Origin: Gammaproteobacteria bacterium
GTDB taxonomy: Bacteria > Pseudomonadota > Gammaproteobacteria > Eutrophobiales > Eutrophobiaceae
DNA: 64,000 nt
Direction of reading: 5' to 3'
NCBI GenBank assembly: GCA_030829955.1
Contig: JAURNY010000001.1
Span: forward strand, 1 to 64,000
Shown here: positions 1 to 64,000 of the stretch, one piece after another
Layout of the letters: each line of letters begins with the position of its first letter
Numbering within the stretch: position 1 is the first letter of the stretch
Made by a program: the position numbers and the translations under genes
Notes under the pieces: model-generated
The model's input: only the letters and a program-made list of their open reading frames with translations
What the model was told of the DNA's origin: nothing
Database searches by the model: none

Positions 1-6
1 AAAAAA

Positions 7-621
7 TTATCTTAATCCTTGCAAATATGATGAGACAGCTTCGATCTGTTCCTGAGTCATAAGTTTTGCAATCGTGCGCATTACAGTATTTTTATCATTG
101 GCTCGCTTATCAGTTTGAAATAGCAGCATTTGATTCGCTATGTAAGCACTATGCTGTCCTGCTAATGCAGGGTACATGGCAGAGGGATTGCCTTTACCTG
201 CGGGACCATGACAGGCCATACACGCGGGGACGCCTATCTCCTTATCACCAGCACGATAAATTTTTTCGCCTAGTTCGACCAGATCCGCTTTTGTCGTTCC
301 ACCTTTTATAGCCTCGCTTGAATAGTATGAAGCAAGGTCGTACATATCCTGTTCGCTAAGTGTGGCAGCCATACCATTCATGATGGCGTTTTCACGAGCC
401 CCGCTTTTGAAATCCTGTAATTGCTTAACAATATAATTTAAATGCTGACCTGCCAGCTTTGGCCACTGAGCATTTGGACTATTTCCGTCAATGCCATGGC
501 AAGCCGCACAGGTTGCAGACAGCGTCTTTCCTTTTTTTGCGTCGCCAATAATTTCGGCGGAGGTTAGATTAATATTAAGCAGCAAAACTGCAGCTGTTAT
601 TAAACTGATTTTCTTCATCAT
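7..621 (-). CDS. cytochrome c4, periplasmic di-haem
   Basis: Two CxxCH haem-attachment motifs are visible, CAACH at residues 38-42 and CMACH at 134-138, in two similar halves of about 90 residues. This is the cytochrome c4 architecture, and 204 aa is the usual length. A signal peptide (residues 1-22, ending TSA) sends it to the periplasm, where c4 proteins carry electrons to terminal oxidases. I chose the ATG at 621, preceded by AAGGA; the frame stays open upstream but that part lacks any family sequence. The ATG at 618 is an equal alternative. It diverges from engB, a pairing common in gammaproteobacteria. Confidence 0.92.
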   Translation of the reverse strand: MMKKISLITAAVLLLNINLTSAEIIGDAKKGKTLSATCAACHGIDGNSPNAQWPKLAGQHLNYIVKQLQDFKSGARENAIMNGMAATLSEQDMYDLASYYSSEAIKGGTTKADLVELGEKIYRAGDKEIGVPACMACHGPAGKGNPSAMYPALAGQHSAYIANQMLLFQTDKRANDKNTVMRTIAKLMTQEQIEAVSSYLQGLR

Positions 622-782
622 TATTTTCCTTCTTAATATCAACAGTCGGGAATTCACAGGAAGCGCATAGTATGCATGCATGAAACATTCTGTAAACTTT
701 AGATTTAGCTTATTTGATAAAAAGTATATCTTAAAGTAAATGTATTCTTTCAAATTAGTTAACAGACTGGAACCAAAGAGCA

Positions 783-1391
783 ATGGATAAGGACATACCA
801 AATAATTGGTATACACAATTTGAGTTTTTATTAGGTGTTGCCTCCGCTCAACAACTACCGCCAGATAATGGTGTCGAAGTTGCTTTTGCAGGACGTTCAA
901 ACGTGGGTAAGTCCAGCGTGATTAATTCGCTGACACAGCGAAGAGGTTTGGCACGAACCAGTAAATCTCCGGGGCGCACCCGCGAAATTAATTTTTTTAG
1001 CTATACAGACGGCATTTATTTAGCAGACCTACCCGGTTATGGTTTCGCCAAAGTGAATGTTGAGATGAGAAAACGTTGGGCTGTATTGATGGAAAAATAT
1101 TTGGCCGAGCGAGTATCTTTAAGTGGTGTTTTTTTGATTATGGACATCAGACACCCGCTTGGTGATTTTGATCGAATGATGCTCGATTATTGCCGTGGAA
1201 ATGAACTTAATGTGCATGTTTTGTTGAATAAATCAGACAAACTATCTCGCAATGTTGCTAATCAGCAGTTGTTTAAGGTAAAAAAATCATTAAATATAGA
1301 GCAGGAGTCCTGCCAGCTATTTTCGGCTTTAAAAAAATCTGGTGTAGATGAGGCAAGAGAGAAAATGTATAGTTGGCTGTTTACTGGATAA
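783..1391 (+). CDS. engB: ribosome biogenesis GTP-binding protein EngB (YihA/YsxC)
   Basis: This is an essential GTPase acting in late assembly of the large ribosomal subunit. The G1 P-loop GRSNVGKS is at residues 37-44, the G2 region is around the TRE near residue 67, G3 DLPG is at 82-85 and G4 NKSD lies near 148. Its 202 residues are typical. It is transcribed away from cytochrome c4. Its 3' end faces the tandem small-RNA candidates, whose leftward terminators point at it. Confidence 0.96.
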   Translation: MDKDIPNNWYTQFEFLLGVASAQQLPPDNGVEVAFAGRSNVGKSSVINSLTQRRGLARTSKSPGRTREINFFSYTDGIYLADLPGYGFAKVNVEMRKRWAVLMEKYLAERVSLSGVFLIMDIRHPLGDFDRMMLDYCRGNELNVHVLLNKSDKLSRNVANQQLFKVKKSLNIEQESCQLFSALKKSGVDEAREKMYSWLFTG

Positions 1392-1395
1392 ATAT

Positions 1396-1488
1396 AAAAA
1401 AAGCCCCAGACTGAACTTGGGAATGAAGCATTGTCTGGGGCAAATATACCCAGCTGGGAGACCGGGCAAATTCTGCTTTGGGGATTGC
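1396..1488 (-). ncRNA. candidate small RNA, left copy of a tandem pair
   Basis: Read leftward, this unit ends in a 9-bp hairpin (GCCCCAGAC with GTCTGGGGC, 21-nt loop) followed at once by seven U, a rho-independent terminator shape. A -10-like TATAGT lies at 1494-1499; its -35 would fall in the right copy's terminator and is poor. The predicted transcript is about 93 nt with C-rich, unpaired-looking stretches (AATCCCC, TGCCCG) that could pair with Shine-Dalgarno sequences. Lying 3' to engB and transcribed toward it matches the position of Spot 42 in Escherichia coli and ErsA in Pseudomonas. Transcript ends are inferred. Confidence 0.55.
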
Positions 1489-1516
1489 AGAAAACTATAT
1501 TCTACTGGGTAAATAT

Positions 1517-1607
1517 AAAAAAAGCCCCAGACTTAACTTGGGAATGAAGCATTGTCTGGGGCAAATATACCCAGCTGGGAGCGGGCAAATTCTGCTTTGG
1601 GGATTGC
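1517..1607 (-). ncRNA. candidate small RNA, right copy of a tandem pair
   Basis: This is the second copy, about 91 nt, with the same terminator hairpin (1524-1532 with 1554-1562) and U-run (1517-1523). Its promoter is better than that of the left copy: on the minus strand a -35-like TTGCAG is followed 16 nt later by TATAGA (1614-1619), giving a start near 1607. Retention of stem, U-run and C-rich stretches in both copies suggests a functional RNA rather than a chance repeat. It could instead be only a duplicated terminator for the leftward M48 protease gene. Confidence 0.58.
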
Positions 1608-1620
1608 AGAAAATCTATAT

Positions 1621-1959
1621 TTAATTAGAAAATACCTGCAAGAATTAGTTCCAGAAATACAAATTTTGTAGATGATTAATCTATTAATTATGCACAAGGA
1701 TGAGAGAAATCAAGGCTTTCAGATAAGTCAACTCATCAATACCTTGATTATTTGAGATGTGCTCATGTAATTAATTGATTTTTATTAAATATAAAGATTT
1801 TTCGATAATCTTTTCTGATTTGCGTCAGATAGAGTGTGAGTGAAAATACAGCGATACTTTTATTTCCTTACACATACTTATCCACAGGATGTATGTGTAA
1901 AAATACTAATAATAAGTTCATTAATAGCTTACAGGTTTTTTCTATATTTCTCTTTAAAG
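1621..1959. other. non-coding stretch between the small RNA pair and the M48 protease gene
   Basis: I find no convincing gene in these 340 bases. They hold the promoter region of the right small-RNA copy, a weak inverted repeat (AATCAAGG 1708-1715 with CCTTGATT 1742-1749) and a strong 10-bp inverted repeat with a DnaA-box-like loop listed separately. A 73-codon frame starting at 1840 overlaps the protease gene and shows no protein-like pattern. Confidence 0.6.
1868..1900. repeat. 10-bp perfect inverted repeat with a DnaA-box sequence in the loop
   Basis: The arms TTACACATAC (1868-1877) and GTATGTGTAA (1891-1900) are exact reverse complements. The 13-nt loop opens with TTATCCACA (1878-1886), a perfect match to the consensus DnaA box. 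There is no U-run on either side, so it is not an ordinary terminator. Confidence 0.85.
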
Positions 1960-3426
1960 TTATCTAACAGTTTTCATGAACTGTTCTGGCGTAATATTAC
2001 CATCCGGGTACTTTCCATTAAGCAGGCGAATCTGTTGTTCTGGGTATTTTTCGAGCGGTGATTGCTTGGCAAGCCCTGTAAAAGAGGTATTGGTATCAGA
2101 CTGAAAAATAGATAAGAGCAGAGGTCTTGCGAATTGCTTTTCCTCTTCAGTTATTTGATGAAAAGATTTTGCCGTTGCAATCATGGCGTTGTCAAAAGTC
2201 CCTAATTGATTCGCTTCTTCAGTCATGCCGGCAACGACGAACGCGAATTGATTCAAAAATATTACAGTAAATCGCATGGGCCGCTGACCGATACTTGTTT
2301 TAATAATAGATATACCGCTATGAGCTTCCAGATTATTTATATTTAAGGGCGTTTCATTCGTCAGGTTGCTTAAACCTAATCGATCAATCATAAATTCTCT
2401 GGGGGTCATGCTCTTATCGAGCGGCTCTACGGATATTTGCATGAGCGCCTTTCCATCTTTTGAAGATAGAATAATTCGATCTGGCAAGTTGCTTAGATTC
2501 CATTCTTTTGGAAGGGTCACCACAAAACCAAGGCCTACATGATAAAAATTATTTTTATGTTTTATCCCTTCTTTCGGACTATCGCCAAAAACAAGTCCAT
2601 CTATATAAGACAGATATTCCTCACTACCAACATAGTTCACTTTTCCCTGTTCACTCAAATTTTTAGCCTGTGCAACTACTTCATGTAAACGTGTGTCATT
2701 ATCAGGGTGTGTGGCAAAAACGCCATGATATGTTTTTGCTTCTCGACCTTCTGCTTTTGCGATTTCATTTTCAAATACTTCCTGATCTTTCAGTACAGCA
2801 ATAACATCGATCATTGCCTGTGCGTCGTAATTACTGCGTGCAAGATACTCGGCGCCGAGGCTGTCAGCCTCTAACTCATGTTCACGACCATAGCCTCTTA
2901 ATAAGGCAGTGCCAAACATTTGTGCCAGTTGATTCGTGGCCAGATTCATGCCAGGAATAAATAATGAACCTAGTATTAGTCCAAAGTTTGTGACTTGGTT
3001 AGCGCTGTATTGACGTACCGAATGGCGGGCAGTGACGTGACCAATTTCATGACCTAACACTGCGGCAAGTTCTGCCTCTGATTTCAAATAAGCCATCAAA
3101 CCACGGGTGATATAAATATATCCGCCAGGTAAGGCAAAAGCATTAACCTCCTTGCTATCGAGAATAAAGAACTGAAAGTTTAGATCAGCGCGATGACTTT
3201 TTGCGGCGAGTTTTTTTCCGATTTGCTGTACATAACTTTGTAATACCGGGTTTTCATAAACATTGTATTGCGTCAGGACTTCCTGATGAGATTTTATGCC
3301 AAGCGCTATTTCATCTTTTTCCGACATCAATACCAGATCCTGTTTTCCAGTGATAGGATTAACAGCGCAGCCGGTTGTGATCGCGATGAGAAGAAATAAA
3401 ACGCAATATGGAATTGTTCTGAACAT
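1960..3426 (-). CDS. M48-family metalloprotease, predicted lipoprotein
   Basis: The zinc-binding HEIGH motif is at residues 126-130 and the likely third ligand is the Glu in the later HELEAD motif, both typical of the M48/Oma1/BepA family. It follows an FALPGGYIYITRGL segment also typical of the family. The N-terminus is a short hydrophobic helix ending TTGC at Cys20, so it is probably a periplasmic lipoprotein in envelope quality control. The C-terminal 200 residues look like the accessory domain of this subgroup and carry no TPR I can see. I chose the ATG at 3426; a TTG three codons upstream is possible. Confidence 0.88.
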   Translation of the reverse strand: MFRTIPYCVLFLLIAITTGCAVNPITGKQDLVLMSEKDEIALGIKSHQEVLTQYNVYENPVLQSYVQQIGKKLAAKSHRADLNFQFFILDSKEVNAFALPGGYIYITRGLMAYLKSEAELAAVLGHEIGHVTARHSVRQYSANQVTNFGLILGSLFIPGMNLATNQLAQMFGTALLRGYGREHELEADSLGAEYLARSNYDAQAMIDVIAVLKDQEVFENEIAKAEGREAKTYHGVFATHPDNDTRLHEVVAQAKNLSEQGKVNYVGSEEYLSYIDGLVFGDSPKEGIKHKNNFYHVGLGFVVTLPKEWNLSNLPDRIILSSKDGKALMQISVEPLDKSMTPREFMIDRLGLSNLTNETPLNINNLEAHSGISIIKTSIGQRPMRFTVIFLNQFAFVVAGMTEEANQLGTFDNAMIATAKSFHQITEEEKQFARPLLLSIFQSDTNTSFTGLAKQSPLEKYPEQQIRLLNGKYPDGNITPEQFMKTVR

Positions 3427-3531
3427 GGTTATCAATAATTTTTAGTTGTTATTCCGATTATAGTGGAATCCAGCGGTAATCGAAGACGCACTATGTACTG
3501 CCGATTACGAAAATAAAGATTACCGCGAGCC

Positions 3532-3797
3532 TCAATTAGTTTGCCAGTTGTTAGTCGATAATGATTCCAGAAATGCCCGAGCTTCGATTATCCCAGTTTC
3601 CGTTTAGCGACTATCATTTAAAATTTCTGGCGTGTCGATACCAATTAATCTAACTTGGCTTTTATGTTTCAAGATAACGATATCACCATTTATAACTTGA
3701 TCAATTAATGATTTTTATCATAGTGAGTACTTGCAAAATCATTTGTACTAAATGTTGAATTGCTGATTAGAAACAGCAACAAGGGTATTACAGACAT
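3532..3797 (-). pseudogene. decayed secreted nuclease (thermonuclease/SNase-like) remnant
   Basis: Leftward, the ATG at 3797 opens a signal-peptide-like stretch (MSVIPLLLFLISNSTFS) that stops after about 30 codons. In another frame the sequence continues with GDIVILKHKSQVRLIGIDTP, which matches the conserved core of staphylococcal-nuclease-like proteins (GDTV...RLIGIDTPE). That frame stops after EILNDSR, then resumes as EARAFLESL, also typical of the family, before further stops. At least one frameshift and two stops are needed to read it. The family assignment is from the motif alone. Confidence 0.65.
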
Positions 3798-3825
3798 AAA
3801 AAAACGCCCGGTTGGGGCGTTTTTA
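3797..3825 (-). terminator. rho-independent terminator of rpmE
   Basis: The stem ACGCCC (3804-3809) pairs with GGGCGT (3815-3820) around a 5-nt loop. The run of A on the plus strand gives seven U after the stem for leftward transcription. It lies 24 bases past the rpmE stop. T residues on the other side make it potentially bidirectional. Confidence 0.88.
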
Positions 3826-3848
3826 GTTGCAAGCTAACTTGCATGGAA

Positions 3849-4052
3849 TTAGGACATACCGTATTTGCGACGGAATTTGTCGACACGACCACCTGCATCC
3901 AGAATCTTTTGTTTACCTGTATAGAAAGGATGACATTCAGAACATACGTCGATCACCATATCCTGACCGTGAGTGGAGCGTGTTGAAAACGTATTGCCAC
4001 AGCTACATTTTACATTAACATCCTGATAATCAGGGTGAGTATTCGCTTTCAT
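3849..4052 (-). CDS. rpmE: 50S ribosomal protein L31, zinc-binding form
   Basis: At 67 aa this is a full-length L31, a component of the bridge between ribosomal subunits. Cysteines 16, 18, 37 and 40 make it the C+ (zinc-containing) paralogue rather than the zinc-free RpmE2. It starts at an ATG at 4052 and is followed by its own terminator, so it is probably monocistronic. Confidence 0.97.
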
Positions 4053-4260
4053 TTTGTGTGCCTTTGTTAATTCAAAATTACAGGGGCGGGGAGTTTATGC
4101 CAAAGTTGAGTGGTTCGCAACGACAGATTACTGCTTATTCGTCTTTTTCTCGGGTACTAGCGAAAGTTAAAGTAGCAGCAGATTGCTGTCATTAATCGCA
4201 CTGGCCCAGATTGCAGACTTTCTAGTTGATCGAGTAAACAGTTTTTTCCAGTGTATTGAA

Positions 4261-4499
4261 TCACATAATTTTGGAGAGTTTGATGCAAGATGCCAACGGG
4301 TTAGCAGTGGTTTCGTGAACTTGATCAATGTGCCAATGAAGCCTAATCATGCGGCGCTGAAAGTCAGGAGATACCTGCTGAATAATCTCATCAACAAGTT
4401 TTAGCCGACGTCTTTCAAATGCTAAGGATCATTCATGGTAAATTTTGCCATATCATCGAAATTAAAATCAGATTGTTCGCTATTGTTAATTGTCGTGAT
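4261..4499 (-). pseudogene. decayed DUF3135-like small protein gene
   Basis: Leftward, one frame reads ITTINNSEQSDFNFDDMAKF then MNDP and a stop. One base out of frame it continues with LAFERRRLKLVDEIIQQV, QRRMIRLHWHIDQVHE and NPLASCIKLSKIM before a TGA. The pattern FDFD...NDPxAFExxR, a central QRR and a C-terminal NPL..CI.LS.MM resembles my recollection of DUF3135 proteins. One missing base at about 4424, a stop where Trp would be expected, and no in-frame ATG upstream indicate a pseudogene. A single-base sequencing error would explain only the frameshift. Confidence 0.55.
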
Positions 4500-4554
4500 T
4501 TTGGCAGGTTTCCATTTTAGCGTATTGTCCTCAGATACCTTTAACCTATAAATA

Positions 4555-5325
4555 TTAAAACTTGAATTCAGCAATTACAGGGGTGTGATCGGATGGTCGT
4601 TCAAGTTTTCGAGGATCTTTATCTATGTAAGCACCTACACACTTATTCTTTAAAGCCTCTGATATAAGAATATGATCAATTCGGAGTCCGCGATTTCTTC
4701 TAAAACCCGCGGCACGATAGTCCCACCATGAAAAGTTTTCCGGCGCCTGCTCAAATAAACGATAACTATCATAAAAACCCGCATCCAGTAATTTCTGAAA
4801 TTCAGCTCGTTCAGCATCGCTAACTAAAACATTGCCTGCCCATTCCGCTGGGTCATGCACATCCGCATCGGCAGGAGCAATATTAAAATCCCCAAGGATG
4901 ATCATTTTTTTATTATTTGCCAGTAGATCGGATACAAAAGGGTGAAGATATGAAAACCACTCAAGTTTATATTGGTATTTTTCAGAACCGACTTCAGAAC
5001 CATTTGGCACGTAAAGATTAAGCACAATAATATCGTCAATTTCTGCTGCCAGAACGCGACGTTGAGGATCATCATAGTCAGCAAGCGAGTTCGCTATTAC
5101 CGATGCCTGATTTTTACTGATGATTGCGACACCGTTATAAGTTTTTTGTCCACAGAAACTGACGGTATACCCAGCTTGTATTATTTCTTCATGTGGAAAA
5201 TTTTCATCAAGGCTTTTGGTTTCCTGAAGAGCAAGGACATCAGGTTGGGCGGTAGCTAACCAATCTAATACATGCGGCAGTCTGACTTTGAGGGAATTAA
5301 CATTCCAGCTTGCAATTTTAAACAT
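4555..5325 (-). CDS. xthA: exodeoxyribonuclease III
   Basis: This is an apurinic/apyrimidinic endonuclease and 3'-5' exonuclease of base-excision repair. It is a single exonuclease-endonuclease-phosphatase domain of 256 aa. The family motifs are in order: SWNVNSLKVR at the N-terminus, LQETK with the metal-binding Glu, NLYVPNG, LGDFNIAP, and the C-terminal SDHTPV with the catalytic Asp-His pair. It starts at the ATG at 5325, just downstream of the SH3-domain gene, and may be co-transcribed with it. Confidence 0.96.
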   Translation of the reverse strand: MFKIASWNVNSLKVRLPHVLDWLATAQPDVLALQETKSLDENFPHEEIIQAGYTVSFCGQKTYNGVAIISKNQASVIANSLADYDDPQRRVLAAEIDDIIVLNLYVPNGSEVGSEKYQYKLEWFSYLHPFVSDLLANNKKMIILGDFNIAPADADVHDPAEWAGNVLVSDAERAEFQKLLDAGFYDSYRLFEQAPENFSWWDYRAAGFRRNRGLRIDHILISEALKNKCVGAYIDKDPRKLERPSDHTPVIAEFKF

Positions 5326-5346
5326 AATAATACAGGTGGTTTGCGA

Positions 5347-6042
5347 TTAAACCCGAAAACCACCATGCCTTTTTCTATTTATCCAATCCAGTAAAAATAT
5401 TCCTAGAAAAAAACCAATGATGAAAAAGACCAGCACAGTAATCATTATAGCTTTCCAGTTATTTACTTGAGTAAGAACTGTCGCTGTATTTTTTTCTTTA
5501 TCGTCTCCAGATAGTGCCAGCTGTGAAACCAGTTCTTCATTAGCTTGTCGCAAGCGTTCAATTTCATCGCTCATAGCTGCATCACTGCCAGCAGCAATCC
5601 TTGCTTTTATGTCAGCTAATTTAGCCTGTAGTTCACCCACTTGAAGTTTTTCGCTTTTCAATAGACGTTGAAGTTCCTGACAGTCTTCATTGCTTGATGT
5701 TTGTTGAGTTTGCTGTAATGCCTTGATTTCAGACTCAAGCTGTCGATTCTGTTTTTGTAAAGCAAGCACTTGTGTATTATCAGGGGCTTGATTAATAAGA
5801 TAGCGTTGATGGACCCAGCCGGTTTGCCCTTCAGTATCTTTGACCTGAACAAACACATCATTTCTCGATAGAACTTCCAATGTGGTGCCGCTTGGAACCA
5901 GTTTTATAATCGGGCTATCAATATCAGCTTCTTTATGAATACCAGGCTGAAATTCATCAATCACATAATTGGTCTCGGCATTGACCAAACCAGTGTTTAG
6001 TAACGTTAAAACGAGAGCAGACTTGGCGAACAATAATTTCAT
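5347..6042 (-). CDS. membrane-anchored bacterial SH3-domain protein (YgiM/TIGR04211-like)
   Basis: The protein has a signal peptide (residues 1-22), a bacterial SH3 domain of about 60 residues (ending in TGWVHQRYL), then a long coiled coil rich in Gln and Glu, and one transmembrane helix near residues 196-220 followed by a short basic tail. This layout is that of the TIGR04211 / E. coli YgiM family, placed in the inner membrane with SH3 and coiled coil in the periplasm. The role is unknown; cell-wall binding is a guess. Four bases separate it from the stop of prlC. Confidence 0.82.
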   Translation of the reverse strand: MKLLFAKSALVLTLLNTGLVNAETNYVIDEFQPGIHKEADIDSPIIKLVPSGTTLEVLSRNDVFVQVKDTEGQTGWVHQRYLINQAPDNTQVLALQKQNRQLESEIKALQQTQQTSSNEDCQELQRLLKSEKLQVGELQAKLADIKARIAAGSDAAMSDEIERLRQANEELVSQLALSGDDKEKNTATVLTQVNNWKAIMITVLVFFIIGFFLGIFLLDWINRKRHGGFRV

Positions 6043-6045
6043 AAA

Positions 6046-8091
6046 TTATGTGACCGTGATTCCGGAATGTCTGAGTAATGGTTCAACACTGGGCTCTCTG
6101 CCTCTGAATTCGACAAACAAATCCATTGGTTCACGACTTCCTCCCTGTTCAAGGATGGTATGTAAAAAATGCATACCAGTATTCGCATCGAAAATACCAT
6201 TTTCTTCAAATTTCGAGAACGCATCCGCAGACAATACTTCTGCCCATTTATAGCTGTAGTACCCAGCTGCGTAACCGCCCGCAAAGATATGTGAAAAACT
6301 ATGTTGAAATCGATTGAATTCTGGGGCGGGAACTACAGCCACTTTTCCCCTGACTTCATTTAGCAAGGCTTGAATATCAAGTATGGGATTGTCGGCATAT
6401 TCAAGATGAAGCCTGAAATCGAATAGTGCGAATTCTAGCTGTCTGACCATTTGCATACTGGATTGAAAGGTACGTGCCCGGGCCATTTTTTCAAATAAAT
6501 CATCTGGCAATGTTTCATCAGTTTCAAAATGTTTGGCAAACAAATCCAGAGCCTCTTTTTCCCAACACCAGTTTTCCATAAACTGACTAGGTAATTCAAC
6601 AGCATCCCAGGCGACACCATTGATGCCTGAAACACCACTATATTCAACCTTGGTCAGCATATGATGCAAACCATGACCAAACTCATGGAATAAGGTAGTG
6701 ACTTCATCATGAGTTATTAATGAAGACTTCCCTGCAATCGGCGGAGTGAAATTACAGGTTAAATAGGCAACGGGTTTTTGAATTCCCTGATTATATTTTC
6801 TACGTACAAGGCATTCATCCATCCACGCCCCGCCCCGCTTTTGTTTTCTTGCATAAAGATCCAGATAAAAACTACCGCATACTTCATTGTTGCTATCATA
6901 GATGTCAAAGAACTTCACATCTTTATGCCATGTATCAATACCCTGTCTTTCTTTGATATTTACGCTATAGAGTTTTTTAGTGATTGTAAACAAGCCATCC
7001 AGAACTCGATCGACCGGAAAGTATGGCCGTAACGTTTCCTGGGAGATATCAAATTTTGCCTGACGTAACTTTTCTGAATAATAGGCAACGTCCCAAGCAT
7101 TGAGTTTTTCAATACCATCCTGTTCCTGAGCAAACTTTTCTACCTCTGCAAATTCTGCTTTTGCTGATTCAATACTTTTACCAGCTAAATCATTCAGGAA
7201 GTCCAGAACCTGTTGAGGTTTTTCTGCCATCTTGGTGGCTAGTGATAAATGCGCATAAGAATCAAAGCCAAGTAGCCTTGCTTTTTCCGTCCGGAGTTTA
7301 AGAATGTCAGTCATGACATCACTGTTATCCCACTTGCCTGCATTTGGTCCCTTGTCTGATGCGCGAGCCACATAAGCTTCGTAGATCTCTTTACGCAGAG
7401 CTGCATTATCAGCATATTGCATGACAGGTATATAAGATGGGAATTCAAGGTTTAATAACCAACCGGACTGATTATTTTGTTCAGCATTTTGTTTGGCAAG
7501 CGCCAGGGCTGATTCAGGTAGTCCTGCTAATTCGTTTTCATCAGTAATCAGTCTTGTCCATGCCTGTGTAGAATCCAGGAGGTTTTCTTCAAACTTTGTT
7601 TGCAGTTTTGACAAGGCCTGTTGAATCTCACGATAGCGCTGCTGTTTTTCTTTAGGTAAATCAATACCGGATAAACGAAAGTCGCGTAAGGCGTTTTCAA
7701 TAATTTTTTTCTGTGCGGTAGTTAATGAATCAAAAGACGCATGCTTCGCAATGGATTCATAGGCATGAAACAAATCCTTGTTTTGACCTAACTCGGTTGA
7801 GTAATCAGATAACTTGGGTAAGCATGCATTATATGCTTTGCGTAATTCTTCTGAGTCAGCAACCGAATGCAGATGACCTACTGGCGACCATGCTCTACCG
7901 AGTAAATCGTCCATATCTTCCAATGGTTGTAACAGGTTTTCCCAACTATACTCAGCATTCTCTGCCAATAATTTTTTCAGAGTTTTTCTATTTGCATCTA
8001 ATAAATAATCAATCGCTGGTTCAATATGTTCAGCTTTAATGGAAGCAAACTTTGGTAGCCCTTCAGAATTCAATAATGGATTGTCAGACAT
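6046..8091 (-). CDS. prlC: oligopeptidase A, M3 zinc metallopeptidase
   Basis: This cytoplasmic peptidase degrades short peptides, including cleaved signal peptides in E. coli. At 681 aa it matches the family length. The zinc site HEFGHGLHH is in the C-terminal half (about residue 469) and the downstream Glu ligand lies in the ELPSQFMENW segment. It starts at the ATG at 8091. Neighbours on the same strand are a GIDE-like membrane protein upstream and the SH3 protein downstream. Confidence 0.96.
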   Translation of the reverse strand: MSDNPLLNSEGLPKFASIKAEHIEPAIDYLLDANRKTLKKLLAENAEYSWENLLQPLEDMDDLLGRAWSPVGHLHSVADSEELRKAYNACLPKLSDYSTELGQNKDLFHAYESIAKHASFDSLTTAQKKIIENALRDFRLSGIDLPKEKQQRYREIQQALSKLQTKFEENLLDSTQAWTRLITDENELAGLPESALALAKQNAEQNNQSGWLLNLEFPSYIPVMQYADNAALRKEIYEAYVARASDKGPNAGKWDNSDVMTDILKLRTEKARLLGFDSYAHLSLATKMAEKPQQVLDFLNDLAGKSIESAKAEFAEVEKFAQEQDGIEKLNAWDVAYYSEKLRQAKFDISQETLRPYFPVDRVLDGLFTITKKLYSVNIKERQGIDTWHKDVKFFDIYDSNNEVCGSFYLDLYARKQKRGGAWMDECLVRRKYNQGIQKPVAYLTCNFTPPIAGKSSLITHDEVTTLFHEFGHGLHHMLTKVEYSGVSGINGVAWDAVELPSQFMENWCWEKEALDLFAKHFETDETLPDDLFEKMARARTFQSSMQMVRQLEFALFDFRLHLEYADNPILDIQALLNEVRGKVAVVPAPEFNRFQHSFSHIFAGGYAAGYYSYKWAEVLSADAFSKFEENGIFDANTGMHFLHTILEQGGSREPMDLFVEFRGREPSVEPLLRHSGITVT

Positions 8092-8124
8092 ATAATGATA
8101 TTTATAAATAATTTAAGTTGATGA

Positions 8125-8146
8125 GTTTGATGTTAAGCCATCAAAC
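8125..8146 (-). terminator. weak hairpin directly after the GIDE-like gene
   Basis: GTTTGATG (8125-8132) pairs perfectly with CATCAAAC (8139-8146) and abuts the stop codon of the leftward gene. There is no clear U-run, so it may be a weak terminator or an RNA-stabilising stem. Confidence 0.4.
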
Positions 8147-8147
8147 G

Positions 8148-9098
8148 TTAAGTCGCCAGTCGAATAGTAATTAACCAGGCCGATGAAAAGCCTGCGATTA
8201 GGAATATGCTAAAGCAAAAAGCAGAATACCAAAGTAGTTTACGGGTTAAATGTTCCTGAGGGAATGCAGAAAGAATAAAGGGTCGACGTTTGTCATGTGT
8301 TCTGGCGAGCAAGTGAACAGGCGGCAGGTTTTTTTGTTCTTCATGATTAGCCATGACTTTTTTTAACGCAGCCTCCCTTACCTTTTGCCATTCTTCCATA
8401 TCGATTTCACCATCATTGTTAGTATCAAATTGTTTCAACAACCATTCAGAATCCTTTTTCCATTCGCTAATAACTTCTCTAACATCATCATTAAGACTCA
8501 GCTTTGCACCAGAACCACCGACCGTTTTAAACAATCCTATGGCATATAAAGGCTCATTGATTTCCAGTCTTCTTTCGGTGTATCGATAATTACCTGTTCT
8601 AACTCTAAACATATTAAATTTACTTCGGGTATGTAGAGGTTTACGCATAGGAGTAACCTGATTACCATACCAGACGTCTTTTTCAGACACGAATACACTT
8701 GCGCCCTCAGGATCGATAACACATTCACCGGTGTCATCCCTAAGCAGAAACAATTCATCACTTATTCCCTTTCTTATAACCTTCCAATTATTATCGCTAT
8801 CGCGAGAGGCATTTTGTTCAATGGTAAAGTCATACCAGGTGCAATGACTTCCTGTTAATGGTGCGATTATGGGTTGACCATCCATTAATTGCCCTGAACC
8901 AATTAATTCAAGATAACCTTGTGCTGCTGAACGTATCTTGGATGTTGGCGTATCTTCAATCAGGCGTTTGCGATGTAGATAATGAAATGCAAAAAAGAAA
9001 CTAACGATGGTGCCTAATAAAATAATAATGACCCAGAACCAGTAGTCTTCGGCGGGACTTGCCTTTGCCCAGGTATTTAGCTCATTGAGCCATTGCAT
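8148..9098 (-). CDS. GIDE-domain membrane protein with an EF-hand
   Basis: There is a transmembrane helix at about residues 21-40 and another near the C-terminus (285-310). The middle region resembles the GIDE/MULAN-type domain that bacteria often encode beside LemA; the bacterial forms lack a RING finger, so the database label E3 ligase should not be taken as function. Residues 225-236 (DTNNDGEIDMEE) are a canonical calcium-binding EF-hand loop. It lies 9 bases downstream of lemA and both are probably one operon. The function is unknown. Confidence 0.72.
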   Translation of the reverse strand: MQWLNELNTWAKASPAEDYWFWVIIILLGTIVSFFFAFHYLHRKRLIEDTPTSKIRSAAQGYLELIGSGQLMDGQPIIAPLTGSHCTWYDFTIEQNASRDSDNNWKVIRKGISDELFLLRDDTGECVIDPEGASVFVSEKDVWYGNQVTPMRKPLHTRSKFNMFRVRTGNYRYTERRLEINEPLYAIGLFKTVGGSGAKLSLNDDVREVISEWKKDSEWLLKQFDTNNDGEIDMEEWQKVREAALKKVMANHEEQKNLPPVHLLARTHDKRRPFILSAFPQEHLTRKLLWYSAFCFSIFLIAGFSSAWLITIRLAT

Positions 9099-9107
9099 AA
9101 ACTTAAC

Positions 9108-9680
9108 CTAGCTAAATAATGCTTTTACATCGACGTCTTTGGTTTCTTCTTCACTAAATACCAACAAGTCTCTTTCCTTGAAGTTTAAGAAGCGCGCAAC
9201 AATGACATCTGGAAATTGTTCTATACGTACATTATTGGCATTGACTGACTCATTATAAAACTCACGTCGATCAGCAATTGCCTCTTCCAATCCTGATATG
9301 CGTTGTTGCAGATGTTTGAAATTATCATTTGCTTTTAAGTCCGGATAGGCCTCTGCCAGAGCAAACAAACTACCAAGCCCTAAACGTAACTGGGATTCAG
9401 CAGGCCCCAGTGAAGATACATCGCCCCTTTCTCTTGCAGAAGCAACGGCAGATCGCGCCTGCATTACTTTTTCCAGTGTTTCCTGTTCATGCTTCATGTA
9501 TTGCTTACAGGTTTCTACTAATTTGGGTATTTCGTCATGGCGCTGTTTGAGTAAAACATCGATATTCGACCATGCCTTGGAGACACTGTGTTTGAGTGAC
9601 ACCAGATTGTTATAGATGACAACTACATACATAACCAATGCAGCAATCAAACCGAGAATGATTATTAATGTAATATCCAT
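9108..9680 (-). CDS. lemA: LemA family protein
   Basis: An N-terminal transmembrane segment (residues 2-21) precedes VIYNNLVSLKHSV and AWSNIDVLLKQRHDEIPKL, the signature of LemA, then a helical domain ending in ARFLNFKE. The family is common and membrane-anchored with a poorly known role. I chose the ATG at 9680 because GGAG sits just upstream; the longer frame to 9725 adds 15 residues that break the membrane-helix start. It is paired with the GIDE-like protein. Confidence 0.9.
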   Translation of the reverse strand: MDITLIIILGLIAALVMYVVVIYNNLVSLKHSVSKAWSNIDVLLKQRHDEIPKLVETCKQYMKHEQETLEKVMQARSAVASARERGDVSSLGPAESQLRLGLGSLFALAEAYPDLKANDNFKHLQQRISGLEEAIADRREFYNESVNANNVRIEQFPDVIVARFLNFKERDLLVFSEEETKDVDVKALFS

Positions 9681-9780
9681 CGTTATCTCCAGAATTGATT
9701 GGGTTAAGTTTTCTTGTTTACCCAATATTATTATTCAACTTATCGTTAAGAATATATGAATAAAATCCAAAAAACTACTT

Positions 9781-9799
9781 GATAATAGTTATCATTACG
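9781..9799 (+). promoter_or_regulatory. candidate Fur box upstream of bfd
   Basis: GATAATAGTTATCATTACG matches 14 of 19 positions of the classical Fur box and lies 43 bases before the bfd start. This suggests iron repression of bfd. Confidence 0.7.
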
Positions 9800-9841
9800 A
9801 ATATTATTCTCAATAAATAATTTAGATTATTGATAGTAAGT

Positions 9842-10027
9842 ATGTGCGTTTGTATTTCTAATATCGTTACTGACAAGCAAATCGAGAAACCGGTCGAACA
9901 GGGGTGTAATAGCCTAAGAAAGCTAGAAGATGAACTTGGTGTCTCCAGCCAATGTGGTTACTGTGCTTGTGAGGCAGCATCCTACCTACAAAAACCACCT
10001 GAAAAACAATTAGATAATATGGCTTAG
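9842..10027 (+). CDS. bfd: bacterioferritin-associated ferredoxin
   Basis: This 61-residue protein begins MCVCISNIVTDKQIEKPVEQ and has the second cysteine pair in SSQCGYCAC. That gives the CxC...CxxC arrangement that binds the [2Fe-2S] cluster of Bfd. Bfd reduces bacterioferritin-stored iron for release and is normally induced by iron starvation. I chose the ATG at 9842, since family members begin with the first cysteine pair. The last 15 residues are an unusual tail. No bacterioferritin gene is present in the window. Confidence 0.88.
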   Translation: MCVCISNIVTDKQIEKPVEQGCNSLRKLEDELGVSSQCGYCACEAASYLQKPPEKQLDNMA

Positions 10028-10072
10028 GTGATTTAATAATAAATCGCAAGGTATATTTTTTAATTCCATATT

Positions 10073-10091
10073 ATTAATACTTATCATTAAG
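10073..10091 (+). promoter_or_regulatory. candidate Fur box upstream of the porin gene
   Basis: The stretch at 10073-10091, centred on ACTTATCATTA, matches 12 of 19 Fur-box positions and ends 22 bases before the porin start. In this AT-rich DNA the match is suggestive only, but context with bfd and fbpABC supports it. Confidence 0.45.
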
Positions 10092-10113
10092 ATTCTGTTT
10101 TAATTTAAGATTT

Positions 10114-11337
10114 ATGAAAAAATGTATACGAAATTTATTTTTATTGAGTGCTGTCACTGTAGCCGCAGGGCATGCTGCAGCTGAAACACCATCTGCTGAG
10201 GAAATGTGGAAAATCATTCAGCAGCAACAACAAATAATTGAATCATTGCAGCAAAAACTGGCGACAACAGAGAAAAAAGTAGATGTTGCCGAACAAAAAG
10301 TTGCTGAAACACAACTGGAAGTGGAGGCTGCGGCCGATGCGATCGAAACTGCTCAGGCAAGTAATCATGGAGAAAGCTGGACAAATAAATTAAGTATAGG
10401 TGGATATGGTGAATTACATTACAACAGCCATGAAGGTAATGATCAGGTTGATTTTCACCGTTTCGTAACCTATCTGGGTTATGAATTTACTGACGATGTA
10501 AGTTTCTTCTCTGAGATAGAGCTTGAGCATTCATTAGCAGGTGAGGGACAGCCGGGTGAGGTTGAATTAGAACAAGCCTGGATTGAAATGGATATTACTG
10601 AACAGCACCGTTTGCGTGCTGGGCTGGATATATTGCCAATTGGTATCATCAACCAGACACATGAACCGGAAACATTTTATGGTGTTGAACGACCAGAAGT
10701 TGAAACACGAATTATTCCTTCCACCTGGTGGGAAGCAGGTATCGGTTTAAATGGTGAACTGGCTCCGGGCTGGAATTATGATGCTGTACTCCACTCGGGT
10801 TTGAGTACGACAACTAATATTCGTAGCGGCAGACAAAAAGTTGCTGAAGCGAATGCCGATCATCCGGCATTTACAACCCGTATTCGTTATACCGGAATTC
10901 CCGGTCTTGAAGTTGGTGGTTCATTTCAATACCAAAGTGATATAACTGCTGGCGCAAGGGCGGGTAGTAATAGTGCGAATTTAATTGAAGGTCATTTGGA
11001 TTGGAAACACAGTAGTGGTTTAGCATTAAGAGCGTTATATGCACGCTGGGATCTTGATCAACAATTATCTATTGCAGGTGATAAAGAACAATGGGGTTAT
11101 TACATTGAGCCATCATATCGTTTTGTATTGACTGCAATACCGGGCGATCTGGGCATCTTTGCAAGATGGAGTGAACTTGAGTACGGTAATACAAAAGAAG
11201 AAGAACGTTATCGTATCGGTATAAATTATTGGCCGATTGAGCGAGTAGCATTTAAGTTTGACTGGGCAAGTGTAGATGATATCGATGCCAATACGTATGC
11301 TGATTCCCTGAATCTCGGACTTGGTTTTTCATTCTAG
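10114..11337 (+). CDS. outer-membrane porin with N-terminal coiled coil
   Basis: A signal peptide (residues 1-23, ending AAA) is followed by a Gln-rich coiled coil (about residues 30-85) and then a beta-barrel-like region starting SIGGYGELHYN and ending in the aromatic C-terminus LGLGFSF. The coiled coil before the barrel is typical of trimeric, phosphate-selective-type (OprO/OprP-like) porins, though substrate cannot be read from sequence. The position in an iron-uptake island with a Fur-like site suggests that it admits an iron species. A hairpin follows the stop. Confidence 0.82.
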   Translation: MKKCIRNLFLLSAVTVAAGHAAAETPSAEEMWKIIQQQQQIIESLQQKLATTEKKVDVAEQKVAETQLEVEAAADAIETAQASNHGESWTNKLSIGGYGELHYNSHEGNDQVDFHRFVTYLGYEFTDDVSFFSEIELEHSLAGEGQPGEVELEQAWIEMDITEQHRLRAGLDILPIGIINQTHEPETFYGVERPEVETRIIPSTWWEAGIGLNGELAPGWNYDAVLHSGLSTTTNIRSGRQKVAEANADHPAFTTRIRYTGIPGLEVGGSFQYQSDITAGARAGSNSANLIEGHLDWKHSSGLALRALYARWDLDQQLSIAGDKEQWGYYIEPSYRFVLTAIPGDLGIFARWSELEYGNTKEEERYRIGINYWPIERVAFKFDWASVDDIDANTYADSLNLGLGFSF

Positions 11338-11370
11338 AAACAATTTAAACACTCTCTGGTAGGAGTCTTT

Positions 11371-11390
11371 AGGGTGCCTTCGGGCGCCCT
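11371..11390 (+). terminator. hairpin terminator after the porin gene
   Basis: AGGGTGCC pairs with GGCGCCCT (one G-T pair) around a TTCG tetraloop. Only a broken T-run (CTTGTTATTTT) follows, and the next gene starts 19 bases later. It may reduce rather than stop read-through, favouring porin mRNA over the reductase genes. Confidence 0.7.
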
Positions 11391-11408
11391 CTTGTTATTT
11401 TGGAAACA

Positions 11409-11921
11409 ATGAATTTTAAAATAATTATGTTCATAGCGTTGTTATTTCCATTGCATGTGTTTGCAATGGGTACATACATGGAGCCAGAAGAATTTTTAAC
11501 TAAAACTTTTTCCGGGAATACCCCTTCGCCCGAAAAATTATGGATCACTAAAGACTTAACCAGAGATATAAATGAAATTATGGGCCATGATCTTGGCGTT
11601 GTGCGTCTGCGTTATTGGGACGATAAACAAAAAAGAGCATGGATACTGGAAGAAATAGGAAGAGATAAACCGATAACTGTTGGTCTCGTGACAGCAGATA
11701 ATGCAATTCAGGATGTTAAAGTGCTGGTGTTTAGAGAGAGCCGCGGCTGGGAAGTTAAGTATCCTTTTTTTACAGACCAGTTTAATCAAGTTCAATTAAA
11801 TAATGAAAAGGAATTGAATAAACATATTGATGGTATTTCCGGTGCAACGTTATCTGTTAATGCATTAAGAAAACTTGCGCGGCTCGCTTTATATTTTGAA
11901 TCAGTTGTGTCGAGCCGTTAA
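11409..11921 (+). CDS. periplasmic FMN-binding (covalently flavinylated) protein
   Basis: A signal peptide (residues 1-19) leads to a single FMN_bind domain. Residues 141-147, DGISGAT, match the motif whose final Thr receives FMN from the ApbE transferase, so this should be an extracytoplasmic flavoprotein. I chose the ATG at 11409 with GGAA upstream instead of the in-frame TTG at 11400. It lies 3 bases before a PepSY-like membrane gene; such pairs are thought to move electrons across the inner membrane. Ferric reduction is an inference from the iron context. No apbE is seen here. Confidence 0.82.
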   Translation: MNFKIIMFIALLFPLHVFAMGTYMEPEEFLTKTFSGNTPSPEKLWITKDLTRDINEIMGHDLGVVRLRYWDDKQKRAWILEEIGRDKPITVGLVTADNAIQDVKVLVFRESRGWEVKYPFFTDQFNQVQLNNEKELNKHIDGISGATLSVNALRKLARLALYFESVVSSR

Positions 11922-11924
11922 CTT

Positions 11925-12647
11925 ATGTTTGCTCTAATTCATAAATGGCATCGCAAGATTGGTATTTTTGCTGCAACATTTTTATTACTGTTGATTGGTA
12001 CAGGCATTGTTATCAATCACAGTGAACAAATTGGTTTTAATACATCATATATAAAACAAAACTGGTTACTGGACTGGTACAACATTGATATCGATTCAGA
12101 ACCTTTTTCTTTTGCGGCTGGGTCTATTCGTGTTACACAAATTGGTAATCGCTTATATGTAAACGATAAAGAAATTGCCAATAATATAGAACAACTAATT
12201 GGTTTGCAGATGATTAATGGGTATTTTGTCATCGCATATGATCACAGTTTGTTGCTAATAACAAAATCTGCGGAAGCGATTGAAATTTTATCAGGTGAAG
12301 AGGGTGTGCCATCAGGTATGAAGCGCGTCGGTATCGCTGCAGATGGTCAACTTGTTATTGAAGCCGCACATGGATTTTATGTTGTTGACCTAGATGAACT
12401 GCAGTGGCATGAGCAAAACTCCATGCAGGCAGACTGGTCACTTCAATCTGATGTGCCGGAAGATGTGCTGAATATACTCAAGGATAAATATCGTGGAACC
12501 GGACTCAGCTATGAGCGGGTATTACTGGATGTTCATAGCGGTCGAATCATGGGGCAATGGGGTGTTTATTTCGTCGATGCAATTGCACTGTTATTAGCTT
12601 TTATTGGTTTAAGCGGAATTTGGATGTGGTTTAAGCGTTTAACTTAA
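11925..12647 (+). CDS. PepSY-associated transmembrane protein
   Basis: It opens with LIHKWHRKIGIFAATFLLLL, a basic/aromatic start plus a transmembrane helix with the KWHR motif common in PepSY-TM proteins. A periplasmic region of about 180 residues follows, then a second helix near residues 213-235 ending WMWFKRL. Small two-helix members of this family accompany FMN-binding proteins and may hold haem through His residues. Three bases separate it from the FMN-binding gene. Electron relay to that protein is inferred. Confidence 0.72.
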   Translation: MFALIHKWHRKIGIFAATFLLLLIGTGIVINHSEQIGFNTSYIKQNWLLDWYNIDIDSEPFSFAAGSIRVTQIGNRLYVNDKEIANNIEQLIGLQMINGYFVIAYDHSLLLITKSAEAIEILSGEEGVPSGMKRVGIAADGQLVIEAAHGFYVVDLDELQWHEQNSMQADWSLQSDVPEDVLNILKDKYRGTGLSYERVLLDVHSGRIMGQWGVYFVDAIALLLAFIGLSGIWMWFKRLT

Positions 12648-12654
12648 TGTAATT

Positions 12655-12673
12655 AGTAATTATTATCATTTAT
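12655..12673 (+). promoter_or_regulatory. candidate Fur box upstream of fbpA
   Basis: The stretch at 12655-12673, containing TTATTATCATTT, matches 12 of 19 Fur-box positions and ends 9 bases before the fbpA start codon, so it may cover the ribosome-binding region or promoter start. Confidence 0.5.
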
Positions 12674-12682
12674 AATCTATTT

Positions 12683-13696
12683 ATGAAATTTATCAGTGTC
12701 TTATTAATATCATTTCTTCTATTACCAACTCAACTGATCGTTGCAGCTGAAGTTAATGTCTATTCAGCGCGCAAAGAGAATTTGATTAAACCCTTGCTTG
12801 ATCGTTTTACTGAAGAGACCGGTATTCAGGTCAATCTGGTCACAAGTCAGGCAGATACTCTGATAAAAAGAATGCAGATAGAGGGACGTAATTCGCCTGC
12901 TGATATTCTGTTGACTGTTGATGTGGCACGTTTATACCGCACCAAAGAACATGGTCTATTTAAGTCGATAGATTCAGAGATATTATTAAATGCGATACCG
13001 GAGCATTTCAGAGATAAAGACAATGAATGGTTCGGCCTTTCCTTACGTTCACGTGTCGTCGTATATGCCCCGGAGAGGGTTAATGTCGATGCATTATCAA
13101 GTTATGAAGATCTTGCTAATGACAAATGGAAGAATAGAATCTGTGTTCGCTCGTCCGGCAATGTTTACAATCAGTCATTAGTTGCAGCATTAATTGCGCA
13201 TAATGGTATCGAGGCAACCGAGCAATGGGCAACAGATTTTGTCAATAATTTTGCGCGAAAACCAAAGGGTGGTGATAGAGATCAAATCAAGGCCATGGCA
13301 ACAGGCGTTTGTGATATCGCACTGGTGAATACCTATTATTTGGCCGGCATGTTGAACTCGGATCAAAGCGAGGATATTGAAGAAGCCGCGAAGGTAAAAT
13401 TATTCTGGCCTAATCAGGCTAATCGTGGCGCTCATATGAATGTGAGTGGCGCAGGTATTTTAAAACATGGGCCAAATCAGAAAGAAGCATTGCAATTACT
13501 TGAATTTCTTGTCAGCGATGAAGCCCAGCATTGGTATGCGGAAACGAATCATGAGTTTCCCGTTAAGCCCGGCATCTCAGCAAGCAACATATTAAAAAGC
13601 TGGGGCGAGTTTAAAGCGGATAATCTTGATTTGAATTTGTTGGGTGAAAATAATCAACAGGCCGTGTTGTTAATGGATCGCGCAAGCTGGAAATAA
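12683..13696 (+). CDS. fbpA: ferric iron ABC transporter, periplasmic binding protein
   Basis: A 337-aa extracellular solute-binding protein with a signal peptide (residues 1-22) and the start EVNVYSARKENLIKPLLDRF, typical of the FbpA/FutA group. The adjacent tyrosines at 218-219 (NTYYLAGM) correspond to the ferric-ion ligands of this family. It captures Fe3+ in the periplasm and delivers it to FbpB. The permease and ATPase genes follow directly. A Fur-like box is just upstream. Confidence 0.92.
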   Translation: MKFISVLLISFLLLPTQLIVAAEVNVYSARKENLIKPLLDRFTEETGIQVNLVTSQADTLIKRMQIEGRNSPADILLTVDVARLYRTKEHGLFKSIDSEILLNAIPEHFRDKDNEWFGLSLRSRVVVYAPERVNVDALSSYEDLANDKWKNRICVRSSGNVYNQSLVAALIAHNGIEATEQWATDFVNNFARKPKGGDRDQIKAMATGVCDIALVNTYYLAGMLNSDQSEDIEEAAKVKLFWPNQANRGAHMNVSGAGILKHGPNQKEALQLLEFLVSDEAQHWYAETNHEFPVKPGISASNILKSWGEFKADNLDLNLLGENNQQAVLLMDRASWK

Positions 13697-13711
13697 TAAG
13701 AATAAACACTA

Positions 13712-15400
13712 TTGTTTTATCTAATATCACAACATGACAGAGCATTCTCTGATCAAACCAGAATAGAGTACGGCAAATTATTTCGGCGTTTTGTCTTAAC
13801 GTTAATCACCCTGCTTTTTTGTGTACCTTTACTGTTTGTTTTTGGTTCGTTGTTCTTTTCAGCAGGTGATATCTGGGTACACCTGTTTGATACGGTATTA
13901 AAAGACTATGTAGCTAATTCCATCATTCTGACTTTGGGTGTTGGGTTATGCAGTTTATTTCTGGGTGTTGTGCCAGCATGGTTAGTGACCATGTATCGCT
14001 TTCCGTTCAGTCGTCTGCTTGAGTGGGCATTGTTATTACCCATGGCGATGCCGGCTTATATCATTGCTTATAGTTATACTGGTTTTCTTGATGTTGCTGG
14101 ACCGATGCAAACTACATTGCGTGAATTAACCGGCCTGAATTATCGCGAATACTGGTTCCCGGAAGTGCGTTCTCTAGGTGGTGCAATCATGATGTTATCA
14201 CTAGTATTATACCCATACGTTTACCTGTTATCACGTGCTGCATTTATAGAACAGTCTGTTTGTGTATTAGAAGTATCACGTACATTAGGTTGTAATTCTC
14301 GAGAAGCATTTCTTCGTGTGGCGCTACCTTTAGCCAGACCGGCGATTGTTGTAGGTTTGTCATTAGTTATGATGGAAACACTCGCTGATTACGGCACAGT
14401 ACAATATTTCAGCGTGTCTGTTTTTACGACCGGTATCTTTCGTATCTGGTTTGGCATGGGCGAAAGCGTCGCTGCTGCACAATTATCAGCAGTGTTATTA
14501 TTATTTGTGGCTGTATTACTCTATCTGGAAAGACGATCTCGACGCATGGCGCGTTATCATCATACGAGTTCACGCTATAGTCAGTTATTACAAAAGCCTC
14601 TACATGGTATGCCTGCGTTTGTATCATTATTGATATGCGGATTACCTGTGTTACTGGGTTTTATTCTACCGTTTATTTTATTAGTAAATTGGGCGTTAAG
14701 TACTTATAGCAAGGTAATTGACAGTGAATTTTATAAATTATTAATGCATAGTTTTTTGCTTGCCCTTGTTACTTCAATGATTGCAATCTTCATTGCATTA
14801 ATGATGGCGTACAGTAATCGGATGAAGGCAACGCGACTTAATAAATTTATTGTCAGTACAGTCAGTATGGGGTATGCCATACCAGGCACAGTTATAGGAG
14901 TCGGCGCATTAATTCCGTTCGCCTGGTTTGATAATACGCTGGATAAATTCTTATATGACAACTTTGGTATAAGTTCGGGTTTGTTAGTGAGCGGTACTTT
15001 GTTTACTCTGGTATTCGCATATCTTGTTCGATTTCTGGCGATATCAATCAATACTACCGAAGCTGCATTAGGAAAAATTAAGCTGGTGATGGATGAAGTA
15101 GCAAAGACAGCAGGTCTGTCGGTATTTAATATGATTAAAAGTATTCATATCCCGATGATGAAAGGCAGTTTATTAACGGCAATTTTATTAGTGTTTGTTG
15201 ATGTTATGAAAGAATTGCCTGCCACACTTATATTAAGGCCTTTTAATTTTAATACGCTGGCAGTTAAGGCGCATGAACTGGCAAATGAAGAGTTATTAGC
15301 CGAAGCAGCAGTACCGGCTTTAGCAATCGTTCTAACCGGTATAATTCCGGTGATATTAATCAGTCGCTCTATTTCACAATCGAGAGCAGGCAATGCATAG
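13712..15400 (+). CDS. fbpB: ferric iron ABC transporter, fused-dimer permease
   Basis: The 562 residues hold two homologous permease halves, each with about six transmembrane helices and an EAA loop for contact with the ATPase (EVSRTLGCNSREAFLRVALP and EVAKTAGLSVFNMIKSIHIP). This is the fused FbpB type. No ATG opens the frame. TTG at 13712 is the only plausible start, 15 bases after fbpA, with a weak ribosome-binding site. The end overlaps fbpC by 8 bases. Confidence 0.92.
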   Translation: MFYLISQHDRAFSDQTRIEYGKLFRRFVLTLITLLFCVPLLFVFGSLFFSAGDIWVHLFDTVLKDYVANSIILTLGVGLCSLFLGVVPAWLVTMYRFPFSRLLEWALLLPMAMPAYIIAYSYTGFLDVAGPMQTTLRELTGLNYREYWFPEVRSLGGAIMMLSLVLYPYVYLLSRAAFIEQSVCVLEVSRTLGCNSREAFLRVALPLARPAIVVGLSLVMMETLADYGTVQYFSVSVFTTGIFRIWFGMGESVAAAQLSAVLLLFVAVLLYLERRSRRMARYHHTSSRYSQLLQKPLHGMPAFVSLLICGLPVLLGFILPFILLVNWALSTYSKVIDSEFYKLLMHSFLLALVTSMIAIFIALMMAYSNRMKATRLNKFIVSTVSMGYAIPGTVIGVGALIPFAWFDNTLDKFLYDNFGISSGLLVSGTLFTLVFAYLVRFLAISINTTEAALGKIKLVMDEVAKTAGLSVFNMIKSIHIPMMKGSLLTAILLVFVDVMKELPATLILRPFNFNTLAVKAHELANEELLAEAAVPALAIVLTGIIPVILISRSISQSRAGNA

Positions 15401-16448
15401 TGCAGTAGAAACAAAATCAGTATCAATCGAGTTCGATAATAAAAAGATACTTGAAGATGTCTCATTTAAACTGGCTGAATCCCAGATTGCCAGCATTCTG
15501 GGGCCGAGTGGCTGCGGAAAAACGACATTACTAAGATGTGTCGCAGGTTTTGAGCATCCGCAATCCGGCGATATCTGGGTGAATGGTATTCGGGCAACCA
15601 ACCCACAATATATATTAGCTGTTGAGAAACGCGATGTCGGCATGATGTTTCAAGACTATGCCTTGTTTCCTCATCTTTCGGTTGCAGAGAATATTGTCTT
15701 TGGTTTACGCGATAGAAGATCACTCGATGCAAAATCACGTCTTGATGAACTATTAAGTTTGTTCGAACTGGAAACACAGGCTCATAAACATCCACATCAA
15801 TTATCCGGTGGACAACAACAGCGTGTAGCCATTGCCAGGGCATTGGCGCCGCGGCCAAGGGTACTTTTGCTGGATGAACCTTTTGCTAGCCTAGATGTAG
15901 AACTGCGTGAACAACTTGCAATAGAACTCAGACAGATTCTTAAAAAGGATAGTATTTCCACGATTATGGTGAGCCATAATCAACTGGAGGCATTTGCTAT
16001 GGCCGATGTCATTGGAGTAATGGACGAAGGTAAATTATTACAATGGGATTCTGCATTTAATCTGTATCACAAACCTGAGAATGAGAAGGTTGCGGATTTG
16101 ATTGGTGAAGGTGTATTTATTCCCGGTAAGGTAATATCGGAAACCAATGTAAATACAGAGATAGGAGTGATCGAAAGTCATATACCGCATCATTTTAAAA
16201 TTAATGATGAAGTCGATATCCTCATTCGTCCGGACGACATCCTGCATGATGATGATAGCCCAATGAAAGCTTACGTTATCGACAAGGCATTTCGTGGAGC
16301 TAATTTTCTATACACCTTGCGAAGTGCTGGTGGTGCAAAACTCCTTAGTCTGGTACCCAGTCACCATGATCATGAATATAATGAAGCCATTGGTATTCGA
16401 CTAGAAATTGATCATCTGGTTGTATTTCCACGTCGATCAAATAGATAA
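15393..16448 (+). CDS. fbpC: ferric iron ABC transporter, ATP-binding protein
   Basis: Walker A GPSGCGKTT is at residues 37-45, the signature LSGGQQQR at 137-144 and Walker B ending DEP at 161-163. A C-terminal TOBE-like regulatory region follows (about 235-350), giving the 351-aa FbpC length. It powers the FbpAB ferric transporter at the inner face of the membrane. The ATG at 15393 overlaps fbpB, so the two are translationally coupled. Confidence 0.93.
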   Translation: MHSAVETKSVSIEFDNKKILEDVSFKLAESQIASILGPSGCGKTTLLRCVAGFEHPQSGDIWVNGIRATNPQYILAVEKRDVGMMFQDYALFPHLSVAENIVFGLRDRRSLDAKSRLDELLSLFELETQAHKHPHQLSGGQQQRVAIARALAPRPRVLLLDEPFASLDVELREQLAIELRQILKKDSISTIMVSHNQLEAFAMADVIGVMDEGKLLQWDSAFNLYHKPENEKVADLIGEGVFIPGKVISETNVNTEIGVIESHIPHHFKINDEVDILIRPDDILHDDDSPMKAYVIDKAFRGANFLYTLRSAGGAKLLSLVPSHHDHEYNEAIGIRLEIDHLVVFPRRSNR

Positions 16449-16518
16449 TTTAGCTGGAAGCTGAATTTCAGCTAGCCTCAACTAAAGCGCAAATTTAATA
16501 AAAACGAGAGATGGCTTT

Positions 16519-16908
16519 ATGCATGATATACCTAGATAATTACATTACACAGAGCAACATATCTGGATAGAACCGGCTGGTGAAGGCAAATATCGCGTGG
16601 GTATCACTGATTTTGCTCAGGATGAACTAGGTGACGTAGTTTTCGTTGAATTACCTGAACTTAATAAAACATTTTCACAACAAGATGAGTGCTCTATTGT
16701 AGAATCAGTTAAATCAACGTCCGATATTTATTGCCCGCTTAGTGGTAAGATCGTTGAAGTTAATTCAGTACTTGAGGACTCACCAGAGCTAATTAATTCT
16801 GAACCTTATGGAGAAGGCTGGATTTTTATTATTAAGGCTGATGATGCTAGTGAATTTGATAATTTATTAGATGCAGAAACCTATATACAATTAACTGAAG
16901 AGGAGTAG
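16519..16908 (+). pseudogene. gcvH: glycine cleavage H protein with an in-frame stop at codon 7
   Basis: From the ATG at 16519 (GAGAG 8 bases upstream) the frame reads MHDIPR, TAA, LHYTEQHIWIEPAGEGKYRV and then an intact H-protein body. The lipoyl-lysine motif ESVKSTSDIY is present. The stop sits where family members have Asp or Glu (PEDLKYTxEHEW). A G-to-T change in a GAA codon would explain it. Either the gene is inactive, the stop is read through, or translation restarts at the GTG at 16597, losing the first strand. Genes for GcvT and GcvP are absent; tpx follows 3 bases later. Confidence 0.8.
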
Positions 16909-16911
16909 ACA

Positions 16912-17409
16912 ATGGCAACAATTACGCTGCAAGGTAATGAAATTAATACAAACGGTGAACTACCGAGAGCAGGAGATAGCGCGCCGGAACTTAATCTTGT
17001 TGATGGCGAGTTAAATGATGTTTCGTTAGCAACTTATGCCGGCAAGAAAAAACTATTAAGCATTGTACCTAGTCTGGATACTCCTGTATGTGCGACATCG
17101 ACTAAAAAGTTTAATGATGCTGCAAAAGAAAAGTCTGATGCAGTATTTTTAATGATCTCTGCTGATTTGCCATTCGCTATGGCACGCTTTTGCCAGGCTG
17201 AAGGTTGTGACAATGTTATTTCATTATCCATGATGCGTTCGCGTAATTTTGCAAAAGATTATGGTGTATTGATTGAAGACGGTCCGTTAGCAGGTATTAC
17301 CGCACGTGCAGTGGTAGTGATAGATGAAAATGACAAGGTTATTCATTCACAATTGGTATCTGAAATTGCTGAAGAACCTGATTACGATGCCGCGATTGCA
17401 AAACTCTAA
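16912..17409 (+). CDS. tpx: thiol peroxidase (Tpx-type peroxiredoxin)
   Basis: This 165-aa periplasmic or cytoplasmic peroxidase reduces hydroperoxides using thioredoxin. The peroxidatic Cys is in [12 protein letters not shown] and the resolving Cys in [10 protein letters not shown], the Tpx spacing. A strong AGGAG precedes the ATG. It lies 3 bases after gcvH and is probably co-transcribed with it. Confidence 0.96.
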
Positions 17410-17438
17410 AATTTAATAACTTGGGATGTCATTAGTTT

Positions 17439-17804
17439 ATGGGGTCACCATATAGACATTCAGGTTTTAAGAGATTAATTAAGGCAACACAATATTCCTG
17501 GCAAGGGCTTTCTACAACATTTAAACATCAAGAAGCCTTTCGCCAGGAAGTTTTCCTTACTTTAGTCACTGTGCCGATTGCTTTATATCTAGGTGGCAAT
17601 GCGATTGAACGTGCTTTATTGATAAGTTCGATCATATTAATACTTATAGTGGAATTACTTAATACAGGTATAGAGGCAGTGACTGATAGAGTAGGTTTGG
17701 AAAAACATGAATTGGCTAAACGCGCAAAGGACACTGGTTCTGCAGCGGTAATGTTGGCCTTGATTAACGCTAGTGTTATTTGGGTGTTCTTGCTGTTGAA
17801 CTGA
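17439..17804 (+). CDS. dgkA: diacylglycerol kinase
   Basis: A 121-aa integral membrane kinase that recycles diacylglycerol to phosphatidic acid. Three hydrophobic helices and the catalytic stretch IVELLNTGIEAVTDRVG with its conserved Glu and Asn are present, followed by AKRAKDTGSAAVML, a highly conserved DgkA segment. It follows tpx on the same strand. Confidence 0.95.
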   Translation: MGSPYRHSGFKRLIKATQYSWQGLSTTFKHQEAFRQEVFLTLVTVPIALYLGGNAIERALLISSIILILIVELLNTGIEAVTDRVGLEKHELAKRAKDTGSAAVMLALINASVIWVFLLLN

Positions 17805-17846
17805 TGTCACCTACCCCGTTTTAGTAGTGGTATGATCAATGATGCG

Positions 17847-17974
17847 ATGATAAAAAGTTATATTTTGTTCGCATGCGAAGCGGAACAGGTTAAAATATTA
17901 GTGAAGCATTAAGGCCTAAATTAAAACGTTATGGTTGTATATGTTTGTTGTCAGGTACAGAATGGTTAATACAC
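17847..17974 (+). pseudogene. possible remnant of a very small gene
   Basis: The ATG at 17847 opens 21 codons (ending ILVKH and a stop). One base back in frame at 17900 the DNA continues protein-like as SEALRPKLKRYGCICLLSGT to a stop near 17974. Read with one frameshift, it would be a 44-residue product of no family I recognise. This may be chance. Confidence 0.2.
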
Positions 17975-18720
17975 TAAAAATGATTGCAAACTGGACATTT
18001 GGGATCTTTACCCAATCTCGCCTGATTCCATTCCATATGCATGACATCCAGCAACATGAGTTTGCCGTTTAACGTTTCTCCAATATTCATGATCAGTTTC
18101 ATTGCCTCATTGGCTTGTATACTTCCAATAATTCCAAGTAAAGGTGCAATAACGCCATTAGCAGTACAAGTTTCCTGAGTTGCAACATCATCATTATATA
18201 AACAGCGATAGCACGGTGATTCATCATTTCTAGGATCAAAAACACTGATTTGTCCTTCAAAACGTATTGCAGCGCCTGAGACTAAAGGGGTTTTTGATTC
18301 TACTGATGCCTTGTTAATGGCGAAGCGTGTCCGAAAATTATCAGAGGCATCAATAATGACATCGGCGAGTCTTGCCTGTTCAAGTAGTTCTTTCTCATCC
18401 AATGCATGATCAATCGTAGTAATTTTAATTTCAGGATTGAGTGTTTTTAGTGTTTCTCTTGCGGATTCAGTTTTGGGACGGCCGATATCGGGAGTCGAAT
18501 GTATTATCTGTCTTTGCAGATTACTTAAATCCACCTTGTCAAAATCAACCAGTACCAGATGTCCAACGCCTGCACTGGCAAGATACATAGAAGATGGTGA
18601 ACCCAAACCACCTAACCCAATAATGAGTACACGAGCATCGGTCAGCCGCTGTTGTCCCTCGGCATCGATTTCTGGCAACATCATTTGTCGGCTATAGCGT
18701 AATAATTGTTCGTCGTTCAT
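17974..18720 (-). CDS. moeB: MoeB/ThiF-family adenylyltransferase
   Basis: An E1-like enzyme that adenylates the C-terminal glycine of a sulfur-carrier protein (MoaD or ThiS). It has a Rossmann nucleotide site GLGGLGSPSS near residue 34, the adenylation region ASDNFRTRFAIN and two zinc CxxC pairs (CYRC and CPVC). At 248 aa and with no rhodanese domain it fits MoeB. Placement after hemA-prfA-prmC is the standard gammaproteobacterial order. ThiF activity cannot be excluded. Confidence 0.9.
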   Translation of the reverse strand: MNDEQLLRYSRQMMLPEIDAEGQQRLTDARVLIIGLGGLGSPSSMYLASAGVGHLVLVDFDKVDLSNLQRQIIHSTPDIGRPKTESARETLKTLNPEIKITTIDHALDEKELLEQARLADVIIDASDNFRTRFAINKASVESKTPLVSGAAIRFEGQISVFDPRNDESPCYRCLYNDDVATQETCTANGVIAPLLGIIGSIQANEAMKLIMNIGETLNGKLMLLDVMHMEWNQARLGKDPKCPVCNHF

Positions 18721-18724
18721 ATCT

Positions 18725-19561
18725 TTAGTTTATATGTTGAGCAATGGTAATTCTTTCATGTCCAGCGTAGTCATTAATGGTTTCGATGTTTTGAAATGAG
18801 TATTGGCAAAAAAACTGACGTACAGCCTCGCCTTGCTCGTAACCATGTTCAAGCATAACCCAACCACTAGCTTTTAAATAGTGAACCGACTCTCTAATAA
18901 TGGTTTTTAGATCAGCAAGTCCATTATCTTCAGCAATTAATGCCTGACGGTTTTCAAAACGAATGTCACCTGTTTGCAGATTAGGGTCATTAATGTCGAT
19001 ATAAGGCGGGTTGCTTAATATGAAATCAAATTGTTGGTCAGTCTTGAAGTCAAACCATACTGCCTGCTGAAAAAAAATATTGTTTACATCCAGTCGACTG
19101 GCATTTTTCTTAGCAATGATTAATGCAGCTTCGTTCTTATCAGTCGCCATGATTGTTATATTTTGTCTTTCTTTAGCAATCGAAATGGCAATCGCACCGG
19201 TTCCTGTGCCGAGATCGAGTATATGATAATGATCATGTCTATTTATTTTGGCTAATGCCATCTCGACCAGACACTCTGTTTCCGGTCTTGGAATAAGCGT
19301 GTCAGGAGATACCAAAAATTCCAGCGACCAGAATTCCTTTCTGCCAACCAGATATGCAACAGGGCGACCTATGGCTCTTTGTTTAATCAGATCCTGAAAC
19401 TGATTATATTGAGCTGTTTCAATTTCGACTTCGGGGTGAGCATAAAAATAACTGCGGTCGCAACACAAACAATGACTGAGCAAGACTTCCGCATCAAGTT
19501 TAGCTGTATCAAAATGCTGTAACTCTGTAACAGCCTGTTTTAATGTTTCAGCGATTTGCAA
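18725..19561 (-). CDS. prmC: peptide chain release factor N5-glutamine methyltransferase
   Basis: It methylates the Gln of the GGQ motif in release factors; its substrate RF1 is encoded just upstream. The SAM motif LDLGTGTGAIAISIA and the catalytic NPPYI are both visible in a 278-aa protein. No ATG lies at the start; the frame opens with TTG at 19561, 2 bases beyond the prfA stop, suggesting translational coupling. Confidence 0.95.
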   Translation of the reverse strand: MQIAETLKQAVTELQHFDTAKLDAEVLLSHCLCCDRSYFYAHPEVEIETAQYNQFQDLIKQRAIGRPVAYLVGRKEFWSLEFLVSPDTLIPRPETECLVEMALAKINRHDHYHILDLGTGTGAIAISIAKERQNITIMATDKNEAALIIAKKNASRLDVNNIFFQQAVWFDFKTDQQFDFILSNPPYIDINDPNLQTGDIRFENRQALIAEDNGLADLKTIIRESVHYLKASGWVMLEHGYEQGEAVRQFFCQYSFQNIETINDYAGHERITIAQHIN

Positions 19562-19563
19562 TA

Positions 19564-20646
19564 TTAACCACCAATGGTTGCCAGCAAATCTGCCTGATGC
19601 TCACTTATTAATGGTTCGATGACCATATCAACATTACCGGATAAAAAGTCTTCCAGATTATAAAGTGTCAGGTTAATACGATGATCCGTCACACGGCCTT
19701 GCGGAAAATTATAAGTACGTATGCGTTCTGAGCGATCACCACTACCTACCAGATTACGACGGTTTTCTGCCTGTTCACTGAGTTGCTTATCCTGCTCAGT
19801 AGTTAACAGCTTTGACTGTAACAATGACATTGCCCGCGCCCTATTTTTATGTTGTGAACGTTCATCCTGACACTCAACAACTGTATTCGTTGGAATATGT
19901 GTAATACGTATTGCGGAATCGGTTTTATTCACATGCTGACCACCCGCGCCCGATGCACGAAAGGTATCAATGCGTAAATCAGCAGGATTAATCTGTATTT
20001 CATTGACTTCATCAACTTCAGGTAATATGGCAACTGTGCATGCGGAGGTATGCACACGACCTTGTGATTCTGTTTCAGGTATACGTTGTACACGATGTGC
20101 GCCCGATTCAAATTTTAATCTTGAATATGCCCCTTCACCAACAATTCGTAGAATAACTTCTTTGTAACCTTCCAAGTCGCTTTCAGATGCACTGATTTGC
20201 TCAATTTTCCAGCCTTGTGATTCTGCATAACGCGAATACATTTTTAAAAGATCACCTGCAAATAGAGCAGCTTCTTCACCGCCAGTACCTGCACGGATTT
20301 CCAGAAATATATTACTCTTGTCGTTTGGATCTTTAGGCAATAGCAGAATCTGTAATTCCTTTTCCAGTTCCTCATATTTTTCTTCTGCTGCTTTTAATTC
20401 ATCTGCAGCCATCGCCTGTATTTCAGCATCATTATCTCTCAGCATCTCTTTCGCACTTTCAATATCGCTGATCGTTTGTATGTAGCCCATGAAGCAACTA
20501 ACAATCGGTCTTAATTCTGCATACTCCCGGGATAGTTCACGAAATTTATTCTGGTTGTTAATCACAGAAGGATCAGATAACAAACCATCCAGTTCTTCCT
20601 GACGTTCCATGAGTTTTTCAAGTTTTGTACGTAATGAGTCTTTCAT
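19564..20646 (-). CDS. prfA: peptide chain release factor 1
   Basis: RF1 reads UAA and UAG and triggers peptide release. The GGQ motif sits in [16 protein letters not shown] (about residues 226-241) and the codon-reading PxT-type tripeptide region lies in the [14 protein letters not shown] stretch before it. Its length of 360 aa is standard. It lies between hemA and prmC in a four-gene leftward operon. Confidence 0.97.
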
Positions 20647-20709
20647 TGTTAAAATCTTCAGAGATAATATAAGGATAATGCAAAAAGCTGTTTTCGACGT
20701 GAGGTGTTG

Positions 20710-21987
20710 CTAACGTTTTTTGTCAGAATTGTTATCGTTTTTTAGATTATAGAGTTCTTCAGCAGCCTGTAATAAATCCTCGCGATTTTCAGCGCTAGCG
20801 TTACGTAATTTGCTACTGGGTAAATGCATGAGTTTATTCGTCAGGTTTCTGGCAACTTCCAATATTAGCAGTTCCGGATCTGCTCCGCCTCTAAGTTTTG
20901 ATAAGCTGTTTTGTAACACTTCATCCTGTATTTGTTCAGCCTGAAAACGTATTGCCCGTATCGTTGAAACAGCATCCAATGATTCCAGCCAACCCATAAA
21001 CTCAATAACTTTTGAATCAATGATCTTTTCAGCCTGCACAGCTGCTTGTTGTCTGTTTTTAAGGTTTTCCTGCACTAGATCCTTTAAATCATCGACACTG
21101 TATAAATAGACATCATCCAAACCGCCAACTTCCACTTCTATATCTCTTGGCACAGCAATGTCGACCATAAACATCGGTTTATGTTTGCGTTGCTTAATCG
21201 CACTTTCCACAGCACCCTTGCCTAATATAGGCAGTGGACTGGCTGTCGAAGAAATCACAATATCGGCTTCTGCCAAATGTTTAGCAATATCTTCAATTGG
21301 AATTGCGAAGGCAGAATATTGATTTGCCAAATGCTGAGAACGTTTCAATGTGCGGTTGGCAATGATCATTCGTTGCAAACCATTTTCAGCAAGGTGGCGT
21401 GTAGCCAGTTCAATAGTTTCCCCTGCACCAATCAGCAATGCTGTCTTTTTATTCAAATCACCAAAAATCTGCTGCGCCAATCTTACTGCGGCATAGGCAA
21501 CTGAAACCGGATGATTGCCAATCGCGGTATTATTTCTAACTTCTTTTGCAACATGGAATGAATGTTGAAACAGGCGATTAAGTTGATGACCGACACTGCC
21601 TGCGTTAACCGCCTTTTGATAAGCGTCTTTCATCTGACCGAGCACCTGAGGCTCACCAAGTATCATCGAGTCTAGACCACAGGCCACACGTAAGACATGT
21701 CGAACAGCATTGATACCGGAGTGAATATAGAGAAAGGGTTCCAATAACCCGGGTTTCATGCCGTGGAATTGATGTAACCAGTCAATTGTTTCCCGATTCT
21801 GATCGCCATCAAGACTGCAATACAGTTCAGTTCGGTTACAGGTTGAGAGAATTGCTGCTTCTTTTACACCATGCTGATGTTTCAGCTCATGCAAGGCATC
21901 AGCGGCAATTTCGTTGCCGAAACTAATTTGTTCGCGAATATCGACCGGGGCCGTCGCATGATTAATGCCGTATGCAATAAGTGCCAT
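20710..21987 (-). CDS. hemA: glutamyl-tRNA reductase
   Basis: It makes glutamate-1-semialdehyde from glutamyl-tRNA, the first step of the C5 tetrapyrrole pathway. The catalytic Cys is in ILSTCNRTELYC (about residue 50), followed by GEPQVLGQMK and the NADPH-binding GAGETIELA. Its 425 residues are typical. It is the first gene of hemA-prfA-prmC-moeB. Confidence 0.97.
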   Translation of the reverse strand: MALIAYGINHATAPVDIREQISFGNEIAADALHELKHQHGVKEAAILSTCNRTELYCSLDGDQNRETIDWLHQFHGMKPGLLEPFLYIHSGINAVRHVLRVACGLDSMILGEPQVLGQMKDAYQKAVNAGSVGHQLNRLFQHSFHVAKEVRNNTAIGNHPVSVAYAAVRLAQQIFGDLNKKTALLIGAGETIELATRHLAENGLQRMIIANRTLKRSQHLANQYSAFAIPIEDIAKHLAEADIVISSTASPLPILGKGAVESAIKQRKHKPMFMVDIAVPRDIEVEVGGLDDVYLYSVDDLKDLVQENLKNRQQAAVQAEKIIDSKVIEFMGWLESLDAVSTIRAIRFQAEQIQDEVLQNSLSKLRGGADPELLILEVARNLTNKLMHLPSSKLRNASAENREDLLQAAEELYNLKNDNNSDKKR

Positions 21988-22216
21988 TTTTATTGAATTT
22001 ATTGAAAATAATGCAAAATTCTCTTCCAGAAAGTGTTTTAAAACAAGCTGTATGCGCTTTGTCGATAGCTAGTTTAATTATAATAACGATAAAGTGAACA
22101 TTTGAGGCAGGTTTGAATCTAGTTAATAACTGTCTCTGAACGGAATTTAAATTTAAAATAAGTAAAACATTCACATCAGACTATAGCAGTCTGAAGAAAG
22201 TCAAAGAGGTTTTGTC

Positions 22217-24004
22217 ATGTCGTCGTTGTTTCCAACAAACTGGAAAATCCTGTTTTTGCCGGTTTTTCTTATTATTTCTAGCCTGTTTTTAGCCTGTGGC
22301 CCTATGCCGCCACAGGTATCGGTCGAGGGAGAAATGACTGAGATCGATTCGGTAGAGCCACAAAATCTGGCGGAAGAAACACCGGAAGCCATTGTTAGAC
22401 AGGCGTTAGCGCGACCAAAGATAGAACTAACGGAAGATATTATGTTTAAGATTTTGGTTGCGGAGGTTGCCGGACAACGTGGCGATATCAAGATTGCTGT
22501 TGAAAACTATATGGAATTAGCAAAAAGCACGCGAGATCCGCTTGTGATAGAACGTGCGACCCGAATCGCTGTATATGCACGTGATGATGAAGCTGCATTT
22601 GAAGCAGCAAAATTATGGAGTGATGTTGATCCTGGTAATACAGATGCACAACAAGTGTTGACGGTAATGAGTTTACGCCGTGGCAATATTGAGATGGCGC
22701 TGTTTCACTTGGAAAAGATATTGAATCAATCACAGGGGAAGATGGAACAGAAGTTGTGGATGATTGCTAATTTTCTCGGTCGTGAGGACGATCAGGTAGC
22801 TGTGATGGAATTAATGGAGCGGCTGATGGGTAATCATATGCATGACGCAAATGCGTTGTATGCCTATGCTCATGTAGCTTCGCGTTTAGGTGATATAGAA
22901 AAGGCACAGTCATTACTTGAGCAGGTATTGATACTAAAGCCAGGCAATGAAGCCGCGATTATGACTTATATTTCCATTTTACAGCGTCAGGGAAATACAA
23001 ATCAGGCATTGAGTTGGCTGGAAGATGCTATGAAAGATGCAAAGGACGACTTTACTCTGCGTATGGTTTATGCACGTTTGTTGGCTGATGCAAAACGTTT
23101 TGATGATGCGCGTCGACAGTTTGAAATATTGTTAGCGCAAGCACCAGATAATATTGATGTCATTTATGCGCTGGGATTATTGTTTTTACAAAACAATCGA
23201 CTCAAGCAGGCACAGGATAAATTTACCCATTTAGTCACATTAAAAAAACGTGTGTTTGATGCAAATTATTATCTCGGTCGAATTGCGGAAGAACGCGATA
23301 CATTAGATCAAGCTTCTAACTATTATCAGGGTGTGCATGGTGGTGAGAATTATCTCGATGCAGGTATTCGTCTCGCTTTCATTCTTGCCAGACAGGGCGA
23401 TGTTGAAAAAGCATTAACAAGTATTCGATCTATCAAGTTGCCACCAAATACTAATCGATTGTTGGTCATACAGGCAGAGGGAGAAATCCTGACGGCTGAG
23501 AAGCGATACGATGAAGCTAAAGCATTGTTTGACCGTGAAATTGAAAATAATCCTCACCCAGATCTGCTCTATTCACGTGCGATGCTAGCTGAAAAAATGA
23601 ATAGAATGGACATTCTGGAGGCAGATTTAAAACAGATCATCGAAAAAGATCCTGAAAATGCTTCGGCATTAAATGCGCTGGGTTATACTCTGGCAGTTCG
23701 TACTGTTCGTTATGAAGAAGCCTATGGCTATGTAAAACGTGCCTACGATATAAGTCCTGAAGATTTTTATATTCTCGACAGTATGGGCTGGGTGTTGTAT
23801 CGATTGGGAAGGCTGGAAGAAGCTGCCGATTATTTACGACGGGCGTTGCTATTACGTAATGATCCTGAAATTGCGGCACATCTTGGTGAAGTGCTCTGGG
23901 TGATGGGAGAAAAACAGGAAGCCAAAGAGATTTGGGATACAGCATTAAAGGCTACACCAGATGATAATCGTTTATTAAAAGTCATTGAGCGTTTTACTCC
24001 GTGA
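22217..24004 (+). CDS. TPR-repeat lipoprotein
   Basis: A hydrophobic leader ends LFLACG, so Cys27 is a likely lipidation site. The remaining 560 residues are about a dozen degenerate tetratricopeptide repeats, for example DNIDVIYALGLLFLQNNRLK and DFYILDSMGWVLYRLGRLEE. Genes of this type often precede lolB in gammaproteobacteria; partner and role are unknown. AGAGG precedes the ATG. Its stop overlaps the GTG start of lolB. Confidence 0.85.
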   Translation: MSSLFPTNWKILFLPVFLIISSLFLACGPMPPQVSVEGEMTEIDSVEPQNLAEETPEAIVRQALARPKIELTEDIMFKILVAEVAGQRGDIKIAVENYMELAKSTRDPLVIERATRIAVYARDDEAAFEAAKLWSDVDPGNTDAQQVLTVMSLRRGNIEMALFHLEKILNQSQGKMEQKLWMIANFLGREDDQVAVMELMERLMGNHMHDANALYAYAHVASRLGDIEKAQSLLEQVLILKPGNEAAIMTYISILQRQGNTNQALSWLEDAMKDAKDDFTLRMVYARLLADAKRFDDARRQFEILLAQAPDNIDVIYALGLLFLQNNRLKQAQDKFTHLVTLKKRVFDANYYLGRIAEERDTLDQASNYYQGVHGGENYLDAGIRLAFILARQGDVEKALTSIRSIKLPPNTNRLLVIQAEGEILTAEKRYDEAKALFDREIENNPHPDLLYSRAMLAEKMNRMDILEADLKQIIEKDPENASALNALGYTLAVRTVRYEEAYGYVKRAYDISPEDFYILDSMGWVLYRLGRLEEAADYLRRALLLRNDPEIAAHLGEVLWVMGEKQEAKEIWDTALKATPDDNRLLKVIERFTP

Positions 24005-24609
24005 ATTATTTAAACCCCTTTATATTGCTCCCATTTTTACTGGTGAGTGCATGTAGTCCATTACCTGAAAAAGAACTGGATGCTGAACAACAGGCTGCTA
24101 AGTGGCTAAGCCATAAACAACAAGTTCAGTCTATATCGGCATGGCAAATTAATGGTCGTGTGGGTATTAAATCGGAAGAACAAAATGGAACAGCATCACT
24201 GTTTTGGTGGCAACAAGGTAATAAATTTGAGATGCGTATTATCGCCCCATTGGGTCAGGGTACTTATATTTTGAAAAGTACAAAACTGGGTTTAGAGATG
24301 CGTGGCCCCGATGATTTGTGGTTGACTGCTACTACGCCGGAAGAGTTAATGGAGAAAGGTCTGGGTTGGTCAGTCGATTTAAAGGGACTAAGATATTGGA
24401 TTAGAGGCATTCCTCTCCCTGATAATGAGCATGAATTCAGTCTTGATGGTCAAGGGCGCATGTCAACATTGATGCAATCTGGTTTTACTATCGACATACA
24501 GCGTTATGAAAATATTGCACAATATGCCTTGCCAAAGAAAATGAAAATCGTTGGTCAGGCTATGGAGTTAAAATTAATTATTAAAGAATGGCAACTAAGC
24601 AGTAGCTAA
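24001..24609 (+). CDS. lolB: outer-membrane lipoprotein receptor LolB
   Basis: LolB receives lipoproteins from LolA and inserts them into the outer membrane. The lipobox LLVSACSP places the lipidated Cys at residue 18. The conserved WQINGRVGIKSEEQNGTASL, the LGWSVDLKGLRYWIRGIP loop and 202-aa length fit. It starts at GTG 24001, overlapping the stop of the TPR gene by 4 bases. The LolB-ispE-tRNA-Gln-prs order is classic. Confidence 0.93.
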   Translation: MNYLNPFILLPFLLVSACSPLPEKELDAEQQAAKWLSHKQQVQSISAWQINGRVGIKSEEQNGTASLFWWQQGNKFEMRIIAPLGQGTYILKSTKLGLEMRGPDDLWLTATTPEELMEKGLGWSVDLKGLRYWIRGIPLPDNEHEFSLDGQGRMSTLMQSGFTIDIQRYENIAQYALPKKMKIVGQAMELKLIIKEWQLSSS

Positions 24610-24644
24610 AGGGCTGAATAAAACTATCAATGTTAAACTAACTT

Positions 24645-25496
24645 ATGCGTAGTCAATCTTGGCCGGCACCGGCCAAATTAAATTTATTTCTGCATATTTT
24701 AGGTCGTCGTGATGATGGCTATCATTTATTGCAAACTGTTTTTCAATTCATCAATCTCATCGATGAAATTGATTTTAATATTCTTGATAAACCTGAAGTT
24801 TGTCGTTTGTCATCTATGGATAGCGTGCCGGAACAGGATGATCTTGTTATTCGAGCTGCAAAATTATTACAATGTCATACAGCCTGTGAACAGGGTGTAG
24901 AAATATCAGTAAATAAGCGCATACCCCATGGAGGTGGACTGGGTGGTGGTAGTTCTGATGCTGCAACAACTCTAGTTGCGTTGAATCATTTGTGGAAGCT
25001 GAACTTAGACAAGGCTGAAATAGCTAAATTAGGCCTATCTCTTGGTGCCGATGTCCCTGTTTTTGTTTCTGGTCATGCCGCCTGGGCAGAAGGTGTAGGC
25101 GAGCAATTAGCTGAAGTTGGGCCGGACGAAAGCTGTTATCTGGTTATTCATCCTGGCTGTAGTGTGCCGACTGCACAGATTTTTAATGCCTCCGATTTGA
25201 CACGCAATACACCTGCAATCACAATACGCGACTTTCTGGCAGACGGTGGTCATAACGACTGCGAATCCGTAGTAAGAAAGCTTTATCCGGAGGTCGATAC
25301 TGCGCTGGAATGGTTAAACGAATTTTCGCCGGCAAAACTTACAGGAACAGGCGCGTGTTTGTTTGCTGCTTTCAATAATATGGCAGCAGCTACCGAAGCA
25401 CAGCGAGGTTTGCCCGAAAAATGGCAGGGGTATGTGGTGCAAGGCCTAAACCGTTCGCCATTGATGGACAGATTGGAAAAGGAATCGTCAGTATAA
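24645..25496 (+). CDS. ispE: 4-diphosphocytidyl-2-C-methyl-D-erythritol kinase
   Basis: A GHMP-family kinase in the MEP isoprenoid pathway. It opens with PAPAKLNLFLHILGRRDDGYH, which carries the catalytic Lys, and has the ATP-binding glycine loop PHGGGLGGGSSDAATTL near residues 92-108. Its C-terminal KLTGTGACLFAAF is typical. Its 283 residues are standard. Confidence 0.96.
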   Translation: MRSQSWPAPAKLNLFLHILGRRDDGYHLLQTVFQFINLIDEIDFNILDKPEVCRLSSMDSVPEQDDLVIRAAKLLQCHTACEQGVEISVNKRIPHGGGLGGGSSDAATTLVALNHLWKLNLDKAEIAKLGLSLGADVPVFVSGHAAWAEGVGEQLAEVGPDESCYLVIHPGCSVPTAQIFNASDLTRNTPAITIRDFLADGGHNDCESVVRKLYPEVDTALEWLNEFSPAKLTGTGACLFAAFNNMAAATEAQRGLPEKWQGYVVQGLNRSPLMDRLEKESSV

Positions 25497-25567
25497 CGCT
25501 GAAATCATCTGTCGAATTGATTATGATTAGCGGCTTGTTGGTTAGTCGCCATCAAGATAAACAATAT

Positions 25568-25643
25568 TGGGGTATAGCCAAGTTGGTAAGGCACAGGGTT
25601 TTGATCCCTGCATTCCCAGGTTCGAGTCCTGGTACCCCAGCCA
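25568..25643 (+). tRNA. tRNA-Gln (anticodon TTG)
   Basis: The acceptor arm TGGGGTA pairs with TACCCCA, the anticodon stem CAGGG with CCCTG encloses the loop TTTTGAT (anticodon TTG), and the T arm contains GGTTCGAGTCC. The discriminator is G and CCA is encoded. The 76-nt gene occupies its usual place between ispE and prs. Confidence 0.97.
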
Positions 25644-25804
25644 TAATTTTTATTTAAAGTCTTATATTTTGTTTCATAACGGGGAAAAAACTTGCGATCA
25701 CGTAAACTAACAGCGACTGTTTCCAGCTGTTCAGGCATTACTTTTTTCGATGATCCGGGTTCCTGATTTCTGTCTAAATCAATAACGCTGAGGTAACACG
25801 CTAA

Positions 25805-26758
25805 ATGTCCACCGCGAATATGATGCTCTTCACAGGTAACTCTAACCGCAAATTAGCCGAGGAAGCGGCTAATTATCTTAATATGCCACTAGGCAACTGC
25901 ACTGTCGGGAAATTTAGTGACGGTGAGATCATGGTCGAAGTGATTGAAAATGTTCGTGGTCGAGATGTTTATCTAATGCAATCACTATGTGCGCCTACCA
26001 ACGATAATTTGATGGAATTACTTGTCATGGCTGATGCTATGCATCGAGCATCAGCCTCGCGAGTCACCGCAGTTATTCCATATTTAGGGTATGCTAGACA
26101 AGACAGACGTTCACGTTCCTCTCGCGTACCGATAACAGCAAAAGTCGTTGCTAATATGATTGCTGCTGCAGGAATAGATCGCGTATTAACCGTTGATCTC
26201 CATGCAGAGCAGATTCAGGGTTTTTTTGATATTCCGCTGGATAATGTCTATGGATCACCAGTATTACTGGGCGATTTATGGAAGCACAAATACCCGAACT
26301 TAATGGTTGTATCACCTGATGTGGGAGGTGTAGTACGTGCAAGAGCGCTGGCAAAACGTCTGGATGACACCGATCTGGCAATTATTGATAAACGTCGCCC
26401 GAATCCGAATGAGTCCGAAATTATGAATATTATCGGCGATGTTGGGGGCCGAACCTGTGTAATTATTGACGATTTGGTTGATACGGCAGGTACTTTATGT
26501 AATGCCGCAGACGCCTTAAAGGGCTTTGGTGCGCAAAAAGTGGTTGCTTACTGCACTCACTCGGTACTTTCCGGTAGGGCAATTGAAAATATTGAGAAAT
26601 CAAAGCTTGATGAATTGGTTGTAACAGATACAATTCCCCTCCGGCCGGAGGCTGAGTCCTGTGGGCGAATTCGACAACTTAGCGTGGCCGCCATGTTGGC
26701 CGAGAGCATTCGTCGAATAGCTGAGGGCGAATCGTTAAGTTCGATGTTTCTGGACTAA
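25805..26758 (+). CDS. prs: ribose-phosphate pyrophosphokinase (PRPP synthase)
   Basis: It makes PRPP from ribose-5-phosphate and ATP for nucleotide, His and Trp synthesis. The class I motifs are intact: [34 protein letters not shown], and the PRPP loop [13 protein letters not shown]. It is 317 aa. It starts at the ATG at 25805 shortly after tRNA-Gln. Confidence 0.97.
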
Positions 26759-26833
26759 TAACTCGTCTTTTAATTCTTTCGGTTGGTCGCGATCGGAAGG
26801 CAATGTAAACCATAATATTGAGGAGTTAACTCA

Positions 26834-27493
26834 ATGGAAACTTTTGAATTAAACGCCGACAAGCGTGAAGATGTAGGGAAGGGTGCGAGCCGCCGCCTAC
26901 GACGCGACGGCAAAGTGCCTGGTATCGTTTATGGTACCGATAAAGACGCAACTATGATCTCGCTTGATCAAAATGATATTATGCATCATCTGGAACATGA
27001 AGCGTTCTATTCTCATATTCTGAAATTAAACATCAGTGGTCAGTCAGAAAGTGTTGTATTAAAAGATCTTCAACGTCACCCATACAAACGTTTATTGATG
27101 CATATTGATTTTCTGCGCGTTAAGGCTGATGAAAAGCTCACCATGCGAGTACCATTACACTTTGTTAATGAAGATAAATGTGTTGGTATCAAGCGTGATG
27201 GTGGCGCGATTAACCACTTGATGTCAGATATAGAAATCGAATGTTTACCTAAAGACTTACCTGAATATATTGAAGTTGATATGTTGAACGTTGCTTTGGG
27301 TGATACCGTTCATGTTTCTGAACTTGTTATGCCTAAAGGTGTTGACGTTTATGCCTTGACACATGGTGGTGATGAAGAACAGGGTATCGCTACTGTCTTT
27401 ATGCCACGTGTCTCTGCTGAAACCGAAGAGACTGAAGAAAAAGCACCTGAAGTAGAAGCAACCAAACAAAAATCAGAAGATGAAGATGATTAA
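26834..27493 (+). CDS. rplY: 50S ribosomal protein L25 (long, Ctc form)
   Basis: It binds 5S rRNA. The N-terminal L25 domain (residues 1-95, with VGKGASRRLRRDGKVPGIVY) is followed by the TL5/Ctc C-terminal beta domain and an acidic tail rich in Glu and Lys. At 219 aa it is the long two-domain form, unlike the short E. coli protein. A good Shine-Dalgarno (AGGAGTT) precedes the ATG. It probably shares an operon with pth. Confidence 0.95.
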   Translation: METFELNADKREDVGKGASRRLRRDGKVPGIVYGTDKDATMISLDQNDIMHHLEHEAFYSHILKLNISGQSESVVLKDLQRHPYKRLLMHIDFLRVKADEKLTMRVPLHFVNEDKCVGIKRDGGAINHLMSDIEIECLPKDLPEYIEVDMLNVALGDTVHVSELVMPKGVDVYALTHGGDEEQGIATVFMPRVSAETEETEEKAPEVEATKQKSEDEDD

Positions 27494-27501
27494 GTTATCT
27501 T

Positions 27502-28080
27502 GTGGCTAGGTCGATTAAACTAATCACAGGTCTGGGTAATCCAGGATCACAATACCAAATGACCCGGCATAATGCCGGGTTTTGGTTTTTAGATGCTCTT
27601 GCATCGCGTCTGGCTTTGAGTTTTAAACTCGATAAAAAATTTCAGGCTGAAACATCCCGCTATCAAGCTAATGGTGAAGATTGTTGGTTATGTAAACCAC
27701 AGACCTATATGAACGAAAGTGGAACTGCGATTCAAGCAATGCAGAGTTACTATAAGGTTTCACCCGAAGAAACTCTGATTGTGCATGATGAGATTGATTT
27801 ACCAGCCGGTGTTGTGCGCTTTAAAACAGGTGGTGGTCATGGTGGTCAAAATGGATTGCGGGATATAATTCAAAGAACCGGAAGTAACAGTTTTCATCGT
27901 TTAAGAATTGGTGTTGGTCATCCGGGCAGCAAGGACAAAGTTGTTTCCTATGTGCTGGCGCGTCCGCATCGCGAAGAAGAAGATGCAATGCTAAATGCTA
28001 TTGCAACGATCCTTGATGATGTTGATTTAATTTTTCAGGGAGATATACAGAGCCTTATGAATCAGTATAACCAGAAGTAA
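27502..28080 (+). CDS. pth: peptidyl-tRNA hydrolase
   Basis: It recycles peptidyl-tRNA released from stalled ribosomes. Motifs LITGLGNPGSQYQMTRHNAG (with catalytic His), CKPQTYMNESG, VHDEIDLPAG and GGHGGQNGLRDI are all present in 192 residues. It starts at GTG 27502, 8 bases after rplY. Confidence 0.96.
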   Translation: MARSIKLITGLGNPGSQYQMTRHNAGFWFLDALASRLALSFKLDKKFQAETSRYQANGEDCWLCKPQTYMNESGTAIQAMQSYYKVSPEETLIVHDEIDLPAGVVRFKTGGGHGGQNGLRDIIQRTGSNSFHRLRIGVGHPGSKDKVVSYVLARPHREEEDAMLNAIATILDDVDLIFQGDIQSLMNQYNQK

Positions 28081-28081
28081 T

Positions 28082-28735
28082 TCAATCAGTCGGCTGATAA
28101 ATGCCATTATCTCTTAATACTATTTTCAAATCTTTAATATTAGGAAAGATTTCCTGATTCCAGTCTTCGCCCTGTTCGTTAAAGGCCCTTTTCCCTGCTC
28201 AACAATGTACCAATCTCCCTTAAAGATATCTTATGTAAATCAAATTATAGCTGGCCAGAATAATTCCATTAGCCATGGAAATCTGGAAGAGCGCTCAAAC
28301 ATCATCATGACAAAAGTGTGGCAAACGCGTTGTTCCTTATCTATAGGAATTTTTACATTCCAAAGTGATAGCTCAGGTTCTTCATTTCTATTGGCTTTAA
28401 AGATTGATGTTTGATAAGAGTATTGAGTACGAATGACCATTAAATCGCTTTCCTTTTCTTCTTTCTTCGTAGTATCAACATTAGTATTTCGTCTAATGAT
28501 GAGTTTTCCCCCCAATATGCTGTTTTTCGTCTGTACGTGAAAAGGTATAGTCACACTCAAACCAGTATTTACCATTTCTTTTTCCAGAAGGACGGCACGT
28601 ATACTGCCCATTAATATATGATGCAAAAATTGATGATTCATATTCATCTACAAGATTAATATAGGCTACAAATGAAAAGCATTTAACATCGCAATTGAGT
28701 TGAAAAATGTTGATAAAATTGCTTCATGATTTTTT
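28082..28735 (-). pseudogene. eroded hypothetical protein gene between pth and ychF
   Basis: Leftward the DNA codes protein-like sequence in changing frames. One frame gives FVAYINLVDEYESSIFASYI and KYWFECDYTFSRTDEKQ up to a G/A run near 28507. A second gives LIIRRNTNVDTTKKEEKESD and ELSLWNVKIPIDKEQRVCH to a stop at 28240. Two further frames give DWYIVEQGKG and AFNEQGEDWNQEIFPNIKDL to a stop at 28082. Three or more frameshifts are needed. I do not recognise the family. The 135-codon open frame at 28240-28647 is only one fragment. Confidence 0.55.
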
Positions 28736-28834
28736 ATCTGAACCATTATTAGATTTAAATTATATCTGATAATATAAGATCTTAATTTTGTTAAAAAAAC
28801 CTGACTATTAACCCCTTATTATCGGCAGGAATCT

Positions 28835-29926
28835 ATGGGATTTAAATGTGGTATTGTCGGCTTGCCAAATGTCGGTAAATCAACACTTTTCAATGCGCTT
28901 ACCCAATCAGCAATAGATGCTGAAAATTATCCTTTTTGTACTATTGAACCGCATGTTGGGGTGGTAGCCGTGCCCGATGATCGTCTAGATAAACTGGCTG
29001 ATTTGGTCAATCCGGCAAAACTTGTTCCTGCTCATATGGAGTTTGTTGATATTGCTGGGCTTGTTGAGGGAGCGTCTAAGGGCGAAGGTTTGGGCAATAA
29101 GTTTTTGGCGAATATCCGGGAGACGCAGGCGATTGCCCAGGTGGTTCGATGTTTTGTAGACGATAATATCATCCACGTCGCTGGTAAGGTTGATCCTGTT
29201 TCAGATATTGAGGTTATTAATACTGAATTGTGCCTTGCTGATCAGGAAACCGTTGATAAGGCATTGCACAAAGTTAATAAAATGACCCGCAGTGGCGAAA
29301 AGACGGCATTAGCAGATGCAGCTAGACTGGAAAAAGTATTGGCACATCTTGATAAAGGCTTGCCGGTTCGGTCATTAGAACTTTTCACCGATGATAAGAT
29401 AGCCTTACGTGACCTACATTTATTAACCGATAAACCTGTTTTGTATATCGCTAACATTGATGAAGACGGACTCAATGGTAATCAGTATCTTGATCAGGTA
29501 ATAAAATTGGCAGAAGCTGAAAATGCGAAAGTGATTGCCGTTTGTGCTGCTATTGAGTCGGAGATTTCACAACTGGAAGACGATGAAAAAGCTGAGTTTC
29601 TCGAGGCAATGGGATTGCAGGAACCCGGGTTAAATAAAATTATTCGGGCAGGTTATGAATTATTGGAGCTGCAAAATTATTTTACAGCAGGACCAAAAGA
29701 AGTTCGCGCGTGGACAATACCTATTGGTGCAACCGCGCCTAGGGCAGCGGGTGTGATACATTCTGATTTCGAGCGCGGTTTTATTCGTGCAGAGGTCACT
29801 GCCTATGAAGACTACATAGCCTGCAAAGGTGAACAGGGTGCGAAAGATGCAGGAAAATGTCGCTCTGAAGGAAAGGAATATATCGTCAAAAACGGAGACG
29901 TGGTTTTATTTCGTTTTAATGTCTAA
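28835..29926 (+). CDS. ychF: redox-regulated ATPase YchF (Obg family)
   Basis: A translation-associated P-loop protein that prefers ATP to GTP. It opens [20 protein letters not shown] and has [20 protein letters not shown] as its G3/switch region. The C-terminal TGS-like domain ends [13 protein letters not shown]. It is 363 aa, a standard length. GTG of the next gene follows its stop directly. Confidence 0.97.
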
Positions 29927-30589
29927 GTGAAAAAAATGTCAGATATTCAATCACGCGAAGCTATCATTCAATATGCACATAAATTTAACTCTAGCGGTTT
30001 AAGTGTTGGCAAATCAGGTAATATCAGCGCGCGTTCGGAGAAGGGTTTTCTAATCACGCCTACCGGATTTAATTACAAAGAACTCAATAATCCCGAAGAT
30101 ATTTGTCACTGTGATATAGACGGAAACATTATTGAGGGTAAATGGGCGCCCTCAAGCGAATGGCAGGTACATTCTGATATTTATAAAAACCGAACAGATA
30201 TTAAAGCGGTGGTACATTGCCACTCTACTTATGCAACCGCATTAGCCTGTTGTAATATAGATATACCATCTTTTCATTACATGATTGCCATTGTTGGGGG
30301 CGGCCAGATTAAATGTGCAGATTACGCAACGTTTGGCACAAGAGAATTATCAGAGAATGTGATTAAGGCGCTAGGAGAACGAAAAGCATGTCTATTGGCT
30401 AATCATGGTCAATTAACGGTCAGTGATTCGGTGGAAAATGCATTCAGGCTAGCTGAAGAAGTGGAAAATCTAGCCAAACAATATTGCATAAGTATACATA
30501 TAGGCAATCCTGTTTTACTTGATGATGCTGAAATGCAACGTAATCTGGAAAAATTCAAGTTATATGGTAAAAAAAATCAACACGAATAA
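29927..30589 (+). CDS. class II aldolase/adducin-family protein
   Basis: A zinc aldolase-like domain of about 220 residues. The putative metal histidines are in VVHCHSTYATALA and later LLANHGQLTVS; the phosphate-binding SGNISAR is near residue 34 and the catalytic-type Glu in SSEWQVHSDIY. It resembles L-fuculose-phosphate aldolase, but the sugar substrate cannot be read. It begins at GTG 29927, touching ychF (ATG 29936 is possible), and overlaps the VOC gene. Confidence 0.85.
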   Translation: MKKMSDIQSREAIIQYAHKFNSSGLSVGKSGNISARSEKGFLITPTGFNYKELNNPEDICHCDIDGNIIEGKWAPSSEWQVHSDIYKNRTDIKAVVHCHSTYATALACCNIDIPSFHYMIAIVGGGQIKCADYATFGTRELSENVIKALGERKACLLANHGQLTVSDSVENAFRLAEEVENLAKQYCISIHIGNPVLLDDAEMQRNLEKFKLYGKKNQHE

Positions 30590-31019
30590 ACAGCAAGTAA
30601 TAGCATTTCATCTCGCTTTCCCTGTTAATGATATAGAAACAACTCGCTACTTTTATAAAAATATTATTGGTTGTGAAATTGGCCGAGAAGCTGAGAGCTG
30701 GATTGATTTTAATTTCTACAGTCATCAGATATCAGCGCATGTTAAACCCGAAGAAACACGCGAAGTAGATACCAATGCCATAGATGGTGAAAATGTGCCG
30801 GTAAGACATTTTGGACTGGTGCTGGACTGGGAGATATGGCATGAATTGGTTGAACGATTAAAAAACAAACAGATTCAGTTTTTAATTGAACCAACCATTC
30901 GTTTTAAAGGACTAGCTGGTGAACAGGCAACGTTTTTTATTTTGGACCCCAGTGATAATGCGTTGGAGTTTAAATCGTTTAAAAAGCCAGAGCAGTTATT
31001 CGCTAGAGATAAAAATTAA
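30564..31019 (+). CDS. VOC-family (glyoxalase/dioxygenase-like) protein
   Basis: A vicinal-oxygen-chelate fold is suggested by FHLAFPVNDIETTRYFYKNI at the start and FFILDPSDNALEFKSF at the end, with RHFGLVLD between giving a metal-binding His. These match small glyoxalase or dioxygenase relatives. I chose ATG 30564, which overlaps the aldolase gene by 26 bases; the frame is open further upstream but that part is unrelated. Substrate is unknown. Coupling with the aldolase suggests a joint carbonyl-compound function. Confidence 0.8.
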   Translation: MVKKINTNKQQVIAFHLAFPVNDIETTRYFYKNIIGCEIGREAESWIDFNFYSHQISAHVKPEETREVDTNAIDGENVPVRHFGLVLDWEIWHELVERLKNKQIQFLIEPTIRFKGLAGEQATFFILDPSDNALEFKSFKKPEQLFARDKN

Positions 31020-32341
31020 CTTGGCGTAATTCGACCATAGTTTTCATTCAGGATTTTAATTTCGCGTTGTGAGAATGGTATTTCTATTTCGTGTTTCTTG
31101 AACGCATCCCAGATCATTAATAACAAGTCTGCACCAACGTGATTCTTACCATCATCAATCCCTTCCATCCAGAATTCAACTAGGATATGAACGCCAGAAT
31201 CTCCAAAGCCTGCGATCTCAGCGTCAGGGCATTCTTCAATTGGCACATCATCACCACTAATGACTTGTGGATGACTGGCTACTACTTCCCGTAACAGATC
31301 AAATAATTTGTGTAAGTCAGTTTTATAGGCAACCTGAAACTCAAGTGAATATCGTTGTTTCGTATTTTTGTGTGTCCAGTTCACAAAGTTTGAGGTAATG
31401 AATTGCTCGTTAGGTACCATGATGTCTTTACCATCATAGGTCTCCACGGTTGTTGAGCGCATCTTTAGCTCACTAATGATACCACTGCGACCATCTTCAA
31501 GTTCGATGTGATCGCCAACTGTTACTGTTCTATCCAATAGAATAATAATCCCTGATATAAAGTTGGATGCGATAGACTGTAAGCCAAAGCCCAGACCCAC
31601 ACCGACTGCACCTCCAAAGACAGCTAATGCGGTCAGGTTTATTCCCATAATTTGTAATAACAGCAGGAAGATAATAACAGCCAGTGTGACCTGAAAGAGT
31701 TTTGCAAAGACTTCACGTGTTCCTAGCTCAAGATCTTCCTGACTGCGGATGAGCTGTTGACCAAATTGATTAAATACCTTGCCTAACCAGAACAGTACAA
31801 AACCGAAAATAATAACTCTAGCAATGCCATTGGCAGAAATTCTGATATTGCCGATCTCAATAGCGATAGAGTCGAGATAATTTGTCACATCATGTAACCA
31901 GCCAAAGATCTGTAATAGAGCAATCGGAATGGCGGTCCAGATCACTAGTCGACGGATAAAATTATTGCTTATTAATCGATTGATAATCGAATAAAGCATA
32001 AAGACGACGGCAAGACTTTGCCCAACCTTCACCAGCCAGCTTTTTTCAAATAACTCCTTACTTACGTCAGCTGCGAAGCCGAGTAAAACAATGTTTAACA
32101 ATGGAAATAATAAATCGCCTATTTGGTAAATTATTTTTCTGAATTTTAATAACTTACCTTCTTGAGGCTCATCTCTAAGTATGGGAAAGTAATTCTTTAA
32201 TGTGAGAGCAACCGTAAAAGCGAGAAGAATAGAGAGAAAAATGAGACCGCATTGGGCATAAAACTCGGGACTGGTCGACCACTCAATGCTACGTTTTAGC
32301 AATTCATCTATTCCGGTCTGAATATTTTTTAAGTCAAACAA
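31016..32341 (-). CDS. MscS-family mechanosensitive ion channel
   Basis: A 441-aa inner-membrane protein with about five hydrophobic helices, then the pore-lining helix ALAVFGGAVGVGLGFGLQ, rich in Gly and Ala, and the MscS beta domain (SGIIILLDRTVTVGDHIELE). It likely opens on osmotic downshock. The start is TTG at 32341, supported by GGGGA 8 bases upstream; no in-frame ATG is nearby. It converges with the VOC gene, overlapping by 4 bases. Confidence 0.92.
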   Translation of the reverse strand: MFDLKNIQTGIDELLKRSIEWSTSPEFYAQCGLIFLSILLAFTVALTLKNYFPILRDEPQEGKLLKFRKIIYQIGDLLFPLLNIVLLGFAADVSKELFEKSWLVKVGQSLAVVFMLYSIINRLISNNFIRRLVIWTAIPIALLQIFGWLHDVTNYLDSIAIEIGNIRISANGIARVIIFGFVLFWLGKVFNQFGQQLIRSQEDLELGTREVFAKLFQVTLAVIIFLLLLQIMGINLTALAVFGGAVGVGLGFGLQSIASNFISGIIILLDRTVTVGDHIELEDGRSGIISELKMRSTTVETYDGKDIMVPNEQFITSNFVNWTHKNTKQRYSLEFQVAYKTDLHKLFDLLREVVASHPQVISGDDVPIEECPDAEIAGFGDSGVHILVEFWMEGIDDGKNHVGADLLLMIWDAFKKHEIEIPFSQREIKILNENYGRITPS

Positions 32342-32464
32342 GACATTTCCCCAAAGAGTACCTTTCGGGAAATTCTAATGCATGAAAGTGTTTGGGTATA
32401 GTTAAGCTTTTAGAAAAGATGATTGTTTGAAAACGGAAGCGTTAAAATTCTGTTATAAGGTTCG

Positions 32465-33274
32465 TTAGTAAAATAATGCTTTTAATTCTTCGCCTGGGTC
32501 TTTAGCCTTCATAAAGGCTTCACCAACCAGAAAGGCATTAACATTATTTTTGCGCATCAATTGCACATCTTCAATGGTATTAATACCGCTTTCTGTGACC
32601 ACAGTACGATCATGAAAGACATCGGTTAATAATCCTAAGGTGGTATCCAGCGTTGTTTCAAAAGTATGTAGATTACGATTATTAATGCCGATTAATGGCG
32701 TGCGTAACATCATGCCGCGTTCCAGCTCTTCGCGATTATGTACCTCAACCAGTACGTCAAGCTGACATTCATTCGCGGCACCTATCAGTTCCTGCATCAA
32801 CATATCAGAGCAGGCAGAGACAATCACTAATATACAGTCTGCTCCAATTACTTTTGCTTCATATACCTGATAAGGATCAATTATGAAATCCTTGCGTAAT
32901 ACCGGCAAGTCGCAAGCCGCTCGTGCTTCCTTAAGGTACTCATCACAGCCTTTAAAGAAATTAATATCAGTTAGAACTGATAAACACGATGCGCCGGCAT
33001 CAGCATATGCTTTAGCAATCTCTGCCGGTTTAAAGTCTTCGCGAATAATGCCGCGGCTTGGAGATGCTTTTTTAATTTCAGCGATGACCGCAGGGCGAGC
33101 AGCTTCAATGCTAGATTGAATATGATAATTAAACCCTCTAGCAGGCGCGGTATCTTTCGCCAGCGCTTTGATATCGGCTAGTGATATTTTAGCTTTGCAG
33201 GACGCAACGTATTCTTTTTTATCATTAAGAATCGTTTTTAAAATATCCGGTGTATTATTTTCTGCGCCTGTCAC
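32465..33274 (-). CDS. trpC: indole-3-glycerol-phosphate synthase
   Basis: This single-function TIM-barrel enzyme of tryptophan synthesis (269 aa) lacks a fused TrpF. The motifs [33 protein letters not shown] and [15 protein letters not shown] hold the catalytic Lys and Glu residues. It starts at GTG 33274 overlapping the stop of trpD (GTGA), so translation is coupled. It is the last gene of the leftward trp operon here. Confidence 0.96.
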
Positions 33275-34296
33275 GATTTGAATGCCTGTGAGTGTTTAAT
33301 TAATGCATCAAGTTTGTTTTTAGCCGCGCCTGATTCAATTATTTCAATAGCTTTATCAATACCTGCTTTCAGGCTATCTGTAATACCTGCGGTATAAATA
33401 GCTGCTCCCGCATTTAAACACACTATGTTTTTAGCCGCGCTGCTGGCTGCATTATTTAAAACAGACAACATCATGCTCAAACTTTCATCAATATTATTCA
33501 CTGCTAATTCGGAAATGGGTTCCGACGATAAACCAAAGTCTTCAGGTTTAATCGCATAGCTTTCCAGTTTGCCATTATTCAATTCAACCACCTCGGTAGC
33601 TGTGGCAATGCTAATTTCATCTATACCATCATTCGCATGAACAACCAGCACATGCTTGCTGCCCAAAGCCTTTAATGTTTCTGCAAGAGGAAGTTGCCAA
33701 TCTTTACTAAAAACACCAATAATCTGATTTGGTGCGCCTGCAGGGTTGGTAAGTGGCCCTAATACATTAAATAGTGTTCGGATACCGAGTTCACGCCTTG
33801 GACCAATAGCGTGTTTCATCGCGCTATGGTGCATGGGAGCAAACATGAAACCGATACCAACCTCATTAACACAGTTGGCAACTTGTTCAGCAGTTAGAGA
33901 AAGATTAATACCCGCTGCCTCCAGTACATCAGCACTACCGCTTTTGCTTGAGACAGAGCGATTGCCATGTTTGGCAACTTTTGCACCACTGGCAGCAACA
34001 ACAAAAGCAGATGTTGTAGATATATTAAAAGTATTGGCTCCATCGCCACCTGTACCACAGGTATCTACCAGATTATCTGTATTGACGTTTACCTTCTCTG
34101 CCAGTTCACGCATAACCTGTGCAGCAGCAGTGATCTCATCAATGCTTTCGCCTTTCAACCGCAACGCCACGAGCAAGCCGCCAATCTGTGCCGGTGTTGC
34201 TTCACCTTGCATAATGGTTTGCATAACTTGATACATATCATCACGATTCAAATCATGACCATTTATAACTTCATTAATTGCTTGTTGTATATCCAT
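33271..34296 (-). CDS. trpD: anthranilate phosphoribosyltransferase
   Basis: It joins anthranilate to PRPP. The PRPP-binding [15 protein letters not shown] and [19 protein letters not shown] are intact, and [20 protein letters not shown] follows. At 341 aa it is the stand-alone form, without a glutaminase domain. It is between trpG and trpC. Confidence 0.97.
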
Positions 34297-34304
34297 GTAA
34301 TTAT

Positions 34305-34883
34305 TTATTGATTTAAAAAATTTTGTAATAACTCATGACCAAAAGACGTCAGGATGGATTCCGGGTGAAATTGCACGCCGGAGATGGGTAGTGTTTTGTG
34401 ACGCACGCCCATAATCTCATCAATCTCGCCGTTTTTATCCTGTGTCCAGGCAGTGACTTCAAAACAATTCGGTAACGTTTCCTTTTCAATCACTAGCGAA
34501 TGATAGCGTGTAGCAGTAAACGGATCGGTAAACCCTTTAAAGACATCAGTATCGTTATGATAAATATCCGATGTCTTACCATGCATTATACTATTAGCAC
34601 GTACAATCTTGCCGCCAAATGCCTGACCAATACTTTGATGGCCAAGGCAAACTCCTAATATTGGTAATTCATCCTTAAATGCTTCGACCACCTGAATTGA
34701 GATGCCGGCTTCATTTGGCGTACAAGGGCCCGGTGAAATGACAATATGATCCGGTTTTAGAATATTAATTTCATCTACAGTGATTTGATCATTACGAAAT
34801 ACCCTAACGTCCTGACCCAGTTCACCGAAGTACTGAACCAGGTTGTAGGTAAATGAATCGTAATTGTCGATCATCAATAACAT
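34305..34883 (-). CDS. trpG: anthranilate synthase component II (glutamine amidotransferase)
   Basis: A class I glutaminase of 192 aa that supplies ammonia to TrpE. The nucleophile Cys is in [14 protein letters not shown] and the His-Glu pair in [11 protein letters not shown]. In many bacteria the same subunit serves PabB, so it may be bifunctional (pabA). It lies 8 bases before trpD. Confidence 0.95.
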
Positions 34884-34894
34884 ATATATCCTTT

Positions 34895-36370
34895 TTAATG
34901 TAAGCCCTTCGCTGCCATACTTACTGCGCGAAAGATTGCTCTGCCTTTATTCATGGTTTCATCCCATTCATTTTTTGCCACGGAGTCGGCTACAATGCCG
35001 GCGCCCGCCTGGATATGCAAGGTTTTATCTTTAATTACGGCGGTGCGAATAGCGATAGCTGTATCCATATTGCCATTCCAGGATAAATAGCCTACTGCAC
35101 CTGAATATATGCCACGCTTAACCGGCTCTAGTTCATCGATGATTTCCATTGCCCGAATCTTTGGAGCGCCAGAAACTGTGCCGGCAGGAAATGTGGCTCG
35201 TAATACATCAATCGCACTCATGCCATCAATTAATTTACCTTTTACATTAGAAACAATATGCATAACATGAGAGTAGCTTTCGATCACCATCTTGTCGGTT
35301 AATTTCACGCTACCCATTTCAGCAACACGACCGACATCATTTCTGCCGAGGTCGATCAACATCAAATGCTCGGCGATCTCTTTGGGATCATTTAATAAAT
35401 CCTGTTTAAGTGCCTTATCCTGCAATTCATCTTTACCACGCGGGCGTGTGCCAGCAATCGGTCTGACGGTGATGATATTATCTTCCAGTCTGACAAGAAT
35501 CTCTGGAGAAGAGCCAACAATGTGAAATGATCCCATGTTCATAAAATACATATATGGCGATGGGTTCAAACAACGTAAAGCTCGATAGAGCTGAATTGGT
35601 TCTGAATCGAAGGGAATAGATAGACGTTGTGATAACACCACCTGCATACAATCTCCATCGACAATGTATTGTTTTATTTTATCGACGGCAGCTTCATAAG
35701 GCGCCTGATTAAAACCGGAAATGAAATCACTTTCGTTAATAGTGCTGATTGCCGTTTGATTGGTTTGTGGAACTGGTTTAGCTAATTGCTGACTTAATTC
35801 ATCAAGTCGGGTTATCGCCTGTTGATAGGCATTACTATTTTCAGTATGTACGAGTACAATTAAATACAACTTGCCGCTGAGGTTATCAAATACGATCACT
35901 TCATCAGACACCATTAGCAGGATGTCAGGAGAACCTATAGGATCGTCTTTTTTTGTTTTATTTAGTTTGGGCTCAATATAACGAATAGTTTCATAACCAA
36001 AATAACCAACTAATCCGCCGGTAAACTTCGGCAAACCCTCAAGTTCAGGCACATTAAATTCTTGTTGGAGGTTTTCTATTTCGGTAAGCGGGTCATCAAC
36101 ATCATAACTATTAATAACATTACCATTTTCTTCAATCGTAATGGTTTTATCTCTAACCGAGATAATTTTTTTCGCAGGTAAACCAATGATTGAATAACGT
36201 CCCCATTTTTCACCACCCTGTACCGATTCAAATAAATAGGAGTAGCTATCAACACAAAGCTTCATATAGGTGCTTAATGGTGTTTCAAGATCCGCAAGAA
36301 TTTCTCGCACAAGTGGTATGCGATTAAAGCCTTTTGCTTTTAATGCCTTATACTCTTTTTCGTTTAGCAT
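34895..36370 (-). CDS. trpE: anthranilate synthase component I
   Basis: It converts chorismate and ammonia to anthranilate. The C-terminal chorismate-binding domain has [30 protein letters not shown] and [20 protein letters not shown]. The N-terminal domain has the LLESVQGG-like feedback motif written here as [15 protein letters not shown], suggesting tryptophan inhibition. It is 491 aa and starts at an ATG overlapping the gph stop by 7 bases. Confidence 0.96.
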
Positions 36371-37047
36371 ATTGCTGGCTCAAATAAATCCAATAGTTCA
36401 AGAAAAGAATCAATTACTGCATCAGGTGCGGTGTCCTGAATAGACTGACCATGATTATAACCATAACTGACACAGACGATTTGAAAACCCGCCGCGCGCG
36501 CTGCATTAACATCACTAACTGAATCACCAATCATTAATGATGCAGCAGGCTGTTTATTGAATACTTCTGCCGCATGTAGTAGTGGCAGTGGGTGAGGCTT
36601 TCTCTCCTTTAAAGTATTGCCACCAATAATAATGCTCATATGCATATTGATGCCAAGTTTTTCCAATATGGGTTCAACAAACTCTTCATTTTTATTGGTA
36701 ACCACGCCCAATATAATATTATTTGCTTTTAATGTTGATAAGCCTTCACGCACACCTGGATAGCAATCGCTTAACTCACAGGGCGCTATGCGATAATAAT
36801 TCATGAAGCTTTCTTTAACCTTTGCGTGTAGATTCATGTCGGCTTCATTATCCATCGTGTTTGTTAATGAACGATGTATGAGTTTATCTATACCGTTTCC
36901 GACCCAATCACGTATTTTCTCAATGTCATAAGTGCATTTTTCGTGGTCGGTTAAGGCAAGGTTTAAACATCGCGCTAAATCAGCAATTGAATCTACGAGT
37001 GTGCCATCAAGATCCAGCAGGATCAGTTCAGGTTTAGTAATTGCCAT
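36364..37047 (-). CDS. gph: phosphoglycolate phosphatase (HAD family)
   Basis: The HAD nucleophile motif [11 protein letters not shown] is at residues 9-19; the later GVVTNK and [18 protein letters not shown] complete the set. It dephosphorylates 2-phosphoglycolate in the common family role. The rpe-gph-trpE linkage is widespread in proteobacteria. At 227 aa it is full length. Confidence 0.92.
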
Positions 37048-37057
37048 GATGAAAAAT

Positions 37058-37732
37058 TCAGCAACGCGCTTGTTCGAGTTCCTGCCTCATGGCATTTATC
37101 ACAGTTTGGTAATTATCACTATTAAATATTGCTGAACCGGCGACAAAGGTATCGGCACCTGCTTTGGCAATTTCTTTTATATTATCGATTTTAACCCCGC
37201 CATCAATTTCAAGACGAATATCGAACCCGGATTCATCAATCAGTGTTCGCACTTGTTTCAGCTTATTTAATGCAGCAGGAATAAATGATTGACCACCAAA
37301 GCCGGGATTGACCGACATGAGTAAAATCATATCCAGTTTATCTATGACATGTTCGAGCACATTAATAGGCGTTGCCGGATTTAATACCAGTCCGGCTTTA
37401 CAACCGTAATCACGTATTAACTGCAAACTACGATCAATATGATCAGATGCTTCAGGGTGGAAAGTGATATAGCTCGCACCTGCATCAGCAAATTCAGGAA
37501 TAATACCATCCACCGGCTTAATCATTAAATGTACATCTAGTGGGGCAGTAATACCGTAATCACGTAATGCTCTCACCACTACCGGCCCAAAGGTTAGGTT
37601 CGGGACATAATGATTATCCATAACATCAACATGCACAAAATCGGCGCCCGCATCCAGAACGGCGGCTGTGTCTTCACCCAGACGAGCGAAGTCGGCAGAG
37701 AGTATTGATGGCGCGATAACAAAATCTTTCAT
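37058..37732 (-). CDS. rpe: ribulose-phosphate 3-epimerase
   Basis: This TIM-barrel enzyme of the pentose-phosphate pathway begins [20 protein letters not shown] and has [34 protein letters not shown] and EIDGGVK, with the metal His and Asp residues. I chose the ATG at 37732, since the 13 residues before it are not family-like. It is the first gene of rpe-gph-trpEGDC. Confidence 0.96.
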
Positions 37733-37995
37733 AATAGTTAAATAATGACTTGAGCATGTTTTGAGGCGCAACTTTACCGTATTGGGCTCCTAATCGCTAG
37801 ACTAGCAGTCATTAAAGTATATTAAATGATAAATTTTGAGAATAGTATGCCTGATGTGGATAATGTCTTTAAAAAAATTTAGCTTCAGGCGCATACTGTA
37901 TTGGACTATAAAAATATTATTTCATGTAACTTTGATATACTCTTTTATTTTTATATTATCTCAAAACATAGCATGTTATAAAAAAGGCATGAGTT

Positions 37996-38928
37996 ATGCA
38001 GTCTGATATTCAGAAAAACAATGTTTTAAAACGAGTTTACATCTGGTTGTTTAATCTTGAGTCAGAGGTATCTCATGGAGATATGACAATGGATAAAGCT
38101 CGTTTGTCTGTCTTTATATTGATGCATATTGCCTGCCTTGGTGTTTTTTTTGTTGGTTACAGTCATTTCGCGTTACTGGTCACGTTGTTTCTTTATGTTA
38201 GCCGTATGTTTTTTATTACTGCATTTTATCATCGTTATTTTTCTCATCGTTCATACAAAGTATCACGCCCGCTACAATTACTGATGGCAGTGGCTGGCTG
38301 TATGGCAGGACAGCGAGGGCCTTTATGGTGGGCTAGCCATCACAGACACCATCACAGTCATTCAGATACTGAGGAAGATTCGCATTCACCAAACCATGGT
38401 TTGCTAAATAGTCATATGCTCTGGTTTTTACGCCGAGGCAATTTTCCTGTTCTTTACTCCAGAGTAAAAGATTGGACACATTTCCCGGAACTGAAAATAC
38501 TTGAGAATATTGATTGGTTTCCTTTTACCTTACTTGGTATTGCCTGCTATCTCTTAGGAGATTTTTTTTATTTAAACTTTCCTCAGCTAGGGACAGATGG
38601 ATTGCAACTATTGGTTTGGGGGTTTTTTATTTCAACCGTGTTGCTATATCACGCAACGTATACGATTAATTCACTTTCCCACAAATTTGGTCGGCGTCGT
38701 TTTAATACCAGAGATGATAGTCGTAATAACTGGTTACTGGCATTAATTACATTGGGCGAAGGTTGGCATAATAATCATCATCGTTATCCCCATGCTGCCA
38801 GACAGGGTTTTTACTGGTGGGAAATTGATATTAGTTATTTAGTTTTATTATTTATGCGAAGGTTGGGTTTGATTAATTCCATGCAATCTGTACCAGCATC
38901 TGTTTATCTGGAAGCAGACCGGCGCTGA
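37996..38928 (+). CDS. membrane fatty-acid (acyl-CoA-type) desaturase
   Basis: The three histidine boxes of the di-iron desaturase family are present: HRYFSH (residues 79-84), HHRHH (115-119) and HNNHH (about 257). Four hydrophobic helices surround them. It should introduce a double bond, probably at delta-9, into a membrane acyl chain. It is first in a nine-gene operon; its TGA overlaps the ATG of the FAD enzyme (TGATG), so the desaturated chain is plausibly the substrate of the pathway. Confidence 0.9.
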   Translation: MQSDIQKNNVLKRVYIWLFNLESEVSHGDMTMDKARLSVFILMHIACLGVFFVGYSHFALLVTLFLYVSRMFFITAFYHRYFSHRSYKVSRPLQLLMAVAGCMAGQRGPLWWASHHRHHHSHSDTEEDSHSPNHGLLNSHMLWFLRRGNFPVLYSRVKDWTHFPELKILENIDWFPFTLLGIACYLLGDFFYLNFPQLGTDGLQLLVWGFFISTVLLYHATYTINSLSHKFGRRRFNTRDDSRNNWLLALITLGEGWHNNHHRYPHAARQGFYWWEIDISYLVLLFMRRLGLINSMQSVPASVYLEADRR

Positions 38929-40178
38929 TGCATATTGCCATTATAGGTGGCGGTATTGCCGGCATGACAGCAGCCTATTATCTATCCAGAAAGCACGATA
39001 TTACATTGTATGAAGCTGGTGATTATATCGGTGGTCATGCCAACACGGTAACTGTACTTGAGAAGGACAAACAGTTTTCTGTTGATACTGGTTTTATTGT
39101 CTTTAATGAAAATAATTATCCAAATCTTTGTCAGTTGTTTGATGAATTAGGTGTTGAATCAATTAATACCGACATGAGTTTTAGTGTGCATTGTGAAGCT
39201 ACAGGTTTGGAGTATAACGGCACATCACTGAATAAATTATTTTCCCAGCGACGCAATATATTCAGCTTGTCTTTTTTAAAGATGTTGAAAGATATTTCCC
39301 GATTTCATAACGATGCCATGTTGGCATTAGCAAATGGCTTGAGTGATACCATCACTGTCGAGGAATATGCCAGAACGCAATGTTATTCAAAGCAGTTTAT
39401 TGAACACTACCTTGTACCTTTAGGCGCCTCATTATGGTCAAGCCCGGCAGATCGTTTCCGACAATTCCCCATGCTATTTGTAATCGAGTTTTTAAATAAT
39501 CATTGCATGTTGCAAGTAAACGATAGACCACAATGGAAGACGGTTAAGGGCGGATCGCGTGAATATGTGCGTCGTTTAACATCATCTTTTATTGATAGCG
39601 TTCATTTGAATCAGGCAGTAAAGGCAGTAACGCGTAAGAACAACAAGATTGAATTGCGACTAAATAATGATCAAGTTGAGGAATTTGATGAGGTAGTGAT
39701 TTGTTGTCATTCGGATCAGGCATTGAAATTATTAACGAATGCAGAGACTAAAGAAAGGGAGATACTCGAGAGTTTTCATTATCAACTTAATGAAGCGGTA
39801 CTGCATACGGATACGAATGTATTACCAAAGAAAAATAATGCCTGGGCAAGCTGGAATTATCGAATTCCTGCCGAGCAGAATGATCATGTTTCCGTAACGT
39901 ATAACATGAATATGTTACAGAGCCTTGATTCAGACAAGACGTACTGCGTTTCCTTAAACCAGACAAAACATATAGATAAAGACAAAATTATTAAACGCAT
40001 TATTTATCATCACCCTCAATTTTCGCCAGGTCGTTCAGTTGCCCAGTCACAACATAACGAATTAATACGGTATAAGGGCATATCCTATTGTGGTGCTTAT
40101 TGGGGTTATGGTTTTCATGAAGATGGTGCTAGCAGTGCGCTGAATGTTTGTAATGGTTTTGATGTGGAGACGACATAA
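38928..40178 (+). CDS. FAD-dependent oxidoreductase (amine-oxidase-like)
   Basis: The Rossmann motif IAIIGGGIAGMTAAYYLSRK is at the N-terminus and the second FAD contact near the C-terminus is GYGFHEDGASSALNV. It belongs to the flavoprotein group that travels with DUF1365 and CFA-synthase-like genes in many proteobacteria. The known companion pathways act on unsaturated phospholipid acyl chains; desaturation or oxidation of such a chain is inferred here. The stop and the next start share a base (TAATG). Confidence 0.87.
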   Translation: MHIAIIGGGIAGMTAAYYLSRKHDITLYEAGDYIGGHANTVTVLEKDKQFSVDTGFIVFNENNYPNLCQLFDELGVESINTDMSFSVHCEATGLEYNGTSLNKLFSQRRNIFSLSFLKMLKDISRFHNDAMLALANGLSDTITVEEYARTQCYSKQFIEHYLVPLGASLWSSPADRFRQFPMLFVIEFLNNHCMLQVNDRPQWKTVKGGSREYVRRLTSSFIDSVHLNQAVKAVTRKNNKIELRLNNDQVEEFDEVVICCHSDQALKLLTNAETKEREILESFHYQLNEAVLHTDTNVLPKKNNAWASWNYRIPAEQNDHVSVTYNMNMLQSLDSDKTYCVSLNQTKHIDKDKIIKRIIYHHPQFSPGRSVAQSQHNELIRYKGISYCGAYWGYGFHEDGASSALNVCNGFDVETT

Positions 40179-40954
40179 TGTTCAGTTGCATTTACACAGG
40201 TAAAGTCATCCATCATCGATTATTACCGCATAAACATCGGTTCAGTTATCGTTTGTTTATGGTGTCTCTTGATCTGCAGGAATTACCGACATTATTTGAT
40301 CGATTTAAATACTGGGCGTATGAAAAAACAGCAATCGCCACATTCAGGCGTAAAGATCATTATGGTGAAGCAGGAGAATCACTCTATCAATCTATAAGTA
40401 AGCTTGTTGAACAGGAAACCGGTAATAGACCGGTTGGTTCGATCACATTAGTTACCCATCTGCGTTACTTTGGCTACATCATGAACCCTGTTAGTTTTTA
40501 TTTTTGCTGGGACAAGGAAAGAACATATATAAAAACGATTGTCGCAGAGGTGCATAACACACCTTGGGGTGAGCAGCACTGTTATGTATTAAATGGTGAT
40601 ATTCATCCAGGTGCTAACCGAAAATTTGAATTCGATAAAGCATTTCATGTTTCACCTTTTATGGATATGCAACAACAATACTGCTGGAGCTTTAATTGTC
40701 CAGGCGATGAAATTCATATCGCTATGCAAAGCTTTGAAAATACTGAGCGCAAATTCATAGCAACCATGCGCTTGCAACAAAAAGAAATAACTCAACAAAA
40801 TTTAAATGGTGTCCTTTTTCACTATCCATTTATGACTATTAAAGTGATTGCTGCTATCTACTGGCAGGCACTGCGTTTGTGGTGGAAGAAGACTCCTTTT
40901 TATGAATACCCGAAACACAAATCAAGGCAGGAGGCTAAACTTGAGAATAGTTAG
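40178..40954 (+). CDS. DUF1365 family protein
   Basis: A 258-aa soluble-looking protein with the family landmarks HRFSYRLFMVSLDL, LVTHLRYFGYIMNPVSFYFC and AEVHNTPWGEQHCYVL. DUF1365 is nearly always found between the FAD enzyme and a CFA-like methyltransferase, as here. Its biochemical role is not established. Its 3' end overlaps the next gene by 14 bases and contains that gene's ribosome-binding site. Confidence 0.9.
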   Translation: MFSCIYTGKVIHHRLLPHKHRFSYRLFMVSLDLQELPTLFDRFKYWAYEKTAIATFRRKDHYGEAGESLYQSISKLVEQETGNRPVGSITLVTHLRYFGYIMNPVSFYFCWDKERTYIKTIVAEVHNTPWGEQHCYVLNGDIHPGANRKFEFDKAFHVSPFMDMQQQYCWSFNCPGDEIHIAMQSFENTERKFIATMRLQQKEITQQNLNGVLFHYPFMTIKVIAAIYWQALRLWWKKTPFYEYPKHKSRQEAKLENS

Positions 40955-42230
40955 CGTATTTCAGGATCGTTATCCACGAGAACAGAGAAGTCGAATTATG
41001 CATCGTTTGCACTATGTTATTCGTCAACAAATGCAGAAAAAACTTGAAGGGATCAAACACGGTTCAATCATGATAACCGATGCCTGGGGTAGCTGGTGTC
41101 TGGGTGATGGAGTTGAAAATACAGTCAATATTACTATTCATGATTCAATGTTTTACTGGCTGGTTTTTCGTAATGGCAGTAATGGGGCGGCTGATGCTTA
41201 CCGTAAGGCATATTGGGATTGCTCAAGTTTAAATAAACTGTTCGCTATCCTGATAAATAACACCGACAAGCTTGATGCAATGGAAAGTGGCTTGGCAAAA
41301 TTAGGTGTATTAAAAGACAGGTTATTTCATAAACGACGTTCAAATACACAAAGCGGTAGTCAACAGAATATCCATGATCATTATGATTTGGGTAATGATT
41401 TATTTGAACTGTTTCTTGATGAAACAATGACATATTCATCAGCCATATTTCCAGATGACAATGCATCGCTATATGACGCTTCAGTTAATAAGCTCGATTT
41501 AATCTGTAAAAAACTTGATCTGCAGCCTTATCATCACATCGTTGAGATTGGTACAGGCTGGGGTGGTTTTTCCATGCATGCTGCTAAACACTATGGCTGC
41601 AAAGTAACGACGACTACCATTTCTCAAGAACAGCATGATCTTGCTAAAAAGCGTATTGCTGAAGCAGGGTTCTCTGATCAAATAGAGTTACTGTTAACCG
41701 ATTATCGTGAATTAGATGGTCAATATGATCGTCTGGTTTCAATTGAAATGATCGAGGCTGTAGGACATGAGTTTTTGCCTGACTACTTTTCTAAATGCGC
41801 ATCGTTATTAAAACCCGATGGTCAGATGTGTATTCAGGCGATTGCCATGCCTGATAACCGTTATGAAGCCTATTTAAAAACCCCGGACTTTATTCAACGT
41901 TATATCTTTCCCGGCAGTTGTTGTCCGGCGTTGTCAGCTATGACCAATGCTGTAGCCAGAACTGATTTAACTGTTTCGCATATTGAGGACTATGCACCAG
42001 ACTATGCGAAGACATTGCAATGTTGGCTGCACACTTTCATGCAAAAGGAAAATGAAGTCTATGAGCTTGGATATTCGAAATCGTTCTATCGTATGTGGGA
42101 ATATTATCTTGAATATTGTACTGCTGGTTTCGCCGAACGTTATCTTGGTTTATTGCAAATTGTTTTAAACAAACCTGCCTGTCGTCGTGAGTTAACGATG
42201 ATGAAAACCGGGAGTGATCATGTCGGTTAA
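40941..42230 (+). CDS. CFA-synthase-like SAM methyltransferase
   Basis: It has an N-terminal CFA-synthase-type domain, then HYDLGNDLFELFLDETMTYS and the SAM site HIVEIGTGWGGFSMHA. I chose TTG at 40941 because a perfect AGGAGG lies 6 bases upstream (40929-40934); an ATG at 40902 would be longer. Compared from memory with E. coli Cfa, the bicarbonate ligands Cys139 and His266 are replaced by Ser (YSSAIF) and Gln (CIQAIA), so it may add a methyl without ring closure. It is 429 aa. Confidence 0.88.
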   Translation: MRIVSVFQDRYPREQRSRIMHRLHYVIRQQMQKKLEGIKHGSIMITDAWGSWCLGDGVENTVNITIHDSMFYWLVFRNGSNGAADAYRKAYWDCSSLNKLFAILINNTDKLDAMESGLAKLGVLKDRLFHKRRSNTQSGSQQNIHDHYDLGNDLFELFLDETMTYSSAIFPDDNASLYDASVNKLDLICKKLDLQPYHHIVEIGTGWGGFSMHAAKHYGCKVTTTTISQEQHDLAKKRIAEAGFSDQIELLLTDYRELDGQYDRLVSIEMIEAVGHEFLPDYFSKCASLLKPDGQMCIQAIAMPDNRYEAYLKTPDFIQRYIFPGSCCPALSAMTNAVARTDLTVSHIEDYAPDYAKTLQCWLHTFMQKENEVYELGYSKSFYRMWEYYLEYCTAGFAERYLGLLQIVLNKPACRRELTMMKTGSDHVG

Positions 42231-42786
42231 TAACATAATTAACTTTGTTGGTTTTCAGATCGTTTGGTTCGCTGCTGTACTGGGGGCTGCCAATGCTATG
42301 CCATGGACAGGCGTTATAGCCATTTTAATATGGTTGGCAGTGCACTTATCTGTTCATCGAAAACAGTTAATTCAGGAAGTGGGACTTATTATTTTCGCAG
42401 CCTTACTCGGTTACAGTCTGGATTCAATACTGGTGTTATTAAATGCAATTCAATTTCCCGAACATGCACAACTTGGTTATCCGTCTACATTATGGATGGT
42501 GGCATTATGGATAAACTTCGCAACAACAATTCGCCATAGTTTGTCATGGTTGAATCATCGTTACTTTTTAATGACGTTTGTCGGTGGTGTTTCTGGTGCG
42601 CTTGCCTACTGGGCTGGCGTACAACTGGGCGCATTGTTATTTAATGATACTGTCATTGCCTTATTTTCTATCTTTTCAATGTGGTTTTTCGCGTTGCCAT
42701 TGTTGTATGTATTTTCCAATCGCTTTTTTACTTTTCAGAAAACGCACAATCATTCAGTTTCCTTACAGGGAGGCACATCAACATGA
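42220..42786 (+). CDS. DUF2878 family membrane protein
   Basis: About 188 residues, mostly hydrophobic, with five or six transmembrane helices and conserved-looking WMVALWINFATTIRHSLSWL. It fits the DUF2878 proteins that accompany this lipid operon in other gammaproteobacteria. GGAGT precedes the ATG at 42220; the start overlaps the methyltransferase by 11 bases, and the stop overlaps the next ATG (ATGA). Function unknown. Confidence 0.82.
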   Translation: MSVNNIINFVGFQIVWFAAVLGAANAMPWTGVIAILIWLAVHLSVHRKQLIQEVGLIIFAALLGYSLDSILVLLNAIQFPEHAQLGYPSTLWMVALWINFATTIRHSLSWLNHRYFLMTFVGGVSGALAYWAGVQLGALLFNDTVIALFSIFSMWFFALPLLYVFSNRFFTFQKTHNHSVSLQGGTST

Positions 42787-43562
42787 TGGAAGTTATTTAT
42801 CCTGTGTTGATAGCAAGTAGCTTAATAATGTTGTTGTTATGGTTTATACAACTAAAAACACACAATGCCGGCACGGTTGATGTTGCCTGGTCATTTGCGA
42901 CAGCGTTGGCAGGAATCTGGTTTGCGTATACAGTAATTGAAGGTTATTGGTTAAGAAATCTCATCGTCGGCATGATGATTGGATTATGGGGTGCTAGATT
43001 AGGCATGTATCTTTTTCGACGTGTCATGTCTGAAGCGGAAGATGGACGTTATCGTTATATGCGTGAAAGTTGTGGATCTTATGCGCAGGCTGTCATGTTT
43101 GTGTTTTTCCAGATTCAGGCAGCTTGGGCAATCTTGTTTGCATTACCCATACTTGTTGCAGTGACCAATCCTGCAGAATCATTGCTATGGACTGACTATA
43201 TTGGAGTCGTTATATGGCTGTTTGCCATGAGTGGCGAACTCATTGCGGATAGACAGTTAAGTGATTTTCGCAATAATCCCGACAACAAAGGCATGGTATG
43301 TAAACAGGGATTATGGCGTTATTCCCGCCACCCAAACTACTTTTTTGAATGGCTGCACTGGTTTGCCTATATCTCTATTGGGGCGGGATCAGATATCTGG
43401 TGGTTAGCCTGGTTAATTATGGTGCTTATGCTGGTTTTTTTATTAAAGATTACGGGTGTACCACACACCGAAAGTCAGTCATTGCGATCACGCGGCGATG
43501 CCTATCGACAGTATCAAAGAGAAACCAGTGTCTTTATTCCCCTTCCTCCAAAAAATGCTTGA
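42783..43562 (+). CDS. DUF1295 family membrane protein
   Basis: A 259-aa membrane protein with six or seven helices. Its C-terminal part, NKGMVCKQGLWRYSRHPNYF followed by FEWLHW, is the signature shared with steroid 5-alpha-reductase and isoprenylcysteine methyltransferase relatives. It may reduce or methylate a lipid at the membrane. I chose the ATG at 42783 with GGGAGG upstream; the frame is open to 42681 but overlaps DUF2878 coding sequence. Confidence 0.87.
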   Translation: MMEVIYPVLIASSLIMLLLWFIQLKTHNAGTVDVAWSFATALAGIWFAYTVIEGYWLRNLIVGMMIGLWGARLGMYLFRRVMSEAEDGRYRYMRESCGSYAQAVMFVFFQIQAAWAILFALPILVAVTNPAESLLWTDYIGVVIWLFAMSGELIADRQLSDFRNNPDNKGMVCKQGLWRYSRHPNYFFEWLHWFAYISIGAGSDIWWLAWLIMVLMLVFLLKITGVPHTESQSLRSRGDAYRQYQRETSVFIPLPPKNA

Positions 43563-43571
43563 GGTTTTTTT

Positions 43572-44615
43572 ATGACGACAGCAATGAATTATGCAATTGA
43601 TTTAAGTGAACGCGGAATGATTCCCGATCCGATATTACGAAAAAGTATTCGGCATTTGGTTCAGCAGCGATTGAAAGAAATAAAAGCGAATGATTGTGAA
43701 TATGGTTCAGCTATTAGTCATGATTTTGTTGCCATGATGAATGAGTCTCCAATCGCGCCTTTGCCTGATAAAGCAAATGAACAACATTACGAAGTACCAA
43801 CGGACTTATTTCGTTTAACGCTTGGGCAACATATGAAATACAGTAGTTGTTATTGGCAAGATGATGTGATTCATCTAGACCAGGCTGAAGCAGATAGTTT
43901 ACAGCTAACCTGTGAGCATGCAGATGTGCAGGATGGTATGGATATACTGGAATTGGGCTGTGGCTGGGGATCGTTGAGTCTTTGGATGGCCAGTCATTAT
44001 CCGAACGCAAACATTACTTCTGTTTCCAATTCACATTCGCAACGTGAATATATTATGCATCAGGCAATTGAAAGGGATATTCATAATCTTGAAGTGATTA
44101 CGGTGGATATGAATGATTTCAGGATTGATAAAACATTTGATCGCGTTGTATCTGTAGAAATGTTTGAGCATATGCGTAATTACAAAAAGCTTTATGCAAT
44201 GATCGCGGACTTACTTAATCCCGGCGGACATTTCTTTAAACATATATTTGTACATCGTGCTGTACCTTATGAGTTTTTAGTGCGTGATGAATCAGATTGG
44301 ATGAGTCAGTACTTTTTTTCTGGGGGCATTATGCCATCTGATGAGTTGCCATTATTCTTTCAGGATAAACTTGCTATAAAAAATCGTTGGCGCTGGAATG
44401 GTACACACTATGAAAAGACAGCAAATGCCTGGCTTGCGAATATGGATGCGCATAGTGATCAAATCATGCCATTACTTGCCAACACTTATGGAAAAGATAA
44501 TGCGATGAAATGGTTTATGCGTTGGCGAATGTTTTATATGTCCTGTGCAGAATTGTTTGGTTATGGCAATGGACAACAATGGTGGATAAGTCATTATTTG
44601 TTTGAGAAGAAATAA
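43572..44615 (+). CDS. second CFA-like/coclaurine N-methyltransferase-type methyltransferase
   Basis: The SAM motif DILELGCGWGSLSLWMASHY is followed by VVSVEMFEHM and FFKHIFVHRAVPYEF. This is the bacterial group resembling plant coclaurine N-methyltransferases and CFA synthases, without the long N-terminal CFA domain. Unlike the first methyltransferase it keeps a His in the FKH position, but the YSSCYW motif again lacks the bicarbonate Cys. GAGG precedes the ATG. It lies 9 bases after DUF1295. Substrate unknown; a lipid is likely from context. Confidence 0.87.
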   Translation: MTTAMNYAIDLSERGMIPDPILRKSIRHLVQQRLKEIKANDCEYGSAISHDFVAMMNESPIAPLPDKANEQHYEVPTDLFRLTLGQHMKYSSCYWQDDVIHLDQAEADSLQLTCEHADVQDGMDILELGCGWGSLSLWMASHYPNANITSVSNSHSQREYIMHQAIERDIHNLEVITVDMNDFRIDKTFDRVVSVEMFEHMRNYKKLYAMIADLLNPGGHFFKHIFVHRAVPYEFLVRDESDWMSQYFFSGGIMPSDELPLFFQDKLAIKNRWRWNGTHYEKTANAWLANMDAHSDQIMPLLANTYGKDNAMKWFMRWRMFYMSCAELFGYGNGQQWWISHYLFEKK

Positions 44616-44630
44616 TTACTGGACTATTTG

Positions 44631-44954
44631 ATGCTAAAGTCTTTTGCGATTTTTTCAATTTGCCTGATGTTGACGGCGCTAGGCTATGGTTTTATCTATG
44701 GGGAGTTGTCGGAAGAAAGCAATATCTTGATGAGCTTGCCTTGGGGGCGAGTCACGATAATCGATTTTTATACTGGCATCGCAATTTTTTCCAGTTGGGT
44801 GATGTTTAGAGAACAGAATGCATTAATTAGTCTTATATGGGTAATCGCTTTTATCTTTACCGGCAATCTTGCTACGGCAATCTATTTACTCAAGGCAATT
44901 ATAGAAGCAGATGGTGACCATCAGAAATTATTATTCGGGTTGAAACGATCATGA
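44631..44954 (+). CDS. small membrane protein, DUF1475-like
   Basis: A 107-residue protein with three hydrophobic helices and LPWGRVTIIDFYTGIAIFSS, which resembles DUF1475 proteins. I chose the ATG at 44631 rather than the TTG just before it. The stop overlaps the start of the next gene (ATGA). It may assist a lipid enzyme in the membrane; no function is known. Confidence 0.7.
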   Translation: MLKSFAIFSICLMLTALGYGFIYGELSEESNILMSLPWGRVTIIDFYTGIAIFSSWVMFREQNALISLIWVIAFIFTGNLATAIYLLKAIIEADGDHQKLLFGLKRS

Positions 44955-45658
44955 AGTTAAAGAATCTGGCTGGCATAGTAATTGTTTTGTGTTCATCTCA
45001 ATTATATGCCGATGAAAAAATTCGTGAGCGAGTTGGTGTTGCCAAAGATAGTAAAACGGGTGAGATGTTGTATACAGAAAGTCATCTGGAGACATATCGT
45101 TATGGCAATATTATTAAAGATGAAGTGAGTTACCGTGACCCGGATAATAATATTATTGCCAGCAAAGAAGTCGATTACACGGTACATAGCATAATGCCGG
45201 ACTTTAAATTAGTTAATCATAAAACCGGTCATCTTGAACAGGCGACAAAATCCACTAAAGAATTAACAGTCAAGTTTACTCGAAATGATTCTGCGGAAAT
45301 AACTCAGAAAACGATTGAACTACCTGAACAGGCAATTATCGATGCGGGATTTGATCAATTTGTTATTAAACATTGGAATGAACTAATAGAAGGCAGGAAG
45401 CTGGTGCGAAAAATGTTAATACCAAGTATGCAAACATTTATTGAATTTCGTATTTATCAATTTGAAGTAGACAGACAAAAAAATGAACGCACATTAATCG
45501 TTGAACCTAATAGTTTCCTCGTTCGATTTGTCGCAGATGAATTAAAATTAAAATATGATTTTGACAAGCCACGGCTTTATAGCTTTGAAGGCATCTCAAA
45601 TATGCGTGATAGTAGTGGCGAAAATTACAAAGTGATTATCACATTTGAGCGCGAGTAA
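44951..45658 (+). CDS. predicted secreted protein of unknown function, end of the lipid operon
   Basis: I do not recognise this family. A signal peptide (residues 1-20, ending LYA) precedes about 215 mostly beta-type residues with alternating charged and hydrophobic positions and no cysteines after the leader. It is thus likely periplasmic and soluble. Four-base overlap with the preceding gene shows it belongs to the operon; lipid binding or transfer is a guess from that context. Confidence 0.75.
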   Translation: MKLKNLAGIVIVLCSSQLYADEKIRERVGVAKDSKTGEMLYTESHLETYRYGNIIKDEVSYRDPDNNIIASKEVDYTVHSIMPDFKLVNHKTGHLEQATKSTKELTVKFTRNDSAEITQKTIELPEQAIIDAGFDQFVIKHWNELIEGRKLVRKMLIPSMQTFIEFRIYQFEVDRQKNERTLIVEPNSFLVRFVADELKLKYDFDKPRLYSFEGISNMRDSSGENYKVIITFERE

Positions 45659-46138
45659 GATAAATGGCTTCATGAGGATAATATCAGTTAGCCTGCATTA
45701 TTTATCGTAAAAATTACGAATAGTCTTTAAGACTTTAATGTTGTTTTGCAGCATTAAAAATTTCTTCACATTTTCACTTTTAAGTCCTGAAACATCACCT
45801 ATACTAATCCCCAACTCACATAGTTAAATCATTTATGGTTTGATGTATTTCTAGTTTATATGATGGGAGTTGGCAGATGTATAGAAACACATTTCCTAGA
45901 TCCGGTTCACCTACATGTATGCCAATAACGTATGGTCTCAAACGTAATGCTAGATTAGGCTCAAAGTTACCCAAATTCCATAATACAAATTTTTTATTAT
46001 CTACTTATGAAAGCAAAAAAATCAGACTAAATATCCTATCCTCTAATTTAGTTAGCTCCCTTTACGGGGTATTGTGTCTTTTCTCGGGATGGTTAATATT
46101 TATTTCAATATAATGTGATCGAGAGCGATATTTAACAT
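45659..46138. other. spacer after the lipid operon
   Basis: The 480 bases hold a 9-bp stem with a 5-nt loop (45735-45743 with 45749-45757, one G-T pair), followed by AAATTTCTTC, which may be a weak operon terminator. A doubtful 78-codon frame is listed separately. Nothing else is evident. Confidence 0.5.
45877..46113 (+). CDS. doubtful small open reading frame
   Basis: A 78-codon frame starts at an ATG with GGGAG 8 bases upstream and ends in a hydrophobic stretch (LYGVLCLFSGWLIFISI) that could be a membrane helix. The first 60 residues are basic with no family resemblance, and codon use is ordinary for AT-rich spacer. It could be a small membrane protein or chance. Confidence 0.3.
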   Translation: MYRNTFPRSGSPTCMPITYGLKRNARLGSKLPKFHNTNFLLSTYESKKIRLNILSSNLVSSLYGVLCLFSGWLIFISI

Positions 46139-46999
46139 ATGGAAACCAGGTTCCACATTGTTGCATTATTAATATTCATTCTTTCACCAGTATTAGCGAA
46201 TTCTGGCGCCAAGGATATTGCTAGAGAGCAGGAAATTGCCAAGCAGCTTGAGGCAACAGCAAATGAAACTGAAGTCATTTGGCTAGAGGCTGATCAACAG
46301 CAATTTATTGGATTATTTAGAGCGCAAACGCAGCAGAAAGCAGCGGGTGCAATTATTCTGTTACACGGCATGGGTGGTCATGCTGATTGGCCTTATATCA
46401 TCTCACCATTACGCGAGGCCTTGCCGGAACAGGGCTGGTCAACATTATCTATTCAGTTACCGGTTTTGGCCATGGATAATCCAATTGAAAACTATGGTGT
46501 CACATTAGATGCAGCGGCAAACCGTTTGGAGGCTGCCATTAGATATTTACGCGCGCGAAAGTTTTTAAATATTTTTGTTGTTGGTCACAGTTTTGGTGCA
46601 GCGACGGCCTTATATTATCTGAGCAATGGTCAACGTCCGAAAATATTGGCATTGATCAGTATTGGTTTACAGGAATATGTATTTTTAAAACCTGCGATAA
46701 ATACGTTCAATTTATTAGAAAAAGCACGATTACCAATCCTGGATATTTTTGGAGAACTTGATTATAGGGAAGTCATTGATAATGCGCGTATTCGTCGGCT
46801 TGCTGCGAATAAGGGTAATAATAATAAATATAAACAAATTGAAATCGTTGGTGCCGGTCATAATTTTCTGAAGATGGAAGAAATGTTGGCAAAACATATA
46901 CATGGTTGGCTTGACAAGGCATTTCCGGTTGTGTCGATTATGGTTAATGAAAATTTTGATGGTAACCAGTCGGAAAAAGAAGCAGATAAAGCCGAATAA
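46139..46999 (+). CDS. alpha/beta hydrolase, DUF3530-like
   Basis: A signal peptide (residues 1-21) precedes an alpha/beta-hydrolase fold: AIILLHGMGGHADWPYIISP carries the oxyanion region, VVGHSFGAATALYYL the nucleophile Ser, DIFGELDYREV the acid and GAGHNF the His. So the full triad is visible. The layout fits DUF3530. It is probably a periplasmic esterase or lipase-like protein; the substrate is unknown. Confidence 0.82.
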   Translation: METRFHIVALLIFILSPVLANSGAKDIAREQEIAKQLEATANETEVIWLEADQQQFIGLFRAQTQQKAAGAIILLHGMGGHADWPYIISPLREALPEQGWSTLSIQLPVLAMDNPIENYGVTLDAAANRLEAAIRYLRARKFLNIFVVGHSFGAATALYYLSNGQRPKILALISIGLQEYVFLKPAINTFNLLEKARLPILDIFGELDYREVIDNARIRRLAANKGNNNKYKQIEIVGAGHNFLKMEEMLAKHIHGWLDKAFPVVSIMVNENFDGNQSEKEADKAE

Positions 47000-47063
47000 T
47001 CTTGAAGACATTATATCAGTTAAAGTAATCTGTTAATAAGAATGCAGACTAGAGGAGAGTAGA

Positions 47064-47432
47064 ATGTGGGAATCTCAGGAGATGGTTGCCCCGCCGGAAA
47101 AAGAGGAAAGAACATGGGGGATGCTTTGTCACCTCTTGGCATTAAGCACATTTATTATTCCTTTAGGGTCAATAATTGGTCCATTGATCGTGTGGTTAAT
47201 AAAACGAAATGAAATGCCTTTTGTTGATGATCAGGGGAAGGAGTCGCTAAACTTTCAGCTAACGCTTTTTCTCATGTTCTGTATCTCCCTGATACTGATG
47301 TTGGTTTTTATTGGTATTTTTCTAGCGATATTTCTCGCCATTTATATGGTGATAATGGTAATAGTAGCGTCTATTAGGGCTAACGAAGGTGTAATGTATC
47401 GTTATCCATATACTATAAGGTTCATAAAATAA
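47064..47432 (+). CDS. DUF4870 (Tic20-like) membrane protein
   Basis: A 122-aa protein with EERTWGMLCHLLALSTFIIP, GPLIVWLIKRNEMPFVDDQG, KESLNFQLTL and three or four helices, matching DUF4870. Function is not known. A strong AGAGGAGAG precedes the ATG. Confidence 0.9.
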   Translation: MWESQEMVAPPEKEERTWGMLCHLLALSTFIIPLGSIIGPLIVWLIKRNEMPFVDDQGKESLNFQLTLFLMFCISLILMLVFIGIFLAIFLAIYMVIMVIVASIRANEGVMYRYPYTIRFIK

Positions 47433-47448
47433 CTTAGAGTAAATTAGC

Positions 47449-47571
47449 ATGAATGGTTTAGCATTCTTTATCATTTGCCTTTCAGTTTTTTCTTTTATCA
47501 TGGCACTAGAGGCGGTCACTATGGTCAGGCAAAGTTATGAGTACACCGTTAAAGATATATTGTTAACTTAA
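47449..47571 (+). CDS. candidate 40-residue single-span membrane peptide
   Basis: The ATG at 47449 opens MNGLAFFIICLSVFSFIMAL, a clear membrane helix, then 20 mostly polar residues ending in ILLT. It follows DUF4870 by 16 bases and its last 4 bases overlap the convergent queG end. The ribosome-binding site is weak (AGAG). The helix-plus-tail pattern is protein-like, but so short a frame may be chance. Confidence 0.38.
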   Translation: MNGLAFFIICLSVFSFIMALEAVTMVRQSYEYTVKDILLT

Positions 47572-48635
47572 ACATGTTGTGCCAATGCCCAATGCACATG
47601 TTCCCTGACTAATTCAGACGAATCATCTTTTCTAGTTTGTAAGGCCTCAATAACTTCCTTGCTGGTAGAAGAATTACCCAAACCAACTGCAATATTTCTG
47701 GACCAGCATTCATAGCCGATGCGTCTGACTGCTGAGCCTTCTGTATTATTTAGAAATTGATCTTTACTCCATTCGAAAAGTTCAACAAGTGTTGCTGAAT
47801 CTAGACCATGTCGAACACGAAAGTCTTTTTCATCAGTATTTTTAGCAAACTTGTTCCAGGGGCAGATTAACTGGCAATCATCACAACCATAAACCCTATT
47901 GCCGATCATTTTGCGAAACTCTATCGGAATTGTGCCTTTCAATTCTATTGTTAAATATGATATGCAACGTCTGGCATCGACTTGTTTAGGGCCGACTATT
48001 GCCTGAGTTGGGCAAATATCAATACAGGCGTTACAGCTACCACAATGATCCAATGAGAATTGTTTATCAATCTTAAGAGGTAGATCGGTATAGATTTCAC
48101 CAAGAAAAAACCAGGAACCGGCTTTAGGGTTAATTAGATTGCTATGTTTCCCTATCCAGCCGAGTCCGGCGTTTCTTGCCAACGCTTTTTCGAGTACAGG
48201 CGCACTGTCAACAAAACAACGATAACCAAATAAACCATAATGTCTGGTAATCTTATCAGCCAGTTTTTGTAAACGACTTCTCATTAACTTGTGATAGTCA
48301 CGCCCCATAGCATAACGAGATACATAAGCCAGCTTGTTATTACCTAAAACTTTTGAGGGGTGTTCGCTGGAAGGGGGGAAATAATCCATACGTACTGAAA
48401 TCACCCGTATCGTTCCCGGGATTAATTTTTCTGGCCGACTACGTTTTATGCCATGTGCAGACATATATTGCATGTCACCATGAAAACCTTTTGCCAGCCA
48501 TTCCTTTAAATACTGTTCATCTTCATCAAGTTGAATATCGGTAATACCGAGTTGTTGAAAACCAAGATCATTTCCCCAGCTCTTAATCAATTGACTGGCT
48601 TTTTCATAATCATGATGACTGATTTGGATATTCAT
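47568..48635 (-). CDS. queG: epoxyqueuosine reductase
   Basis: This cobalamin-dependent enzyme makes the last step of queuosine synthesis on tRNA. It has two [4Fe-4S] sites, CGSCNACIDICPTQAIVGP and CDDCQLICPWNKFA, and the catalytic-region VLEKALARNAGLGWIGKHSN. A HEAT-like C-terminus ends LVREHVHWALAQHV. At 355 aa it is normal length. Confidence 0.96.
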   Translation of the reverse strand: MNIQISHHDYEKASQLIKSWGNDLGFQQLGITDIQLDEDEQYLKEWLAKGFHGDMQYMSAHGIKRSRPEKLIPGTIRVISVRMDYFPPSSEHPSKVLGNNKLAYVSRYAMGRDYHKLMRSRLQKLADKITRHYGLFGYRCFVDSAPVLEKALARNAGLGWIGKHSNLINPKAGSWFFLGEIYTDLPLKIDKQFSLDHCGSCNACIDICPTQAIVGPKQVDARRCISYLTIELKGTIPIEFRKMIGNRVYGCDDCQLICPWNKFAKNTDEKDFRVRHGLDSATLVELFEWSKDQFLNNTEGSAVRRIGYECWSRNIAVGLGNSSTSKEVIEALQTRKDDSSELVREHVHWALAQHV

Positions 48636-48942
48636 TAGCTAAAAAGATTCTATTCGGAAAAGTTAAGTTGATTGTGCCGTTAAATTATATTTGGTGCGAA
48701 ATTTTCTCAATTTATAAAGTGTATTTTATTAAGTTATTGAATTTTCTATTTATTATACGTTTGCATAGCAAATGCTACGCATCTATTAACTCATAGTTTT
48801 ATTGTTCAATGACCCTTTGACTCTCCTCTGCTCTTAACTTTTGACGTTTTTTTTATGAATATGTTTGTCTGACTTATCTGTAATTTAAGTTATACAACAT
48901 GAGATAGAGGATGCATTCAAATACATTCAAAAATGTTATTAT
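48636..48942. other. intergenic region between divergent queG and the AI-2E-family permease
   Basis: This very AT-rich stretch presumably holds the promoters of both genes. I see a short inverted repeat (TAGCA/TGCTA near 48766-48777) and no credible gene. Confidence 0.5.
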
Positions 48943-50025
48943 ATGCCCACTATGTTGGATTTTCTAAGCGCCTGGTACAAACGATACTTTACTGATCCTC
49001 AAGCAGCCTTATTAGTTGTTCTGCTGGTCGTAAGCGCAGTTGTTCTTGCGTATATGGGGCAGATGTTAGCACCATTGCTTGCAGCATTGGTAATCGCATA
49101 TCTACTTGAAGGCCTAGTAAAAAAAATACAGAAATATTCATTATCTCGATTATTATCAGTGAATATCGTTTTTCTGTTATTTATGTTGTTTATGACTTTT
49201 GTTTTGCTAGGCGTAGTGCCAATCATTTCTAAACAGGTAAGTCAGTTCTTTCAGGATATGCCGGCAATGATCAATAACGGTCAGGGTTTATTGTCACAGT
49301 TACCGACAAAATACCCCGAGATTATTTCAGACGAATATATCTCACAGATTATGTTCACTATTAAACAGGGCGTTAGTGATCTTGGTAAGAACATTTTGTC
49401 TTTTTCTTTTGCATCAATACCGGCGATTGTAACAGTGCTTATTTATCTTGTATTAGTGCCATTGATGATTTTTTTCTTTTTGAAAGACAAGGCTACTATT
49501 ATAGATTGGTTAGGACATTTCTTGCCAAAAGACAGACGTTTGCTGAATGAAGTCTGGATCGAAATGGATTTACAGATCGGTAATTATGTCCGCGGTAAAT
49601 TTAATGAAATCATAATCGTAGGCGCGTTGTCCTATGTTCTTTTTGTTATCCTCGATTTGAATTACGCTCCCTTACTTGCTTTGTTGGTGGGTCTATCGGT
49701 ATTAATCCCCTATATTGGTGCAGCCGTTGTGACCTTGCCTGTTGCATTGGTCGGTTATTTCCAGTGGAGTGTGAGTAGCGATTTTTACTGGTTAATGACC
49801 AGTTATTTTGTGTTGCAATTTCTAGATGGGAATGTGCTGGTTCCGATACTCTTTGCTGAAGCAGTCAAATTGCATCCTATTGCAATCATTGTCGCTATTC
49901 TGGTATTTGGTGGTTTGTGGGGTTTTTGGGGTGTATTTTTTGCTATTCCATTAGCAACATTAGTAAAGGCTTTAATTAATGTCTGGCCTACGCAGGAATA
50001 TGCTGCGCAGATTAGTACTAATTAA
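48943..50025 (+). CDS. AI-2E transporter family (PerM-like) permease
   Basis: About eight transmembrane helices with a conserved loop GNYVRGKFNEIIIVGALSYV, and LAVLVGLSVLIPYIGA-like LLVGLSVLIPYIGAAVVTLP and LDGNVLVPILFAEAVKLHP, which identify the family. Family members have been linked to AI-2 export or Na+/H+ exchange; substrate here is undetermined. It is near to the PhoH/bcp/dapA region, where perM occurs in related genomes. ATG 48943 or 48952 could be the start. Confidence 0.9.
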   Translation: MPTMLDFLSAWYKRYFTDPQAALLVVLLVVSAVVLAYMGQMLAPLLAALVIAYLLEGLVKKIQKYSLSRLLSVNIVFLLFMLFMTFVLLGVVPIISKQVSQFFQDMPAMINNGQGLLSQLPTKYPEIISDEYISQIMFTIKQGVSDLGKNILSFSFASIPAIVTVLIYLVLVPLMIFFFLKDKATIIDWLGHFLPKDRRLLNEVWIEMDLQIGNYVRGKFNEIIIVGALSYVLFVILDLNYAPLLALLVGLSVLIPYIGAAVVTLPVALVGYFQWSVSSDFYWLMTSYFVLQFLDGNVLVPILFAEAVKLHPIAIIVAILVFGGLWGFWGVFFAIPLATLVKALINVWPTQEYAAQISTN

Positions 50026-50180
50026 TTGTTGATAGATCCGATTTAATCTTGCTGGGTATTTTCGCAATAATCCTTTCCACTATATGGTAATACCTACATT
50101 TGATAGATGCTGGTGAACTACATAACCATAGAGGCAAGAGAATAACCAATACTAGCTATCAAAGTGACTTATTAAATCCT

Positions 50181-51587
50181 CTATAATACTTCACTGGCAA
50201 AATCCGCTAGGCGACTTCTTTCCCCACGCTGTAAAGTAATATGCCCACCATGTTCCCAGTTTTTGAATCTATCGACGACGTAGGTAAGCCCAGATGTTGT
50301 TTCAGTTAAATAAGGTGTATCTATTTGCGAGATATTTCCCAGAATAATTAATTTACTGCCTGGACCAGCTCGAGTAATAAGTGTCTTCATTTGTTTTGCA
50401 GTCAGATTTTGTGCTTCATCTACAATGATATAACGATTTAAAAATGTTCGACCGCGCATGAAATTAAGTGAACGAATCTTGATGCGTTTAGTTAAAAGAT
50501 CGTTCGTGGCGGCACGTTCCCATTCACCGCTTTCATCTGAACTAGTTAATACTTCGAGGTTGTCCAATAATGCACCCATCCACGGCGCCATTTTTTCTTC
50601 TTCAGTGCCGGGAAGAAAACCAATATCTTCACCCACTGGGATTGTGACGCGCGTAATAATAATTTCCCGATAGGCTTTTTTATCCATCACCTGTGCCAAT
50701 CCGGCAGCAAGTGCAAGTAAGGTTTTTCCCGTGCCGGCTGCTCCGAGTATTGTCACCATATCTACTTCCGGGTCCATTAACAGATTCAGGGCAAAATTCT
50801 GTTCACGGTTTCTTGCATTTACTCCCCAAACAGCATGACTTTCTTTTCGATAATTGTTGGCATGTAAAAGTGTAGTTTTTTCTTTACTAGTATTTTTAAC
50901 CAAGGCTTCGAAACCTACTCCCTCATCCGTGTAAAGGCATTGATAGGGATAACACTCTTTTAGAGGTGAACCACTGATCTCATAAAGTGTACGCATGTCT
51001 TCTTGCCATGATGTAAGTGCATCTGATTTACTTTCCCAAAAGTTCGCTGGTAGTTTATTAATCCCAGTATGTAGTAAATCAGCATCATCAAGCACTTTGT
51101 CACTAGTGTAATCTTCAGCATTGATGCCTAGCATACGAGCCTTGATTCGTAGGTTAATGTCTTTCGAAATAAGTATGACTTCTTTATTTTTAAATTTCTT
51201 TTGTAAGGATAATGTTGTTCCAAGAATAGAATTATCAGCATTCTTGCCAGGCAAATGATCAGGCAAATGATCAGGCAGGATTTCAGTTTGCAAATATAAT
51301 CTGCCAGTAGATTCATTATGCCCGTTTAAAGGTTGTATATATGATAAAAATAAGCCATTCGCAATTTCTTCAGCACAAGCATTACGAATTAATTCATCAA
51401 GAAAACGACTAGCTTGACGGACGTTTCGAGAAACTTCAGACATGCCTTTCTTGGCAGAGTCAAGCTCTTCCAATACCACCATAGGGATAAAAATATCATG
51501 TTCTTCAAAGCGAAAAATGGATACCGGGTCATGCATTAAAATGTTAGTGTCCAGTACAAATAAACGAGCAATGTTATTAGGCGACAT
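50181..51587 (-). CDS. PhoH-family PIN-domain ATPase (PhoH2/YlaK type)
   Basis: An N-terminal PIN domain (FVLDTNILMHDPVSIFRFEE, with further acidic residues to about 150) is joined to a PhoH ATPase with Walker A ILGAAGTGKTLLALAAGLAQ and YIIVDEAQNLTAKQMKTLI as Walker B. Such two-domain proteins act as RNA-unwinding ribonucleases. At 468 aa it is full length. A 12-base tandem repeat at 51249-51272 doubles PDHL in the linker. Confidence 0.92.
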   Translation of the reverse strand: MSPNNIARLFVLDTNILMHDPVSIFRFEEHDIFIPMVVLEELDSAKKGMSEVSRNVRQASRFLDELIRNACAEEIANGLFLSYIQPLNGHNESTGRLYLQTEILPDHLPDHLPGKNADNSILGTTLSLQKKFKNKEVILISKDINLRIKARMLGINAEDYTSDKVLDDADLLHTGINKLPANFWESKSDALTSWQEDMRTLYEISGSPLKECYPYQCLYTDEGVGFEALVKNTSKEKTTLLHANNYRKESHAVWGVNARNREQNFALNLLMDPEVDMVTILGAAGTGKTLLALAAGLAQVMDKKAYREIIITRVTIPVGEDIGFLPGTEEEKMAPWMGALLDNLEVLTSSDESGEWERAATNDLLTKRIKIRSLNFMRGRTFLNRYIIVDEAQNLTAKQMKTLITRAGPGSKLIILGNISQIDTPYLTETTSGLTYVVDRFKNWEHGGHITLQRGERSRLADFASEVL

Positions 51588-51740
51588 ATCGATATTAATA
51601 GTTTCGGTAAATTTTATTAGAAAAAATAGTAGAGCTTAGAGGAATAACTGGGATTAAAGAGAAGTAGATTTTACTTGGACCACCAGAAGATGCGGGACCA
51701 TAAGATAAAAACAAATTGTGACAAATACAAAAAAGGCTTA

Positions 51741-52208
51741 TCAAAGTGCCTTCACAGCCTCCAAAACGTCTTCAATGTGGTCTTTCACTTTTACCTTGCG
51801 CCACTCGTTACATAACACTCCTTTGTCATCTATAAGGAAAGTCGATCGCTCAATTCCCATTATCTTCTTACCATACATGTTTTTTTCCTTAATAACATCG
51901 AATAATTTGCACAAGGTTTCATCCTCATCTGCCAAAAGATCGAAAGAGAATTTTTGATTTTCCTTAAATTTTTCATGAGACTTTAAGCTATCGCGAGAAA
52001 CGCCAATTATAATTGTATTACGTAAGCTAAATTTGCGGATGTTGTCGCGAAAATTCTGTCCCTCCAGTGTACAGCCCGGTGTGCTATCTTTTGGATAAAA
52101 GTAGAGAACTACATTTTTTCCTATCAAGTCTGACGATTTGATGACCTTATCGCCTGTTGCGGTCGCTTTAAATGCAGGGATTTTTTTTCCAATAGCTATT
52201 TTGTTCAT
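51741..52208 (-). CDS. bcp: thioredoxin-dependent peroxiredoxin (Bcp type)
   Basis: Peroxidase of 155 aa with the peroxidatic Cys in FYPKDSTPGCTLEGQNFRDN. The usual resolving Cys five residues later is replaced here (Gly-Cys-Thr-Leu-Glu-Gly), so it resembles the one-Cys or distant-Cys subgroup; another Cys in ETLCKLFDV may serve. It lies next to gcvR, the usual order. Confidence 0.92.
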   Translation of the reverse strand: MNKIAIGKKIPAFKATATGDKVIKSSDLIGKNVVLYFYPKDSTPGCTLEGQNFRDNIRKFSLRNTIIIGVSRDSLKSHEKFKENQKFSFDLLADEDETLCKLFDVIKEKNMYGKKIMGIERSTFLIDDKGVLCNEWRKVKVKDHIEDVLEAVKAL

Positions 52209-52234
52209 AAGATTACTCGTTTACCTGTTTGTTA

Positions 52235-52762
52235 TTATTTTACCGGTTCCATAATGGCATCAAGATTAAGTCGATCACAGAATTCTATAAAATCACTACG
52301 CATGGCTGCAATTGATGTATCTAAAGGGATACTTATAGTCATATGTAGGGAAAACATCTTGGCACCCGTAGTCGATGCAATATACATATTGGAGCTTAAT
52401 TCAGTGATAGATAGATTACTGCCGGTTATGAATTCAGTGATATCCAAAATAACACCGGCCTGATCGATGCCAACTACATCGATAGCATAGGGCATGGCTT
52501 TGCCTTCCAGTTCTGGAGAGGTAGTTCGTTCATGCAGTATGGTTGTTCGCAATGAACGTTCCAGCTTTTTCAGCGAATCTTCCATTTTCGCAATTTCATT
52601 CCACGAACCGCCAAGAAATAGCATCACTGCTAGTTTTTCACCAAGAATGTCAAAACGGCTTTCAGTGATATTGCAGCCACTGGATTTAATCATTTTTAGG
52701 AGCCGCATAATAACTTCATTCGAGTTGTCTATCAGCGTGGTAATCGCGAGAAAATTTTGCAT
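52235..52762 (-). CDS. gcvR: GcvR-like ACT-domain regulator
   Basis: Two ACT domains: the N-terminal one begins FLAITTLIDNSNEVIMRLLK and the second VVGIDQAGVILDITEFI. In E. coli GcvR binds glycine and blocks GcvA to control glycine cleavage genes. At 175 aa the size fits. Synteny with bcp and dapA supports the call. In the absence of an evident gcv operon here the target may differ. Confidence 0.85.
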   Translation of the reverse strand: MQNFLAITTLIDNSNEVIMRLLKMIKSSGCNITESRFDILGEKLAVMLFLGGSWNEIAKMEDSLKKLERSLRTTILHERTTSPELEGKAMPYAIDVVGIDQAGVILDITEFITGSNLSITELSSNMYIASTTGAKMFSLHMTISIPLDTSIAAMRSDFIEFCDRLNLDAIMEPVK

Positions 52763-52905
52763 GTGTGAGTGATTAAATCAGTATTATAGTTCTAGGTGAT
52801 GTCATGATATTATGACCCAAATTACTCGCAAAGCTTTATTCTTGTCATGTTCATATCAGTTTCAGTACCATACACGTTTTTTCTGAAAAGATAAGTTAAA
52901 AATCT

Positions 52906-53793
52906 ATGTTTAAAGGCAGCATGGTCGCAGTTGTTACGCCGATGAAGGCGGGTGTTCAGCCAGATACGGCGCTAGATAGTGTCGCGTTGAGAAAAGTCAT
53001 TGAGTTTCATATTCAAGAAGGAACCGATGCCATTGTCTCAGTGGGCACCACAGGTGAATCCGCGACATTAACTGAAAAAGAGCATTGTCAGGTTATTCGC
53101 GAGACAGTAGAAATTGTTAATGGCAGGGTTCCGGTCATTGCCGGTACCGGCGCCAATTCAACGCTTGAGGCGATTGCCCTGACTAGATGTGCGAAGGAAG
53201 TTGGCGCAGATGCCTGTTTACTGGTAACACCCTATTACAATAAACCGACTCAGGAAGGTCTTTATCAACATTACAAGGCTGTGGCTGAAGCTGTTGATAT
53301 ACCTCAAATACTTTATAACGTACCTGGGCGTACTGCATGTGACATGTTGCCTGAGACGATTATCCGTCTTGCCAGTGTCGATAATATTATTGGTGTTAAA
53401 GAAGCAACCGCAGACCTTGAGCGATTAACCAAGATTAAGGACGCAGTATATGAGGGCTTTTCAATATTAAGTGGCGATGACCTGACGACAAAGGACTTTC
53501 TGTTGCAGGGTGGTCATGGTGTGATATCGGTTACAGCTAATGTTGCGCCAAGGTTAATGCACGAATTATGTGAATTAGCTACTAAAGGTGATGCTGCAGG
53601 AGCTACTGCAATCGATGAAAAACTGATCGGTTTGCATAAAGAATTATTTATTGAATCAAACCCGATTCCTGTGAAGTGGGCCATATGTGAAATGGGCTTG
53701 ATCGAAGCTGGAATCAGATTGCCATTGACTTGGCTTTCTGAAAGTGCACACCCACGAGTCAGGGCAGCCATGCAACAGGCCGGAGTAATTTAA
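52906..53793 (+). CDS. dapA: 4-hydroxy-tetrahydrodipicolinate synthase
   Basis: First step of lysine/diaminopimelate synthesis. The Schiff-base Lys is in IIGVKEATADLERL (about residue 162), the activation pair Thr-Thr in VGTTGESATL, and the Tyr in LYNVPGRTACD. It is 295 aa, begins at ATG 52906 and is followed 3 bases on by bamC. Confidence 0.97.
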   Translation: MFKGSMVAVVTPMKAGVQPDTALDSVALRKVIEFHIQEGTDAIVSVGTTGESATLTEKEHCQVIRETVEIVNGRVPVIAGTGANSTLEAIALTRCAKEVGADACLLVTPYYNKPTQEGLYQHYKAVAEAVDIPQILYNVPGRTACDMLPETIIRLASVDNIIGVKEATADLERLTKIKDAVYEGFSILSGDDLTTKDFLLQGGHGVISVTANVAPRLMHELCELATKGDAAGATAIDEKLIGLHKELFIESNPIPVKWAICEMGLIEAGIRLPLTWLSESAHPRVRAAMQQAGVI

Positions 53794-53796
53794 GTA

Positions 53797-54540
53797 ATGT
53801 CATTAACCAAATATACAGTTTTATTTTTATTTGCATTCATTTTAGCTGGGTGTAATTCATTACCTAGTTTGGATGATGTATTGCCTGATACCAAAAATGA
53901 ATATCGCAAGAGTCGGGATTTGCCGGTTTTAGAGGTTCCGCCTGATCTAACCAATACTACAAATGAAGCAATGTCAATTCCCGGCGAGAATGAAGCCATA
54001 ACGCTTAATGAATACCAGCGACAACGTGCCCAGGCAACAGGCTCAACTGTAGCTGGAGCATCATCAAGCAGGGAGACATCCACCAGTTCAACTCGTGATG
54101 TGTCTTCAAGTAGGTCTACAACTACTAGTGCACCAACAAAAAGCGTGATGCCAGAAACACCAAGTAGGCCAGGTGAAGCCCAGTTGATGATCCTTGATGG
54201 TGATAGCAGCTATCTTGCATTGTCTGACACTTATGAAGTGGCATGGGTAAATGTGCAATATGCTTTGGAAAGAGCAGACGTTACCATTCACAATAAAACT
54301 ATGTCAGATGGTATTTATTCGGTACTTTTTTTCCCCGAAGGGAAAAAAGAAGAAAAAGGTTTACTGAATGAATTGAAATTCTGGGGCGACGATGATGATG
54401 GTGTTAATTTTCAAATAAGTCTTGTCGGTGTCGGCAGTAAAACAGAACTCATTATTATTGATGATGCCGGAGTTTGGGTATCCACTCCTGAAGCAAAAGA
54501 GCTGATGGATTTAATTTTACGTAATTATAATCAAAAGTAA
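53797..54540 (+). CDS. bamC: outer-membrane assembly lipoprotein BamC-like
   Basis: A lipobox FILAGCNS places the lipidated Cys at residue 19. The unstructured RDLPVLEVPPDLTN segment that binds BamD follows; then a Ser/Thr-rich linker and one helix-grip domain (about 125-245) with ERADVTIHNKTMSDGIYSVL. E. coli BamC (344 aa) has two such domains, so this 247-aa form is short. It overlaps no gene but ends 1 base before der on the other strand. Confidence 0.85.
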   Translation: MSLTKYTVLFLFAFILAGCNSLPSLDDVLPDTKNEYRKSRDLPVLEVPPDLTNTTNEAMSIPGENEAITLNEYQRQRAQATGSTVAGASSSRETSTSSTRDVSSSRSTTTSAPTKSVMPETPSRPGEAQLMILDGDSSYLALSDTYEVAWVNVQYALERADVTIHNKTMSDGIYSVLFFPEGKKEEKGLLNELKFWGDDDDGVNFQISLVGVGSKTELIIIDDAGVWVSTPEAKELMDLILRNYNQK

Positions 54541-55938
54541 TTAACGTTTAACAAATCTCATTAATCGTCGACGTTTATTCTGTTGACGCTTGGTCAGCGT
54601 GTTTTTCTTGCCCTTATAAGGGTTGTCGCCCTGTTTGAAATCAATCAATACAGGCGTACCTGTTAACTTTAATTGCGTTCTGAAAAACTTGGCAAGATAA
54701 CGTCGATAACTATTGGGAACACTATCTATTTGATTGCCATGGATGATGACACGAATAGGGTTGTCGCCGCCAAGATGTGCGTAACGTAATTTTATTCGTC
54801 TGCCTCTTACCATCATTGGCGGGTTACTCACTACTGCTGCTTCAAGAATTGATGTCATATCAGAGGTGGACCTGTCAAAGTCAAGTGACCTTTCGATCTT
54901 ACTTATACTGTTAAAAATATTACCAATACCTGTGCCATGTAATGCCGATATATAATGCACAAGTGCATAATCGATAAAGGCAAATTTCAGGGATAACTGT
55001 GCCTTCACTCTTTCTTTAGCATTTTCTTCCATGCCATCCCATTTATTAATGGCGATGATTAATGGTTTCCCACTATTCTCAATCATGCCCAGCAGACTTG
55101 CATCCTGTTCGGTGATGCCTTCACTGGCATCAACGACTAATAACATAATTCGAGCACGCTCAATCGCATCGAAAGATTTAATTATGCTGAATTTCTCAAC
55201 GACATCGTCAACACGACTTTTACGTCTGACACCGGCAGTGTCTATTAGTACATAGTTTTTTCCATCCCGTTCAAATGGGATAGCAATACTGTCACGTGTT
55301 GTGCCCGGATGGTCAAAAGTAATAACACGTTCTTCACCTATCATGCGGTTTACTAACGTTGATTTGCCAACATTTGGTCTTCCCAGCACAGCGAGTGACA
55401 AACCTGCATCTTGATCATCTTCCTCTAGGAGAGCATCAGCAGGTATTAAGCTTGTAACGTGTTCAAGTAGTTTTTTTATACCATCACCACGTTTTGCAGA
55501 AATTGGAAATATGTTTTCGAAACCTAATGCATAGAAATCAGCAAGTGCAATATCCAGATCATGTCCTTCGACTTTGTTAATCGCTAAAAATACCGGTTTA
55601 TTCAGTTTTCGAAAATGCTCGGCTAATACTTCATCGACATGACTACAGCCAGCGCGACCATCCAGCAACCATACCAAAACAGCAGCTTCTTCAGTAGCAA
55701 GCATGGATTGTTCTGTCATTAATTTTGCAACGGCATGACTATCATGTTCTTCTTCACCAATTCCGCCAGTATCAATAATCAAATAGGCTTTCTCTTCATG
55801 ATTGAGGATGCCGTATTGACGATCACGCGTGACCCCGGGGCGATCAGCGACTAATGCATCGCGCGTATCCGTGAGAGTATTAAAGAAGGTTGATTTGCCA
55901 ACGTTAGGTCGACCAACGAGAGCGATTACAGGTTTCAT
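54541..55938 (-). CDS. der: ribosome-assembly GTPase Der (EngA)
   Basis: Two tandem G domains, each with GRPNVGKST (near residues 8-16 and 190-198), DTGG/DTAG switches and NKVE/NKWD specificity motifs, followed by a KH-like domain and a basic tail (KGKKNTLTKRQQNKRRRLMR). At 465 aa it is standard. It acts in 50S assembly. It is the last gene of the leftward bamB-side group. Confidence 0.97.
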   Translation of the reverse strand: MKPVIALVGRPNVGKSTFFNTLTDTRDALVADRPGVTRDRQYGILNHEEKAYLIIDTGGIGEEEHDSHAVAKLMTEQSMLATEEAAVLVWLLDGRAGCSHVDEVLAEHFRKLNKPVFLAINKVEGHDLDIALADFYALGFENIFPISAKRGDGIKKLLEHVTSLIPADALLEEDDQDAGLSLAVLGRPNVGKSTLVNRMIGEERVITFDHPGTTRDSIAIPFERDGKNYVLIDTAGVRRKSRVDDVVEKFSIIKSFDAIERARIMLLVVDASEGITEQDASLLGMIENSGKPLIIAINKWDGMEENAKERVKAQLSLKFAFIDYALVHYISALHGTGIGNIFNSISKIERSLDFDRSTSDMTSILEAAVVSNPPMMVRGRRIKLRYAHLGGDNPIRVIIHGNQIDSVPNSYRRYLAKFFRTQLKLTGTPVLIDFKQGDNPYKGKKNTLTKRQQNKRRRLMRFVKR

Positions 55939-56016
55939 TGAAATAGAATAAAGTTTATGCGGGGAAAATATAGCTTAAAGATTTAATAAATAAAATATAT
56001 ATCTATATCAGTTTGA

Positions 56017-57342
56017 TTACCAATAAAAAATATCAATAAAATCATCTAGTAGGGAAGAATCCTCTTCCGGTTCCTCGACTTTAATTTCGGTATCTTCTAT
56101 ATTTTGAAATTCAGCAACTTGTTCAGTTTCTATCTCGGTTATGACAGGTCTTGCCGGTAATTTGGATATATCCATGTCTATATAGCTGTAACTGGCAAGC
56201 GTTCCATTGCTCGCATAAGCAAATAATTGATTATTAACAACCGTGGGCCTAACCAAAATAGCTGACTTTGAAACTTGATTTCGTCCAATAAACTCGCCTG
56301 TTTGTCTATCAAGCCAGTGCAGATAACCTTCCAGATCACCAACAACTACCGTATTACCAAACACTGCGGGCCCAGTCAGTTTACGATGTATTAATTTTTC
56401 CTGTTTCCAGAGAGTGGAACCTGAAAATCTATCGAGCGCCCAGACATTACCTTCCTCGTCTGTGACGTAAAGTTGATTGTCGTTAGCACTTAGTTCAGTG
56501 TATGAAGAAATATTTCGATCCCAGAGTACAGCGCCAGTTTGAAGTGACAATGCAGCAATCGTGGATTGATATGTCGCAATATAGATAAAGTCCTGATATA
56601 TCAACGGCTGCGAATCGATATCTACTAGACGTTCCAGTTCACTTCGTCCTCTGGATATAGCGACTAGCGTTTCCCAATTTAAATTACCTGTAGCACGATT
56701 TAGAGAAGTGACGCGGCCGCCATCAAAACCGGCAATAACATCATTTTCAACTATAACCGGTGTGCTAGTGCCTCTAAGTGTTAATGCCGGTACTATCCGG
56801 TCATATACCCATAGTCGATCGCCTGTCTCGGAATTAAGAGCAAAAATCTTTCCATCAATCGTGCGCACAATAACCGTACCGTTACCTTCACGAGGTGAAG
56901 AGAGAATTTCACTTGAAACCTTTGTTCTCCAGATTTCTTCGCCAGTTTCCAGAGACAAACTAACTATATCTCCTTCACTACTTCCAATCATAACTAGATT
57001 ATCATCAGCTCCGGGCCCACCAGTGATTGGTAAATCAATATCCTTTTTCCAAACGGTTTTTCCATTGATTACATTTAAAGCAGCAACTTCACCATCAGCG
57101 TTAGCAATAAATACCTTATCTTCTTTAATAGCCGGCATCAGTTTAATGAACAGTTCATTGGTGCCTGAACCGATGTTGTCAGACCAGAGTTCTGTAATTT
57201 CTATCGTGGTGTAAATATCACGCAGAGGAGAGGGCGGGGCACTATTGTCGACATCTCCCATCTTTTCACTGATATATTGTCCAGTACCACAGCCTGTCAG
57301 CATGATGCTAGCTGACAACAGCACGCCGATTAAATGTTTCAA
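56017..57342 (-). CDS. bamB: outer-membrane assembly lipoprotein BamB
   Basis: A lipobox IMLTGCGT (Cys18) and repeated PQQ-type blades such as DGEVAALNVINGKTVWKKDI and LSLQTGAVLWDRNISS build the eight-bladed propeller that supports BamA. The 441 aa exceed the usual 380-400: about 45 extra C-terminal residues are acidic (EPEEDSSLLDDFIDIFYW). The start appears to be TTG at 57342, with no ATG available, 3 bases past yfgM. Confidence 0.92.
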   Translation of the reverse strand: MKHLIGVLLSASIMLTGCGTGQYISEKMGDVDNSAPPSPLRDIYTTIEITELWSDNIGSGTNELFIKLMPAIKEDKVFIANADGEVAALNVINGKTVWKKDIDLPITGGPGADDNLVMIGSSEGDIVSLSLETGEEIWRTKVSSEILSSPREGNGTVIVRTIDGKIFALNSETGDRLWVYDRIVPALTLRGTSTPVIVENDVIAGFDGGRVTSLNRATGNLNWETLVAISRGRSELERLVDIDSQPLIYQDFIYIATYQSTIAALSLQTGAVLWDRNISSYTELSANDNQLYVTDEEGNVWALDRFSGSTLWKQEKLIHRKLTGPAVFGNTVVVGDLEGYLHWLDRQTGEFIGRNQVSKSAILVRPTVVNNQLFAYASNGTLASYSYIDMDISKLPARPVITEIETEQVAEFQNIEDTEIKVEEPEEDSSLLDDFIDIFYW

Positions 57343-57345
57343 TGT

Positions 57346-57981
57346 TTAGCCCTGACCGAGATTATTTAATTTAGTCTCCAGCAATGTTTGCACATCATTA
57401 CTGTTAATACTATTGGACATTGCTTTTTGATAAGCCTCTCTTGCTGCATCATTCAAACCTTGTTTAGCCAGCATATCACCCTTTAGTTCTTCATATTGTG
57501 CGGTAAATGCGCCCGGGTTTTTTGTATTCAATATTTGTTCGGCGGCATCAAGTTTATCAGCATCGATATAGACTCTTGCCAGACGCAGACTTGCAATATG
57601 GCCGATTTCTATTTGTTTATGGTTGGCAACAACCCATTCAAGTTGCTTGGCTGCTTCATCTAGATTTCCGTTTTCGGCTTCTAACTTTGCAATCATTAAT
57701 TTTGCATACGTGCCATATAGTGTTGATTCATGATCAGCAATTATTCGATCAGCATAGACACGGCTATTTTCGGCATCATTGCTTCTGGAAGCGAATACCA
57801 TTTGCTCATACAGCAGGGAAGCTTCCTGAGCTTCTTTAATCAGATTCTCGTTGTAACCACGCCAGCCAAATATGGCCATAAGTCCTATTACAATGCCTGC
57901 TATGATGGCATTACCGTTTTGTTTCCACCATTCTTTTATCGCTTCAACTTGTTGTTCTTCTGTTCTGTATCCGTCTTCCAC
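57346..57981 (-). CDS. yfgM: YfgM-like periplasmic chaperone/TPR protein
   Basis: It begins with a cytoplasmic YRTEEQQVEAIKEWWKQNGN, then a membrane helix (AIIAGIVIGLMAIFGWRGY) and a periplasmic TPR region. This is the YfgM (TPR_21) pattern, associated with SecYEG and PpiD in E. coli. It starts at GTG 57981 with GAGAG upstream. Position between hisS and bamB is the classic order. Confidence 0.94.
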   Translation of the reverse strand: MEDGYRTEEQQVEAIKEWWKQNGNAIIAGIVIGLMAIFGWRGYNENLIKEAQEASLLYEQMVFASRSNDAENSRVYADRIIADHESTLYGTYAKLMIAKLEAENGNLDEAAKQLEWVVANHKQIEIGHIASLRLARVYIDADKLDAAEQILNTKNPGAFTAQYEELKGDMLAKQGLNDAAREAYQKAMSNSINSNDVQTLLETKLNNLGQG

Positions 57982-58095
57982 GCTCTCTCTCCGTATGTAT
58001 TCATTAAGTAGCTTATTTAGCCCGAAAAAGGGCGCACATTATAACCTGCGTTTTGAATTTGTAGAGTGTTATGAAAGTGAATTTTGCTGGAAAAC

Positions 58096-59367
58096 CTAAT
58101 CGATCTCGAGGTTTTGTCTTAATAGGTCGATTAATTCATTCTCATTGAGCATTAATTGTGCTTCATCAACGCGTAGATCCTTGATGCTGACCATGCCGTT
58201 CGCTATTTCCTCATCGCCGATAATAAGGGCATAACGCGCACCTGATTTATCAGCTTTCTTAAATTGACTTTTAATTCCGCCACTGCCAAAGTGGGTAATC
58301 ACTCTCATTTTATTTATTGATTTTCTTAGTTTTTCAGAAAAAAGTATGGCGGCTTTCGTTAAATTATCACCGGTCACAATAATATAGACATGAGGGTTTT
58401 GAACATCTTGAATAACATCATCGTTAACAAGTTCGATTATTCTTTCCATGCCAATGGCAAAGCCTACTGCCGGCGTTGGGCGCGCACCGTGACTTTCGAC
58501 TAGACCATCATAGCGGCCACCGGCACAAACAGTGCCTTGAGCACCCAATTGGCCGGTAATCCATTCAAATACGGTGCGACCATAGTAATCGAGACCTCTG
58601 ACCAGTCTTGGATTGATATCATATTCAATCCCAGCTGCATCCAAAATGGCGCATAAGTCATTAAAATGTTGCATAGACTCTTCATCCAGATGCTCATTCA
58701 GTAGTGGTGCATCAGCTATAACAGATTGCATTGCTGGATTTTTACTATCGAGAATTCGGAGAGGATTATTCTCTAGTCTGACCAGACTATCCTCATCTAG
58801 CGTGGATCTATGCGCGGAAAAATAATCGACAAGTATTTGCCGATATTGTTGTCTGGATTCCGCTGTCCCCAGTGAGTTTATTTCCAGTCGTAAATCCTTT
58901 ATACCCAGAGAGTCCCATATGCGAGCAGCCATTAAAATCATTTCAGCATCAATATCCGGACCGGGAAATCCAAATGCCTCGACACCAAATTGATGAAATT
59001 GTCGCTGCCGGCCTTTCTGAGGACGTTCGTGACGAAACATAGGACCTGCATACCAGAGTTTTTGTGTATGGTTATGAAAAAGTCCATGTTCAATACCGGC
59101 ACGAACACAGCCAGCGGTTCCCTCTGGCCGCAATGTCAGACTGGTGTTATTTCGATCATCAAAACAATACATCTCCTTGCTAACGATATCCGTATGATCA
59201 CCAATAGATCGGGTAAACAATTCAGTATATTCGACAATAGGCAAACGTATCTCCTGATAACCATATTGCTTGAGAATCTCAATGATTCTGGTTTCGACGA
59301 ATTGCCAGCGAGGTGTATCCTCCATTAGGACGTCGTGCATGCCACGTATTGCTTGTAATTTTTCCAT
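58096..59367 (-). CDS. hisS: histidyl-tRNA synthetase
   Basis: Class II synthetase of 423 aa. Motif 2 is YAGPMFRHERPQKGRQRQFH, the His-specific RGLDYYGRTVFEW and AGGRYDGL motifs follow, and motif 3 is AVGFAIGMERI. The C-terminal anticodon-binding domain is complete. It attaches His to tRNA-His. A short GC hairpin lies downstream at 58020-58033. Confidence 0.97.
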   Translation of the reverse strand: MEKLQAIRGMHDVLMEDTPRWQFVETRIIEILKQYGYQEIRLPIVEYTELFTRSIGDHTDIVSKEMYCFDDRNNTSLTLRPEGTAGCVRAGIEHGLFHNHTQKLWYAGPMFRHERPQKGRQRQFHQFGVEAFGFPGPDIDAEMILMAARIWDSLGIKDLRLEINSLGTAESRQQYRQILVDYFSAHRSTLDEDSLVRLENNPLRILDSKNPAMQSVIADAPLLNEHLDEESMQHFNDLCAILDAAGIEYDINPRLVRGLDYYGRTVFEWITGQLGAQGTVCAGGRYDGLVESHGARPTPAVGFAIGMERIIELVNDDVIQDVQNPHVYIIVTGDNLTKAAILFSEKLRKSINKMRVITHFGSGGIKSQFKKADKSGARYALIIGDEEIANGMVSIKDLRVDEAQLMLNENELIDLLRQNLEID

Positions 59368-59399
59368 GAAATTAATTCGTTTTAAGTCTGAGTAAGAGC

Positions 59400-60464
59400 T
59401 TATTGAGGTATTTGAAAACGAGCAACACCATATTTAGAAAAAGGTTCGATATCGAAGCGCTTATTGTTAAATATCAGTTCTACACCCGGTGAATACCCAA
59501 GAGTAATGCGAAATGGAGGCTGTCCGGTAATTGAAAAACGGTCACCATTTTTTCCGAGATCCATAAATAAACGCTCATCATTTGCATCATAGATTTCTAT
59601 CCAGGAATCATTGGATAAATTAAAAACGAGAGTATTTGAACCATCAGAAATAATATTTTGCTGATTTGAAGGGGCTGCTGTTTGATCAAACTCTTTAGGT
59701 TCAAGCTCCATAATCATGCCGGAACTTGCATCTATGGGCTCAACCGAATATTCAATACTTACATCTGGCGACTGCCAACCTTCTGGGTGCTTTACTACAT
59801 CAAACTGAATGTCCGTGTTATTAATTTTATTTGGTGAATTTTCTAGGCCGCTATTAGTAAGTTCAGAATCATCACTGTTATCTCTAATCGGAAAATCAAT
59901 TCGATACCAGATGATTAACAACAGGACCAGAGTAAGCATCAGTAAATAGGAAAATATCTTGGCCGGTCTATCATTACTACTCACTTGTATCGGTGATTTT
60001 ACTTCAGGCACGATCTCGGGCGGAGGTGGCATATTCGCACTGCCGAAAAGTGAAGCGATGTAATTATTGTGCAGACCAAGTGCTTTTGAATAAACAAGCG
60101 TCAGTAAATAGGAAAACATCTTGGCCGGTCTATCATTACTACTCACTTGTATCGGTGATTTTACTTCAGGCACGGCCTCGAGCGGAGATGGCATATTCGC
60201 ACTGTCGAAAAGTGAAACGATGTATTCATCGTCTATACCAAGTGCTTTTGAATAAGAGCGTAAATAGCCTTTCGCATACATTACTGATGAGATATCACTA
60301 TAATCATCAGCCTCAATCGCTTCAATAATTCTGCTTGTAAGGCGTATACGTTTATGTATATCGTCAATGCTGAGTTCCTTTTGCAGGCGCACCTCACGTA
60401 ATAATTTCCCAGGTTGTTCACTCGGTAAATTATTTTTCTGATGGCTTTTATTTAGAACTTTCAT
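59400..60464 (-). CDS. rodZ: cytoskeletal protein RodZ with an internal 54-residue duplication
   Basis: An N-terminal helix-turn-helix (about residues 18-85, with LLREVRLQKELSIDDIHKRI) binds MreB; a membrane helix lies at about 171-189 and a periplasmic DUF4115 domain (SNDSWIEIYDANDERLFMDL) at the C-terminus. It links MreB to cell-wall growth. Unusually, residues 71-124 are repeated at 125-178 (YSKALG... to FSYLL), so the protein carries an extra juxtamembrane copy whose helix start ends early. It overlaps the pilW stop by one base. Confidence 0.92.
   Translation of the reverse strand: MKVLNKSHQKNNLPSEQPGKLLREVRLQKELSIDDIHKRIRLTSRIIEAIEADDYSDISSVMYAKGYLRSYSKALGIDDEYIVSLFDSANMPSPLEAVPEVKSPIQVSSNDRPAKMFSYLLTLVYSKALGLHNNYIASLFGSANMPPPPEIVPEVKSPIQVSSNDRPAKIFSYLLMLTLVLLLIIWYRIDFPIRDNSDDSELTNSGLENSPNKINNTDIQFDVVKHPEGWQSPDVSIEYSVEPIDASSGMIMELEPKEFDQTAAPSNQQNIISDGSNTLVFNLSNDSWIEIYDANDERLFMDLGKNGDRFSITGQPPFRITLGYSPGVELIFNNKRFDIEPFSKYGVARFQIPQ
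59941..60264. repeat. 162-bp tandem duplication inside rodZ
   Basis: Units 59941-60102 and 60103-60264 align with a 162-bp (54-codon) offset. Long stretches are identical, such as the 50 bases around 59955-60010, while one end of each unit has diverged by several substitutions. The frame is preserved. Confidence 0.95.
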
Positions 60465-61234
60465 TATCTAATGCCTGCCTCACGTAATCTCGCCGCTTCT
60501 ACTGAATCAGGGAATTTATTTTTTAAAAGTAGTGAGTAACTTGAAACCGCATTTTTATTATCCAGCTGTTGTTCAATTTGAATACCAAGCCACAAGCTTT
60601 TTGCTGTATGACTGGAAACTTCCTGATAGCGCTGTAAATAGCCTCTGGCATTAATCGCATCTTGCTGCCTAAAGGTTATTTCTGCCATGAGTAATAACGC
60701 CGATGGTAATTTACTATTCAATTTTAATGCGCGACGGAAATAATCTTCAGCCTTGGGTATTTCATTATTATTGTAAAAACAAACGCCGGCATTAGCTATT
60801 GCCAACTCAGGGCTTTCATATAAGGGATTATTTGCCGCCTTTGCAAAAACAGTTTCTGCCTCATCCTTGCGACCTTGGTTACATAAAAAAAGACCATAAT
60901 TATTCAGGGTTTTTGAGTCATTGCTGTTTAATCGAATTGCTTTAGTGAAATTTTCTTCGGCTTTAATATTTTCACCCAGTGTTTCATAGAGCAGGCCAAG
61001 AACATTATAAGTAGATGAATAGTTAGGATCCGCTTCTTTTGCCCGGTTCAATTTTTCCAGCGCTTTTTCAAATGAGCCTTGTTTCATATAGGCCATGCCT
61101 AAATCAAGGTTCGATAACGCAACATCATTTGTTGACTGAGAAGGACGAATATTGTTATTAGTTGAAGTGCCAGCAGTATTACAGGCAAGCAATGCAAGAC
61201 CTAGAATAATAATAATGATATGTTTAATTAACAT
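60464..61234 (-). CDS. pilW: type IV pilus biogenesis lipoprotein PilW/PilF (TPR)
   Basis: A lipobox LALLACNT (Cys18) and five to six TPRs (LDLGMAYMKQGSFEKALEKL, YNVLGLLYETLGENIKAEEN and so on) match PilF/PilW, which helps the PilQ secretin assemble. I chose the ATG at 61234, with AGAGA upstream; the frame extends to 61324 only because it overlaps rlmN. It sits between rlmN and rodZ as in related genomes. No other pilus gene is in the window. Confidence 0.9.
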   Translation of the reverse strand: MLIKHIIIIILGLALLACNTAGTSTNNNIRPSQSTNDVALSNLDLGMAYMKQGSFEKALEKLNRAKEADPNYSSTYNVLGLLYETLGENIKAEENFTKAIRLNSNDSKTLNNYGLFLCNQGRKDEAETVFAKAANNPLYESPELAIANAGVCFYNNNEIPKAEDYFRRALKLNSKLPSALLLMAEITFRQQDAINARGYLQRYQEVSSHTAKSLWLGIQIEQQLDNKNAVSSYSLLLKNKFPDSVEAARLREAGIR

Positions 61235-62327
61235 GAACATTCTCTTTTTGTGAACGATTGTGACGCGCCGATTTTGCCAGCACTTTACCAACCAACTGAC
61301 CACATGCAGCATCAATATCATCACCCCGGGTTTTACGAGTTATCGTAAAAATATCAGCTTGTATTAATATGTCGCGGAAACGGTTGATAGTGTCAATATC
61401 TGAACACTGAAATTGAGTGTCCGGAAAGGTATTAAATGGAATTAAATTCACCTTAGAAGGTAAGCCTTTCAGGCATTTTACTAATTGTTTTGCATCATTA
61501 ATGCTGTCATTCACACCCTTGAGCATAACGTATTCAATCGTAATCGGCTCATCGTCACGAGATTCTGTATAGCGTTTACAGGCTGCTAGTAACTCTTTCA
61601 TTGGGTAGGAGCGATTAATCGGGACGATATGATCACGTAATTCATTGTTACTTGCATGCAATGAAATAGCCAGACTGACATTGGTATCGTTTTTCAATCT
61701 GTCTATTTCGGGGACGATGCCCGAAGTGCTGACAGTTACTTTGCGGCGCGCCAGCCCCAGCCCCAAATCATTTGTCAGTAAATTGATCGTCTTGATTATA
61801 TTATCGTAATTCAGCAAGGGTTCACCCATACCCATAAAGACGATATTACTGACTTTACGCTTTCCGTCGGTGTAAGCGCCTAACTCACGATTTGCTAGTA
61901 AGACCTGACCAATAATCTCACTTGTTTTTAAATTTCTATTAAAACCTTGTTGCGCCGTTGAACAAAACTTGCAATCCAGTGGGCAACCTACTTGGGAAGA
62001 TATACATAATGTACCGCGATCAGTTTCCGGGATAAAAACGGTTTCTACAGAGTTTTTCTCATCAAGTTTAAGCATCCATTTTCTGGTGCCGTCACTGGAT
62101 AATTGTGCGGTAACAATCTCCGGATAACGAATAAATGCAAGATCTGATAATTTAGTTCTTAGTGATTTGCCAAGGTTGGTCATGGCGTCAAATTCAGTGA
62201 CGCCATGATGGTATATCCATTTTAATACCTGACGTGCACGAAAAGGTTTATCTCCTATTTGGATAAACCAGTTCTCGAGTGATGCCAGATCAAAATCGAG
62301 AAGATTAATTTTCGTGTTGTCAGTCAT
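61224..62327 (-). CDS. rlmN: dual-specificity 23S rRNA/tRNA C2 adenine methyltransferase
   Basis: A radical-SAM enzyme with the cluster motif CPLDCKFC (CxxxCxxC) near residue 113. It methylates A2503 of 23S rRNA and A37 of some tRNAs. GEPLLNYDNI, LAISLHASNNELR and the C-terminal catalytic Cys in AACGQLVG are present. Its 367 residues are typical. It overlaps the pilW start. Confidence 0.96.
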   Translation of the reverse strand: MTDNTKINLLDFDLASLENWFIQIGDKPFRARQVLKWIYHHGVTEFDAMTNLGKSLRTKLSDLAFIRYPEIVTAQLSSDGTRKWMLKLDEKNSVETVFIPETDRGTLCISSQVGCPLDCKFCSTAQQGFNRNLKTSEIIGQVLLANRELGAYTDGKRKVSNIVFMGMGEPLLNYDNIIKTINLLTNDLGLGLARRKVTVSTSGIVPEIDRLKNDTNVSLAISLHASNNELRDHIVPINRSYPMKELLAACKRYTESRDDEPITIEYVMLKGVNDSINDAKQLVKCLKGLPSKVNLIPFNTFPDTQFQCSDIDTINRFRDILIQADIFTITRKTRGDDIDAACGQLVGKVLAKSARHNRSQKENVHVN

Positions 62328-62340
62328 TAAATATTTACGC

Positions 62341-62778
62341 CTAGCTACAGATCTCGTCAGGCGTAAAAAATACTTTTATTTCACGCACGGCAGACTCGAG
62401 ACTGTCAGAACCATGAACAGCATTCATCATGACACTATCTTCCTGATGATGATCGGCATAAAGGTTGCGAATTGTGCCTATGTCCGCATCGATAGGTTTG
62501 GTCGCGCCCATCAGGGTGCGATAACGTGTAATGGCATCATCACCTTCAAGAACCAGAACAACAACTGGTCCTGAAGTAATAAACCCAAGCAAAGACGGGA
62601 AAAAAGGGCGTTCAAGATGTTCAACATAGAGTTCTTTTGCTGTTGCCTCTGATAATTTCAACATTTTCATCGCGACGATTTTTAACCCGTTTGCTTCCAT
62701 TAATGCTGCTATCTTGCCTAAATGATTGTTTGCTACCGCATCTGGTTTAATCATGGCGAAGGTTTGTTGCAATGCCAT
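62341..62778 (-). CDS. ndk: nucleoside diphosphate kinase
   Basis: It balances NTP and dNTP pools through a phospho-His. The motifs [17 protein letters not shown], the [20 protein letters not shown] stretch and the catalytic His in [14 protein letters not shown] are intact. It is 145 aa and directly upstream of rlmN, a common arrangement. Confidence 0.96.
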
Positions 62779-62860
62779 TATTGGTTTCTCCTGTTTAAAT
62801 AAAGATTAATTATACTTGTGTTATGTTTATCTATATAACTATTCGTATTGTTGAAATGCG

Positions 62861-63199
62861 CTAATCCCAGCGATCATCAGTGACCTGCACCATGCCATCT
62901 TCAACTCGTGTTGGAAATTTATAAGTGGCTTCAAAAGCGGGTGGGGTGAGTGCCGCCCCGGTTTTAATACAAAATCGTGCACCGTGACGTGGGCAGATAA
63001 TTTCTTCGCCATCAATAATTTGTTCCGGTTCCAGTCCGCAGCCCAACATTGGTGCGCCATCATGCGTACAAGCATCTTCAATGGCATGATATTCACCTTC
63101 GAGGTTGAACACAGCAACCATGACGTTATCCACCTCCATCAAACGGGATTGTCCCGGCAAGAATTCAATTACAGGCGCAACATTAAACCAACCAGCCAA
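62861..63199 (-). CDS. Rieske-type [2Fe-2S] ferredoxin
   Basis: The ligand motifs CTHDGAP (Cys-x-His) and CPRHGARF (Cys-x-x-His) define a small, soluble Rieske protein of 112 aa, similar to NirD or dioxygenase ferredoxins. It lies in the suf-linked group, so it may serve in Fe-S or redox metabolism. The start seems to be TTG at 63199, 8 bases after GGAG. Confidence 0.9.
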   Translation of the reverse strand: MAGWFNVAPVIEFLPGQSRLMEVDNVMVAVFNLEGEYHAIEDACTHDGAPMLGCGLEPEQIIDGEEIICPRHGARFCIKTGAALTPPAFEATYKFPTRVEDGMVQVTDDRWD

Positions 63200-63217
63200 A
63201 ACACATCTCCATATTGA

Positions 63218-63772
63218 TTAATACATGCCTGTTTCAAGGCGTGCTGCTTCCGACATCATCTCCTGACTCCAGGGTGGTTCGAAGGTCACAGATACGTTTA
63301 CTTTGGTCACGTTAGGAACAGTTAATACTTTTAGTCTGACATCTTCTGCCAGAAAGTCGCCCATACCACAGCCAACTGCGGTTAGTGTCATAACGATATC
63401 GACCTGATTACCATCAGCTCCCAACGGGGTGATGTGACATTCATATATTAAACCCAGATCAACAATATTGATTGGAATCTCCGGGTCATAACAGGTTTTA
63501 AGTTGTTGCCAGACCAGTTCTTCATCAACACTACCATCGCCGGTTATTTCCTTGTCTTCTGCACTGTTTTGTTCTTCAACTTCAAAACCTAGTGCGTCAG
63601 CATCTTTCGCATCAACACGAGCAAGATTGCCATTAATATTAACAGTGTAGCTGCCGCCTAATGCCTGAGTAATTAATACCTGACTGCCTTCAGGAATGGT
63701 AATTGGTGTGCCAACCGGAATAAGAATGGCGTCGCATTCACGGTTAGTGGTTATTGGTCTATTTTCCTGCAT
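63218..63772 (-). CDS. sufT: Fe-S assembly protein SufT
   Basis: The N-terminal region (residues 1-85) is specific to the longer SufT form, followed by the MIP18/DUF59 domain with VWQQLKTCYDPEIPINIVDL and LTAVGCGMGD, holding the conserved Cys. It assists Fe-S cluster maturation. At 184 aa it fits. It lies between sufU and the Rieske gene; further suf genes are presumably beyond the window. Confidence 0.92.
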   Translation of the reverse strand: MQENRPITTNRECDAILIPVGTPITIPEGSQVLITQALGGSYTVNINGNLARVDAKDADALGFEVEEQNSAEDKEITGDGSVDEELVWQQLKTCYDPEIPINIVDLGLIYECHITPLGADGNQVDIVMTLTAVGCGMGDFLAEDVRLKVLTVPNVTKVNVSVTFEPPWSQEMMSEAARLETGMY

Positions 63773-63786
63773 GGCGTGACTCTTAA

Positions 63787-64000
63787 TTATTCTGTGCTTA
63801 CTGGTGCCGCATCACCTTGAATAACGGAATGCAGAGTGTGCCAGCATAGTGAAGCACACTTAACACGTGCGGGATAATCTTTCACCCCGGCTAGTGCTGC
63901 CAGTTTACCCAGTTCTGTAATATCCAGTTCCTCATCCGATGTAATCAAGTGATGAAATTTATTAAATAAGGCTTCAGCTTCATCGAGTTTTCTTCCTTTC
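63787..64000 (-). CDS. sufU: SufU-type Fe-S scaffold protein, 3' part only
   Basis: The window edge cuts the 5' end. The last 71 codons read leftward include AALAGVKDYPARVKCASLCW, HTL and a TAA at 63787, the C-terminus typical of SufU/IscU-like zinc proteins with its conserved Cys in KCASLCW. The N-terminal cysteines are not in view. It is 14 bases upstream of sufT. Confidence 0.85.
   Translation of the reverse strand, partial: KGRKLDEAEALFNKFHHLITSDEELDITELGKLAALAGVKDYPARVKCASLCWHTLHSVIQGDAAPVSTE

Follow-up and report, generated by a model that had tools for sequence, protein, structure and literature searches.

The window analysed here, 64,000 nucleotides at the start of contig JAURNY010000001.1 (assembly GCA_030829955.1, a gammaproteobacterium of the family Eutrophobiaceae), contains a group of nine lipid-modification genes. 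Which lipid does this group of genes make, and which of its members take part in the synthesis?

Organization and conservation of the operon

The nine open reading frames were confirmed on the + strand (37,996-45,658) in the order first proposed, namely a desaturase (DES), ufaD, ufaO, ufaM, a DUF2878 gene, a DUF1295 gene, a second methyltransferase (MT2), a DUF1475-like gene and a gene coding for a secreted protein (gene 9). The tight packing described in the sequence-only reading holds, neighbouring genes overlapping or being separated by at most 15 nt, with the ufaM start placed at TTG 40,941. Indeed, DES and ufaD overlap by 1 nt, as do ufaD and ufaO; ufaO and ufaM overlap by 14 nt given this TTG, which has a strong AGGAGG just 5' of it (the next ATG, 40,998, is an alternative start that would give a 43-nt gap after ufaO); ufaM and DUF2878 overlap by 11-17 nt, and DUF2878 and DUF1295 by 1-4 nt; gaps of 9 nt and 12-15 nt separate DUF1295 from MT2 and MT2 from DUF1475; and DUF1475 overlaps gene 9 by 4 nt. 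The families assigned in that reading agree with a Pfam search: FA_desaturase (7.6e-19), Amino_oxidase (1.9e-25), DUF1365 (6.6e-82), CMAS (6.7e-86), DUF2878 (5.4e-36), DUF1295 (1.2e-65), CMAS (2.3e-41) and DUF1475 (5.9e-10). About 20 genomes of the taxonomic family have these genes in the same order, with protein identities that go down to 50-60%, so the gene order is not due to chance. The part of the operon most often absent across the family is MT2, which is missing in about ten genomes that retain the rest.

The furan core: UfaD, UfaO and UfaM

Published work has demonstrated the activities of UfaD, UfaO, UfaM and FufM in vivo and in part also in vitro, the first three converting phospholipid 18:1 to a monomethyl furan fatty acid (FuFA) (PMC7380195). 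Rhodopseudomonas sp. B29 and a Rhodobacter-like genome served as stand-ins for the sequences of R. palustris and R. sphaeroides. On the basis of clade, motifs and gene order, genes 2 to 4 are identified as UfaD, UfaO and UfaM, which bears out the lipid-modification reading and the resemblance to these three proteins noted earlier. Indeed (i) the UfaD orthologue (38,928-40,178, + strand; 416 aa), an FAD amine-oxidase-like protein predicted to desaturate the methylated acyl chain and carrying a GxGxxG...E dinucleotide motif, is encoded directly 5' of UfaO, in synteny with Rhodopseudomonas, and shares 41% identity with the UfaD of Rhodopseudomonas sp. B29, which adjoins UfaO/UfaM there; (ii) the UfaO orthologue (40,178-40,954, + strand; 258 aa; PF07103), a putative O2-dependent furan-forming oxygenase, is a DUF1365 protein like RSP1090 (UfaO) (PMC7380195), is linked to UfaD/UfaM in a ufaD-ufaO-ufaM order conserved across Pseudomonadota, and keeps the invariant residues of 71 homologues, its identity to the alphaproteobacterial proteins being only about 30%; (iii) the UfaM orthologue (40,941-42,230, + strand; 429 aa), a CMAS-family protein predicted to methylate acyl chains with SAM, falls in a 69-row clade (SH-aLRT 95) that includes the Rhodopseudomonas ufaM located beside ufaO/ufaD, with E. 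coli Cfa and the extra CMAS of Rhodopseudomonas lying outside.

Both methyltransferases of the operon match CMAS, and cyclic acids were reported alongside when Halomonas ufaM was overexpressed in E. coli (PMC12089945), as would be expected of an operon for ordinary cyclopropane fatty acids to which accessory genes have been added. The ligand set of bicarbonate in the E. coli cyclopropane synthase is Glu239, His266 and Tyr317 (PMC11387697). Glu239 and Tyr317 are kept in the window's UfaM, but His266 is replaced by Gln, in this protein and in 69/69 UfaM rows; its residues are S139, E236, A240 and Q266 in E. coli numbering, Ala240 and Glu236 being fixed in UfaM rows. This active site and the clade apart from Cfa separate UfaM from the cyclopropane synthases, and neither UfaD nor UfaO is known to act in the making of cyclopropane acids; ordinary cyclopropane synthesis is therefore a most improbable function of the operon. 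No CMAS gene beyond the two of the operon was found in the organism's own genome, which thus has no separate cyclopropane synthase.

The second methyltransferase and the predicted product

MT2 (43,572-44,615, + strand; 347 aa) is identified by phylogeny as FufM, a SAM-dependent methylase that would place the second methyl on the furan ring. It groups with the FufM orthologue of Rhodopseudomonas (47% identity) in a clade of 30 rows with support 100. The CMAS genes of Rhodopseudomonas sp. B29 number exactly three, as reported for R. palustris, and the single one among them that is neither UfaM nor Cfa stood in for RPA0924 in this assignment of orthology. FufM was found in 26 of 299 Pseudomonadota genomes, 25 of which also carry DUF1365, versus 43% overall (p 3.5e-9, a value that ignores phylogeny).

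The product had been held not to be predictable. This was too pessimistic, since UfaM can be told apart from the cyclopropane synthases and the second methyltransferase is FufM, which makes a dimethyl FuFA the specific predicted end product. To judge from orthology and gene order, the operon very probably produces first monomethyl and then dimethyl FuFAs on membrane phospholipids, which would serve as antioxidants against lipid radicals and singlet oxygen. Starting from an acyl chain with a cis double bond, UfaM would add a methyl and leave the double bond shifted and in trans configuration; UfaD would then desaturate the methylated chain to a conjugated methyl-diene; UfaO would close the furan by inserting an O2-derived oxygen; and FufM would add the second ring methyl. 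These steps were shown for the alphaproteobacterial enzymes and are transferred here by orthology. The reactions that define the two methylases are the formation of 11-methyl-12-trans-18:1 from cis-vaccenoyl chains (UfaM) and the conversion of 9M5-FuFA to 9D5-FuFA (FufM).

Should the monomethyl FuFA instead be the end product, MT2 would methylate something else. The family genomes that lack MT2 and keep the other genes are consistent with this, as is the classification of a plant FufM relative with coclaurine N-methyltransferases; an Arabidopsis FufM-like protein of putative activity shares 38% identity with FufM (PMC10940516). The single well-supported clade of MT2 and Rhodopseudomonas FufM, and a linkage to ufa genes conserved over alphaproteobacteria and Gammaproteobacteria, speak against it, and we regard a monomethyl end product as very improbable.

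The DUF1295 membrane protein

The DUF1295 protein (42,783-43,562, + strand; 259 aa; PF06966, Steroid_dh 1.6e-10) is a predicted NADPH-dependent reductase of steroid/sterol-reductase fold. Its AlphaFold model (pLDDT 95) has 4quv (Z 14.3) and 7c83 (Z 14.2) as best structural matches, followed in the ranking by ICMT, a SAM methyltransferase (Z 11.9). The NADPH contacts N160, D164, R171, N193 and E197 of SRD5A2 align with E152, D156, R163, N185 and E189, four of the five being identical; R227, H231 and Y235 are not aligned. The DUF1295 gene adjoins FufM in 65 of 80 alphaproteobacterial loci, is absent from Rhodobacter-like ufa loci, and is retained in family genomes without FufM. Its probable function is that of a membrane-bound, NADPH-dependent reductase with a furan-pathway lipid as substrate.

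A C=C reductase could also draw off what UfaM and UfaD produce and turn it into a saturated chain with a methyl branch, in which case the products would be methyl-branched or methyl-diene chains and not furans. That DUF1295 folds like NADPH C=C reductases and persists where FufM is missing is compatible with such a diversion. However, every mapped operon contains UfaO, with its invariant residues kept, and FufM, whose known substrate is a furan, belongs to the same operon and is the neighbour of DUF1295 in alphaproteobacteria; non-furan products are thus improbable.

Within FuFA metabolism, DUF1295 could be a repair enzyme that recycles the spent antioxidant rather than taking part in synthesis. 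Singlet-oxygen attack opens furans to unsaturated 1,4-diones, SRD5A-type reductases reduce ketone-conjugated C=C bonds, and a 1,4-dione can reclose to a furan by water loss; DUF1295 would accordingly reduce the C=C bond of the opened ring, which would then reclose. Such a role would explain the singlet-oxygen induction of the Chlamydomonas DUF1295 gene, the absence of DUF1295 from Rhodobacter-like ufa loci though R. sphaeroides makes FuFA, and its retention where FufM is missing. We consider this repair role tentative and rather unlikely.

Front desaturase and accessory genes

DES (37,996-38,928, + strand; 310 aa) belongs to the stearoyl-CoA (delta-9) type of membrane fatty-acid desaturases, matching SCD1 (4ymk) in phmmer (E 1.6e-29) with the boxes HRYFSH, HHRHHH and HNNHH aligned, and is the only PF00487 match in the whole genome. 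It probably supplies an unsaturated acyl substrate. That it is the sole source of unsaturated chains was rejected, as the genome has FabA and DES is hence not required. Ring position and chain length of the product would depend on the substrate position set by DES, so the prediction does not fix them. Beside ufaD in 70 mapped loci, DES was found in 25, an SDR gene in 20 and both in none. A link to polyunsaturated fatty acids (a PfaA/PfaC-like synthase with ole genes is encoded in the genome) was dropped, the co-occurrence of pfaC-like genes and ufaO being 14/20 versus 14/33 among 53 family genomes, which is not significant (p 0.09).

The DUF2878, DUF1475-like and secreted proteins are putative accessory proteins. 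The DUF2878 membrane protein (42,214-42,786, alternative ATG 42,220, + strand; 190 aa; PF11086) has its gene close to ufaD in 26 of the 70 loci mapped. The DUF1475-like small membrane protein (44,628-44,954, + strand; 108 aa; PF07343) is encoded near ufaD in 14 of these 70 loci and is found in this taxonomic family. Profile-profile comparison rejected a mutual relationship of DUF1475, DUF2878 and DUF1295. Gene 9 (44,951-45,658, + strand; 235 aa) codes for a protein with a signal-peptide-like N-terminus that matched no Pfam or NCBIfam family; its distant homologues (24-32%) end ufa operons in other families. A relationship to DUF6134, lipocalin or chalcone-isomerase-like proteins was rejected (no profile-profile match, no Pfam match), and a single-sequence fold was unusable (pLDDT 39).

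Upstream region and regulation

The region upstream of DES (37,820-37,995, + strand) holds a candidate promoter, its TTGATA-16-TATTAT match not being above shuffled sequences. A TTCAC-N6-TTCAC repeat, present at this place in 13 relatives, was not found in the window. A simple pattern search revealed no TGATC-type site of a sigmaE-type promoter 5' of DES in the window, and no Cupin_7 match to the ChrR anti-sigma factor, the singlet-oxygen switch, was found in the genome. Membership of the operon in the SigmaE-ChrR (ECF11) singlet-oxygen regulon was thus not found and, given the lack of ChrR in the genome, the link between the operon and singlet-oxygen stress is indirect.

Significance and comparison with known systems

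FuFAs are lipid antioxidants of fish, plants and microbes that mop up singlet oxygen, the dimethyl forms being about twice as active as the monomethyl ones in vitro (PMC6213525). The operon unites all known steps towards the dimethyl forms, together with a desaturase of its own, in what looks like a single transcript, and would offer a compact experimental model. It also nominates DUF1295, a family of membrane proteins that is widespread but uncharacterised, as a conserved pathway partner in bacteria and possibly algae.

The fold of DUF1295 is like that of SRD5A2 (7bw1), PbSRD5A (7c83) and MaSR1 (4quv), steroid 5-alpha-reductases and a delta-14 sterol reductase, with Z 12.9-14.3 versus at most 6.7 for unrelated rows, and of the NADPH contacts of SRD5A2 the five that can be aligned agree in four, three others lying outside the alignment; however, identity to these enzymes is 13-15% and the operon context holds no steroid.

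In Chlamydomonas, the CFA1, CFA2, DUF1365 and DUF1295 genes are singlet-oxygen-induced and SAK1-dependent, CFA2 being annotated as a coclaurine N-methyltransferase in one table (PMC4067076). This set comprises the same families as the present operon, a likeness at family level; in the alga, the genes are scattered nuclear genes, whereas here they form one operon.

The NTF2-SDR-FAD-DUF1365-cfa-DUF2878 cluster of Aeromonas (PMC10012899) shares the FAD-DUF1365-cfa-DUF2878 order with the present operon, in which a desaturase takes the place of the SDR. In Halomonas, ufaD, ufaO and ufaM are consecutive, as here, and the ufaM of this cluster yielded a methylated intermediate in E. coli (PMC12089945). 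Compared with both clusters, DUF1295, FufM, the DUF1475-like protein and the secreted protein are added here.

All four enzymes of the FuFA pathway of R. sphaeroides and R. palustris (PMC7380195) have orthologues in the operon, and the same SAM, FAD and O2 chemistry is expected; Rhodopseudomonas sp. B29 likewise has DUF1295 directly 5' of FufM (by synteny RPA0923). A delta-RPA0923 strain of R. palustris is among those listed in PMC7380195, no phenotype for it being given in the main text. The pathway genes of these two species are spread over separate loci, whereas here they form one operon, extended by the front desaturase, DUF2878, the DUF1475-like protein and the secreted protein, in a genome that lacks ChrR. 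In summary, the core ufaD-ufaO-ufaM operon is not new, published gammaproteobacteria having these genes side by side; what is new is its extension by the desaturase, DUF1295, the DUF1475-like protein and the secreted protein, and the conservation of this extension.

Operon layout and surroundings

The nine ORFs announced by the sequence-only reading (DES, ufaD, ufaO, ufaM, DUF2878, DUF1295, MT2, a DUF1475-like gene and gene 9, encoding a secreted protein) are present at 37996-45658, all on the plus strand, and each gene family that it named is backed by Pfam. Its close spacing, with ORFs overlapping or separated by at most 15 nt, holds provided that ufaM starts at the TTG at 40941, which immediately follows an AGGAGG. 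The closest upstream genes (rpe, gph, trpE) run in the opposite direction; downstream, a DUF3530 gene (46139) lies beyond a 480-nt gap (45659-46138) in which no gene was called and no Rfam match was found. All chemistry assigned to the operon is predicted by orthology. Gene content and kinship labels point to Gammaproteobacteria as the class of the source.

Core pathway and conservation

As Lemke et al. (PMC7380195) showed, furan fatty acid (FuFA) synthesis begins when UfaM transfers a methyl group to cis-vaccenoyl chains; UfaD then desaturates the methylated chain, and UfaO (DUF1365) closes the furan ring using oxygen derived from O2. RSP1087-1089 are dispensable. In Halomonas, ufaD, ufaO and ufaM are consecutive, and its UfaM makes the methylated intermediate in E. 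coli (PMC12089945). In a tree of 103 CMAS proteins, the Pfam family of UfaM, FufM and cyclopropane synthase (Cfa), the window UfaM falls within a 69-row clade (SH-aLRT 95) with the CMAS gene neighbouring ufaO/ufaD in Rhodopseudomonas sp. B29, a clade that excludes E. coli Cfa as well as additional CMAS genes from Rhodopseudomonas and Caulobacter. Position 266, the bicarbonate-ligand histidine of E. coli Cfa (PMC11387697), is Gln in 69/69 rows of this clade; positions 240 and 236 (E. coli numbering) are Ala and Glu in all of them, and the four Cfa-type rows carry His, His and Gly at 266, 240 and 236, respectively. These residues are a simple sequence marker separating UfaM from Cfa.

DUF1365 was matched in 31 of 96 genomes (own and relatives), and the surroundings of these matches, mostly 10-18 kb, were compared. 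The order DES-ufaD-ufaO-ufaM-DUF2878-DUF1295-(MT2)-DUF1475-gene 9 recurs through the family, with core enzymes sharing 50-60% protein identity and MT2 absent from about half of the operons. Across 70 mapped loci, ufaD has DES beside it in 25, the SDR of the Aeromonas-type cluster in 20 and both in none, and DUF1295 accompanies DES in 21/25; these counts are not independent because most DES loci come from one family. Neither these nor the other counts over relatives given here are adjusted for phylogeny.

Desaturase and DUF1295

DES, the sole PF00487 protein of its genome, aligns to stearoyl-CoA desaturase over 266 residues, histidine boxes included; its regiospecificity is not readable from sequence. 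Since FabA is present, unsaturated chains can arise without DES.

DUF1295 adjoins FufM in 65 of 80 named alphaproteobacterial FufM loci (ufaD within 4 kb in 61). It immediately precedes FufM in Rhodopseudomonas sp. B29, which makes RPA0923 of R. palustris a probable DUF1295 as well; PMC7380195 lists RPA0923 deletion strains and gives no phenotype for them in its main text. Some family genomes retain DUF1295 in the absence of FufM, as does one genome of another class (L093), which has no FufM at all; DUF1295 is absent from two Rhodobacter-like loci (L091, L103) carrying ufaD-ufaO and ECF-ChrR. In Chlamydomonas, CFA1, CFA2, one DUF1365 and one DUF1295 gene are singlet-oxygen-induced and SAK1-dependent (PMC4067076).

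The AlphaFold model of DUF1295 (50 sequences; pLDDT 95) matched delta-14 sterol reductase (Z 14.3), PbSRD5A (14.2), SRD5A2 (12.9) and ICMT (11.9); unrelated rows reach at most 6.7, although helical models often score high. In an HMM alignment, E152, D156, R163, N185 and E189 pair with the SRD5A2 NADPH contacts N160, D164, R171, N193 and E197 (PMC7815742), four of the five being identical. We infer that DUF1295 serves the FuFA system as an NADPH-dependent membrane reductase, which may act in synthesis, diversion or repair.

Regulation

An OmpR-type response regulator and a histidine kinase lie just upstream of the operon in 16 family loci (L032:11754-13743, L033:4048-6016 and 14 others; broken up in L043). 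TTCAC-N6-TTCAC precedes DES in 13 of these 16, against an expectation of 0.012 per 250 nt, and most of the 13 carry a third TTCAC 22 nt beyond (TTCAC-N6-TTCAC-N17-TTCAC). The pair is likely a dedicated regulator. Both pair and repeats are missing from the window, and its genome has no ChrR, so control of the window operon differs from both schemes.

Other genomic features

A PfaA-type synthase (TIGR02813, 1656 bits) and a PfaC-like synthase with three FabA-like domains are encoded elsewhere in the genome (G000:C15:162074-182195; L234, L235). Nucleotide-sugar-type genes separate the two, and ole genes (OleC- and OleD-type matches) come next; the whole is probably a cluster for a polyunsaturated hydrocarbon or lipid. 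Among family genomes with ufaO, the PfaC-like synthase occurs in 11/11 with a FufM-less operon versus 3/9 with FufM (p 0.002, with genus as a confounder). In L050, L051, L053, L054 and L085, genes for a lipocalin and for a secreted DUF6134 protein lie ahead of the ufa genes, which suggests that FuFA is tied to envelope lipid trafficking. Photolyase/cryptochrome-type genes near ufaD in 27/70 mapped loci (e.g. L033, L035, L052, L064, L066, L067, L069) are in keeping with a light-stress setting.

Second methyltransferase

MT2 belongs to a 30-row clade of the CMAS tree (support 100) that includes a Rhodopseudomonas sp. B29 gene (47% identity), and is thereby the orthologue of FufM, which adds the second furan methyl. 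The window's genome has only two CMAS genes, both inside the operon. When 18 family genomes were searched for CMAS, most of those whose operon lacks MT2 had no MT2-type enzyme elsewhere either; the second CMAS gene of G052 and G040 scores like UfaM/Cfa, not MT2. Of 299 Pseudomonadota genomes, 26 encode FufM, and all but one of these (25) also have DUF1365. Rhodopseudomonas sp. B29 encodes exactly three CMAS genes, matching in number the R. palustris set of UfaM, RPA3082 and RPA0924/FufM (PMC7380195).
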